Origin: Morinoia aosen
Taxonomy: Eukaryota; Arthropoda; Malacostraca; Amphipoda; Talitridae
DNA length: 64,000 bases
Reading direction: 5' to 3'
Assembly (NCBI GenBank): GCA_030386875.1
Contig: CM059563.1
Span: 49,603,602-49,667,601 of the forward strand
The notes beneath the pieces are model-generated. The model was not told where the DNA came from. It saw nothing but the letters and a program-made list of their open reading frames with translations, and did no database searches. This document shows, in pieces, positions 1 through 64,000 of the stretch (its first letter is position 1; each line of letters opens with the position of its first letter). The position numbers were made by a program, and so were the translations under genes.

Positions 1-1074
1 TTCGTGCTTTTCAAGTTTGTTGGAGTCTATTTACTTCTTCAGACCTGCGCACCTGCGTGAGGAGCCTGACATATTTAGTGAGATTTAACGGGAAAAAACT
101 CTAATGTGGTCAAGAATGCACAGAACTATAAAAGTGCGGCGAAGGATTCTCTCAGCATGACCTCAAAATGGATGCTCTGTCCCAGCATGTGAGAGCGCAC
201 AACCCTTCAGATCAGATCACTCCCTTTCCGAGCTATAGCCTGATCTGTACGAGCCGATGGATAGCCTTTCCACGGTCAAAAATTCCTAGAGAGCGCACGG
301 CAGGTCGCGCGTTTTATCAGGGAGGAGATCCAAGCCTCCAGAGCCTTCCAGGAGAGCTTCTCTCACACTCGGAGGTCGTATATTAGATGTGATTGGCCAC
401 AGGGACGCCTGCGCTTCGTGCCTCTGCTGCCCCCTCTGCATTTACCTCCAATTAGAAATGGGATACTTGGTTCTACCCACCAACATCATCGCCTTCAAGC
501 TGCACAGTCACAGATATTCTAGCACGATACTACCAAAACGCCTCATTACGACAAAATCGCTGTTCCTCGTCTGTATGTGAACTTCAAATGCGAATTCAAA
601 AAGTCTGCCAGCAGTCGAGAGTCGGAATATGAAATCTAGTATGGATTAACGCACAGAGCGTTTAACATCCGCGGAAATACCGTAGTAAAAATTAACACTT
701 TTCAAGGAATAGTACAGTTTTAAGCCTTTAATTACTTAGAACTAAGGTGATCGCGATATTAACGTTAAAATGCGAACCGAAATAATGAAAATCTAACTCG
801 TTGAGAACCATCAAAATTTTATGAAATAAAGATCCAAAAATAGAATGATTTAATACCATCGTAGATGAAATAAAAACATAAATGCAGCACAAATTATTTT
901 TTTGCAGAAATAAACAACAAAGAATGTTCAAAAAATGTGACTCGACGACACTATGATACTGATTAAACTACGATACAGGTGAGTTCAACAAGCTACATAT
1001 ATTAGATTAAGCCTTCCTCGTCGAATAAAATGCATGTATATAATTGAAAGATGAGGGCATAATATTCAGAATCG
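1..1074. other. Non-coding stretch, nothing recognised
   Basis: AT-rich sequence with a somewhat GC-richer patch around 170-440. Only short chance reading frames occur, with no recognisable domain, repeat or RNA gene. Confidence 0.6.
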
Positions 1075-1280
1075 AATTAAGGGAACGGGAAATCTATGCA
1101 AAAGGAGTGTTCTAATATAAGATACTGTTCACATAGAAACAGCAAGAAAGAAAGTAAAGACCAAAATGATATAGAGAAGAAAGCGTGGAAACTCAGATCC
1201 AAAACAGGGAAGTCCCGATGGCCTATTAATAGCTGAAGTAATCCAAAAGTATTCCCCTGGAGGGACGCCCGGCCCTTTAA
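1075..1280 (-). mobile_element. Family R copy 1, strongly degenerate
   Basis: Short blocks match the better copies of family R in the same order: a 'gggaacggga' block followed by 'aatctatgca', then 'catagaaacagcaagaaag', and finally 'attcccctgg' at the far end. Between these blocks the match is lost. No target-site duplication is visible. The strand is inferred from the family, whose 3' tail faces low coordinates. This is the oldest-looking copy and the weakest call of the set. Confidence 0.4.
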
Positions 1281-3898
1281 TATAGTACAAACAAATCAAA
1301 CTAACCTAAACCGGTTGACTACCGTACAGCCCTAAAGGACCTTTAGTCTACTGAAATATAATTTTATTTCAACCCTCGCGCAAAAATTTTTTAGAGGTAG
1401 GTATTGTTCTATTTTTGTACGTTTAAAAAGAGCGCACATGGTTTCTTTCCAAACTTCAACAGCACAACCAATAATTTCAACAATGTGTTCGAAAAATTTA
1501 GCAGAAACTGAGAACTATTTTTCCGCAAAATCTCATTCAGCGCATCTGTACTATCGAAGAAACTAAATAATGACCGTCCATTTGTATTTTTCATAACAGC
1601 TACAACAACTATATCAACTATACCGCAAAGTGTTTCGCCAAAATTAACCATTTGTTTGGAGTTTAAATTAATGGACTAGAGACCGAAGTGTGCGCTATGA
1701 GCTAAATTACGAGCTCGGGCAGTCTCATAAGCCATCGGAAGATATTAAAGGCTCGCTTCTAGGAGAGGTTGGACAGCGCCGTAATTGATTTCACGCCGAA
1801 CGATGCGGTGCTCCAGGGGAGGCGGCGCATACCTTCAGCATAGGACTCACACAGGCACCGAAGAATAGAACTTCTCTCTATGTAGTAGCGCGACTACAGG
1901 ACAGATTAGTTCTGGTGGCTTACAGAGCCGTAAGTACCAATGCGCAACTGATAAATGGTAGATTATGACGGAAACGGATGGCCACTCGCCACCTCCATCC
2001 AAATCGTCAACGGTTATCCGACAATCTGTAGGCTTCAAAACGAAGAAGCCTATTTTACACGGCATAGAAAGTTACAGCACCTTGCTAAGCGAGGTTTGAA
2101 AATTGGGGATCACAAAATATTAAAACATTAAATTCAAGGAAAAACAGAGAAGCCTAACGAATATCTTACAAGTTCAACAGTGACACAAAAGAGGCATTCA
2201 CTTTAAATACCCATCATTTAAAGAATTAAGACTCGCATCCAAGCCGCTCTACAACACCAATCAAATTAAAAAGTTCTCAGCTCTAATACGCTATGATTAA
2301 TTTAATTATACTTATACCTCCTTCTACGGGAGTGTTTCACCATGAAAGAGTGTAGCCGCAACAAAGAAAGACGCACTATTTGAAATCTATAAACGGACCC
2401 AATAGAAGACCTGGACAGAAGAACCGTGACTGAAATGACACGAGGTGACCTGAGGCTCGATGCTCAGCTTTAAACTTGACGCTCAAATACAGATCATTAT
2501 TTCCTTTCACATCAATGGAATTCGAGTTCAAGCGCGGCCTACCGAAATTAAGTCGCATTAGTTACTTCACTTAGTCTCCCAGTTGATTATTTTCATCGAC
2601 ATCAAGATGATTTATGTAAGTTTGTAGACTATCTCCATGAAATTGCAGTGCATCATCGAATTTTTATCCCGGAAGGGCCATTTTTTTCGGATAGATATAT
2701 GTAATATTCTACCGCGTAATAATTGTTCAATTTCCAAGCATTTTTTAAAGTTTCAGTAGACTCATGTCACCGGCAATAACGGATAAAACCTAACAAAGAA
2801 GTCGGAAAACCGATGATCGGACCAATGAACATTATGAACTGGGTACAGCTCTCCTCTCCTGTTGACTCCGCCTCTTGCCTCTTCAGTTAAATTCGGTTCC
2901 GGTAATGAAACCTAGTTCAGATATTTATCGATCTCACCAACAACATTCCCCTCATATCACATCTGTTAAATTTCACATCAGAACTAACTGCAGCTAGTGC
3001 ATTTTATTAACGTTTATATATATCATCCAGATATTTGATTCCTCCGGTACTCGTTCTGAAAACAAGCGCAAGACACACCCAGACGGAAATCTTCAAATTG
3101 AACGAAACCGGAGGGAAAAGAAATGATCTCTTAAAATACCCCGCAAAAGGACACTTTTCCAGCTTTCCAAAACATATGTATATGAATATCAACAAAGAGA
3201 AGTAAAAATGGGAAAATTTCAGTTAAGTAAGTTAAGCACAAATTTTACCAAGGGTAGTAAATAATTCGTCGTCTAGCTGCTTGAGGTACCAGAGGCATTG
3301 AATACTTGTTTCTGTGGGATATTCTAAATCTTTTCGAATACAATTTTAACGAGGAGAAAAAGACTCACGATAATGAAATGCAAAATTAGCAGGAAAAACA
3401 TTTGATTCTGATATTGCGAGAGTTTCAAAAGGCAGCGACCAATTCCTGTTTTCAGACTCTCTTGAAGACACACAAATGCAAAAATGAGCGAAAAAGTGAG
3501 GCAAGTGCAACCTTGTGTGAAATAGAATCAGGAATGTCTTGAAGAATACGAAAATTCCGCACTTGAGGACCCCGAGGGCTATAATTTACTAAGTGCCTGG
3601 CGGACCTGAACCACGTCCGACATCCCGGACAAAACCGTGCTTGTGGGTGACAGTTGAGCGTGGGTTTTATCTCACGACCTCTGATCGCGTCGTCTAATTA
3701 AAAACTCCATAAAAAACCTATAAACCCATCGACGGATTGTTGTGATACGATTCCACCTCGAATGAAAGTCGACAGCAATGAGCGGCTTGTTCTTCGAAAC
3801 CGTAATTATTGTGCCGACCTGCAGACGATCAAGAAAGAAATGCTGATGGTATGAGATTAATAACCGAGCGTAAATGCAAAGGAGTCAGCTGAATTTAA
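1281..3898. other. Non-coding stretch, nothing recognised
   Basis: No frame longer than about 80 codons and no repeat shared with the rest of the window were recognised. The sequence is AT-rich throughout and ends at the TTAA that flanks the piggyBac element. Confidence 0.6.
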
Positions 3899-4286
3899 TT
3901 AACCCATTTACGCCGAGAATAGGAAATGTATTCAGATTTGTTTATAACTTTCAATAAAGGGTAAAATGGATGTAAAAGAAACAAAAATGACATCCATTTA
4001 GTTGTATAAAATATAATTTTTGAAATATGAGGCGTGATCATATGGACACGCTCGGCAAGAGAGGGTACAAAAACTAACTATTTTCAAATATGGTATATAA
4101 TGATAATATTGATCCATTTGAACATATGAGGCCTTGATATTACTACATATTCAATGTATATAGAATATATAAAAAAAATAACGTAAATAAATTATAAAAA
4201 ATAATACAAAATACAAAATTATATCCATCTTGACAACAAATAACCTCTTGAACTAATATGCAGTGGAAGACATATAAGGAACCAAA

Positions 4287-6264
4287 TTACTGCATGTGAT
4301 AAGACTTGAAGCATTGCAAGCACAGCCCAACATCGCATTTTGAGCAAGACATACGTATGGTGGAGCTGCATCCATCGCCGTTGCACCTACGACGGTTAGA
4401 TGCAATTGGGAAGTGATCAATTCTGTCGAACCTGGCATCATTGAATCCTGGACGTGATGAAATTCTTTTCATGCCACTATTCTTGGGAACCGTTTGAAAT
4501 CTAGACAAATATGACATTGCCACATTTTGTCTGAAATTGAGATGATCTTGTCCTGAGCCCCTCTTCTTAGCCAAGATCCAAGCATTTTGAATTGAAACAT
4601 CGACTAGCCAGGAAAATAAACTCCACCACCACTTTTTACCTCTGATTCCAATACGGTAGCAGTTGATGTTTTGGTCCATCTGATCTGTTCCGCCCATGGA
4701 ATTATTGTATGCTTTTACTGATTTTGGAATTTCGATTTCAACATGCTTGGTTTTTTGCTTTGACCAGCGCTTTACCTTACCAACGGGTAATACTCCATGG
4801 AGAGTAGACGCAACAGTTACAACAGCATTGTCTTTCCATCTAGTAACTTTGATGTTCTCTGAGCCCATAGTTCCCGTGACACACTCGGCGTAACCTCTCT
4901 CTTTCTTGTCAACTGTATTTGCATCGAGAATAGGGCATGATTTGTCGATCCTATTCTTTCTTACTGTCCCTGTTCCGTCATATCCGCGGGTTTTTATTTC
5001 TTGAAGCAACGGAAGGGTTGTAAACAAATTATCAGTGAATAGATGGTATGGAAGAATCCTTTTTTCATCACTGTACATATTCAGAAGATTGAGTACTGTA
5101 GCAGAGCATTTGCCATATTTGCTTTCTAATTCTTCGTCTCCTTGGTGAGTTTTCCCTTGGTAAGGATCAAACGCAATAAGATAACCTTCGGTTGTGTTCT
5201 GACTCCATATCTTATAACCGAACCTAATGGGTTTGTTGCGAATGGCTTGCTTGCAACTGTGTTTACCAAAATATTCCACCATCGCTTCGTCGTGTGAAAT
5301 ATTTCTCTCGGGAACGTAATGTTCCATAAACTTACGCTGCAAATGATTTATCAAAGGACGAAGTTTGGCATACTTGTCATTTTTATCAAGGTCATCAGTT
5401 GCATTGAAATGAAGACATTTCATAATTTCGTCAAATCTGTCTCGGCGCATTGCGCTGCAGATAGCTTCATTGTGAACTTCTGGAGACTGAGACCAAAACA
5501 TTCTACGTCGTGGTACTGGATGATATCCTGAGACAATTAGTATTCCTAAAAATACTCTCAGTTCTTCAATCGCAACCGAAATATCTGGCCAATTATTCTT
5601 CATGCAATACTTCGTCATCTGCTTCTTACAATAATCGAGCAGTTCATCACTGAAAAATAACTCAAAGAGTTCTGTTTCGCTCATTTGGTTGTAAGTGCTA
5701 TAGTCACCTTCAGGAAATGGAGCTTGACTTAGCAGTTTGTCTTCTTTTTTCCATTTTGGTTTTACAGGCGCCTCTTTTGAAGTTCTCTTCGTTTTCCTCG
5801 CTGGTTGCATATCTTCTTCAACCTCGTCTTCGATGTCGCTCTTGTTACGATACCTCAACTCTGCTGGCGCTAATAATTGATTACCAGACAAATTTTCAGG
5901 GTAAAATGGTGTCCCAGCGTCGTCATTTCCGGAGTCTTCATCCGTAACATTGCCCTCATTTGGCGGTTCAATGTATATATCGCAGTTGTTATCATCGTCA
6001 TTCTCTAATATATCCAGAATTTCATTCACAGTCAGTCCAGTCCGCCTGAAATAAAAGATATCATATTGTACCCACTTATACCGACTGTGTTCATATGATC
6101 ACGCAAAGATTATAATGACATTACAATACATAAATATTTTTCTGCAAACTCAACAATACTCATATACCTTCCTATGCATGTGTATATAATATTGTGAATG
6201 TTTCAACTGATTTGCATAATTGTAGCAAAAGTTATGGTACTTACATCCTACGTGAATTCGCCAT
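4287..6264 (-). CDS. piggyBac transposase, two exons, 592 aa
   Basis: This is a DDE_Tnp_1_7 (PGBD-type) transposase, which cuts at the element's inverted repeats and inserts at TTAA. I place the start at the ATG at 6264-6262. Exon 1 is 6264-6245, a predicted intron (GTAAGT donor, TTTATTTCAG acceptor) is 6244-6046, and exon 2 is 6045-4287, ending in TAA. Splicing restores one frame of 592 residues; unspliced, exon 2 would have to start at GTG 6029-6027. Catalytic aspartates expected for the family are present: D259 in SHDEAMVEYF, D345 in FTDNLFTTLP and D461 in NSMGGTDQMDQ. A basic stretch at about residues 88-108 may be a nuclear localisation signal. The C-terminus is a cysteine-rich zinc-binding domain with C561, C566, C574, C577, C582, C585 and H590. 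Length matches autonomous family members. Gene structure is predicted and not confirmed by RNA. Confidence 0.93.
6046..6244 (-). other. Predicted intron of the piggyBac transposase
   Basis: On the minus strand it starts GTAAGTACC and ends TTTTATTTCAG. Removing it joins 'AT' of exon 1 to 'GCGG' of exon 2 and recreates an ATG codon in frame with the long exon. It contains a copy of the subterminal palindromic motif at about 6084-6104. Confidence 0.75.
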
Positions 6265-6446
6265 GACTGCTACTGCGGGAACAGCGTGAACGTGACGTGC
6301 GCTCTCCTCAGAGGACACTCCACCACTGACTAAACTGTTGCATCAGATTTATTACCAGACGTGTACAGAACACGTTCAAATTCCGATTGAACGTAGTTTA
6401 TGCCTTGTTTTGGTTTTATATTGCTTTTTGAAAAGTAATATCAACT

Positions 6447-6462
6447 GTGTTCATATGAACAC
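6447..6462. promoter_or_regulatory. 16-bp palindrome next to the right TIR; repeated subterminal motif
   Basis: GTGTTCATATGAACAC is a perfect palindrome placed one base from the right terminal repeat. Near-copies are at about 4033-4050 (left end, followed by CTCGGC as on the right) and 6087-6104 (in the intron). Repeats of this kind just inside the ends are candidate transposase-binding sites; that role is inferred. Confidence 0.55.
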
Positions 6463-6482
6463 GCTCGGCGTAAATGGGTTAA

Positions 6483-6650
6483 TGCATTAGACTGGACATG
6501 AGCTCATCAAGTTAGAAACTGGGATGGCATAGAGCTGCCAGCTGAATCTATGTTTACGGTAAATCAAGATACAGGACGCTAGTTAATGCATTCAAGTAAA
6601 AAACGTACCACTTGAGAACGGTGTCGACCAAGATACAAAAAAGTAATGAA
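6483..6650. other. Short non-coding spacer
   Basis: Nothing recognised between the piggyBac right end and the next repeat copy. Confidence 0.6.
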
Positions 6651-7030
6651 GATTAGATTACATCACGAGTTATTTTAAGGAACCCTAACAACAAGAAAAG
6701 TATTTCAAAGAGAGAATGATGAAGGTTTCATTTAATATGGTAGTTAGGGGAACGGGGAATCTTTGCACAAGGTGTTTCTCACCCAAGAAACTTTCATAAA
6801 AACAGGAAGTTGGAAAACGAGTACATGAAACAAGATAGAAGTTGAAAGATAAACTAATCTATCATGAAAAACAGAACTGCATAGAACCGAAAAAGATGGC
6901 CCGTAACAAAACAAAACATAGTTCTATTTCAGCAGAAGAAGCCTACTTAACCAGCTCAGGATCTCACATTTTTCCCCTGGGAGCGCTAATTCCTATAGAT
7001 GCGATAGTTGTATCACTCTCAGGCGAAAAT
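6651..7030 (-). mobile_element. Family R copy 2, long and diverged
   Basis: Begins at a 'gattagatta' tail (6651-6660) and continues through the family order: a 'gaaggtttcatttaatatgg' block, 'ggaacggggaatctttgcac', 'gaaccgaaaaagatgg', and on to 'cccctgggagcgctaattcc' and 'gatagttgtatc'. It therefore keeps the segment that younger copies have lost at the high-coordinate end. Many substitutions and no clear target-site duplication mark it as an old copy. Confidence 0.75.
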
Positions 7031-10000
7031 CCAACGAATAAGCCACCTTCTGAAGTCAAGGCATGATGATTTCGTCCACCGCCGGTGGGATTTTACAAAT
7101 CAAATGCAGAGCAGCAGGGAAGATCACACCATAAGTACTGATCCGCGCTACCCCAAACTGTGGGCATAACGCGGTGTCAGAGCCCTAGGCCTCAGGGTGA
7201 GGTCCAGATTATTTTGCGCAAACAAAAAGCACGCTTCAAAAATTTCGTTTACCTTCAACCTAGTATGAAAATAATCCGCCTCATTCTGATAGATACGCAT
7301 TAACACTACTGGTGGTTGTCCAAAGGTCAGGACATACTTGTATCAACTATGAATTATTTTCCGAGTTACGGAGAAGATCATTCATGTACACACTGAACTT
7401 GATGCACTCCTTGTGTCAGTTATTCATTCACAAATACACAGGAACATAACCAAAAGTAAGCCCTCTTAACTCAAAAAGACAATGAACTGTATGGGTAATC
7501 TCACGCTAGGTAAATCATTTTTGAATATGCAATTCCACCTCAACAACATGGAAAATAGCTCTTCATCAATCAACCTAAATTCTACCGAAAAATTAATATG
7601 AAAAGTTAAGGGTTTGAGTTAGGTTCACCGTTATTTTAGATATTAAAGTAAAGAAACAAAAAGTTTTCACTTCAATACCTGACAAATTTGAAGCCTAAAA
7701 TATCAAGCAATATATCCGCACATATGTTCTAAGAAATCAAAACTATTTCAAAAACCAGAAATACATTGAATACTCCTATGATCGATCACTTTGCATAATT
7801 TTTTTATATATCACCTATCATATTCAACACAACGCAAGGCATACTCAAAACAAATTGAGAACCAAATTCTCAATACAGAGTTTCTACAGTTCTCATTCAC
7901 ACCGAAATCAAAGATCTCTCAAATAGAAACTCACAACGCTCAACATGCAAAGCTTTTAGCTGCAGCTGCTTACAGTGCCAACTGAACAATTCATCAAAAG
8001 AGTTATTCACTTATCTGATAATATATGCTTTCGCAAGAAAACGTCGAGTCAACGTTTAAGGCTTGTACATCGCATAAAACCGTAGCATGAACAAGAAACC
8101 AACAGATTTCACATCTTAAACCAAAGAGAATTTTATACGAACGCCCAACAGCCGTTTACAGCGCTGTATAAGTGCAGATATGAGACACTTAACACTAATC
8201 TGCCGCTGACACCACCTCTGATTCAGACCAAGTGCAACTCTATTCAGACGATTCGTTCAATCACCTCATTTTTTGCCTCCATGTCTCCAGCACGAAATTG
8301 ATATTTCCTAGGATCTAACAGAACACAGGCCGCGCCCCAAACACTGCCGATAAAAAGCTTTGGTGACCTGATGAGACAGTAAATATCTTCAGCAGCTTGA
8401 GGACTTTTCTCGTGAAATCGAATCAAGATAAAAACTCGCATGAAATCTAATTGCAGATATACACTATTTACATCCATGATCAGACGGCAGAACGTTCGGA
8501 GTTTAGGCGTATTGCACACTGGGCCCAAGAAAACCCAATTTATACGTTACTGCAACGTAACATAGCTACAGTTCTGAGAGACATTTGAATTAGTTATGCC
8601 ATTATAGGATGCCATACAGGCATCTGAAGAGTACGGAGACCAGAAAGAAAACAAGAAATGACACTCGGAAACGACCTTGGAAATATCGGTAACCTAAGAA
8701 AAAAGAGGAAAGAGTAAAAATTAATGATTTGGGTTTTTAATAATTTACAACATCACAATCACTTTAGTGATGTGATGCCTACAAACATGAGGAATACCTC
8801 TAAAACCATAAAAATCAGGAGTTCTATTCATGAGGACAACGACGTCAAGGTACTTGAGAAAAGTTTCGAGTAATAGACATAACTATTTCGCATTCTTTAG
8901 AGTTTCTCAGTAAACAATTAAAAGAGAGAGAACGATTCAATTTCAGACGAACGATTATATCAAAGAAAATCGATTTTTCATTCATCGCACATTCAAAGAC
9001 AGCAGCAAATTTCCTCAAATATACCTTGTTTTACAGCAAAGGACGGTATTTTAGGGATTCGAGAACGAACCTTTTCCTGTGTTTGAAAACTTGAACTACG
9101 CGGAGAAGCTAAGCATGATTGAGAATCTCGCCGCTGATAAAAGGCTGAGAAGAACAAATTGCTAAGCAGCATGAAGGGAAGAAGCTCCTCAGAGCAGTTA
9201 AACAACGCAGCCAATTAGCGTGATTGAAGAGACCTTATCAGGTAGTGAACACTTGCAGGAAAGCTTGACAAAACCAGCAAGCTAGATTTTTTCGATGTTC
9301 TCACATAGTATTCAGCTTCGAGCAAATCACTTCGTGGAAAACCTGCTGCCCAGTACTAAAATTTGTGCGTAAATATAACGCTGATTATAGTAGTCGTTAA
9401 ACGATCAAAACACGGCAAACCCTTATATTTAAATAAACTAGAGAACTGTTTAACTATCTATTTAGTGAATGATTTTTGTCAGCAATAAACATAACCAAAG
9501 CGTACACGAAACTTTCAACCTTCTCATGGATGTTTTTTTAAATACAAAAGCATAAATAATGAGATCGGAGAGCACTACGATTGAAGGGAAAAGCCAGTAA
9601 TATTTTTTTCAGGTTATTCTACGTCGCTGATCCTAAAATGCTAGTAAATTCATCTGCGTTGTAGAAGAATTTTCGCGCTTGCTGTTTTCTTGATATAAAT
9701 ACTAGGGTTTCTACACTTTATTTCTGGTAGATACAAATTATATCGAACAGCACAGCACGACCCAAACTGAGCGTAATTGCACAAAGTAGCAAAAAACTAA
9801 ACTTCTACATCATGCGTACGAACCATGGATGTCGCAAAAACCCAGATTCTCAAGAGATGTTCATTACCAGATTTCAGAAACACCACTCCTTTGCTTCCAT
9901 CAAATAAATAAATACTAGAAGCAGACCCTCAAATCACACTGTACGCACTAAACGGCCTGATTGCAGTGCGGGGGTAACATACGCACCTACACAGAGTATG

Positions 10001-11986
10001 CTAATGGAATGGTCGGACAAATTGCGTCCAGTAGCTCCCTCCGTACGAAGCTTAAAGCAAGGCGAGACTGTTCCGTGTCATGCATCGCTGGCTGCCGGAG
10101 TTCAACTCCGAGCCAAGAAGGACGGCCGGTGTGGTATGGGCGATCTGCCTCTCGATCTGACCAACGAGTGGGGGCAGTTTCAACTCTTTACGAGCACTGT
10201 GAATTCTTTTATTGATACTAAGTTATCCTCTAAAATTATACTTGAGCAGTAGCTAATGAACTCAACAACGGAGCAGCTCGTGTGGGAAAAATAAAATGTT
10301 TCGGGCTGTCACCATCGACAAGCTTATTTTAATGAAGCCAAAGTAACTAAAGGCAGTTTCCCAGCATAACGAGGTCATTGGTACACAGACGCATCGAACA
10401 AACTGGGAGTGGTTCTCTCGCATTGGTGGAAGCGAGACCGTCACATGGCGCATATGTGGCAGGAAAGATGAACCGCGATTAACAAATTGCAAAATAACAC
10501 CAATCTTGTGCTGTTCTCCACTTCGTGCTGTTATCCACAAAAAACTGCAGGATAATATTGAAGTTACATGCACTTAACAAGAGACAACTCACATGGCTAT
10601 TCAATTGCTGAGCGAGACGACGCCCTTTATAGCAACGAAAGCTATTTATGCGAAATCAAACTTTGCGTATTTAGTATAGTCATATAGTGCAGTAGCAGCT
10701 GTCATTCAGATCCCATTATAATATTAACAAATATTATTAACATATAAGTTGAGCCGGCCAATGTACTCGAGCATGCAACAGTGACGCGAAGGCTTCAACT
10801 CGAGATGAATACATTAGCATGATGTAAATTGGGTACCCGTAGGAAGGAATGTCAGCTACCTATACCTAAGAGTACAGAGGAGACAAAGGAAAGCGAGTTG
10901 AGCTTATCTTGAAATGAAATAAAACTCGCTACAGCCTCCTGAGACATGTGCAACTGATTCTTCGTTTTAGGTCAAGTCTATCATGGGTAGTGTGCTGTTT
11001 GGGACCGCATATTGAATTCGATACAAGCGAAAGTTAACTTTCAAGCAGTCAGAATGAGCAAGTAAATTTAGCCACCACAAGCAAATGCCCGTTTACCTCA
11101 ACAACTACAGGATCGAAATAAATAAATTTTGACGAATTTCGTTGAAAAATAAAACTTTCAGCTCCAATGCAAACCGGAGAAATAATGAGTTACATGATTT
11201 AACGTAAATTGAAACGCCTATCAGAGCAAGTATTTTTAGAAATGACATACCAATGAACGGGAAATGAGAAGCGACTATCATCTTAGTTCGTACTACAGAA
11301 GATAACAGGGATACTCTCCCTCATGAATTGAACCGAAGTAGGTTTTCATGCATCTTCAATACGAAAGGAAAAAAGTAGCATTTTCATTGGGGATTACAAA
11401 GTGAGAGTATAGCTGAACTGATAGCGTGGCGTACGGAGAACCTCTTCAGTAACAGAAAGAACGCCCACGTTCCAGAAAAAGCAAATCTTAGAATTCGAGT
11501 GAAACGATTAACGAGATGAGCTCCTTATGATCCCTCATCAGAGCGTCGTAACTGACACCACACTTTACTCGGATGACCCTTAATCATAGGGTTAATCAAT
11601 TTAAAACTAGAATAAATGGCAGGGAGGTAAGTATTTGAGATTATCCCGTTTTTGACGAATGAGGAACAATTAAGCTGGGAGCCAGAGACCTCAGCCTCAG
11701 GCCCCACACGCAGGCTACCGGTCTTCTCGTGCGGACGCTATAACCACAGGGAGAACACGTATCGCTGTCTGCAGCGCAACTGCCTCGCTGCATAGCCCGC
11801 AATTTGGTCGCTGCACTCGTGGCAGTCGGTATAAATCCTGCAGAATATCCCGCTGTACACACGTCTATGGAAACAATAGGTCGCAATCCCAGGGTGTTGA
11901 TCATGAAATTAACTGAGATGAGGACTTTACGCTTTTTTATAAAGAGAAATTGTAAATTACGTGAATCATAAGGTAACTTCTGTTGT
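7031..11986. other. Long non-coding stretch, nothing recognised
   Basis: The largest open frames are about 100 codons or less (for example 8244-8528 minus and 10262-10573 minus). None has a recognisable domain. A GC-richer patch near 11690-11880 shows no identifiable content. Confidence 0.55.
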
Positions 11987-12309
11987 TAATTAAACGCCAG
12001 ATTAGATTAGTCGTTAATTTTAGCCTCCCAACCCAGCAACAAATGCGATCCAAAGAGAGGAAGGAGGAAGGCACCATTTAGTATGGAGTTAAGGAAACGC
12101 GGAATCTACGCAGAAAGGCATAGAAACAGTAAGTTGTGAAAGAAGATCATGAAACAAGACCAAAGTTGAAGAAGAAAGTAGTAGGTGTTGAAGAACAGGA
12201 CAGCAGTGAACCGAAAAAAGGAGGTCCTCAACATTACAAAAACATTTTATTTCAACAAAAAAGAAGGCCTACCTCACTCTCAGCTCGGGCCCTCACTAAT
12301 TAAACGCCA
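11987..12309 (-). mobile_element. Family R copy 3, with perfect 13-bp target-site duplication
   Basis: The element is 12000-12296 (297 bp), flanked by identical 13-bp direct repeats TAATTAAACGCCA at 11987-11999 and 12297-12309. The low-coordinate end is the (TCTAA)-like tail, read as 'gattagattag' on the plus strand. The high-coordinate end stops at 'gggccctcac', short of longer copies. A perfect duplication of 13 bp with one constant and one variable end is the pattern of LINE-type target-primed insertion with 5' truncation, so the sense strand is inferred to be minus. It is close to the copies at 47397 and 59388. Confidence 0.9.
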
Positions 12310-14355
12310 TCAGATACAAACGAAAATAAAATAGAAAACAGAAATCAACCAATTGAGTGCCGGAAATTCATGTATACAGACACCGAAGATGTTGAACATC
12401 AAGCTAAGTAAAAAAGTCAGTTAAGCATAGCAATATTTAATACAAGTTGGCTTAAACAAACTTTCAATTACATTTTTCACCTTTATTTTGTTTGCTGCAA
12501 ATAAGGTCATGCGTAGCAATTTCTAAATATTCCTTTTATTACCATTATTTGTGGTTTCTTGTCTAAAGAAACGTCAAAACTGTGAATCCTTAGTACACCT
12601 ACTGCAGTTGGTAGATTCAATCAAAATGATTTTAAAATCGAAGTTACTAGGGACTTGAATTCCGGACACTCAATAAACTCATCAGGACGATTGTTCAACT
12701 TTTTTTAAAAAAAGAACGCTGCAAAATTTCCCCGCAGCACGTCTAAGCTTTGAAGTCGTTAGGAGCTTAATTTCTAAATCTCGTTTGGAAAATGGAAAAT
12801 AAAGGAATAAATTATGCAGAGGAACTAAGAAGTCCGAGTTAACAGAGGAATAAGAGGGCTATAAAAATTTCTAAAGTTTGCGAAATGAAAACGTCCATCA
12901 AAAAGAATATTAAATTATTTAGACGAGAAAAAAAATATTCGATGCTCCAGGACCCTAACCTAAATTAACGAGAAATAATTACAACAATTTCTTTCAGAAA
13001 TTAGCACGATTACTGAAAGAATTACACGAGTGTCTCAGCTTAAGCTTTAGTTTCAGCTTCTTCAACCCGCAGCTTTGGATTCGTTCAGTGACCAGAAACA
13101 GCACTTCACCTTGGACGAGCATAATCAAGCTTCACAGTTCCCAGCTCTCGCCAGAAATCAAGGTTTAAACTTCTAGATATAGAACAGCATTTAACGCGGA
13201 CGAACAGAGCAAAGTTCTCTTATTTTTAGTTCTCAGTTGCACCTCGCCAACCGCGCGCATTCAGGACTTGACAAGAGGTCGTCCTGATCCCTTTTGTGAC
13301 AGCGAGAATCCTTTGACAGAGTGTGAAGGATCTTCGAGTACGCCTTTGTCAAGGATCTGATCCTCCGCCCTTAGAAAATCCTGTGCATTGGCAGGCAAGC
13401 TACCAAAAGAAATCCGACCCTGTCAAGAATCGTCTCTGTTCAAAAAGGGAGAATGGGTTTCACTAGCTGATATTACATATAGCTCTCAGCTCGGTCCAGT
13501 TTCCGGCCGCTAAAATGAAGAAAAGGATACAGAACATTAATGCGATACATGCTTCAAGAGGTTCCACTTCCTTGCTTCGTGAATTGTAAAGAGTAATATA
13601 CGGTAAAACTGTCAAAACCCTATGAAAAAATTTAGGGAAGAAATAAATACTGCAATTCGACAACAATAATATTCTAGCGTCAGCTGTACGAAGAAAAATA
13701 CAGAAACTCAATGCTGATAAGAAAGACAATGACATCAACAACACAACTCGGGGTGTTTGCCATCTCATATACGAGCCTCGCAAATTCCCCAACATGCATC
13801 TTGCAGATATATGCACACTAATGTCTTGCTAAAAACAATAAATCACGCTGAGTTTAATTGATGGCCACTTGCTTGATTTGAGCAGCAGCGGTAAGACAAA
13901 CATAAATTGGAAACCACGACAGGAACAACCAAGGAAAATATTTACTTCACCAGTAAACCAAAAGTTATTTGAACACAACTCTTAGACCTGCAGTCTATAA
14001 ATGAACAAATACAAAGTTTAGTTCAGAAACTAGCTGGTAGTCAGTAAATTTGCACCAGTGAGTTACTACTCTGAACGCCTCCGGATCAAGCAGAATCTAT
14101 ATTCAACTTCAACTACTGAAGCGGCGAGGAATTTTTAATTTATTTATCATTCTAAATTGCAACTGAGAGCATTTCTACTGAACAAAATATATGATATAGT
14201 AATGGTTGTTCTTGAAAGAAGAGAGCGGAGCTCTAATAAAACGTTTTTCGAAATTTCGATTGTGATGTAAAATACAAGAGAAAATGTAGAAGACAATTCA
14301 GACACGAATCGTTTATACTATCATTATTTCATTCTAGGAATTGTTTACTGCGTTA
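12310..14355. other. Non-coding stretch, nothing recognised
   Basis: A 117-codon frame at 13463-13816 minus has hydrophobic segments but no recognisable family, and is not called as a gene. Confidence 0.55.
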
Positions 14356-14610
14356 TTAATACGTTAACTGCCGTGGGTTAAAATAAAGTTCAATACTCAT
14401 CTCAAATTAGAGGTAATTTCAGAGATAAGTTTTTAAAATAACGAATATTAAATAGATCGAGATTTCATTTAGTTTTCATTGCGGATTTATGCAAATTGAG
14501 TATACATATGACTGCTGGTCGGGCAGCAAATATGACTGCTGGTCGGTCAGCAAAATTATGACAATACTCTCAGTGACCAGAGATGAGTCACGTCGCAGAT
14601 AGAGGGTTAA
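14356..14610 (-). mobile_element. TTAA-flanked MITE (family M) copy 1, inverted relative to the others
   Basis: The element is 14360-14606 (247 bp) between TTAA at 14356-14359 and 14607-14610. Read on the minus strand it begins CCCTCTATCTGCGACGTG, contains the family's 'gctgaccgaccagcagtc' region, and ends 'cacggcagttaacgta'. It has an internal 24-bp tandem duplication (about 14508-14556) of a unit containing a small GCTGGTC/GACCAGC-type hairpin. It has no coding capacity; TTAA duplications suggest mobilisation by a piggyBac-type transposase. Confidence 0.8.
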
Positions 14611-16046
14611 TAGATAAGATGGAAACAATTTGACCGGTTTTTCGATTTTATGATGAGCTACTGACTGATGAGCTTCTTCCAACTCTAATTCTAGTTTATA
14701 TCTTCCCGCATAGCAGTATGTGGGCTCTGCCGGCCAAGCACTCTAGGCAAAGCCAGCTGAGTGTGCTCGTCGCACTTATCTGGCTAATCGTTCACAGTTG
14801 CCTCGGCACAGACGGTTCACTGAACTATTCACTTAGACTAACATATTTCAATGCTTTAACGGAATTTAGAAAATGCAAGAAAATCAGCACAGTTTATAAA
14901 TTCAAGTGCGCAGATTTTGAAAATAGTTAATTGACTGACAAATCGACTTCATTTTCTTCTAACAGTGGTATAATATAAACTAAGGGATCTGAATTCAATA
15001 AAGTGTACGGTACTTCAACTTTTCTGATTGAGCTTAGGTGTTTTATTACCAAAATTATGCTTCTAAGTACAACAAATTTTCAAAATGTAAAGTTGACTAA
15101 AAAAATAACAAGAAACTCCTTAAACTTGAACCGCAAATGACAACCTCAGCAAAGGCAGCTAATGTACCTCTGACTACCCTAACTTGAACGATAGTTTTGC
15201 AAGCTTTCGAACACTACACCCACCCATTCTCTGGAGGAGTTGGGCTCGGAAATAAGTTCCGCAGGAAGAGAACACCTTGACGCGTAGAGTTCATAATTAC
15301 GTGCTACAGTTATGTGTTTGGCGTAGTAACCTTAAAACGCTTCGTGAATCTAACAGAAACTCGAGCAACACACCAAATACATTTCCACCAGCAGAATATG
15401 ATAAGCCTAGCGTTGCAGAATTTTTGTGTTTACATTTGTTTGAAAACATTATTGAACATTTACCTGTTCTGTCTTAAATTTTGCATTTTTTACCCATCTC
15501 TTTTTATGGGTTACCTCCGATACCAAAAGTTCAAAATGGGAAGTTTCTGCAGTCATTCTCAAGCAAATGAGAAGTTTCATACCCCTGCGGTGCGACCTCA
15601 GATTCAACCCTCGACTAAAATTTCTACTGGTTAGACAGACATTCGTCTTTCTCGATAACAAAAAAAGGCATCAACACAGAGCCCATTTTGCTATGAAGAC
15701 AGACCAGGTTCCCAGCAATCATAGAATGCAAGATGTAAACGAGAGGCGTTGATACACACAAGGTATGCAAGTTATGCATGATTGGAGCGAGACGCCCCCA
15801 ATGAAGCGCGAAGGTGACGCAGGCGAGCGAGTGTCGCGCACATCATCTGGCACCTGCAGGCAGCGGCGGCTGCACCTCGGAGGTCAAAGCCCCGGACCTG
15901 ATCTGGCTGCCCTGCTACTGTGGGCCTTCCTGCAGCTCAACCTGTGCAGCTGCCGCTCATTTTCTGGCAGCTGACGCTGATTTCGTGGCAACCACCGTAG
16001 ATTCACCAGTGCCTGTGACTGTTGAGTAGATGTTGTGGTTCATTTA
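14611..16046. other. Non-coding stretch with a GC-rich patch
   Basis: The segment 15780-15980 is clearly richer in G+C than its surroundings and is open in two overlapping plus-strand frames, but neither gives a recognisable protein. The remainder is ordinary AT-rich sequence. Confidence 0.5.
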
Positions 16047-16271
16047 TTAATACGTTTCTTGCGAAGGGACTCGGGTGGTCATTGAGGGAATTTTCATAAA
16101 GCTGCTGACCGACCTGCAGGCACTAACTCAATTTTATAAATACTTGATAAAAGTTGAATGAATACATGATCCAGTTAACGTTTGTTTTTTTCAAAATTTC
16201 TTACTACAATTGAATATGAATTTGAATTAAATATTGACCTTCAGAGTAACAAATCGCAGTTAACGTGTTAA
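16047..16271 (+). mobile_element. Family M MITE copy 2
   Basis: Element 16051-16267 (217 bp), flanked by TTAA at 16047-16050 and 16268-16271. It starts TACGTTTCTTGCGAAGGG and ends 'gcagttaacgtg'. The internal 'attttcataaagctgctgac' block aligns with copies 3 and 4. Non-coding. Confidence 0.8.
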
Positions 16272-16960
16272 TGCTGTAGATTTTGTTGGTGTTGCTGTCG
16301 ATTCTGTTTTTACTGCCGCCAATTTTGTTCTTTTATTTCACCACCGATTTTTTTCAAGTTGCCGCCGATTCTGTAGCTGCTTCCATTGATTCTCTAGAGG
16401 GTGCGGCTACCCAAGCTCCAGCAACATCCAGTTTGTGCTGGCTGCCAGTATGTGTTACAGTATTTGATTAGCTTTTACTTTTTCGAACGATTTTGCTGTT
16501 TTCTCCACTGCATCCCCACAAGGCAATTTAATAGAAATGTTAATTAAATGGTAACTTAATTTGAAATTACCAATATTATTACTGTGGAAATCACGAGCGA
16601 CGCAATTCTTTCGAAGGTTTCCTAAATTCACGGTATGGCAGCCAGCATATCATGACATCCTAACTTCGTCAAACTGCAACATCTTCTATTTACTTTCAAC
16701 ACACCAGGACGTATATATATATAATAGATCAGTAGTTATTTAGCCTTTCCAAAGGTCGAACGTACTATACCTTTTCTCGATTTATTTTGTCTTGTTGTCT
16801 AATTGGTTGTGGCAGCTTCTTACTCGTTTCTTCTTTCGATAGCAGCGCCGCAAATTCGTAGGGAGCCGCGTGGAAACATAGCGAAGTACATCAGCGACGT
16901 TTCAAACTTTAGAACCTCGAATGCACCACAAAATGCATTCCGAAAAGCCGACAGCAGTTT

Positions 16961-17189
16961 TCAACACTTTGACTGCGACGTGCGCCACCGGTGGTACACG
17001 GAGGTTATTTTCATAATCCTGCTGACCAGCCAGTAGTCGCAAACTCAATTTCCATAAATATTTAATCAAAGCTAAATGAAGGCGCGATCCAGTTCATGTT
17101 TGGAATTTTCCAAATAGCTTACTACAATTGACATTAAATTTGAGTTTGGTGTTGCACTTAATATTTGGTAGTCGCAGTCGAAGTGTTAA
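16961..17189 (+). mobile_element. Family M MITE copy 3
   Basis: Element about 16965-17185. Its ends are inverted copies of CACTTYGACTGCGAC. The right flank is TTAA (17186-17189) and the left is TCAA (16961-16964), a decayed TTAA. An 11-bp duplication (GTGTTAACAA) follows the right end. The internal 'ttttcataatcctgctgacc' block is shared with the other copies. Non-coding. Confidence 0.75.
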
Positions 17190-17814
17190 CAAGTGTTAAC
17201 TAATAATTTGAAAAGTTCCCTCACAAGTCCTGCGCCGCCCCGGCGCGTGTTAAAAATCGTAGTGATAAATTCTCAATTCCCATGTATATTTACAGTCAAT
17301 TGACCATTTTGAGAGAAAGAAACCTTTATGACGGGAAACACGCGACACCTTGCAGACCTGAGAAGTGGTACGCAGCTGTTGCTTTTAGCAGCAGACAACC
17401 ACCAGCACACAGTAGTGGACTCGCCCGCTGCTCGTGTGGCCATTACAAAACCTGACGAGACTATATTACCTCTTCTTTAAACACGATTCCTGATTCATGT
17501 GTTACGCGTGAAATATGGAGAAACGATACTCAAAAAATTTAGTGAGCGTGACTTATGGGATGAAGTTAAAGCGACACATTGCAAATAACAAGCGCAGTGC
17601 GAGTAATTTATTCAAATGAGGATTTTCGCCTCCCCATAAAACTCAATAAGACTGAAAATTTATAGGAACGTAAATTGATATTTAGTGGGGGTTGAAAGTT
17701 TTAGTTTTCAAACCGCTTTTTACCACAGACACCCAACCCAACGAAAGCTAAATGCTTCGCGGAGCGCTATAGGTTTCGATTTCAATGCAACGCTCTGGAC
17801 AGGCACTGAAAGCC
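17190..17814. other. Non-coding spacer, nothing recognised
   Basis: No frame or repeat of note between the third MITE and the Harbinger element. Confidence 0.55.
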
Positions 17815-18173
17815 TAAAGCGGCCCATAGACGATCAATTTAATTGTCAATATCATTGACTCAATATATTGACGAGATTTTTTTTCGCCCACTAAAGCGGC
17901 CCACAGACGATCAATTTTATTGTCAATATAATTGACAATGATGAATATTGACAATTATATTGATCGTCTGTGGGCTTGATTGACGACCGTCAATTAATTG
18001 ACTCAATGTATTGACGCAATAAAATCAGTTTGAGCCCATAGACGATCAATTTAATTGTCAATATCATTGACTCAATATATTGATGAGATTTTTTGTTGCC
18101 CACTTGCGGCGTCAATCTTTGCATCAATGTAATTGATGAAAACCAGTCATTTGCTCTGCGGACGCCGTACGTG

Positions 18174-18515
18174 ATGGACGACGAAGAAATTACCATTGTA
18201 ATTGTATCGCTAGCCTTGGCACTTTCAACTCCAAGAAAATCGCCGCGTAAACGCAAGACTTGGGCCAAAAACTGGCTCAGGGAACGTGGCAGGATATTCG
18301 GAATCGACGCATTGCTCAAAGAATTACGTGTAAATAAGCCAGAAGATTTCAAGAACTATCTTCGAATGGACACTAAATCATTTGATCAACTTTTCCATCT
18401 CTTCGCTCCATATATACGGAAAGAATCAACAAACGTGCGAGAACCGATATCACCTAGCCAACGGCTGTCGCTCACGCTGAGATATCTGGCGACTGGCGAT
18501 TGTCACTCCCTTTAG
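18174..18515 (+). pseudogene. HARBI1-like transposase, N-terminal fragment only
   Basis: ATG at 18174 opens a 113-codon frame. It reads MDDEEITIVIV, then a basic stretch (SPRKRKTWAKNWLRERG), then FKNYLRMDTKSFDQLFHLF and LSLTLRYLATGDCHSL, followed directly by TAG. This order matches the N-terminal, helix-rich part of PIF/Harbinger nucleases. In intact members it leads into the DDE_Tnp_4 catalytic domain; full-length proteins are usually about 350-450 residues. Nothing downstream in any frame restores that domain, so the gene is truncated, apparently by an internal deletion. Loss by an unrecognised intron is possible but no DDE segment was seen before the right terminus. Confidence 0.8.
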
Positions 18516-19206
18516 CAATGCAATTATCAATGATCAAATACTTACTCATCAACAATTGTTTTAATGCTGTCACATTTCTATCTGCATCACATTTTACTAA
18601 TTCTGCAATTCCTAAGTTGATTCCCCTTTTCAGATATATCGCTGTAGTATACATACAACTGATACCCCAAGTAGTTTCAAGATTTAAATATCATTACTTT
18701 CGTCCAATAATAAACTGAACTTATTGTTGCCATTATCATTGGTCAGTTTTTCGAAATGAGGATACAATACATTTTTGATGTTTGTGCATTTTGTTGGAGG
18801 CATTTAAACATCATCAATAGGTTTGCCGTTGGAGATGTGCTATAGCATAACAACCATATGATCGAAGTTAAAAGTTGCACTATGGTGGCCCAAAAACATG
18901 GTAGTAGCCGTCTTGGTCTGCTTCATAATCTGAACATAACGCGGCCTGAACGTGGTAATTTCGCTATTCAAATAATTTGGTTAAGTAAATCAGCAAATAT
19001 TATGAGAATGAAGTAGTAAACATTACAGCGAATGCATAATATTAATTTTGAGTAATATATCATATGCATCGTTTAGGTGTAATTCCCGCAAGATAATATC
19101 AAGCAAGCTAAAAAAACTATCTAGATTTTTTTAGCTAATATCTACAATCCAAACTTTACAGCAAGGTTTAAGCGAAAACATATAGACCTAGCTATTAAAT
19201 ATCTAA

Positions 19207-19749
19207 AGTGTCAGGATGCCTGCACAACAAACGAGATTTGATGAGAGAAAGCAAGCGAGCTTGAATTGATTAACATGGATTCCAATGGTAGTGCATACAC
19301 TGCAAGCAAGCAAGAGAGCGAGCGCGAAAGACTGAAGATTGACTGAGGCGAGAAACCGACTCGAAGATTATTTCACGCTTGAAAGTTGCAGCTAGAAGCT
19401 GGCTGCCTGGTAGTGCGCGGTGAGGTGTCGGTAAGGTTGGCGTACTGCTCAATTCCTCCAGCATACACTGAACTTCTGATACTCGAAGTTAATGCTGTAC
19501 TTCGCATTTCGAACTCAAAAAATCCAAAGCACAGGGACAGATTACAGTTTCAAAGCAATGGGATGAAGTAGGAATGAAATCAACGTTACAAACACATGCT
19601 TGTACTGCTCGTTTCTGGTATAGACATCTCTCTATGACATTTAGGAGCAAACTGTGTGTTATTTTGTGTGTGATAGATCCTGCTGACATCTTCTCTCTCG
19701 CTTGCTTTCTCGCTTTCAGTCTTTTGGTTATGGCAACCCTCAGCCCTGG
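19207..19749 (-). mobile_element. ~540-bp inverted-repeat element (family H) copy 1, nested in the Harbinger element
   Basis: The reverse complement of this segment aligns along its whole length with 59915-60449. Shared landmarks, in family orientation, are 'accaaaagac', 'aagcaagcgagagaga', 'tgctcctaaatg', 'acatgtgtttgtaacgttga', 'ctttggatttt', 'gaattgagcag' and 'cttgcttgc'. The ends here, 'ggatgcctgcacaacaaacg' and 'gttgccataaccaaaagac', are inverted relatives of each other. No long reading frame. The termini resemble hAT-type ends, but no 8-bp duplication was found. Confidence 0.65.
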
Positions 19750-20402
19750 TTGCCATAACTTGCCCTACGTATTTTGTTAAAAGTACCAGATTTAGTTGTA
19801 CGAAAGTCGCAGATTCCAAGGAAAAAGTCCAAAGTTTTTACTTTCCTACATAATGCTAATAAATAGGTTAATAATAAAAAAATAAAATTAGTTCACTAAA
19901 TTCAAATGATATTTTTCATAATAAGACATAAAAAGTACCACATATTCGTAGCAGCGCACTCCAGCATGCAAGAAGTAACAGATCTGCGAGTACACATAAA
20001 TAAAATTCGAAGTATTTCAGGTGCATACACTACGACTTCCACAGAGCTCAGAATGAAATATTGACGCAATATATTGACGCGTCCAAATGGACGTTTCAAT
20101 ATATTGACGGACCATCAATAAAAAATCAAAATGATTTGATTTCGTCAATACATTGAGTCAATTAATTGACGGTCGTCAATCAAGCCCACACACGATCAAT
20201 ATCATTGTCAATGTTCATCATTGACAATTATATTGACAATGAAATCAATCGTCCACGGGCTCAAACCGATTTTATTGCGTCAATACATTGAGTCAATTAA
20301 TTGACGGTCGTCAATCAAGCCCACAGACGATCAATATAATTGTCAATATTCATCATTGTCAATTATATTGACAATAAAATTGATCGTCTATGGGCCGCTT
20401 AA

Positions 20403-22364
20403 TACTAATTGGGTTCGACACGCTTCATTCGAGCCGAGGACCGTGCCGGCACAAGAGCGCCTCACTGGAGTCCGTTATGCCCACAAGGCTGAGAAATTGA
20501 TCGAACAGTCGCTCCCGGTTCCAGCTCCAAGAGCAAATGCTGCGCTGGCAAAGTAGGCGCGAAGAAGTTGCGCAGAAAACTACACCGGCAACGGAACGTG
20601 CATTGACGTACATCTAAGCCTCGCTCGTCAATAGGGATGAACCCTTCGTTAAATTATTAGCAGTTGCTAACGCAGTTTAACGTAGGTTATTGCCACTGGG
20701 AGAAAATATGTCTGTTTTTAAAAGAAATTTAACTGCGTTTATTTAATGCTTATGTGGCCTTGAAGTTTACATTACCACGTACGCAACCTCACATGAGAAC
20801 CTGAGCTTCTGAGTCTGATTTTGAAGAAGCACAGTAAATTGAATAAAGAGGACTTCAAATAATTTTTGCGATTCTAAAGTTAATGACATTTTCCTCAGCA
20901 AAAAATTAAACTATAGAGCACAGCGCGCTAATAATCATGATGTGGTAACGTGTCATTTCTTAATTCTGAGCTTCTTTAAGGGGTTGCAGCGTTTCGCTCA
21001 GTGCAGACGCGAAATACAGAAGTAGCTCACAGTAAAAGTCTGATCGGGTAAAAGTTGAACCAACACACGCATTACATTCAATAAATGTCGCTTCCAATTG
21101 CGCACTGCAGACTTCGGCAGGGCTTGTAATTAGCCCGCAACCCAGCGTCATTGATGGAGGTGAAATGCGTCACGATACGACTTACGGTAATGAAACTCAC
21201 GATCGAGAGGGCAAATCGATCACGTATGTCAGAGCCCGAGATGTCCGCTCCTCAAAAATTTGGAAAACTGTACTCACGACCAAGGATGCAAATGATTTCC
21301 AGAAACTAATTGAAAATCAATCACGCGTCGCGTCAGTTTAGGTGACATAACATCGATTGTTCCTTGGTGCTTGCCTGTTGAGCATCAATTGACAACAATA
21401 GCGAGATGATAAAAGTTAATGACTCGCGAATCACGAAAGCCGAATTCTATTTAAACGCCAACGGCTCGACAGCGATTGATGACAACCACAGTACACAAGA
21501 ATGTGACAAGCGAAAGAAGGAAATCGTCGGGAAAATACTAACGAAGCCACAAAAATAGGAAAACCTGCTTGGAAGTAATGATATCGGTGAAAAATGAATC
21601 GTTTCTCAGGTCAACTATCCGATTATTTTCTTCGGTTCTAAAATTTTTTATTGTATTCATCGTACACGTAATACCAAGATTTCACAACACAATGTGAATA
21701 AACTCTGAATAGATTACATTCACCTTCAGAATGCCGATTATTCGTTTTCATCTTCAGAAAGCTGCTATAGCGAGCAATTGTTATTTCCTGAAACTTAGTA
21801 ACTGGGCAGGCTGAAAAAATTTTATGGTTTAAGTAAACCATATTTCACGTGAAGACAGGCCGTCACTAAATCTCTAAACAGAGAGGAGCGCAAGGCCTAA
21901 AATGATGTTCATTTCAACAACTTGAGAACACACTTAATAAAAAACTTCTGCCTAAAAACGCTTCTTTCTTTCTTTCTCTCTCTTCATATGCATTAATAAA
22001 TTGAAGTTATTCATTTATTCCAAGTTTTAACGACTTACTTTAACAAAAAATAAAAATCAGTAACCGAGGCAAAGTAATAGAGATACAGAAATAAAAAGGT
22101 TCACGCAGTTGTGCGTATAAAACGTCGTAAAAGCAAAATTAAATCTGCACTGCTGGACGTAAAGCAGTAAAATATATTGAGAGGAAATGTTTTCTGTCGT
22201 TTTGCACCATGAAACTAGCACAACGTTCATGGGGATTTCAGTAGTAACGTAAAGTTTGTATAAACACTAAACCCACAGACCTTGTTTCCATATTATTTTC
22301 ATGTAACAAACTTTTTGAAAACTCATATCCACAAATTTGACGACTAACTCTATTCCATCGACAG
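20403..22364. other. Non-coding stretch, nothing recognised
   Basis: A short CTTT-type microsatellite occurs near 21961-21985. No gene or repeat family was recognised. Confidence 0.55.
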
Positions 22365-22552
22365 GTTCTGAACACTGGGCGTTAACGACAACCCGAGAAT
22401 CATTACACGCCATCAGTGAGATTGCTGATCGTGTTTCATTATTGCAAATGGTGCAGAAGTTGGCAGAAGTTCGAGAACATGCCGGACATGTGCGCCCTAG
22501 TAACCCAAATACTCCATGCATCCAATATTTCACGTTACGGGATGACCTTTAG
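22365..22552 (+). CDS. Candidate terminal exon of an unrecognised gene
   Basis: A plausible splice acceptor (CTAACTCTATTCCATCGACAG, with a branch-like CTAAC 18 bases before the AG) precedes an open stretch ending in TAG. The translation contains an amphipathic helix-like run (SLHAISEIADRVSLLQMVQK), continues AEVREHAGHVRPSNP and ends QYFTLRDDL. Codon use looks more like coding sequence than the neighbourhood. An AATAAA occurs at about 22780, which would give a 3' UTR of about 230 bases. I do not recognise the protein, and no upstream exon was found, so this may be a chance frame. Confidence 0.22.
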
Positions 22553-25500
22553 ACGGCCATGACGTTACCGCAAGGTATATCAGATGTGCTTCTTTCTACC
22601 AGAGAGCGATGCAGGGAAGATTTACAGTAGTTATTCGTTCTTATAGTTAATTCTGTTGTCTGATTAAACTATTCGTAGCTCAAAAGAGCCGTTCAACATA
22701 AAGAAAACCTACAACGGGAAGTAATATAAAAATACGTCATGAATGAAATAATTTAGAAATTGAAGTAATAAGACCAGTCAATAAAATGAAATCGATTTTC
22801 AAAGCGGTGAATATTCAAAAATCATTCAATGCCGAGTTTTCGAGTGAGAATAGCCTCAAATGACTAACACTAAAACAGGTTGGCAAATTTGACTAACCGA
22901 AGAGTGACTGACATATTCCAGAAGTATAGACTAAATTAACAACACTTTCGATGTGATGCAAAGAAAGACAGAAACTACAGTAAGTACTTTACATGGTGGG
23001 TAATAAACTCTAACATTAATTGCATTTGTTACAGTAAAACGAAAACGATTTAATTCTAGCGTTAAAACTGTTGCGGGATAACCTTCGTTGAAAAATTGAA
23101 AATAACTCTTGTTGAATATGGAAAGCACACTTTTAAAAGGCACTTCTTCAAAGAGGTTCCTTGGTCAAACACCAGCCAATTACATTAAACAGTGACGGCA
23201 ATGATGCGATAAATCACTGGAAACAACCCTGGAGAGAGCTTAAGTCCAAAGCACATTAACGCAAACAATTACTTGACTTTCTGGCCAAGAGGAAAGTTAA
23301 AAGAACATGAAGAATATGGCTAAAGGATCATAGGGAAAAATTGCCGTTAGTCTCTCATGAAATTCAGTCTTTTTAAAAGTTGATTTTTTGTGAAGCAACT
23401 GTATGAATATTTGTTCTGAACTATTGATATCCAACAGCAGCTAACTAATTTCATTTTATCTAAAATAAAACAACCCAAATAAACCAGACCGTTATCAGCT
23501 CAAAATGTAGATCTGCAGACTCTAGTCAACAAATAACTGTTACTAGAGCAGACTGTAACACGGTACTCAAGTTGTAATTGAAAATAATAGGCTAGATATA
23601 CCGGAGACCTCCATTCCCGAATTAAAAGTAACAGACCGGCTCCACATTATCAGGTTTAAATGATCAATTCCAAGCAATTTAAAGCAAATCCGAGGTCCAA
23701 AAAGTCACCTTCACAGTTTTTTCCCAGCAAGTGCAAGGACCCCGGCTCTTATCGGCTATGTGTGATTTTTTCCTAAGCGAGAACCCTTTTTAACAGCGAA
23801 CCAGGGTCCGCCCTGCCACATCTATTCTTGGGGACACACGCTTCACCGGCAACGTCTGCAACGAGATTCCGAGCATTTTTACAGCGCCTGATTTCTGCAG
23901 TTGAGCAGTGTTAACTTCAAAATTTGTTTGACATCGGTAGATTGCTCAAGAAAGTTTCATGAATGAAAAACTCAGTCGTGAAAGTTATTTTACATCAACC
24001 ATTCGTAAACTTCGTCGATACCATAAAATTTAAGAGCTTTTCAAATGCTCGCAATCGAATCTGACAAAATCACAACTTGAGCAGAAAAATACAGGACTTT
24101 TATGATAAAGAACAGAGCTTAAATTAAATGACAATTTCGAGGCTTTAGCAAGAGACGTGATACGAAAATTCATCTTTCATGGGACATGTTCAGGAAACCA
24201 ATGGTGTCACTTCGCTTCGTTTCAAAGAATTAACTTTGAAGGTCTTTCTAGCCAACATTTCTTTGTAAAATCTTATTTTATGACACACATCTTGGACGTT
24301 TTCTCCTTCCACTACGTAAGCTAAGGAAAACTCTCAGAATACCGCATAGATTTAATTATTTCATTACAATTACAGAGGCATGGCAGTTGTTAAAAAAAGT
24401 TATTTTCTAGACTTCACTTACTCACCGCTCCAACTATGACCAACGAAGTCGTTTAAGCGGCGGAACGTACCTGGGTGAAGACAGAAAGAAATTAGTTTTC
24501 TCTACAACCATCCATTTATGAATCAAGATTCTAATTGATGGATATTTTAAAATAATATGCTTTGGCGACTGTTAACGCAAAGCCACACACTTATAATATA
24601 ACTCTGAAGAGAAATGGCTTCAATGCACGTAGCAGAAAATAGTGTAAACTTTGCGGAGAAACTCATCTTCTGAGTCACGAACTCTCAACACCAGAAAAAT
24701 ATAGGAGTGTATTCCAAACTAAATTTAGTGCATAGAAATAAATTTTTTTGCAGTAACATGAAAAACATCGAGTCACGAATGAACATAAATATTCAAAAAA
24801 TTAATAGCCATGAAAAAACAAACATTATTGATAAGATTTAAGTCTTCCGTTTAGGACAGTTGAAATAAGTTTTGTAGAGCAGGACCAATACGAGAAATGT
24901 CAAATAAACTACGCTAAATTCAAGGAATATGTTCATGAACCATCTCATCTATTAGAAAACTTTTAAAAAGATGATTTGAACTTTTTGACACATTTAACAA
25001 AGCCATGCATGAAAAGATAGGCAGAAGCAAGGTTTATGGCTCAAACATTCTGAGGTGAACTTCTGTGGCACTTCATAGAACAGCAAGTGATCAGTTTGTG
25101 GAAATGGCCGTCGACCTCACTTGATACGCAAAGCTCATTAATTGATGAGTCGAGAATACTTCGCTTTCGAGTACCGTTCTCTCGATTGTAACAGAAGAAG
25201 TCAAAAGAAAACATCTGACGACAAACGACGACCAAAACTGGGCGCAAATACGTATAACAATCTCCTTTAAAATCCTGGTTTAGTCACTGCAACTGAACGT
25301 AAACACGCTAGCTATCCTACAAACTAATCGACTTCTCAAAGTTGTCGAGATAGAAGTTATGGAAGCGAATTATCGTTTCGAGCCATTAGTTGCTCACAAC
25401 AATTAGCAAAATTATCCTCCAATCTTCAACGAGTCATTTGGCGCTGCTGAACGTATACACGCTTCGTTACACAAGAGCTTGCATAATTGCTCCAGTGAGG

Positions 25501-25863
25501 CCCAGTTCCCAGCACATAGCTGACGATGACAGCATCGGGTTCTCAAGTTTGACACACACGAGACTGACATGCCGTGCGACCGTCGTTTGTCACAGACAAG
25601 ATGCTAGCCGAATTCCGACCGGCAGTACACATAATCCAATTACGGAAGCAGTAAAAGTGCTTTTTGAAAGTGAAATTTAGCGTCATCATACAAAGTTACA
25701 AACATTTCTGCATAGGAAACGGGAGTGTAAGTGGAGCACAAATTGAGAAATGGAACGTGCTCCAGAGGAAAGTGTAATCATGGAGAAAGCCTCAATCAAA
25801 CATAATTTAAGATATGTTTCTTGAAAATTATGCACATTCACATGTCGGTACAGAGGAATAGCT
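22553..25863. other. Non-coding stretch, nothing recognised
   Basis: AT-rich with only short frames. No repeat shared with other parts of the window was seen. Confidence 0.55.
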
Positions 25864-26150
25864 TAGGTTAGATGTTAATTTAAGGGTGCCTAACCGTAAC
25901 AAAGCGTTCCAAAGAAAAGAAGAATGAAGGCACCATTTAGTATGGACTTGAGATACTGCCGAATCTAGGCGTTGAAAAACAGGAAAGCAGTGAACCGGAA
26001 ACGATTCTTTATGACAAAACAAAATAACCTATTCTATTTCAACAGAAGGAAGGTCTAACTAACCCTTAGCTCAGGACCTCGCATATTTCCTTCGGGAGTG
26101 CTACTTCCCATTGATACAATACTTGTAATCCTCTGAAGGATATAGAGGAA
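25864..26150 (-). mobile_element. Family R copy 4, internally deleted
   Basis: Starts at a 'ggttagatgttaatttaagg' tail and shows 'gaaggcaccatttagtatgg', then jumps from 'gaatcta' directly to 'ggcgttgaaaaacagg'. It therefore lacks about 100 bases of the family body. It resumes with 'agcagtgaaccgg' and 'attctatttcaacag' and runs to 'gggagtgctacttcccat'. No target-site duplication seen. Confidence 0.8.
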
Positions 26151-29100
26151 TAATAACATGATTTCAAGATACTCAATTCACTCCCACTGCAGTAATTAGC
26201 GGCCATAAACAAAATGTGAAACATTTTACACGTGAATTTAAATGCCACCGAAGTGAGGCTCCTAAAACACTTGGAACTCTCACAAGTACAAATGACTCGG
26301 CCAACCACCATCGTGTGTACTTGTCTCGGAAGAGCTAGAGTATGGTTAAAGATTAGTTTTCAAAATCATCAAAATTATGTATACGCAATAGACGAGCAGT
26401 TGAATAAAAATACGGCTCAATTCAGGCAACTAAGCCAAATTTTTATAAAGGCAGTCCTTTGATAAGCGAAGTGTTTTCGATAATTTCAAGGAGCTTACCG
26501 AATCCACCATGAACGTCAAGCACCAATACCTTCAATAAAATCTCTTTTGGAACCTGCGTGGCTTAAAAAAATAATACTGAATGCTTCGTACAATTCATGT
26601 TTAAAAATACACGTCATTTTTCTACCATGAAAATTATGATGTTCCCCAGCCCGGTTTATAACATTTAACTAAAACTTTACTGAAGCAAATAAAAACTAGG
26701 ACAAAGGAAGTGCAAGGTATAGATTCCGATGCATGTCTTTGTCACCAGAACAACATAAACTCGGGAATATATTCACAAAATGCAGGTTGCGATTTCAACA
26801 ACAACACGCACAAAAAGTTATGATGTTTAGGGAATGGCGACGTAAAGACAACATCCGTTCCCAAGGAGGGTAGGCACGCAATAAGCATCTGCACTCATTA
26901 ACTTTGAGCAATTAGCGAAATAATCAGCTGCGCAGAGAATCGAAATACCAGATAATTGATGTTCAATTTGCAATGGAGTGCGGCGAATGGCAGCGTGCGA
27001 GGTATTTCGTTGAGCAAGAAATGAAAATTCTACGTCATCGCATTTCAGAGGCAATCAGGACGTCATCAACGAATGAAGAATGGAAATTGCATTATGCACC
27101 GACATGCTGCCTATGGACCAAACTAGTGAAGGATAAACCGAACTTCAACACCTCCTCTTCTCCGGATAAGTTAACACACTCATGGCGTACACTTGAAGAG
27201 GAGGAGCGAAGTCGGTGTGTGGGACCTTCAATATCCTGCCTCGTCAACAGAAGCACGAAATGAAATAAATTGCAAGGGTAATAAATCACTGGCGAGGGTT
27301 CTCATCTAATGCTAATTACGAAACCCTGCATTACTCGTGCAGGTGATCAAGGAAATAATGAAAATCATCACCATCTCATCCGCATCAAGTTTATAAAATA
27401 AATGACGATATTTGTTCTAAGTGATATTAGATTTCTTCATTAATCTTCTGCCAAATATATCATGATCAGAACAAGTCAATCACTATTTTTAAATCAACTG
27501 ATTCGTTGAGTGAAACTTCAATTAGTTTACGTCATGCGAGCCGGGTATCAAAGGAATTTGCGCGTTTGGAGGCAGTGGAAAAAAATAATTCCTAACAAAA
27601 AGATGGAATACTCCAGCTCCTTGGACAGACGCAGTAATTGAAGATCAGATCACAACTAATAAAACAGCCATGATGGTTCATCATATCAGTGAGAATGGCA
27701 GCAATCTAAACCTTGATTGTTCCCAAAAATAAAGTCTGGGATTTTCCTTTTTGCTGGGCAGGTGTCCCAGACGCAATGAGCGTAATTAAGAGAGGATCGC
27801 CAGTTAAGGCGAGGACCCGTGGAAAGATCCGCCCGCAAAATCAGAAGAAAGGAGAAGGACTGAGGTGGAGGTGCGCACAAAGGAGCAGCACCTTAGCACC
27901 GTTACGGCCGCGTGCGACAGGCTGCACTCGTCCTGTATGCGCTCTGCGGACGGACACAGCGCTGTCTCAACGCACGTACTTTTCATAAGTGGACCATACC
28001 AAACTAAATTTACGCTCGCCGAAGGATGAAGTTATAAACTAAAAAAAATGAATATTGAATAGAATGCGGCAGAAGTTAATAGCATGTATGTAGAAGTGTG
28101 AAAAGTTCCAACAAGAGGATAATATTGTGAAATGGTAAAAACATCAATAAATGAGACAACGCCAATATTAAAATAAAACGGAGACTGAAGGCGAAAACAA
28201 CGTAGTGCAAGTAGCACATATCAACCGCTAGTGAAGGCCCAGTTTCCCAGGGGAGCTAAAGTTACAGAGAAGACGTTAGAAAATTAGGCAGAACTTCAGC
28301 ACGCTAGATGCGTTCAGGTTAAGAAATAAGACAATATTCTCGAATCAAGTTTATCATCAACTCAGCCAGCTGCAGCAGATCGCAGTTAACTTCTCAAAAA
28401 TCCGAGCATAAGGACTGAAAATAAAATCATCTTTATCCACCTTACAATTTAGCCTTGGAGTATCCAGTAACTTATTTCGTTATTTCTAGGGTGAGTCGGT
28501 GAAGAAGTGACACACAGACCTAACTACGAAAGTAACATTAGATAATCCCTCTCTAATCAAAATAGCTTAAAATCATGAAAATTTACTACTGCCAGAATGT
28601 TAATTATTATAAATATAGAACATCCCATCCCTCGTAAATTCACTTAAATACTGCAAAAAATTTACGCTTCCTTCAAAACAGGGTCAACACAAGTAAATAA
28701 ATATGAACGAGTGTTAAAAATTAAGTTAGAAAAAGAAAACAAAAAGAAAATAACATGCAACAGAGCCTTACGACGCTGTACCATGTCACGGATAAGGTAT
28801 AAATTTTTGCTAGAGATACGTTGCCACTTCTAGCATTTCAAAACTATTTTTTCATTTCAGCTTTCTACGCAAATCTTGGTGAGTGAGCGAGTGAAGTACT
28901 GAAACATAAGAGGAATTTCATAAATATTATTTTACGATTAATTCCACGTGACGCTCAAAAATCAGGAATTCCCGAATGCTGGAAATTAGAAGAATTATAT
29001 GAATTGAGAACAAAAATTGGACAACACATAGCTATGAAAATTTTCGAATTAAGGTGTTGAAAATTTTTACATGTCAAGACAGCCAAGCACAACGAATCAG

Positions 29101-31654
29101 GAAAGAAAACTGTACACCATATAAATAAAACTTCACGATGAATGATCCCATTCTAAAATTTTCAAGCGAAGCACAAGTTGGTAATCCACTAAAGTTGAGT
29201 GCGTGTGTAAGGATTGCAGATATTGCTCGTAAAAACGGATGTCGGTTTTATAGAAAACTTAATTGACAATGCGAATCAACTATGAAACAATACGTAATTC
29301 CTGAACATATTTTTCGAAGTAGAAGATTTTCAAACTAACACTACAATAAGGTCTTCATGGAGTGAGTACCTTCGCTTTAACTTTTAGTTGCAATCAAATA
29401 TGAACCATGAAGATGCCGAGCACACCTGCGGTCAGGAGATTACGCTGCACGGCTCAGAGGGTGAGTGGGAGCAGGTGATGATGAGTAGCAGAGCGCTCGC
29501 GACTAAAGTGAAATAAGAAAAAATAATGACTCAAAAATGCCTAACAGTCGAGTAAGAAAAAGAATCAATTCTCAAAAAACTATTTGAATATTTCTATAAA
29601 GAAGAACCTCAGTTTCAAAGCAAGGCTACCAGTATTGAAGTAGGAATTGCCAATTAGAAAACTGCCCATGATATTTTGGGGCTACCAAAATATGTAGAAT
29701 ACAAATTTTGGAAGTGAGAACATCGGTCGCACTGCTGACGGAATAACCAACATAAAATACGATTACGAACATACATGACATAGAGGCAGACGCGTGAGCT
29801 TTAATAGAATGAGCTTGTCGTGTCTGACACGTGGCTCTACAGTCTAAAATAACGAACATATACTTACAAGATCAACAATGAAGACATCTTGGGCTCCCCA
29901 TTCAACAGCACTTAAAAACGGGCGTTTAACGACTTATTTTTGTTACTGCTAATGCGCGATCAGACTCGTAAAAGAATTCATTAAGAATTACTACCCGCAA
30001 ATAAATCGCATTTGTCGTTCCGCATTGCAGGGGAAATAGTTTTCTTCTAATCAAAAACTAAATAGAAAATGATCCGCAAACACGACTCGCAATTAAAGAC
30101 CAAAACCAACACCGTAAATCATAACACCGACACTGATAGCCACGCTCGCTTCAGGTTCGTGAGACGATTTGGCCACACGAAATTTACAGGAGTTTCAATT
30201 CGGACCATAGCTCGCCTGGGGTTGAACACCGCACGGACTCGATGGAGCCAATCGAACTTTTCCGGCCGCAACGACTCGATCGAGATAACCCAATCTTTCA
30301 TGCTAGGCGATTCGGTCAAGCCAATCTCTTCTCAACTGACACTTGATCTGCGGGTGCCGTTCATCTGTAGACTTCTACCCATGAATTACTTTAACCTTTC
30401 ACTGACGTGATTTCATGCCACGTGCTGAACCAAAGTTTTTCGTTTCACATGTATGCTAAAAAAATATGAAGAAGATATAAAACAGTTAGGACGCCCTCTG
30501 CTGCTTTTTTCGATTTTTCACTTTTTCTCAGACACAAAGCAGCACGTACGCCACTCCTAAAAATAGTAGATCTTGCGCCCAGGATAAACGACAGCATCAA
30601 ATTGGACTACTTCTCATACGTCAGCGGAGAAGAATATAGGTGGACACTGTCCACAGGTCTTCCAAGCAATGCCCTGAAGACACCGTTACGGCACTAGACC
30701 AAGAATTCCTCATGAAAGACAGCCAATAGCTTACGGTCCCCGCTGCGATCAGAGAGATAGCGCTCTCTAAAAGGTCCTCTCATGAAAGGCGCTGCACAAA
30801 GCCAACAGGGATATATTGCAAGCTCTCGTTTGAATCAGAAAGACTTCATCCCTTCATTAAGTTATACCTAAAGGACATGAGATAGACGTGCACTTTCAAC
30901 AGAACGAAGTGTGGCAGGTTTGCAGGTTTTATCTCCGCACGTAGGACTTGAAAAATTTTTCTCGCAGGTCAACCTCAAACTTAACGGTGGAAAACTAAAT
31001 AAAAATTCAAGAAAGTCAGAAATTGAGAAGGTGGGATGACTTGCACCTTCTCATTTCTGCCGATACGGCGTCAAAAAAAGCATTCGAGTTTTCCCCCACG
31101 ATAAAGTAAACTCGGTCAACGCCGGAGCTCCAACTCTACCAAGAAAATATGTGGCTAAGTGCCAAGGGTCCCACCCAATAATAGCGCTGTTTTACTTCGC
31201 GGCTTTTAGTTCTGGGCATTAAATGACTTAGCACTCTTCCATGGGCGGCAGTTTTGGACCGTCGTGATGGTGGACTTTTAGAAATGACTAAGAGAAGGAA
31301 GCAAGAAGAAGGTCAAAGGAGAAGACCTTGCGTGACCTCGGATCCGCCGCAGCATGAAGGCCGCGCGCGCTTGTGCCAAGCAGAGCAAAACGACCCAGTA
31401 CGGGCCCGTCAATCATGCCCTGTGATGGCTGTGACCGTTCTTCTGAGTACAGACCTCGCAGCGTAGCTCGTCGCAAGAATTGTTACGAACCTTGCAGTGA
31501 AGTTTTTAACTTATTCGCAGTTCAATTTTTTGTATTCTTTTGCAAACATTGCAAAAATTTAGACTTCCATATCCAAGAATGATGAATATGAATATTTCAT
31601 ATTATTAAATATAGTTTATGGAACACAGATGTATATTAAAATATAAGTTCGTAT
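26151..31654. other. Long non-coding stretch with weak open frames
   Basis: Frames at 26973-27263, 27713-27988 and 30069-30410 (all plus) are 90-113 codons. The first has coding-like codon use and an EWQRARYFVEQEMKILRHR-type helix, but no family is recognised and chance frames of this size are expected. They are not called as genes. Confidence 0.5.
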
Positions 31655-31985
31655 GAACAGCTCAACCAGAACCAAAGTGTTGCCGAGAAAAGAAGGAGGA
31701 AGGCACCATTCAGCATGTAATCAAAGGAACGAGGGATCTGTGCGGAAGATGTGTCAACTCACCGTGCGCATAGAAAAAGGAAGATTAATAGGCGTTCATG
31801 AAACAAAATGAAAGTTAGAGACGAAAGTAATAGGTACTGATAAAAAGGGCAGCAGTGAATCGGAAAAATATGATTCGTAATAATACAAAAAGCAGTATTT
31901 CAACACTAAAAAGGCCTCCTCAGCTTCTGCCCGGAAACTTGCATTTTCCTCCTCGAAAAGCTAATTCCGATAGATCTTATGGAAC
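31655..31985 (-). mobile_element. Family R copy 5
   Basis: Recognised from 'gagaaaagaaggaggaaggc', 'accattcagcatg', 'caaaggaacgagggatctg', 'gcgttcatgaaacaaaatg', 'ggcagcagtgaatcgg' and the terminal 'aaagctaattccgatagatc'. It keeps the segment between 'gcggaagatgtgt' and 'gcgcatag' that the young copies lack. Diverged, with no clear duplication. Confidence 0.8.
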
Positions 31986-32464
31986 ACGAAAATATGGTAA
32001 AATTCCAACATACATTCGCTGAAACCTGAGACCCAAATTTGTGGTGGAATATATACACATTAAATAGCGCACTTGGGTTCTAACTGAAGGCATGCACACA
32101 GCCTGCGTATCGCACGCGTCACACCAGGGTGCTTGACTAAAGCAATTATCTGGGCGCTTCACTGGGGCTTGAAGCCGCTCCCGACCAATGTGACTGCGCT
32201 CACGTCGTGGACAACACCTTCTTTCACTGGTCGGATGTGAAATTCTAATTTTCCTGCGGATGTCAAGTCGTTTCTTTTTCAGTGCCGCTATGAACAGGAC
32301 TTCCTGGCGGCACATCGAGCTGCGAGCTGGGCTTTTCGACTATCACGACTGGATCTGACATTTCTCGTTTCAGAATCTTGCCACTGCGAAATTGAACCTA
32401 TTAATGGTTTTCTTGAGGCCGGCTTTTTATCGAGAGGGAACTATTGGGTATTTTTTTAGATTAA

Positions 32465-32825
32465 ATAATATCTCAAGTTATTTAAGCCTTTCTTACCGCA
32501 ACAAAGATGTTCTAAGAGAAGAAGAATGAAGGCACCATTTAGTATAGAGGTAAGGGAACACAGAATCTATGCACAAGGTGCATAGAAACAGTAAGCTAAG
32601 AAAGAAGTTCATGAAACAAGATAAAAGTTGAAGAAGAAAGTAGTAGATGGAGAAAAACAGGACAGCAGTCAACTGAAAAAGATGATCCGGGACTAAAAAA
32701 AAATTTTATTTATACCAAAAATAGGCCTACCTAACCTTCAGCTTGGGACCGCACATTTTTCCCCCCGGTAGAGCTAATTCCCAGACATACGATAGTTGTA
32801 TCCCCTTGAGGAGAGGGGCGGTTTA
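32465..32825 (-). mobile_element. Family R copy 6
   Basis: Recognised from 'gaatgaaggcaccatttagt', 'aagggaacacagaatctatg', 'cacaaggtgcatagaaacag', 'gttgaagaagaaagtagtag' and 'aacaggacagcagtcaactg'. It extends to 'gatagttgtatccccttgag', making it among the longest copies at the high-coordinate end. It lies about 500 bases from copy 5 in the same orientation. Confidence 0.85.
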
Positions 32826-34316
32826 TGTAGGAGTAACCAGCCGCTTGTCACCTACAGATCTGTGATTATTAATATCAGTGATATTCACTGCTGTAATTGG
32901 AGATTTTTTTATTACTGAAAGTTTGGCACGACCCTGTCTGATAAGTAGATGGAGAGTAAAACGGCGACAACATGTAGAGAAGTAGCAGAACTGAGGAGCA
33001 GCGTTGAGAAACCCCGTTGAGTATTTAGCCCACATAGCTCACTGAAGTGTAGTGTACTGGGAACAGAGGAGCGGTGCGAGATTTGTTACATTGCATCATC
33101 ACGACCTTTTTTCAAATGATTGGAACGCAAGGAAAATCGATAAGTGAAAATAAAGTGTGTAGATTCTTCGCATTGAAAGTGAATAGTTTTTTTTTTGCAG
33201 CCAGCTGCAACATTTCAAAGTGCTCCAAGCCAAACTTTTTCTCAGAATGACTTCGCTGCCGTGCGTGCTGCATCAATTCTATGGAAACCTTTAAAATAAG
33301 AGTCTAGGCTGGCTTGAACCTCAAAAAAAGCACCTAGTATGAAACGAAACAGGTTTTACCTTTCTGGGAGTCGATCATCACCAGCTGTCGAAAGCGAGTA
33401 CAACTCTCGTCCCAACGAGGAGGGTTTGGAGAGTACCTCACATTGAAACAGCAGAACGAAATTCCATAACAAGTGAATTTTCTCATCGCCCAATTGGCAA
33501 AATGCTTTAAAAATCGGAGCTGATCGACGAATCATTCATTTGTCAAATGAAAATCATAGTCGCAAGTGAACAATTTTTCTTCATGTATTTCACGTCAAAA
33601 ATTACTTTCTTCTATGATTAGAAATTAATTCGCCAATACTTGAGGTAATCCACATCCGTAAGAATTTTAGTTCAAGATAAAACAATAGGAAAGTCGTAAT
33701 ACATTTGGATTTGAAAATGCTAAGGTCTGAATTTACCTACTAAGGCACTCAAAAATTTCACCTGCTGTTCGTTTGGTCGCTTAACGACACAAGAGTTGCT
33801 GAAGTGGAAATTTGAACTGAAGCTTGATCTAGTTCAGGAAACTCATAGAGTTGTGACCTAATCACGAATGTGACAGACAACGAAACCTGTACAACTTATA
33901 TGAACATTGCACACAAATACAGTAGTACTTTGAGTATATTGCGGCAGGAACAGCAAAACACTCAACAAGCTGGTGGTGAATTTAAATTCGACAACCTGCT
34001 GCCACTTTCATGTCTATGCAAAGGATACCGAATAAGAAGAATAGTTATTTGAATAGCTACTCTTTGAAATTAAGTAGATAGAAAAGACGATGAATTTGCC
34101 GCTTCGAGGCTGTCATCGAAAGCGTTCTGAACACGAGCGTAGCATTAATTCACTTGTTCTCAGCATAGCGATTAGATAAGAGAAGAAAAACGACCGTCGT
34201 CACAAGTTAGCGCTGCTCGACTTGTTTTGGTAAGACCGGGGCTGTAGCTGGCAAGACTTACCCGCCCTGTAAAGGTCAGAGTGGGGTGACGGTCTGGGCT
34301 GGCCTGCGGGCTGAGT
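32826..34316. other. Non-coding stretch, nothing recognised
   Basis: Becomes GC-richer from about 34200 toward the minisatellite. No gene recognised. Confidence 0.55.
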
Positions 34317-34465
34317 AGGGCTCTCATGTGCAGTGCATCAGTGGCTTCACGGCCCTGTGTAGGGCTCTCATGTGCAGTGCGTCAGTGGCTTCACGGCCCT
34401 TTGTAGGGCTCTCATGTGCAGTGCATCAGTGGCTTCACGGCACTATGTAGGGCTTTAATGCAAGC
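34317..34465. repeat. 44-bp minisatellite, three full units plus a partial one
   Basis: Units begin AGGGCTCTCATGTGCAGTGC at 34317, 34361 and 34405, exactly 44 bases apart, and a fourth decays after 34449. Units differ by only a few substitutions. The period is not a multiple of three. The block sits in a locally GC-rich segment (about 34200-34500). Confidence 0.9.
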
Positions 34466-37400
34466 GTACTGCAGCTGTCGCTTCACTACCCACTCTATGG
34501 CTCTAGTGCAATCCAATTGTATCACTCTTCAATCATTGCAAAGCTCTAGCACAGCACATACCCAGAACTTTTCGTTACGTTGAGCTCCGGAGTATGAGCG
34601 ATCAGATGCTTTGTATCTGTAGGCTTGTGGTCCAACGCTCTGTGTGGCAACGTTGAGCAGATCTTATAGCCAACTTAGCAATCATAGAAAATTGAAGCAG
34701 TTCTCAACTGCAGTAAAGCGGGGCAAACACAGCATGGCGCTATGCAGCATTGTTTTGACACTGCTTTAACAATCTTAGTATCATTACTCAGACGCTCATT
34801 TGTACTGACGACTTTTGCGAGGCTGACGTACTTGTGCTGAGCCCTACAGTAGCAACGTTGGTGAAAAACTTGGTAACCTTTCATATAAGTGGCAGCTTAT
34901 TTCTCGGCCAATTATGGCCATGATCGTTTCCTGTCCTATGAAGCGTTTTGGATAAGGCATCAACAAGTATTTCAACATCGACGCCACAGCGGCGTAATAC
35001 GCCGTCGTAACTCGCAGTATAAAACAATCATATCACAAATGCCTACGCGATCTTGAGCCTAAAGGCAATATCATACGCTGAGCACAAGGATGCCAACACT
35101 TATACTGCGAGGTACGCGTATGAGAGCGCTATGGACGGCTAAGCCTGCAGCTAACATCTGATTTTTTTTATGGTCAGGCCAAGCTAAAGGGCGGTCTCAG
35201 CGAGACGATAAAATCCGAAAGGCTCGGCCCAAGCGAGAAACCTTTAGGTGTGAAAAGGATCATGAATTTGCAAGCTACATCTTCCAATCCATGTCTGACG
35301 TCCTCGACTCAAGTACCCAGATCATTGAGTGTTAAGTGAATCCTCAGGATAAGCGAGCGAGAATGACCAGGGTGTGGCCGAGTCCGACGATACGAGAAAA
35401 AAATGCTCGAAATGAGCACGACCAAAGGTACAGCTCGCAGAGTGGATTTCGTTAGATCACAAACCACCAATGCTAACGAGAATATTTGAGAGATTTCAAA
35501 TCTTTCTCTTGAGCATATAATTCTTAAGACTTCCGGCATCAAATATAAAGACAAAGAACTCCAGATGATAAAAACCACATAAAAACATCATCAGAAAAAA
35601 ATATGTTACAATCAGATCCCAGAGAGCTGAATTTTTTAAGCAGTGCATCTCCTAACAATGTGCAGCCCAACCCAGCATAGAGATAAATCAAGAAAGAAAC
35701 GCAAGCAGAAATAAAAACGGGTTCTTGAACTTGCACGGAGCGTTGCGATACACAACGAGCAATTAGAAGGCAAGCGAGTGTATATTTAATGCATCTGTCG
35801 ATGAGCCGTTGTGAGCAGTCCCGAGGGCGTGGCTCAGCATTAATGATGCACTTTTTGTTAGGAATTTAACATCGATTACAAATGTTGTAAATGCACGGTT
35901 AAGAGGGAACATCGGAGAAGCACGTAATTTCATCGAAATGAAAAACAACTAGAATATCTTCAAAAAGTTACGTTTTGCGGGGTGAGAGCAATTTAGAAGA
36001 GTAATCCGTAGTAGAACTCAAGAATGTGGATGCGCACGAGCGCACAAGATAGGACAGAACGACGTGAGCGCGCGCATAACACGGGCCCCAACAAAGACGG
36101 TGATCCGTCTAACCGCAGGAGGGCGGTCGCTCGCCGTAGCCAGGAAACCGCAAAGGAAAATTTCGAGTCAACTTTGCGATCAGAACTCTATGATTGGTAG
36201 ACGACTTGTCGATAATTACCAATATTGTGTTTCTTAAAGCATACTTGTGAATTTCGCAAGTACATTTTCAGCGGGATACAGGAAAATTAGGCAAACGAGG
36301 AAGATATGAAATTGTCACCAATTTTCGGATCAATTATGTGTCACTACAATCACTGTAGAAACTAATCCCATAAGAATGTAAGAGCAGAGTGAGAAAAAAC
36401 AATGAAACTTCATACCATTGATCATTTTCATGCAATGCTAGAGATCGTTTGCTACATACGCCCTGTGTCAACCCCTGCGAGACACATAGAAGTAAAAATA
36501 CCTCAGACAGTGCCTCACGCAACAAACTTTGTTACTCCTCTGAAAATCTCTAATAGCAAACCCCACTTAGGAGGAAATTTTCTCGAGACATAACAAGGAC
36601 AAGCTAATACACCTCAGACGCGATCGTACATCTTACACACATACAAGTACACCAGGCCGCACAGCAAGTTGAGACGCAATTTCTACATTGAACCCCCAGC
36701 AGGCAAAAAGGCAGTACGTTTTAATTTGTATAGTTTTATTTTAGAATACAACGGCAAAAGATGCAAAAGATTGAAATTCAAAACATACTACACCTGACAA
36801 GCAGATATAGTGCTATGCTTTACACGCCTTCACTATCTCACTTCGACTAATCTGACATCACATTTACACTCCACACCACACAGTGTGCGTAGTAAAACGA
36901 GCACGGATATCTCGAGACTAATACATCTCAAATATTCTAAGAGTTAATCCTGACATTAATCGTGACAATCACAACCATATGCATATTTGGCACAAAAGCT
37001 TCTCGCTTCCTCACCATTCAATTTCACGCAAGCATCAATGTTGTCTTTCTTTTCATTGCTTGGACGAAGGTGGACGAAGCGTTCAGAACTATGCTGCAAA
37101 TTAAATTTCAGATCTGCAAATTAAATTTCTGAGAACGTAAGAGACCGACTAACCGTCCACTACTCACTTTCTGTACGAAATTTTCTTCGAAGTTGAAAAC
37201 GTTGTCAAGACAAACTTCCAAATCATCTGAAAGCTATTCATCGGCGTCAAAAGTGTATTCAAGAAAAAGGTGACGCCGAGAAAGCAGCAGGGGCACTAGT
37301 GCATAGATTAAAAACTGCCCACGCGAACAAACGCGGACATTTTGATGAGGTAGTAAAGAAGATCAAAATCAACAAGGATATGAACGGGCTCCAAGGTATA

Positions 37401-39085
37401 GCAATTATGCGCAGAGTTTGTGGTACTAAAACGGAGAGCATTATGAATCGTAAGGCTACGGGACACCAGATACGATAGAAATATCACCTATAAATAGAGC
37501 CTGAATAGCGCAAAGCTCTGTCTATGGTCGCGTTAAGTGCTCGCGGGCACGAGCCACAAAACGATCGAGATGAAAAATTTGCACTAACTTGCTTGCCCAG
37601 CAAGCTTAACTATAAGGTCTCTGCCGCATTTAATTCCTGACTTGAAAAAATCGAAGCATAATAACTATGTTACTTTAGAAGAAAGGTTAGTAACCACATA
37701 ACTGCTGTGCACATTGAAGCAGTGGAATCTATCTATCAATCTCAGACTTAATCTTGTACCTGGAGTCGGTACGCACCAAGTACGTTTCAATAACCCTAAT
37801 CATTATCCCAATTAGGTATGGAAAAAAGAATCTTATACTCCTTTGAAAGGGATCTTCATACTTAGTCTTGAACCTTTAAGTCCAAGAAAATTATGTACTT
37901 TCAAGAAAGATCCTTAACCTCTGAAAGAGATCCTATTCCCACCAAAAATATTCGTTAGGTCACAAAAAAACTAGTACTTACGCAACAGAATTTTCGCTAA
38001 TGAGAAATGAGTCATATTTTCAACAAGAAAACAGCTTTTAAAAAACCTAGAACCTCTGAAGAACATTCTGAAACCCTTAACTGAATTTTTTAGCTCAAGC
38101 CAAAGCTATCCCTTAGGTAGGGTTGAATTTCAATTCAAATTTAGGACATTTGAAATAGGTTTTACTTCCAATCTCGTGATGCACTATGCTTCAGGGCTTC
38201 GTTAGAAAACATTCCAGTACCCTCAAAACATCAGTTTTGAACATAACATGGATGTGATTTCGACTGCATAAACTTTAAAAAGTGAATGAATATAAAAGGC
38301 ATTACCAGTATGATTTACCAAATGCTGAACTTTCTGGAGCAATGAAAATGAATTTGCCGGCACAATTGGAAAACCGACATCGTTGCAGGTAGTTTCAGTG
38401 TAAAGTTTGAAGTTCTCGCTGATTTTTAACCATGCATTTATCTAAATTATCTGGTCAATGATGCCTCTCATACGCAGATCAGTTTATGTAGTAAATTAAC
38501 AGGACTGCGTCCGATCGTTTCAAAAAGTTTTAGTGCATGACTCTAGGCAAACTTTATCTTTGCTATTTGCGATAGATATTGTATATTATTAAAGAGATTT
38601 ATAAAATGACAGTCAATAATTGCGAACGAATATTTAAAAACAAGCGGAGAGTGTTCCCGCGCATGAAATACGGCTCCTAAACGGAACCATATGCACCTTC
38701 CTTAAAAACCAACAGAAGTTCTATTTCACATCAAAAAATAATGAGACAGTAATAATTCCATTTAAAAATGTGAACCTTGAAGATAAGGCAATACAGATAG
38801 TCTAAAGCCCTGCTTTCATCTTCTTTCACGACTGAAGTGCTGTTTCGTAGCTATTCGTAATGAGACCGCCTACAAAATCTTCCATTTGAATCGTTTTAAG
38901 CTTTCGAAGTTTAGTATAAATTATCATCTAAATAATGAATTTAACATTGAAATGAACGCTACATTGACTGTACTTCGAAAAAACGAGAACAAAAAGTTTC
39001 AAAATTGTTCATCACGAACGCATTACGGGGATCACAAGACAAAGAATATTTGAAAATTAAGTTGACAGGAAAAAATAAATACTCT
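34466..39085. other. Long non-coding stretch, nothing recognised
   Basis: Short CpG-rich pocket near 36040-36130 and a small local duplication of CTGCAAATTAAATTTC at about 37092-37122. No gene, RNA or family repeat was recognised. Confidence 0.5.
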
Positions 39086-39674
39086 TTAACAGGAGGCCGC
39101 TTTTGAATTAGAATCAAAATCAATTTCGAATGGTAAAAAACGGGGCAAAAATGAGAATAAATGACCACCGTATAACGAAACTAAAGGCTTCCACAACGAG
39201 AAATGACGTGCATTCGCGGCGGGTGGCGGAAAGTCGTGGAACTCAAAAAGCATAGGACGAATCTGCTCTTTCAAATGCTCTAAGATATTATGTCTTCTTC
39301 CAAGGGAAACATTGTATTCAACCAGAGAAGCAATGAACACTACTAACATCAAGCAAAGTAATCTGCAAAGTAAGGAAGTCTGAGTGGCAATGCGATCAGT
39401 TCGGCGACCTGCATATTTAGCAGTTCCAGAGATGGCGGCGGCCGTAGCAAGAGTAGCAGCCGCTGCTGAGAGAGCAAGTCCAAGGACCCCTTCCTTGCCG
39501 CCACTCCCTGGTGCTCTTTGCTCCGAGAGTGCCACGGGGAGTCTGGCATACGCCATGCAAGCTCTCAGTAAAATGCGAGCAAGAAAAAAACCTTACTTCT
39601 TTGAACGATCAACAACCTGCCCTCCACCAAACAATTCGGTGAGAAAGATAGAACATGTTTTGGGAAATGCTTAG
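39086..39674. other. GC-rich patch open on both strands; coding status unresolved
   Basis: At 39400-39560 the base composition rises sharply. A 156-codon frame on the minus strand (39086-39556), the second-longest in the window, and a 96-codon frame on the plus strand (39384-39674) overlap here. Both translate the patch as alanine-rich sequence (minus LALSAAAATLATAAAISG; plus MAAAVARVAAAAERA). Neither is recognised. One could be a 5' exon, but high G+C alone reduces stop codons, so no gene is called. Confidence 0.3.
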
Positions 39675-41714
39675 GATGAAAAAAAAAACTTTCCGTGGGT
39701 TCTCTAAAGCATGACTGAGATCAAAACGAAGACCCAAGAATGCAGCGAGAAGAAAATTCTTCCGAGTCAATATGAAGGAGCGTGCTCAACTAAATCCAGC
39801 TTGATAGGAAACCATCACGAAGCAAGTTGTGGTATTTCCGACACAGACGTGAAATAAAAACCAATATTTTAAAGGAGATATTAACGAAAGGATTGAAGGG
39901 TCTGATAACACTACGAACAAGGAAAGAAAACTGATGATCAAAAATAAGGAAAACTCAAAGAATGATCACCAAAAAAAAACATCAAAAACATTCAATGTAG
40001 GCCACAAAACTCTTGAGATAAGACACTAGAGCGTCAAATTATTGTTTGACTGCCCAATGAGCAACACAGCGCAGTATTTCACGAATAAAATACGCACACG
40101 AAAAACTTGTTAATCGCTGACATAATGAGGCTGCCCCACAACCACCACATGAATAACATGAACGCTAGAAAGAAAATTAAGGAGTGTAACTGACTCACGT
40201 TCACTCCGTCAGGCATCGAAAAGAACCGCAATAATTACCCGTAAGAGACGAGTCTTTGTGAGGCATGTGTACTATCTGATCTACAATCCTTCAGAAGATT
40301 TCATACATCGTCAATACTTAGTACGATGGACGCCAACGCTGGTCCTACTATTGACGCCAATTAAACACCTATCCTCACACTTCGTTAACATAATTCTCCT
40401 ACTACTTACATCCCTCACCAGCAATGCGTCTCACGTATAGGAGGGTTGCCACGTCCTTCAGAAACTCTATCGTTTCGAAAAATGAACTTCCACGTTTTAG
40501 TATTTTTCAATCGTTTAGGATTTCATTGATTTTACAGAAACTGAGCAACGTGTTTCTCCTTTGAATTATTTAGTCAAGATTGTAAGTAGTTCTATCAGTT
40601 AATTCACCCATTTGATCCAAACTGTCAATCGTGAGTTCGTTCTCAAGCGTAGAAGCCAGATGGCTTAGCACTTACAGATGATGCACGTACGTAGTAACGT
40701 AAAAAGTCGAAACGGGATTTCCACCAGCTGATGGTATCTCCATCTCCATACTTTAAGAGGTGATAACAAGAACGAGCGTTTTTAGCTCGGATATGACGTC
40801 GTTAATATCGCTCTGCATCTGCTCACCAAATTAAATCAAAGGATGGGAAAGCCACCCTAAATCCAATAAATGCAAATAACGTGTTCCATAGTTAACCGGC
40901 CTCTCCCCCTATTGCATCCCCGTCGCCATGTAGGAAGTCGTAAGGCACGTTTACATAATTACCGTCATGTCTAACATCACGCTCGTCTTGCAACAGCTTT
41001 GTGGCGCATCGAGCATCACCGTACGTCTATTTCAATAGTGAAATAAGAGCATTTTGTCTTTGATTCGGTAAGCTGAGAAGAGACAGAGAGAGTGATAAAG
41101 GCGAAGAAAAAACAGAGAATATCAACATGAAATATTATTGGCGAAATTGACCATGCAAGAATAAATGATTGCCTTGAAAGCATGGCCATATTACTATATT
41201 CAACACGCCAACCAAAATCAATTATTCGATATCACTCATTAAATAAATTGCATCATTATATCAACGTGGACTGTCTCATTTTGAAGCTGGTGGCGGCGAA
41301 TACCAAACATCTCACTGATAGGATTCTTAAAAGACCGTAATTCTAGTCATTTAGGGGAGACACTCGACGTACGATGCAATAGCGGCGGATTTACACCAGC
41401 AGAAAACATGCGAACCTTGAACAACTGGTGCCGCATCGATGGAATAAAAGTGACCTAAAAGTAGGCCTTTGACACCTTATATTACAGTGTAAAGCAGACT
41501 TTATTCTAATAAAAAAGTAAATCTTAACTCACACGAACCAGAAACGGTGTAGCGATATAACTAAAAAAGTTGCAATGCGGACAGAATCCTAAATTCCTTA
41601 CGTCTGTCCGCATTAACGAACAAATACGTATGGAAATGGAACCTAATACTAAGCATGACACAACAATTCGAATTAAATAAACAGCATAACGTTATAAAAT
41701 GAGAATATATTGGT
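39675..41714. other. Non-coding stretch, nothing recognised
   Basis: No frame longer than about 60 codons and no recognisable repeat. Confidence 0.55.
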
Positions 41715-42085
41715 TCAAGTTAGTTCGCCACGAAAAAAGTTGTTGTTCCCAGAGAGGAGGGAGGAAGGTACTATGTAGGATAGAATTCATGGAACAGAGA
41801 ACTTTTACACAAGATGTGTTTTACACCCCGCACATAAAATACCAAGTGAACAGAAGTCTATGAAACAAGATAAAGCTTGAAAAAGTTTTCAGGAATCGAT
41901 GCTGAAATAATGTTAAGAGTAAGCCGAAAAAAGATTGCCGGTAATTTGAAAAATCCGTTGTTATTCAATCAAGAGGAATGTTAACCTAACTTTGGGCCCG
42001 GGACATCACATCTCCTCCCTGAGAGCGCTAAGCGCTAATTCTCATATATAAAATAGATGTATCTCCGTTGAGGGGGAATAACGTT
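41715..42085 (-). mobile_element. Family R copy 7
   Basis: Recognised from 'gagaggagggaggaaggtac', 'acacaagatgtgttttacac', 'cgcacataaaatacc', 'gaaacaagataaagcttgaa', 'gagagcgct' and 'atgtatctccgttgaggggg'. It contains a small duplication, 'agcgctaagcgctaatt', near 42027. It is a long, diverged copy retaining the segment missing from the young copies. Confidence 0.8.
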
Positions 42086-43796
42086 AAAACTGTTTCTAGT
42101 CAACAATGACTATTGTCTCAGGCATTAAAAGAGATAAAAAAATAAGAAAAGCCTACTTATACCTTTCTCTTAACAGTTTCTGCCAACCTCGAACTCCACC
42201 GCTGCAGTTAAGGCTACTTAGCACAACAGTTTCACAGAAGAAAAAAAATGATGAGTTCAGTATTCAAATTTTGGAAAAATATATTACCTCAATGAAAATA
42301 TGGTAGATAAACTTTTTAAATTATAGTGGACCTGATCCATGTCTAAATTTTAATAAAAATACCTTCCTCTATGATCTAATGATGGGAATAATAAAATATA
42401 CGTTAACATGAAACCAACCGCTGAATTTCCACATCATAAGAATCAAACTTCTACGATAAAATATTCGAGCATGTACATCCTTTAAGGCAGAGAGAGGAGC
42501 AACACATTTTATTCTTTACAGAATCGCAAAGAGAACCTCGCGTCGGATGAGCTGCTCTTTTGTGTCTGAGAGATCCACATGAAGTCTACCAAACCGACGC
42601 ATTTTTTCTCGCGTTTACTGCACATCTGCAACCTATCAACCGCGTCAGTCTTTTCTATTTACTCGAACGAAATAGTTCATAAATGCTCAAATTATAGGAG
42701 GGAAATATTTACACCACTTTACGAGAATTGCTACCACGTCTTAACGACTTCGGAACGTGGAAATGCGCTCTGCTAAATTAAGCTTGAACGTAAAATGCAG
42801 GTGGTAATAGCTCAAGAAAACACACTCAAGCAGATTTCGTGACTAACTGCGCCTTTTTCACACAAAGACTAAGAATAAGAGAGTTCACTGCTCAAAGAAG
42901 CGAGTCCGAACGAGCGCCATTGAATGGGAGAATTTCTTTACCCAGAAGGGTAATTACGTATTTTTTATAGGACCATGCATTAGCGGAAAAACTCCAAAAC
43001 AGAGCCTTCAGTACAGGGCTATTATTGCATCGTAAGCCACACCCGAGGTCTAAAAAGGGCGACTCAGAGAAGCGACAACAGAAAAGAACGTTCAGAGAAA
43101 TGCTAAGTTGAAAGAATTTCAGAATTTAAAAAGATTTGTCAGAAGAATTCAGTGTGGAGCGAGTTAGAGGAAACTATCTACTGATAAACTTTGAAGAAGT
43201 AAAAATATTGCTTAAAATTCCTTGTTTCCGAAAGTTTAGCTATATATCTAGAACTCTTTTATTCTTACGAATAAAAAATTCAAAATTTGCTTTTCCTATT
43301 TTTCAAAACACACAAAAAGAATAAATTACTCACCACTCGAAATGATGAATCAAAATCAATAAAAATCAACTTGGTGCCACTTATTGAAGCAATGCCAACG
43401 TAAGAAATACCAATTTCGTGCCAAAATCATGAAATTTTCCTTGTAAGGATCGTCGCCAGCCGCACTTAGTTTGTCTCGGGAGAAAACCTTCCAGTGTCCT
43501 CGCTCCGGCCTCCAATCTATCTCATGTTACAACGCAAGAAGAGCAATTGTACGCGCATCAGCAGTTTCTGGGTTGCATAACTCGAAACGATATTACAGAA
43601 AAACAGCATCAAAGCAGCTTGTGAGTTTGGCATGAAAACAAAGAAATTAGAGTAAGGAAGAAAATTGAAATTTAGAAGATTTTGGTTAAAGAACCATTCA
43701 CGAAGTAAAAACTAGAGGCAACGAAGGATAGGAAGGGGAATGGAAAGGTAGATATAAAATAGTAGTAAGAACAGAAAGCTTCAGGCAATGAAAAGG
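42086..43796. other. Non-coding stretch, nothing recognised
   Basis: Only frames of about 65 codons; no gene or repeat identified. Confidence 0.55.
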
Positions 43797-43940
43797 GGCT
43801 TGGAGCAAGAAGAAAGAGCTTGGAGCTAGAAAGAGGAGCTTGGAACAAGAAAAAAATGCTTGGAGCAAGAAAAAAAGGCTAGGAGAAAGAAAAAATGGAT
43901 AGGAGAAAGAATGAGCGGCTTGGAACAAGAGAAGATTGAC
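43797..43940. repeat. Purine-rich minisatellite, 20-bp period
   Basis: From 43801 seven successive units of exactly 20 bases start at the TGGAGCAAGA / TGGAACAAGA / AGGAGAAAGA block, with 2-6 differences between neighbours. A 20-bp period shifts the reading frame each unit, so the array as it stands cannot encode a peptide repeat on the plus strand. Confidence 0.85.
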
Positions 43941-44150
43941 TTTGAGACAGAAGAAAAAGGCTGAAAACAAGATTGGAGAAGCATGAGGCGAATAAGGAAG
44001 GACTCGCTTGAAAGCTTGAGACGAGAAAGGAAGAAATTAGAGTTAGATATAAAAAACTTTGAACAAGAAAGGAAGAACTGTGAACAAGGAAGGAAGAACT
44101 CTGAGCAAGAAAAAAAGAACTGTGAGCAAAAAAAATTAAATAATGGAAAA
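43941..44150. repeat. Continuation of the purine-rich repeat, 21-bp period, open frame
   Basis: After a 20-22-base transition the repeats settle to 21 bases (for example from about 44058 to 44130). The plus-strand frame 43983-44183 reads these as heptads: FEQERKN, CEQGRKN, SEQEKKN, CEQKK. Such a charged heptad could form a coiled coil. No start context, splice site or homologous protein was identified, so coding is not claimed. Confidence 0.7.
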
Positions 44151-44333
44151 AAAATTTTCAGTAAGAAAATAAGAATTTTGTGACGGAAGGAAAAGCTTAG
44201 AAACAGAAAGCACATGGCCTAAAAGAAAAGACACTTGGGATCGAAAAGGTCTAGAACCAAGGGGAAAGCGATTGCACCAAGAAGTACACACCTGAATGGA
44301 GGCAAGGAGGAGAACTTGCGAGCAGTACTCTAG

Positions 44334-44669
44334 AAAAGAAAGAAATGTCTCGGACACAAGAGAAGAAAAGATCGACTCTGGGCTCGCTCAATTGAAAGAA
44401 AGATCCCGTCGACCACTGCACACCGCCGGGCTGAGGGCGCAGCCCTGAACCGGTTGCAGCGGCAGCAGCGCGCTGCGTCTGTCGTCCGCTTGTCCTTCAG
44501 GTCCAGTGAAGAATGCTCCACCAGCCCGGGCCTAACTCGGAATTATTCGAACAATTCTCCCGAAACTGGTAACAAACTAGAAAAAATGAGTCCGTGCTTT
44601 AACACAAACACCTCAAAAAAGTCGCCAGGGTTCAATAAACGGCGGAGTTTAAAGAACCCATGCAAGTGA
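44334..44669 (+). other. Open frame across a GC-rich patch; coding status unresolved
   Basis: Stop-free for 112 codons from just after TAG at 44331 to the stop at 44667-44669. It runs through a GC-rich patch (44400-44530) that reads HRRAEGAALNRLQRQQRAA, then a Ser/Asn/Lys-rich tail. There is no ATG at the start and no recognised domain. It could be an exon of the same transcript as the heptad repeat, which is in a different frame, but nothing in the sequence proves it. Confidence 0.2.
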
Positions 44670-47383
44670 TTAACGAAAAAATGATACCGAGAGGGTCGAT
44701 TGCCCAGGCTGTATTTGAGGACGCAAGGGGACATAAATTGGCAGGGCAATGAGATAGGGACGATAACTTGTGGTGCTGTCGAACACAGTCTCCAAAATCG
44801 CACAAAAAACTCTATTTGAAGAAGCAACGAGTAGGAGGGACATTCATTAAAATCTAAAATAAGCAAGAAAGTCCATAACTAATGGAAAAAGGTCGACGAG
44901 TTAAATGAGAAAATACATAAATTTACGATTTTCTACGGTACGATAGAAAGCCCGTACGTACGTATTTAAATTTTATAATTACTCCAACCTTCCCAACAAA
45001 TTCATCAACGTTTCGTAATTTGAAACGCTACAAAATCGCCTCCTCAATTGCAGCAAGAGATTAGAAACAACTACCAACATGTGTGTAGACCAGACAAAGA
45101 GATCAGTTACTCGCGAAAAAAGTTCGTTTAGCAATCAAACTATTCTCGAGACTGAAAGGAATGAGATAGCCAAAATCAGCCTCATGCAGAGCAGCGCACA
45201 AATTACGAATACCATTATGGCAAAGTCACAGCTCGAGCTGGTTAAGCCGATCCGCAAAATTAAGCCAATCCGTAGAATAAAAGCCAAAACATTTTCAGTA
45301 GCACCCTAGTTGGTATAACTGTAGACACAGCCCGCAGCTGCCGGCAAAAAGCACCGCATGGAGACGCAAAGCAAGGCGGAAGAAACAGCAACGAACGCCG
45401 ACATCGGGCGTGAAAAACACAACAGTTCCAAAAGAGAAAGAACGAAAAGTAAGAGAAGCGAGTTAAAGTAGAAAAGAAGAATTATCTCCGAAAATGCCTA
45501 TCAGTGTAGATGTATTTCACTTGAGTATTACAGCGTTCTGAATTGAAAACTAGCGCTTCTCGAGGTACCACCCGACATTTTATTGGAACAATTCATTTCA
45601 AATTCTGCAGAAGTATAGACTGTTAGACCACATGTGTTCAAATGAGGCCGTTGCCATTTAAGGATAAATGGGAGCCATTGAGCCCCTTTGAACTCTGAGC
45701 AATGGAAGACTGTGACATTCTCACAGAAAATCAGGCTTCAGATGTTCGCTTATTATAATTTTTCATAAGCTTACTAAATCTGGAAACCAGATCATCAGCG
45801 TCATTATTAGAAAGAAATAGTACTTGAAACAATAAACAAAAAATGGAAGGAGGGTTACGTATGAACCACATAAAGGATTCACATTAGTTCAAAAACTCTA
45901 AATCCAATAACTCGAAAATAGCTCAACTAATTCTCGACACGAATATAAAACAGAATCATTCAAAACATTAACTATTGTGGCCATTTATGAAAATAACGAC
46001 GATTTTTCTGCAGCCCTTGATTTACTTGCATCTAACTCACACTACAAACGTATGAAATGTAAAGATATTAGGAAAAAAAAGGTATTACTTCCACCTAAAC
46101 AATCAGATCGCAAATTTTGGCAATGCAATCACGATAACAACGAGTGTGAGCATATACGCTAACGAGTGCTTCATCAATTTCTGCATAAAAAAATCTAGCT
46201 TTTCGTTAATGAAGCATAAAGCCTCTCACTCAAAGTATAGCTTTTCATTCGAAAATGGGTGAGAATTTGACTTAAAAAAAAATTGAAGTATTTAACTTTT
46301 AAAAGCTCGAAATGTAACTGCATCGTTCTATTTACAGCAACAGAGAGACTAAAATTTTAATGACAAAGCAGAGGGATACATTTACGAAAGTGCACGTTTG
46401 TTCGCTGTTCGCTTCGACATGAACGTAAAATAAGACTCGTTCAGCATCTCAAACAAAACATTTGGAGACAAGAACAAAGAAGATAAGACACTGAGATGAG
46501 TATTGTACCGCAGAGGGCCCAGTCACAAACGTTAGGAGTACGAGGAGACTGGGAAAAAGTGTACTCACCACCAAAAGAACTTTAGAAGACCGGCCGTAAG
46601 AATAAAAACTGCTCGATAATTTTTTCGAAATTGGAGTGAGCGCATTTCAGAACGTATGAATTTTATACACAATGACCAATGTAAACATGATTAAATCCAA
46701 AATTAAATAACCAAAAGACCAAATTCTAGGTTACAAGTTATTCAAATCAGTGGTTTTTGAGCATCAGTTAAATGCGCAGGTGTGACTACGGCCAGATAAA
46801 CAAGTTTATAGAACCTTTATATCATTCGAATAACAACAGAAACTGATAAGTTTTCTGATACATAAGTACTGATATAAGTTACATAATTCTAAAGACGACA
46901 GTTCATCATGTTCCAAAATTTATCCTTCCATAAACATATAAATAGAAAGCAAAACACCACACGATTTTTGATTAATCATTTACATAGTTCTGAAGATCAT
47001 TACATTCACAAAAAAATTGAGCACTTATCGTTCTGAAAACAAATTAAGGTAAACAAAAAAGCTGAAAATACCAGACTCAGAAAGGTTCTAAATAAATGGA
47101 CTACGAACAAAAAAGAAAGAGTATCTACGTTTTAGAACATCTGTGAGGCAATGCCTCAATTATGAGATCCTGTACTTCAGCAGTTGCAAAAGTAAGTACG
47201 GTTGTGTGATCCATTTCTGAAATAAACAAACGTAGTTACTGGATCGGGAAATAAAACAATTCGTTCTCACTTGTAGCTACGCTGCTAAAGCTCAATACTT
47301 AACAAACTAGAAAAAATGGCAACAAACTAGAATTTTTTCCCCTAAAGAAATAACTTAACCATATATATTCTCGTTCATTGGAT
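44670..47383. other. Non-coding stretch, nothing recognised
   Basis: AT-rich, short frames only. Confidence 0.55.
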
Positions 47384-47704
47384 ATTCTCCAAGAGTAGAT
47401 TAGTAGATTAGTCGTTAGTTTTAGCCTCCCTACCCAGCAACAATTACGATCCAAAGAGAGGAAGGAGGAAGGCACCATTTAGTATGGAGTTAAGGAAACG
47501 CGGAATCTACGCAGAAAGGCATAGAAACAGTAAGTTGTGAAAGAAGATCATGAAACAAGACCAAAGTTGAAGAAGACAGTAGTAGGTGCTGAAAAACAGG
47601 ACAGCAGTGAACCGAAAAAAGGTGGTCCTTAACATAACAAAAACATTATATTTCAACAAAAAGAAGGCCTACCTAACTCTCAGCTCAGGCCATTCTCCAA
47701 GAGT
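47384..47704 (-). mobile_element. Family R copy 8, young, with perfect 13-bp target-site duplication
   Basis: Element 47397-47691 between identical 13-bp repeats ATTCTCCAAGAGT at 47384-47396 and 47692-47704. The tail end is 'agattagtagattag', a slightly longer simple repeat than in the other copies. The opposite end stops at 'ctcaggcc', one of the shortest truncations. The body differs from the copy at 59388 at only a handful of positions, so the two inserted recently or from the same source. Confidence 0.93.
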
Positions 47705-48787
47705 CATGATAAGAATTTAACCCCCTTATCTGCACAAAGGTTGTGACATAAAGGCTTCAAGCTATAGAGAATTTGACGAAAGATTTTTTCCATAAAAAAG
47801 TTACAGATATGGAGTTGCCAGTTAAATTTTTATGAGACTACTGCGCTGTTCAACACATTTTAACTTTTTAATGAAATGAAAATAGTCGCCTTCAATAAAT
47901 TTTGGGTCGCTGAAGACGAAAATCACCATAAAAATTCCCTCCTGGATCAATGTTTTGAGTTATTTCTCTTTTTACATTTTGTATATAACCTATCTATGGG
48001 ACGTTATAATTACGAAAGTTCAAGTATATTTAACAGACTGAAAAAAATAAGGGGAAAGAAAAAAATAGACTCATCGTCGTTCATTTCTGACATCCTTCGT
48101 CTCGTAAATCACGTGATCCTGGGGTAAAAAACTGTTCCAGGCGCTACAGTCTCATTCTTGTACGTGCTAAAGAGCAGATAACTTCAACGCGCCGAGTGTT
48201 TCGTAATTTTATTGGCTCTTTCGTTCAACAGTGACTTACTGTATGAGTGACTTGGTACATATTTCATAAATTTTGTGGAACGCTAAATGCGAAGCAACGC
48301 ACCGCTACTGTATCAATTCACCAGACAACTTTTACTACGTGTGTGTTCACGTGATTTGTGGTTCCAGAAAATGGCCATTAACTGCAGCAGCGAAAAAGGC
48401 ATAATATGCACTATACTTTGAGTGTCGTACCGGAGACCAGGAGAAGAATTAGACTCCCCACGTTCATTGTACAAAACGTTGGTCAACCTTGAATGCTTGG
48501 ATGCATCGGAAAAAAAATTCCGTACGTTTTGGTGTGCCCGCTGTTTAGCATGAACCACCAAACCATACAACCAACTGCTATTTCTGTAGGACACCATACT
48601 TGATGAAAGGAATTAAGACGCAGAAGAAAAGGAATATTGAATACCCTGTGATACAATCATTCGCCTATTAACCCACGGAGAAGGATTGCCAGTCCTCGAT
48701 CCCCCCGCTAATATTTCGACATGTGGAGGATGATGGAACTGAACTTGCTGCGTTGGACATGTTCCAAACACCAGTAATGCTGATAAA
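47705..48787. other. Non-coding stretch; possible upstream remains of the following pseudogene
   Basis: A minus-strand frame at 48313-48597 (94 codons) is not recognised. The sequence immediately before 48788 may still belong to the decayed gene, but no alignment can be made by eye. Confidence 0.45.
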
Positions 48788-49985
48788 TCATTTGAACCGA
48801 CAAGTACCTTCTGTAACGTACACAGAATCATACAAGGTGAACTTCATGACTTGATAAAGGATTTAGAACTCCCAAAGAATAAAGCTGAACTTTTAACAAC
48901 CAGATTGCAGCCCTGGAAAGTCCTGAAGGATAAAGTTAAAATATCCACTGTTTGCAATCGCGAAAAAGAACTTTCTACATTTTACAACCTCGACAATGAC
49001 TTAATATTTTGAAATGATGCTGAAGGTTTGATGGTGAAACAATTTCATACATAGCAGACCATTAGAGATTGTTAAGAGACGCCTAGAAAACAAGTCTGAA
49101 GGCTGTGCTATTGCACAACAGTACTTAAATGTCATAAAACCCTATTGCTTATGCAGCCCTAGGCAAAGGAAGTTATCTAATGCGTCAACGAATTTGGAAT
49201 TGTATAAACTAGAATCAAAATAAGTGGCTAGCATGTGATTCCAAACTAATAGCTATTGTGCTAGGTCTACAAGATGGGTACATAAAACACTCTTGCGATA
49301 AATGTGGGTGGGATAACCACACGAGGCATGCTCACTACTAGTAGAAACAAGGGTGTGCGAATAGCTTTGATGCCTGACACTAAAAACATTTCATACGAAC
49401 CTCAGGTGAACCCTATCAGTATTGCCTTACCACCGTTGCCCACAAAACTTGAACTTATGAAGCAATTTGCGAAGGCCCTTAACAAAAATGCCCGTTCATT
49501 TGAATACTCGTGCTTAAAGTTTCCACGCCAAAGAACGGTAAATGATGAACAGGAGTATTTTATAGGCCCCTAGATACACAAGCTTTTACTAGACAAACAA
49601 ATTGAATCAATTTTCAATCCTAAAGAGTTACCTGCCGGGCAATGTTTCAGGGATGTTAGTACGCAATTCTTGGGCAACTTTCGTGCTGAAATTTACAATG
49701 ACTTTGTGGAAGAATTTAAATTTGCCGATGTGAAAATTGGATGAAACTTATCACAAAACCGCACTTCATATATTCACGCATCGATGTTTTCTTATTGAAG
49801 TGCGGGGCTTTCAGTGACGTTCAACGAAAGCGACTCCATCAGGAGATTTGAGCAATGGCACATAGTTACAAAGGAAAGTGGTCAGTTTCTGTGCTAGCAG
49901 ATTCTTGCTGGATGATCCCAAACAATGCTCCGGACGTACACCACAAGCGGCCCAAAAAAGTCGGCGTGTATTAAAGGCACAGTTT
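48788..49985 (+). pseudogene. Decayed member of a multi-copy uncharacterised protein family
   Basis: The plus strand reads as one protein broken by many stops and frame changes. In order, recognisable blocks are: GELHDLIKDLELPKNKAELL (about 48831 on); NDAEGLM after a TGA; KTSLKAVLLHN; NKWLACDSKLIAIVLGLQDG with SCDKCGWDN following; PPLPTKLELMKQFAKALNK (within the frame 49304-49573); FLGNFRAEIYNDFVEEF; and YKGKWSVSVLADSCW near 49870-49910. This block order matches a family of long, unnamed proteins that I know as repetitive in arthropod and cnidarian gene sets; its biochemical role is not established. A CxxCxWD motif is kept. At least seven in-frame stops show this copy is dead. Its multi-copy habit suggests carriage by a mobile element, but no termini were found here. 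Confidence 0.75.
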
Positions 49986-52717
49986 GTTCACAGCTATTCG
50001 CATTATTCTACTCCCATGGCGTTTTATGTAAAATGTAAATAATGAAATTTTTCTATAATCTGAACCAGCAGACAATTTGAAGTGTTATCGTATTCAGGGA
50101 CCCAAAATCCATACAGGACGGAGAATCTCACCTCTCTAATTTTTTTATTTTTGAATATTGCTAGGCCATATAGCAAAGAAACTGTCTCGCTATTAGGGTC
50201 AGACGAAGGGCTCGTGGTATTCAAAATTAAACCAAAATACGAAAAAAGGTTGTAAGCTCAAGTTTAAAAAAATGCTACGACAGAAATTACAAAAAATGGT
50301 TTGATTTCTTTAGAACTTAATGCAACCATGTTTCAATTATACGGTTGGCATTTTTGTTCAAGTAGCACAACGAGTGAAGAAGGTGTATTAGTTTTGAGCA
50401 CATTTTTCGGAACAGTCATTTTAAGGAGACTATTTGAAATGCTTTAACTAAATAGAGTAAGGTTACCGCGCTGGCACAGCGCGACCGGCGACCACTAGCA
50501 AGGACGGCGAAGGTCAGAACCTCAACCACCAAACAGGTTGCCATGTCTCGCCAGAAGGAAATTTTATGAAGATCACATCAATAAACAAATTTTACCAAAC
50601 CTGGAGAACACATTACACACACAAAGAAAACCATTTAAAATATGACCGGAACCATCGAGGAAACAAAATCACCGGAAGCCCAGAATGACTTTTTTTCAAT
50701 TATTAACGCTATTGACATCTATGAAGCAAACAAGAGGGGCGGCATCGGAGGTCATTTGCCCGGAGTAACACGTTCCTCAAGTCTCGGAAGACGTAGCTCA
50801 ATTCTTCGTTCGCTCTAACGTCCAGCCACGTCGGAGAGAAACGTGGAAAAATGCGCTTGAGAAATATTTAAGAGAAAAATAAATTGGTGCTCTATATTTT
50901 CCATCTAACAACGCTCAGTCATCGCCTTAAAAAATAAAAGATGACTTGAGACCACAACCCATCCGAAACATTATGAAACGTTAGCAAACCAAAGCATCAG
51001 CGAAAGGCACCAGTCTCGAGACTGACCAAGACCATATATGGTCTCGCACGGATCTTCACACTTGCTTGTCATCACGCTGGTTTTTTTCTAAGAATGGCAC
51101 CACAGGCATGATGGTAAGCACGGCCATTAGTTTTCTAATAAACACATCGGGCCAGCATACAGAAGGCCATTAGTGTCTAGGGCTTCCATGCGCAGCGAAG
51201 GAACTATGCCAAAGATGCCTGCCCTGGAAGAAAGGCCTGTCTATACCTTATGATGCTCTTATTAATAATTAAAACATTCATGAACCCCGAGCTAAAGGAA
51301 AAATTTAATAGAAATTTGCAATTCAGCGTAATAAATAAACAGCATATGAGAAATTTTGAGCTCAGATGTGCTCATTAAAACTTTAATTTCAATTCTAGTT
51401 ACCCAACGTAGCTACAATCAGCATTTTCCGCAATCGAGGAGAGCAAATGTAGAAACGCAAAAAAGTAGTTACCAGGTCGCTTACACTGTGCTCTAACGGC
51501 TTGAATTAATATACCGAAAACGGGAACATATAAACTTCTAAATCGCACAATGACTCATGCTAATAATCAATTCATTTTTCATTTGAGGAACTTCAGCAGG
51601 TACGTAATTGGCAACGGTGAATGTTTGGTGAATGAAATTTCACTCTGAAGAATAATTCCTATTAGTTTAGGGGCTTACAGCACCATTCCATACGACACTG
51701 AAGAAAAGATACCTCGCATTAAACCTGTGCCTAAACCATACCTCAACAAGTGTACTTGCAGCGTCAAGTCTACTATTTTCCGCTCCAAAATTTAGAATCG
51801 GATATTAAAATATCCCGGGAGTTAAAACTAGATTTCACTCGAATGTTAAATAAGCGGACATCATATTTCACTATGGAAAGTTAGAGTAAACTACAGAAAA
51901 TTAGCAAGCCTGAATAACGAAAAAGTTACGCACTCAAAAAATATTTTCAGTTATTGTAGTGAAATGAAAACAAAACCTAAACCTTTAATAACTAATAACT
52001 TTAATTCAAGACACTTCAAATCAGACATCAAAGTTCCCGGAACGATATTCTCAGCAAAAGCAAAAACCACAAAACGAAATTTTCCGCAGCAACGATAAAT
52101 TCGTAAACTCTAAGAGAATAAGAACGCGTATCAATGCTTCAACGAATACCGTCTACGTACCTTAAAAGCAAACGATACCTTGCGTCTATCTTACAATTTG
52201 GCCAATCATATAAAATTTCTGCGTTTGATTGTCCATTGGATATTGGATCGGAGTAATTGCAATTTATTGATATAATTGGCCATTTCCTCAGATTGGGGGA
52301 TTAATTGCCCTGCGTTTAAGATAGGCATGTTCTGAATCTCTCCACTCAAAAATCGACTAATTTAACTGTTAGGTTTCGATTGCAAGGTATTCTTAATTCA
52401 AGTCGGCGATTTAAAACTTAAAAAATCCTGCATTTAAAATCAAATGACCACTTTTTTACTTAGGTCGAAAGGAAACTTTTGAAAAATGTGACATTCAACT
52501 TGTGTGATTTTCGAGTTCGTACAAGCATCCATACTGTGAAGTTGTGTTAGCCAGGTACTATTACTGACTTGAAATGATAAGCAAAAAAATAACACAAAAT
52601 TAACATTTATTGAGTAAAATAGACATAATCTGATCCAACCGTTTTTACGGAACGACAAAAATAAACTTTAAATCACCGGAAAAACTCTGTAAGACTGAAA
52701 ACTCCAGCATTTTACCC
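49986..52717. other. Non-coding stretch, nothing recognised
   Basis: No recognisable gene or shared repeat. The family termini expected if the preceding pseudogene were transposon-borne were not seen here. Confidence 0.5.
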
Positions 52718-52946
52718 TTAACACGTTTATCGCCATGTGAGCCACCGATAGTAAGCGGAAGGAATTTTCATAACGCTGCTGACCAGCCAGTAGTTACCTA
52801 CTCAGTTTTCCTCAACACTTCTTCAAAGCTTAATGTAGGCATAGTCCAATTAATGTTTGCCATTTTCAAAATTGTTTATTATGATTGACTTGAAATCTGA
52901 GCTGAATATTGAACTTTAATTTAACTCATGGCAGTTAACGTGTTGA
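52718..52946 (+). mobile_element. Family M MITE copy 4
   Basis: Element 52722-52942 (221 bp). The left flank is TTAA (52718-52721), and the right flank TTGA (52943-52946) is one base from TTAA. The left end reads CACGTTTATCGCCATG and the right end, reverse-complemented, CACGTTAACTGCCATG: inverted repeats with two to three mismatches. It shares 'attttcataacgctgctgac' with copies 2 and 3. Confidence 0.8.
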
Positions 52947-53518
52947 GTCAAATCAGTACTGGAGGAAACAAACTCATTCAACTGTCTTTATGAGTATTTG
53001 ACGGAAATGTTATAGAATGCTATGAAATTTCAAGCTCTTGCGAACCCTAAAGAAAATAAAATCCAGCCGCAGCCACAGAGGTCAAGGAACTTGGCCCTGA
53101 TCCAAATCCTGTAGAGCTTTATGGAATCAGCAGAAAAATAAAGATGAGGTTAGCGAAGCAAGGAGTAGCTGCCTGCGAGACAGGTTACGGTAGGCACTGT
53201 GCCACTGCAACCATCGTCAAGAAGAGCAGCCAGCAGCGCCGTCAAGAGGTTATACTGTACTTTGATTACTTTTCCTACTTATTGTCGATGATTAAATAGT
53301 CATCGTTCGATGAGTTCGAACATAGTAACAGTGATAGAAAAGTTAATGATTTGTAACAAAGCCATTGTATCAAACCCATAATAATTTCTTTAACTTCCGC
53401 TGATTTGTGTTTACTTCCATCTGGTAACGTGAAAGCTGGAAAGGCCAAAAGACGCCATAACAGGTCATTTCGGTATGGTTGGAATAGCTATTCTGTCGCA
53501 ACCGATGATCACTAAAGA
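52947..53518. other. Non-coding stretch, nothing recognised
   Basis: No feature recognised between the MITE and the GAA microsatellite. Confidence 0.5.
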
Positions 53519-53549
53519 AATAGAAGAAGAAGAAGAAGAAGAAGAAGAA
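53519..53549. repeat. (GAA)n microsatellite
   Basis: About ten uninterrupted GAA/AGA triplets followed by a short A-rich run. The long Phe run it gives on the minus strand (frame 53370-53618) is a product of the repeat and not evidence of a gene. Confidence 0.9.
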
Positions 53550-55034
53550 AATATTAAAAAACATTCCGTTAGAATTTAGCAGGTTCACACTTATTTTCAG
53601 CAAGACGTCTGAAACCAAAACAAATAGCCAAAAATTCAGAGAACTTTTTAAAGCAAAAACTTGTACCGAAAAACTAAAAATTTTAAAAATATAACGACTA
53701 TTTTCAAATAGCTTACGTTCTTCATTTCATTTTGATGCGATAATTATTCGTAGTTTTGGAATCGTGTCCAAAAGCTTTACTCTGAATCAATCTGGCACTT
53801 GATCCAAACCACTGGCACTTAAAAAGTTAGGAAGGAAGGGGAAGAAGAGACTGAAAAGAGAAGACGAAGAAAACTATTGAAGTGGAAAGAAGCAGAGTGA
53901 CCAGAGATAGATAGAAATCACGAAGGTCTATCTATAGCTCAAGTCCCCTAACACTTTCCCCTTTTACGGCTCTAGTCCCCATAGCATAGGAGGGCACAAA
54001 TAACTTACTTAAACCTATTGCCTCTCCCATATCCCCTGAGCGGAAAGCAAAACAATTCCGAGGAAGACATTTACCCTCAAATACTTCGTATTAAAAAAAA
54101 CAATTAATTAGAAAACTTAATTGATGGCGATAATTAGCGCTGTAAAATTATTAAAGGGTTTCTCAGTTGGTACTTGCTTTCACGAGGTAGAAAACGATTG
54201 TGACCACACATTTATTTAAAACCATCGTCACGCAGCCAGTGTAAGCATCGCCGCCAGAGCTAGATGAATTACGGCGTCAAGTAATTATACATAGCACTCG
54301 AGAGCCAAGAGTAGCTAGAAGAGCTTAATTATAAGGCCTATCGGTTCTTGTTAAAATTCCAATAAAAACTAATCAATTAAAAGGACACGGAAAATATTTT
54401 TGACGTGCTACACAGCGCTACACGTAGCTCCTTTTGAGTCAGCATAATTTAAATAACTTAAAATTTTACAACCTTACGAGGAGAATCTATCACTGTGTCC
54501 GTAACGTCAAACCTCAGCAATCAAAAAATTAAAAATCACTGAAAAGCAAACAAGAACAATTTACAGTATTCAATAGAACACAGGGGCAATGAAATGAATA
54601 AATGTCCAGTTGGCGAAGTATCACGCGTCATGCAAGAGGCCAAGTCACGCAATATCTTCTCATACCGCATACTTGTTCGCTCTTACAGGGCCTCAAAGTA
54701 AAGTCCCTGACGATAAAAAAAAACACTACAAGGCGACTCATATTCCAGCGAGTTCGCAACGACCCAGCAGACGAGAGCTTGGTTCACTATTCGCTTGGGG
54801 CCGCTGAACTGCTGTTAACCGTGTTATAAGACTACACGTGCATAGTTATTGGTAATAGGTTGTATAAATTCTACTTAACTGTATGTGAGGCGGGCTAGAA
54901 CAACCCTCACGTACATAATGTTCAGCTAGAGCTCTGCTTGAAGCTCAATGGACTCTGAAATAAAATATAAAAAACGTAGATAAACTTAGATTATTCAAAG
55001 AGCATTCTAAAACACTCATCTTGAATATTAGTTT
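53550..55034. other. Non-coding stretch, nothing recognised
   Basis: Two overlapping 65-75 codon plus-strand frames at 54602-54829 have no recognisable content. Confidence 0.5.
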
Positions 55035-55405
55035 ACATTATAAGTTAGTTTGATGCCTCCCAAACAACAACAAAGGCGTTCCCAAGAGATCGAGGTAGGA
55101 GAAAGACACGATATAGAGTGTGAAATTATAAGGGACCAGGGAGTTCAAGTACAAGAAGTGTCCCAAAACTGCGATAGAAACGGCAAAATTGAAAGGCGTT
55201 CATGAAACAACATAAAAGTTGAAAAAGTAATAGATGCTGACAAATAAGACAGCAGTGAACCGGAAATAAATTATCCGTAATAAAATAAAAACCTATTCTA
55301 TTTCGCCAAAAAAGGCCAGCTCGAGACCTCACCTATTGCCCCTAGGAGCACTAATTCTTGCAGATCCAACAACAGTTATATTTCGATGAAGGGAGATGAA
55401 CGATG
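55035..55405 (-). mobile_element. Family R copy 9
   Basis: Recognised from 'ttagtttgatgcctccc', 'aacaacaaaggcgttcccaa', 'ggcgttcatgaaacaacata', 'gacagcagtgaaccgg', 'aaacctattctatttcgcc' and 'ccctaggagcactaattc'. The middle of the element (about 55105-55190) is replaced or strongly diverged. No target-site duplication was found. Confidence 0.8.
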
Positions 55406-58400
55406 AAAGAAAACTTAAACGCGCTATAATGCCAGTACAAGGACGCGAAAAAAGCATGGAGACTACAACGCATACAAAGTAATGATCTCATGAGTGGTTA
55501 GACAGTGAGGCTTGGAGGTTTATGCTCATTTTATTTCGATACAAGAAACTTGGCAAGACATTTTTATGTTAAATTTCACAATTATTCTTTAATAAATCCT
55601 AAATAACCCTGAAATATAACCAACAATATGCAAAAATATTGTGTATTCAAATACAGACCATATACATGATTCAATGATTCAAATTCTTCTCGATCTGAAT
55701 GTTGAAAAGGGAACAACGAAGCATTAGTTCGCAACATACATCTCAGGGAACGTAGGTATTCATCATTATTCACAGTCATAAGATGGATAAGAATCGGAAA
55801 GAGTAAAAAATATTAATTGCGGACGGCTCGGTTTGACGATTCCAACACAAAATCGGAGAATGCAAAAAAAATCGCTGGGAACGAAATTGACATCTAACAA
55901 TGAGTCCATATTAAATGTAAATGAAACTTTTGAAATCTGTATTTGAATGGGTTTAAGAACTGAAAACGCTTGGCATAACCGAACGTTTTGGTTGCAGAAA
56001 AAACGAAGTTAAAATAAAAGTACCTTCTTTACAAGCGAATAAGATCTTTATTCGACCAAAAATACGCACAAAGCATAAATAATCAAAGCTAAGGAATTTC
56101 AATGCCATGAACCCATGGAGTTGAAGAACTCCAGCTCTGAATGAAGCAACGATCGACTGAAGCAGAAGCTGAAACTGTTCGATTTACGGGATGGAATAAC
56201 TGCCATTGCGGTAGAGGGTCAACAATGACTAGTTGCTTGTGTCAGCAGAGCAAACTGAACTGCTTCAGTTTAGGGGAAAGGGATGAGCCCAGCGGTGAAG
56301 AGGCAGCCAATGACTTGAAGAAATAAAGAAGCTCCATGAAGACCAATTTAGGGTCCACATTGTTAGGTTTGTATGCAGTAAAGCGAACTGAGCGTAGACA
56401 TTGTACGCCAAGAGATGAAACTCAGTCATCTTAATGTTCAAGTAAAAAGTAAGTTTCGTGTAGAAGTATTTGGGAAGAAAAGTTTACGATCGCTACACAA
56501 TCACCATTCTAAAGAAACATGTTTCATGGAGTTGAAAGAAATGCTCATGCGGTGCAAAAAAGAATTACCTCAACGCTTAGAGTTAACCAAGAAAATTTCG
56601 AAAGAATGAAACTAAAAATCTTAAAATTAAGCTTTAGGCACACGAAAACGCAAATGAATTGGTCTATTACGAGGAAAAACGACTCAGAAATTTTTTTCTT
56701 CTCACTGGAAATTGCAATCAAATACGGATAGACTTGAAGAATCTTCAAGGTAGAGTATCTTGTAAACTCCGCAAAGCCCAATTCGTTATTCTAAAAAGAG
56801 GTAAAAGAAGTCCTACAGGAGCGATGATATTGAATAATCAACATGAATGAACCAACAATTTTAAAAACAAATCTACCTAACAGTAGAATATACCAAACAG
56901 TAGTTTTGAGATTCATTTAGACCATAAAAACTGACTAGGTCGTATAGTAGGTCGTAGTAGGTCGTATCAAATCAAGTTATTAGCTCAAAAAGAAGCAGGA
57001 TCATTAGCTGGGCAACACAGACGAGATGTAACAGCGCATGTGTACGGTGCCTGGAACTCGGCAGCTCACGTCTGAAGAGGGTGAACACCGAGCAGCCAAG
57101 GATCACCGCTCATTTGCACACAATGGTGGGAGGGGGCAGGCGAGCGCAGGGCACACGTACGACGTCATTACTGACGTTATTTACAGCAGACTACGAGCAA
57201 GCGAGCTCAGTAACGAAAAGCGACGCTAATAAAGAATAAGGTTGCTCATTAGCGACCAAAATTATTCGCTCGGCATGCTAGCAGCAGGCTGTATAAAGAG
57301 GGCACATCTGCATGACTCTCTGGCATGGTGACTCCGAGCGCGGCTACGTCTGGAGCCACCAAGTTCTGTTCCGTCGACATATTTGGGCTGTATGCTGCGT
57401 GAGTAAGGGCTCTTTTGTTATACCAAGTGAATTATCAAAAGAGTGCGGTACAACGCCCTCCAAAAGTAAATTCGTACACACTAATTCTACATTGATATTG
57501 TAAATGCAACAATTAGCTGAAAAATCATTTTCATAGGAAGAAAAGTTAAAGAATTCATCATTTGTTCATTCAGAATTAATCATCTCTTCAAGTTGATCCC
57601 TGTGGAGACTCGACTCATAAGTTTGGGGCCAAAAATGTGAACATCACAAAAATAGGAGGCGAACCACGAGGAAATGTATCGGCCATTGCTAAGTTACACT
57701 TAATCATTCCGTTTTTCAAACGACTTCAGATCAAATGTTTAACTTCTCACGTGTGGCAAATGTACGTCTGAAATCCTTCCGCTTTGTGCTTTTCCCAACC
57801 CGAAAAGAAGATTGCCACAGAGTTGAAGAGGCACAATCGAGGCTTTTGAGATTACACTTTCGTTCGAATCGTACGTGTATAGTGTTTATTTACCATGCAT
57901 AATATGGTAAGATCAATTCAAAACTCTCATGCACGACCACTCGCACTAAGTTTGCAATATCAAATATTAGAAATGATACGAACCTATCACCAATTTCACC
58001 AAGAACAACACAAAAACACTGACCAGTCAATGTCACTGAAGAAATTTGCCGATCGCAGATTCGGTTCAGATACTTCAACAACACAATGTTCTCAGAACGT
58101 TTTGAATGTTTTAACTGGTCTTAGCATAATGAAGAACTTGAATCTTCCAATCAGAAAAATACCTCACTTAAAAGGTTATCCAAATATGATACCATAATTA
58201 AAAACTACAATTTTTGATTTTACAGACGTTGATTAGAAATCAGTGATAATACGAACTTACAAAATCGTTCATGCAACAATTTTATTCAATTGATATTCAG
58301 TTTATGTATTTTCATCCGTTTATAACAGTGCACTATTATTTTTCAGATGCCGCATTCAAAAATTGCTCATTTTTTCAACCCCATGGCGCGAGTGAAATAT

Positions 58401-58502
58401 CGCTAGTAAAACAAGTCAGTTCCAAAGAAGCAAATGCGCACGAAACAAAGAGCCCCTGTTGAGAAGAGCAGTTGACTAAGCCACTCGTCGCTGGCAGTAA
58501 GA
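55406..58502. other. Non-coding stretch, nothing recognised
   Basis: Several 60-100 codon frames (for example 57895-58197 plus) lack recognisable domains. The cluster at 56140-56860 could be remains of a decayed gene, but no identity is seen. Confidence 0.45.
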
Positions 58503-58770
58503 ATGAAAGCAGCATCGTTTTCCGAGAGGGCACCAGCGGAGCTGCATCGACCCCTGCGACCCTTCCGCTGTAACGGAGGAGCTCATGGCAGCGGCCTCCT
58601 ACACTGGCGGCCCCCTCGCCCTGCAGCCTGCGCCCTCCGGCCCGCGGCTGCTGCACCCACACCCCCGCAGGCCGCAGCCTCTGGACTCTGCCGTGGCGGC
58701 TATCGAGCACGGGATCTTCACGAGCCGAGAGACGCATTCAAGGTTGGCTACCCGATTCTCAATGCTTGAC
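58503..58770. other. GC- and CpG-rich island; possible first exon
   Basis: A sharply GC-rich island in an AT-rich setting, open on both strands. On the plus strand an ATG at 58585 reads MAAASYTGGPLALQPAPSG, then a Pro/Arg-rich run and DSAVAAIEHGIFTSRETHSR, ending at a weak donor-like CAAGGTTGG. On the minus strand a 120-codon frame (58375-58737) also crosses it. CpG-rich islands of this size often mark promoters or 5' exons. I recognise neither protein, so only the island itself is well supported. Confidence 0.35.
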
Positions 58771-59373
58771 GGACAGCATGAATTTTTACGTTCGAAATAA
58801 TGGGCGTCATTGGTTGTGTCTACGGTGGAGCTAAGAAAGGACATGGCGCAAAGGTTAATAAACAAATAAATGACAATACATAGCTTGTGCATATATGGCA
58901 ATAGTTGACGGATTGATCGAAAATTACACTCTCGGATTTAGGTAAAGCACCTACAGCTAACTGATGACCTGTCGTGTGACCGTGTTAAAAATACTCAACA
59001 TTGAACTTGACGACGGTAGCTCAAACGATAAAATATTATAGCCTAATTCTCCAGTCAATGTGAAGAAAATAATGAAAAAGTAACAGCTGTACCAAAAATG
59101 CAACTGGATTAAACGAAGGAAATTTCTTTGGATTTGTTTATATTTAACCAGAAGACGCTCTTTGTTAATAACAACAACTAAACGGTTGATTCCTAGGGGA
59201 AATCAATATAAATAGATGAATTTTCATTGTTACCTTTACCACATTCTGCTACATTACAAATAGAATTTCAAGTTCCTAAACGTTATTAAAACGCTGATTA
59301 AAATATCGATTATCCTTCATATCATCCCACTCATGAAGTTCGTGGTCTTACTCGCTGCCACTTAAAGTTTTAG
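58771..59373. other. Non-coding spacer, nothing recognised
   Basis: No gene or repeat recognised between the GC-rich island and the next R copy. Confidence 0.5.
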
Positions 59374-59718
59374 TAGAAGAAATCAGATTAGATTAGTCGT
59401 TAGTTTTAGCCTCCCTACCCAGCAACAATTGCGATCCAAAGAGAGGAAGGAGGAAGGCACCATTTAGTATGGAGTTAAGGAAACGCGGAATCTACGCAGA
59501 AAGGCATAGAAACAGTTAGTTGTGAAAGAAGATTATGAAACAAGACCAAAGTTGAAGAAGACAGTAGTAGGTGCTGAAAAACAGGACAGCAGTGAACCGA
59601 AAAAAGGTGGTCCTTAACATAACAAAAACATTTTATTTCAACAAAAAGAAGGCCTACCTAACTCTCAGCTCAGGCCCTCACATTGTCCCCCTGGGAGCGC
59701 TAGTTAGAAGAAATCAGA
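59374..59718 (-). mobile_element. Family R copy 10, young, with 14-bp target-site duplication
   Basis: Element about 59388-59704 between identical 14-bp repeats TAGAAGAAATCAGA at 59374-59387 and 59705-59718; the exact boundary is uncertain by a base or two because the tail begins similarly. The tail reads 'ttagattag', and the other end reaches 'ctgggagcgctagt'. It is the longest of the three young copies and differs from the 47397 copy at only a few positions over their shared length. Like the other young copies it lacks the roughly 30-base segment kept in copies 2, 5, 7 and 11. Confidence 0.93.
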
Positions 59719-59914
59719 GCCTCCTACGAAAAATTTAGGACTGGAGCTGGTAAAAAAAATCAACGACACTGTTGTAAATGTCTGTTGCCCTGCACACGAT
59801 GCCGGTCTCCACAATGCAAGAAAATAAGAAACAAAAGGAAGAATAATGGTTACTAAATCTACAATTAACCATACAATGGCCTTCTCCGAAAAGCGCGGCC
59901 GCTCCGCGGTGAGT

Positions 59915-60449
59915 TAGGGTAGCTGCACACCAAAAGACGGCAAGCGATAAAGCAAGCGAGAGAGAAAGATGTTTGGCGAGATCTACAGCACACCAAAAGA
60001 CAACTAGTCTGCTCCTAAATGCCATGGAGAGAGGTTTATACCAAAAACAAGCATTACAAACATGTGTTTGTAACGTTGAGTTTCATTTCTACATCGTTCC
60101 ATGGCTTTGACAAATGTAATCTGTCACTTTGCTTTGGATTTTATGAGTTCGAAAGGCACAGCTCAGCATAAACTTTGGATATTAGGATTTCAGTCTATGC
60201 TGAAAGAATTGAGCAGCACACCTCCCTCGTCGACATCTCACAACGCACTGCCAGACCCTTCCCACTGCAGCTGTCAAGCGTGAAACCATCTTCAAGACGC
60301 TTTCTCGCTGCAGCCAATCTTCAATCTTTCTCACTCGCTCGCTAGCTTGCTTGCGGTGTACGCACTCCCATAGGAATACATGTATATCGATTCAAGCTTG
60401 CTCGCTTTCTCGCCTCAAATCTTTTGGTGTGCAGGCACCCTAACTCTAG
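59915..60449 (+). mobile_element. ~540-bp inverted-repeat element (family H) copy 2
   Basis: The ends are inverted repeats. The left reads GAGTTAGGGT, then two variable bases, then CTGCACACCAAAAGA; the right reverse-complements to the same with only the two variable bases different (27 bp, start about 59911). Just inside each end lie GCAAGCGAGA / GCGAGCAAGC-type repeats. The body aligns in reverse with 19207-19749. There is no frame covering the element, so it is non-autonomous. Target-site duplication not identified. Confidence 0.75.
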
Positions 60450-60599
60450 TCACCTCTGAGATATACAAAGCCTTCGGGAATGTCGACGAGGACATACAAT
60501 ACTGCCAGTCTATCGTTCTCCTTAAGAAAGAAACAAAACAACCCGGAATCAAAACACCCCTGAGAACAGCGCGCCTTGATGACGTTCTCCAACACAATC

Positions 60600-60995
60600 A
60601 TTATATTAGACGAGTCCGTTTAGGCTGCCCTAACCACAACCAAGGTGTCGCAAACAAAGGAAGAAGAAAGACATACGATTTGATATGAAGTTTAGGGAAC
60701 GGAGAATCTACACACAAGGTGTGTTTCCACACAAAATCCACTGCGCATGGAAACAATTAGTGAAGAAAGAAGATTGTGAAAAAAGGTAAAAGTAGAAGAA
60801 GCTAGAAGGTAAAGGTGCTGAAAAAACAGCAGTGAACCGAATAAAGATGGTCTGTAAGAAAACATAAACTAGTTTAATTTTAACAAAGGGAAACCCTACC
60901 TGGCGTTCAGCTAAAGACCTCACATATTTCCCTCGGGACTCTCAATACCCATAGATACAAAAGTAATACCCCTCAATACCCCTCTTGAGCGGCAA
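60600..60995 (-). mobile_element. Family R copy 11
   Basis: Recognised from 'agggaacggagaatctacac', 'acaaggtgtgtttccacac', 'gcgcatggaaac', 'aacagcagtgaaccg', 'acctcacatatttccctcgg' and 'caatacccatagatac'. It is a long, old copy that retains the segment missing from young copies. It also carries a short duplication of 'aatacccctc' at about 60966-60985. Confidence 0.8.
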
Positions 60996-63237
60996 CCCTA
61001 ATGAAAAAGATCTTTGTTAATTAGGCGTCAGGTGAGCTCTACGCCGCAGACGGCAAATAAAAGCGAAGCAACCCTGGTGAGGAAATTAAAAGTTCAGCAG
61101 AGCGAAAATTCCTAATCTTTTTTAGGGTACAACCTGAAAATTATGTAATTATGTAACTTAGAAACTTGAAAATTAGTATGACGCGATTAACATATCTGCG
61201 CATGCGTCCGATTTTTACAGAGAATGAGAACTAATTTCAAGTACGCAACGTAAAAATCCTCTTAATATTACTCAATGTCTAGATGAGAGAAATACTGAAT
61301 GCATTTGTAATTAATATCTGTTGGTCTACTAATAATCATAAAATATGATAGAAACTCGGCAAACGAGCTACGAAAAAACTAAAAGCATAAGTGCACACTA
61401 TTATTTTGGGAAAATATATCCAAATCATACACTGTAGTACAACGACCTGTAATCATGACGCAATATCGCATAACCAGTCTATCAACTAATTCGTCCCTTC
61501 ACACCTTTTTTACCATTGGGCCATCGGGTCAAAACGAGAAACAGCATATTTTCATCGATAATTCACCAAAATGACTATACCATTAGGCTACATTAGCAGA
61601 GAACCGTTCATCCCTTTTGCCTAACTGACCGCATCTAATGAAGATGGTCCGTCAAAATGTTGAATATAGCTAAGACAGAGAGCAAGAGAGGGATAAAAAA
61701 AGAACGCGTATCTTATTACGACAAAAACTCGCAAGATTGAGTGTCCATCGTCAAGTTTTTGGAGGAGGGGCAAACGCTGCGAGAGCGGGCACCTGCTGAG
61801 CTGAGATTAGCACACTGCATCCTCTTCGTCGCAATTACGGGTCTGAGCAGCAGCAATCCGGGGGAGCATCCAGGGGCATTAAGAGTGCAATGCACTGCAG
61901 AGGCGCAACATCTCACGGCTTCTGTCTCGCAAAAGCGAATAATATGCGCCATCAGTGCTCGAGATTCACGGCCCGACTCGGACCGGCAGGACGGGCGCAG
62001 CGAAGCGTGATGCATTGTCGTGCCGGAATAACTCAACCCGCCATGGACTTTCAAGACAACGCAAGCTTGCAGCTTTTAAGGTACAAACAACACACTTGAA
62101 ATGTTCTATGCTACAGGACTTTCATAGATCCTGGTTCTATCAGAGTTGCTGGACTACACATACAATGTAGCCTATAATTACGCCAAAAATCTTAGGTGGG
62201 AAACAGTAGGCACTAATAGAATAAGCATAACTTCTTAATGCATCAAAAGGCTAAAAAATACTGTCATTATTGAAGGCAAACAAGTCATGGAGATGGGGCT
62301 TGACTGTGAACTTTCCAACAACTGTACCTATTACCTTGTTGTGAACATAATGGACTCACGCTTTTCCATTCACTAAAAATAATATACGTAGCTGGAATGC
62401 TAACGAGTTTGTAATGGAATCAAGCTTTTGAGATTTTAGGTAACGGAGCATGAATACTTTCGAACTAACAAGAATCAGTGAACACATGTTTAGTACGGGT
62501 TTTCGCACTGGTTGTAACAAATGTCAAAAGGTACCAATTGATCATGGCTAACCCGTTCTTAGAAAGTATACTAGTACAGTCTCATTTCAACGACTTGAGT
62601 CAAAACGTAACTTCCATTATTTACATTGTCAAAATTTCGAACTAAGAGTCAAGCGCATCTCGAGCTTCGTCGCCTTTACTGCAAGCTCAAAAGCCGGCCT
62701 CTAATTGTAACAACCATTAAATGCAATTAATTGAATAGCATGAGCAATGGTCACAATTATCTTCCAGCGATGATGAAGCGCGCTAGGGTTTAGCCACCTG
62801 GCGTTCGAGGCAAAAACTCAATTTCAGAGCTCTGGGGGAGTAGTTTTTTGCATTGTCACGAAGCTCTTTGATGTCGAGAAGGAAGGTTGAAGCAGCAGCT
62901 GCAGCCATTATTGTGGACACGTTGCAGAGCGGTCTCATGAGATCTTGAGGTCAGGGAGATGCAAAAAGGAACGGCCGCTAGATCGAAGTGAGTCTAGTAG
63001 GCCCTCGAAACGACCTTGCCTGGGGCATCGAAATACCCGACGCTCGATCTACGCTCGAGTTCAGCAATTTTTGAGCTGATGTGACTGATAGGAACCGGAG
63101 AGCAGCCATTCAGGTTCGCAGGAAACGGGAAAAAATTATTATTAAGAATGAAGAGCTCGCAGATACGCGTTCCCTCCGTGCATCTGAATCTCAGGCTCGC
63201 ACTCACTCCCGTGTAACTGAACACTACGATGATTAGA
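60996..63237. other. Non-coding stretch, nothing recognised
   Basis: A moderately GC-rich patch at 61740-62050 is open on both strands for 90-112 codons without recognisable content. The rest is AT-rich. Confidence 0.5.
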
Positions 63238-63556
63238 TGACAGATTAGATGTTAGTTTAAGGCACCATAACAGCAACAAAGGCGTTCCTAAGAGAGGAAG
63301 GAAGAAAGTACCATTAAGTATGGAATTGAGGAATCTATGCACAAGGTGCATAGACACAGTAAGTTATCAAAGAAGTTTATGAAACAAAACAAAGTTGAAG
63401 AAAAAGTAGTAGGTGCTGAAAAACAGGACAGCAGAGAACCAAAATATATGGTTCTTGACATAAAAAACTTTTATTTTAACAAAAAGAAAACCTACATAAT
63501 TCTCGGCTAGGGACCTCACATTTTTCTCCTCGGAGTGCTAATTCCCAGATAAAACT
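63238..63556 (-). mobile_element. Family R copy 12
   Basis: Starts with a clear 'gacagattagatgttag' tail, then 'aacaaaggcgttcctaagag', 'cacaaggtgcatagacacag', 'agtaggtgctgaaaaacagg' and 'gggacctcacatttttctcc', ending near 'gtgctaattcccagat'. Intermediate divergence; no convincing target-site duplication. Confidence 0.85.
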
Positions 63557-63700
63557 GAACACCACGAATAACCTTTTTTATTACTTGAAAGTAAATTTAC
63601 GTGAATGATAGTATTAATTACTCTATAAATGAACATTTTATATCGGTATGTTTCATCAATTTTATAGAATAGAGTGAGATATTTTACCAATTGGTTACTC

Positions 63701-63701
<1 letters not shown>

Positions 63702-63744
<43 letters not shown>

Positions 63745-63773
63745 CCACCAGGCAGCAGCAGCAGTAACCACCA

Positions 63774-63812
<39 letters not shown>

Positions 63813-63936
63813 CACCAGGCAGCAGCAGCAGTAACCATCAGGCAGCAGCAGCAGTAACCATCAGGCAGCAGCATCAGCAGCAGCAGCAGCAGTAACCATC
63901 AGGCAGCAGCATCAGCAGCAGCAGCAGCAGCAGCAG
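63702..63936. repeat. Compound CAG microsatellite with an 11-bp spacer
   Basis: Runs of CAG are interrupted at least five times by TAACCACCAGG, TAACCATCAGG or a close variant. Where CAG is present four times the higher-order unit is 23 bp (spacer starts 63742/63765 and 63832/63855). Because 23 is not a multiple of three, any one frame passes from poly-Ser to poly-Ala to poly-Gln, which argues against selection on a peptide. Confidence 0.9.
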
Positions 63937-64000
63937 AAGGGCAGCAGGTGGCAGGCGCAGGGCCGCGAGGCACAACAATCAGAGGTGACATTCGTTACAA

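Follow-up and report, generated by a model that had tools for sequence, protein, structure and literature searches.

The window, i.e. the 64-kb stretch of Morinoia aosen DNA analysed here, contains a complete piggyBac element on the minus strand at positions 3899-6482 (both TTAA included), delimited by its ends, its terminal inverted repeats (TIRs) and its further copies in the genome. A first-pass annotation of the window had claimed TTAA on both sides and perfect 15-bp TIRs for this locus, and both claims are confirmed. The TTAA target-site duplications occupy 3899-3902 on the left and 6479-6482 on the right. The TIRs, CCCATTTACGCCGAG at 3903-3917 (gene 3' end) and CTCGGCGTAAATGGG at 6464-6478 (gene 5' end), each given on the plus strand, form an inverted pair with 100% complementarity. 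They begin with CCC, a trait of the piggyBac superfamily, and so is the duplication of TTAA, which flanks the window copy and ten other insertions on both sides.

Elsewhere in the window, the sole other frames of at least 130 aa are found at 18093-18515, where Pfam gave no match, and at 39086-39556, with a sub-threshold match to MerC (15.5 bits, cut-off 27.6). A GCA-rich tandem repeat is located at the right edge (63702-63947). Further observations concern the assembly. Under the invertebrate code, the mitochondrial contig has frames recognised by eye as ND2, COX1, COX2, ATP6 and COX3, with ND5 and ND4 on the opposite strand, which points to an arthropod host. COX1 with eight TGA recurs 18,356 bp apart on C28 (2209-21902), a pattern expected from tandem joining of mitochondrial genomes, and it also occurs on C26 (20754486-21031548). 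On C27 (55303150-71643313) there are several COX1-like genes without internal stops, whereas the mitochondrial ones have eight TGA, and the C27 genes may derive from bacterial DNA incorporated in the assembly.

The transposase is the one gene of the element and is encoded on the minus strand. Unspliced, its frame comprises 603 stop-free codons, and the first listed start, a GTG, gives a protein of 580 aa (4287-6029). A 592-aa transposase starting with MANSRRMRTGLTVNEILDIL would result if a predicted 20-bp first exon with an ATG (6264-6245) were joined to a second exon including the stop (4287-6045) across a 199-bp GT-AG intron (6046-6244, GTAAGT..TTTCAG). This splice model is a prediction from the sequence. 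An acceptor-like T-rich run with AG is present near the same place in the relatives L075-L078, 4-7 bases ahead of the matching codon as compared with 13 bases for the window element; this region is the same in L077 and L078, and in relative L074 an AG without a clear T-rich run gives a weak resemblance only. Among the 16 copies described below, 14 have a spliced frame of 592 aa. One exception is L015, with the acceptor TTTTAG instead of TTTCAG, which escaped automatic splicing and was judged open from its 603 stop-free codons; the other is the internally deleted L024, with a frame of 392 aa. The uninterrupted 592-residue transposase of the first-pass annotation is consequently correct in length only with the predicted splicing, and it is not uninterrupted, as the main frame counts 580 aa.

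The protein matches DDE_Tnp_1_7 (PF13843), the domain of the superfamily, with an E-value of 7.5e-77 over profile positions 2-349 of 349, spanning residues 118-484 of the 580-aa frame. The aspartates D259, D345, D461 and D464 (592-aa numbering) are found in the expected order in SHDEA, FTDNL and GGTDQMDQ. These stretches can be aligned to the solved transposases of piggyBat and T. ni piggyBac, the last T. ni stretch weakly (i-Evalue 0.088), and the annotation was right that all three catalytic aspartates are present. The naming is based on the T. ni residues, which we take to be the catalytic ones. When solved transposases were searched with phmmer, only two distinct sequences were matched, piggyBat of Myotis lucifugus (PDB 9c0f; E 4.7e-24), the closest by sequence, and T. 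ni piggyBac (E 1.3e-14).

A C-terminal Cys/His stretch, H551-C561-C566-C574-C577-C582-C585-H590 (592-aa numbering, numbered by hand), is encoded at 4296-4415 on the minus strand. Judged by ligand order, it corresponds to the C-terminal cysteine-rich zinc domain (CRD) of the superfamily. The order is H - CxxxxC - CxxC - CxxC - H and not the CxxC-CxxC-CxxH-CxxC of the T. ni type; a His followed by seven Cys/His is the arrangement of piggyBat and PiggyMac in the available part of the source (PMC8086355). Thus, the cysteine-rich domain proposed earlier exists as a Cys/His stretch, but of the piggyBat/PiggyMac kind. None of the Pfam zinc-finger models matched the transposase at cut-off, and a single-sequence structure prediction gave no fold (mean pLDDT 32.6).

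Inside the ends, a perfect 16-bp palindrome, GTGTTCATATGAACAC, lies 17-32 bp from the right tip (6447-6462), on the gene 5' side, and an imperfect copy lies 132-147 bp from the left tip (4034-4049). Both are predicted sites for a CRD dimer. A third copy, also imperfect, is found within the putative intron (6087-6102). The motif GTGWTCATATGDWCAC with at most two mismatches has three locations in the 64-kb window, each of them within the element (six strand matches). The mean for shuffled sequence was 0.36 and none of 100 shuffles reached six, although this control is lenient because the pattern was fitted to these very sites. Given the different positions of the two terminal copies, the ends of the element are asymmetric, as in piggyBac.

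The element resembles T. ni piggyBac (PDB 6x67/6x68) in its TTAA target, short CCC-tipped TIRs, DDD core and asymmetric ends. Moreover, the available text on the T. ni element places its left-end palindrome, bound by two CRDs, within bp 17-33 (PMC7351741), close to the spacing at one end of the window element. On the other hand, the palindrome sequences look unrelated, at the other end the palindrome is set back 132 bp from the tip, and both the predicted intron and the Cys/His order set the window element apart from T. ni piggyBac. piggyBat also has a palindrome near one tip (P1LE, bp 19-30); its right end, in the part of its description at hand, has no palindrome but repeated GCGGGA motifs, whereas a related palindrome is present at both ends of the window element.

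A DNA search of the host's own 1.99-Gb genome with the element gave 33 matches from 30 candidates, all 30 of which were scored, and by reading 17 genome stretches we arrived at 16 insertions of the family. Thirteen are full-length, the window copy included (L009-L021). L022 has a rearranged right end, L023 and L025 together make up one copy split by another element, and L024 has lost 634 bp internally but retains its two ends and the TTAA on either side. Against the window copy, the 12 other full-length copies show 99.65-99.88% identity, and the pairwise difference over all 16 copies averages 0.22% (maximum 0.43%, minimum 0). Chance is excluded as an origin of the structure, since 15 other insertions have the same sequence. 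TTAA is found on both sides in 11 of the 16, and the transposase frame is open in all except L024.

Only 27 private substitutions were counted in 40,423 aligned bp, with 13 of the 16 copies carrying one to five each. The insect mutation rate is about 3e-9 per site and generation, and as a rough figure the time since insertion would then be on the order of 2e5 generations. The L023/L025 copy was later invaded by an LTR element of the Pao type whose LTRs are identical. Such an element, a 7.46-kb retroelement with Peptidase_A17, was read within one piggyBac copy at L056:2257-9713 (C23); its 728-bp end repeats are identical, its target duplication is GTCCA by eye, and it is younger than the piggyBac insertion that holds it.

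These data also bear on whether the family, though recently active, has since been silenced and has no live source copy today. The private substitutions make the burst young but not necessarily ongoing, and one copy has been broken by the later LTR insertion. Against silencing, the frame has been kept in 15 of 16 insertions, and for at least one pair of copies the columns compared show no difference. We consider silencing a real possibility, albeit somewhat doubtful.

Empty sites were sought for L009-L020 and L024. The sites obtained are paralogous and not alleles, as the flanks of six insertions lie in repeats that have uninterrupted relatives. TTAA was found at 27 of the 30 sites fetched for these six insertions: 15 of 16 for L018 (40 places listed), six of six for L014 (11 listed), three of four for L012 (many listed), one of two for L015 (three listed), and the single sites fetched for L020 (one listed) and L017 (several listed). 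The three exceptions read TTAC, TACA and TCGA. L018 (C5:34327826) and its relatives L058-L073 belong to an abundant repeat with 407 first-look candidates, and the best 40 of these, all that were scored, show 93-97% identity over the empty site. No empty site was seen for the window copy, L010, L013 or L016 among the best 40 of 3011 candidates, nor for L024 among the best 40 of 5425. L011 and L019, with single-copy flanks, had none among their four candidates, all scored. Empty TTAA sites, proposed in the first-pass annotation as a mark of movement, were accordingly obtained in paralogous form for six other copies and not for the window copy itself. Taken together, the near-identical copies, which the annotation had likewise proposed to look for, and the paralogous empty TTAA sites support recent activity of the family, so that this part of the earlier claim is upheld for the family by these data and not by intactness alone.

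Could the window copy nevertheless be a domesticated host gene, kept by selection and no longer mobile? Its intact frame would agree with this, as would the result that its own flanks yielded no empty site among the best 40 of 3011 candidates. Against it stand the 16 near-identical insertions, 11 of them with both TIRs and TTAA, and the empty sites for six other copies. Furthermore, the coding differences among copies (13 nonsynonymous versus 6 synonymous) give no appearance of constraint. We therefore regard domestication as highly improbable.

In a protein search, 16 family rows at 99-100% were followed by a drop to 42%, the sole intermediate row being 51% over a 215-residue stretch (best 75 of 2128 candidates scored). 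The 19-bp end with at most one mismatch gave 31 matches genome-wide, of which 30 are ends of the copies described here (reversed control: one match); the 31st, on C22, agrees with the element over 21 bp only. No MITEs or older relics appeared in this end search, which more diverged ends would escape, and DNA similarity (30 of 30 candidates scored) revealed none of either, the leftover matches being short pieces at 66-75%. Hence neither a series of older copies nor a MITE family was seen within the reach of these searches.

Other piggyBac transposases occur in the same genome. PF13843 gave 2398 first-look candidates, and a stop within the domain was counted by hand in 18 of the best 116 scored, a sample biased towards intact sequences because it is the best-scoring slice. 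When DNA probes were used (query counted), the L082 family had six copies at 100% after rounding, followed by a drop to 71% (30 of 30 scored), i.e. the same identity gap as the window family. For the L087 family, near-full-length rows at 93-100% numbered at least 22, and further rows lay at 88% and 77% (best 40 of 118). The L085 family gave at least 15 rows at 95-100%, including a partial one, and further rows at 74-88% (best 40 of 59). These last two families have retained graded older copies. Near-identical copies in three further families indicate that several piggyBac families were recently active, and several mutually distant families with near-identical copies and open frames thus coexist in this host. 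The premise that most piggyBac copies are decayed, which would make an intact one exceptional, is not borne out in this genome. Eighteen other transposases read from the genome are 21-40% identical to that of the window, and distant relatives that share 32-42% of residues along most of the protein were listed among the best 75 of 2128 candidates.

A horizontal arrival from another species would fit this pattern, the nearest relative listed from this genome being 42% identical. The family could also be a long-resident lineage that has lost its older copies. Relatives at 32-42% protein identity in the same genome are in line with long residence, and so are the graded series of older copies kept by the L087 and L085 families. 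However, no near-complete relative of the window family was present between 99% and 42% protein identity (best 75 of 2128), and neither MITEs nor relics were found by the end and DNA similarity searches, which makes long residence rather unlikely in our judgement. As to a viral carrier, a scan of IMG/VR with the transposase gave six pattern matches, of which none was confirmed.

The ends of five of the 16 insertions are altered: L011 (left TTTA), L018 (right TAAA), L019 (right GTAA), L021 (AAAT/ATAA) and L022 (right tip missing). The eight junction bases are changed in 4 of 13 full-length copies versus 0.07 substitutions expected from the interior rate (Poisson P ~9e-7, to be taken as a guide only since L018 and L021 are not simple substitutions). 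Movement or repair has thus not always been clean. The empty relatives of L018 read gtgtagaTTAAcagattacactgacc while L018 itself runs on as TAAATGGGcactgacc, meaning that TTAACAGATTA (TTAA plus seven host bases) has been swapped for the element's own last 8 bp. In L022, element position 2563 is followed by 22 filler bases, a duplicate of 48 bp (2517-2564) and a 394-bp inverted stretch (2564-2171), and the axis of this foldback is the predicted CRD palindrome. L021 lies in a 24-bp tandem array devoid of TTAA, with none within 996 bp on its left side or 439 bp on its right; judged by eye, it is most simply explained by duplication of the 4 bp ATAA together with AT at the left tip.

For piggyBac, the available part of a survey mentions a few target duplications other than TTAA, TAAA among them (PMC10813416). 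A non-TTAA target is likely for L021, which has no nearby TTAA. As a general cause, a non-TTAA target combined with a donor TTAA overhang is ruled out for L018 by the TTAA in 15 of its 16 empty sites. L011 and L019 may owe their altered ends either to a non-TTAA target or to a scar left by repair. We prefer to explain L018 and L022 by failed excision followed by end repair or by palindrome-primed foldback. Imprecise excision of piggyBac in Drosophila has reportedly been the subject of a published study. The broader proposition, put forward tentatively, is that piggyBac movement in this lineage is often not seamless, and that failed excision with end repair or foldback, as in L018 and L022, is perhaps one way in which dead and miniature copies arise in nature.

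In our interpretation, the locus very probably represents a complete piggyBac transposon, itself probably autonomous, that recently spread by cut-and-paste in the host germline. The anatomy, the copy number, the near-identity, the open frames and the TTAA at the empty sites of six other copies are the observed part of this explanation. Autonomy of the window element is possible and consistent with its intact ends and frame, and the family may still be active at present. The core of the spliced 592-aa transposase would act at the CCC-tipped TIR, and its paired C-terminal domains would be positioned on the palindrome near the right tip (bp 17-32). Cutting would proceed via a TTAA hairpin, with subsequent insertion at a new TTAA, and the 16 insertions would trace to one recent founder sequence. 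The chemical steps are presumed by analogy with T. ni piggyBac.

The element is a further piggyBac member of an already described type. For beetles, the accessible portion of a survey gives intact elements of 2074-3465 bp with transposases of 500-725 aa, multiple invasions per species and a divergence near 0 in many elements (PMC12732532). For small animal genomes, the corresponding part of another lists 212 piggyBac types, 85 of them with intact copies, transposases mostly of 503-675 aa, and CCCAT as one of four TIR motifs named (PMC10813416). Compared by description only, these types share TTAA, short TIRs and the presence of several types per genome with the window family. Since such surveys, as far as their available text goes, report many intact young families (PMC12732532, PMC10813416), the window element is an ordinary piggyBac and its finding is unsurprising.

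The value of the family lies in its being a clean natural case of piggyBac soon after a burst, with 16 near-identical insertions and little decay, in which the first derivative with an internal deletion and the first nested insertion can already be seen. Young piggyBac families are also candidate gene-transfer tools, and this host has several at once. The scarred ends could reveal how frequently the 'seamless' excision of piggyBac fails in nature.
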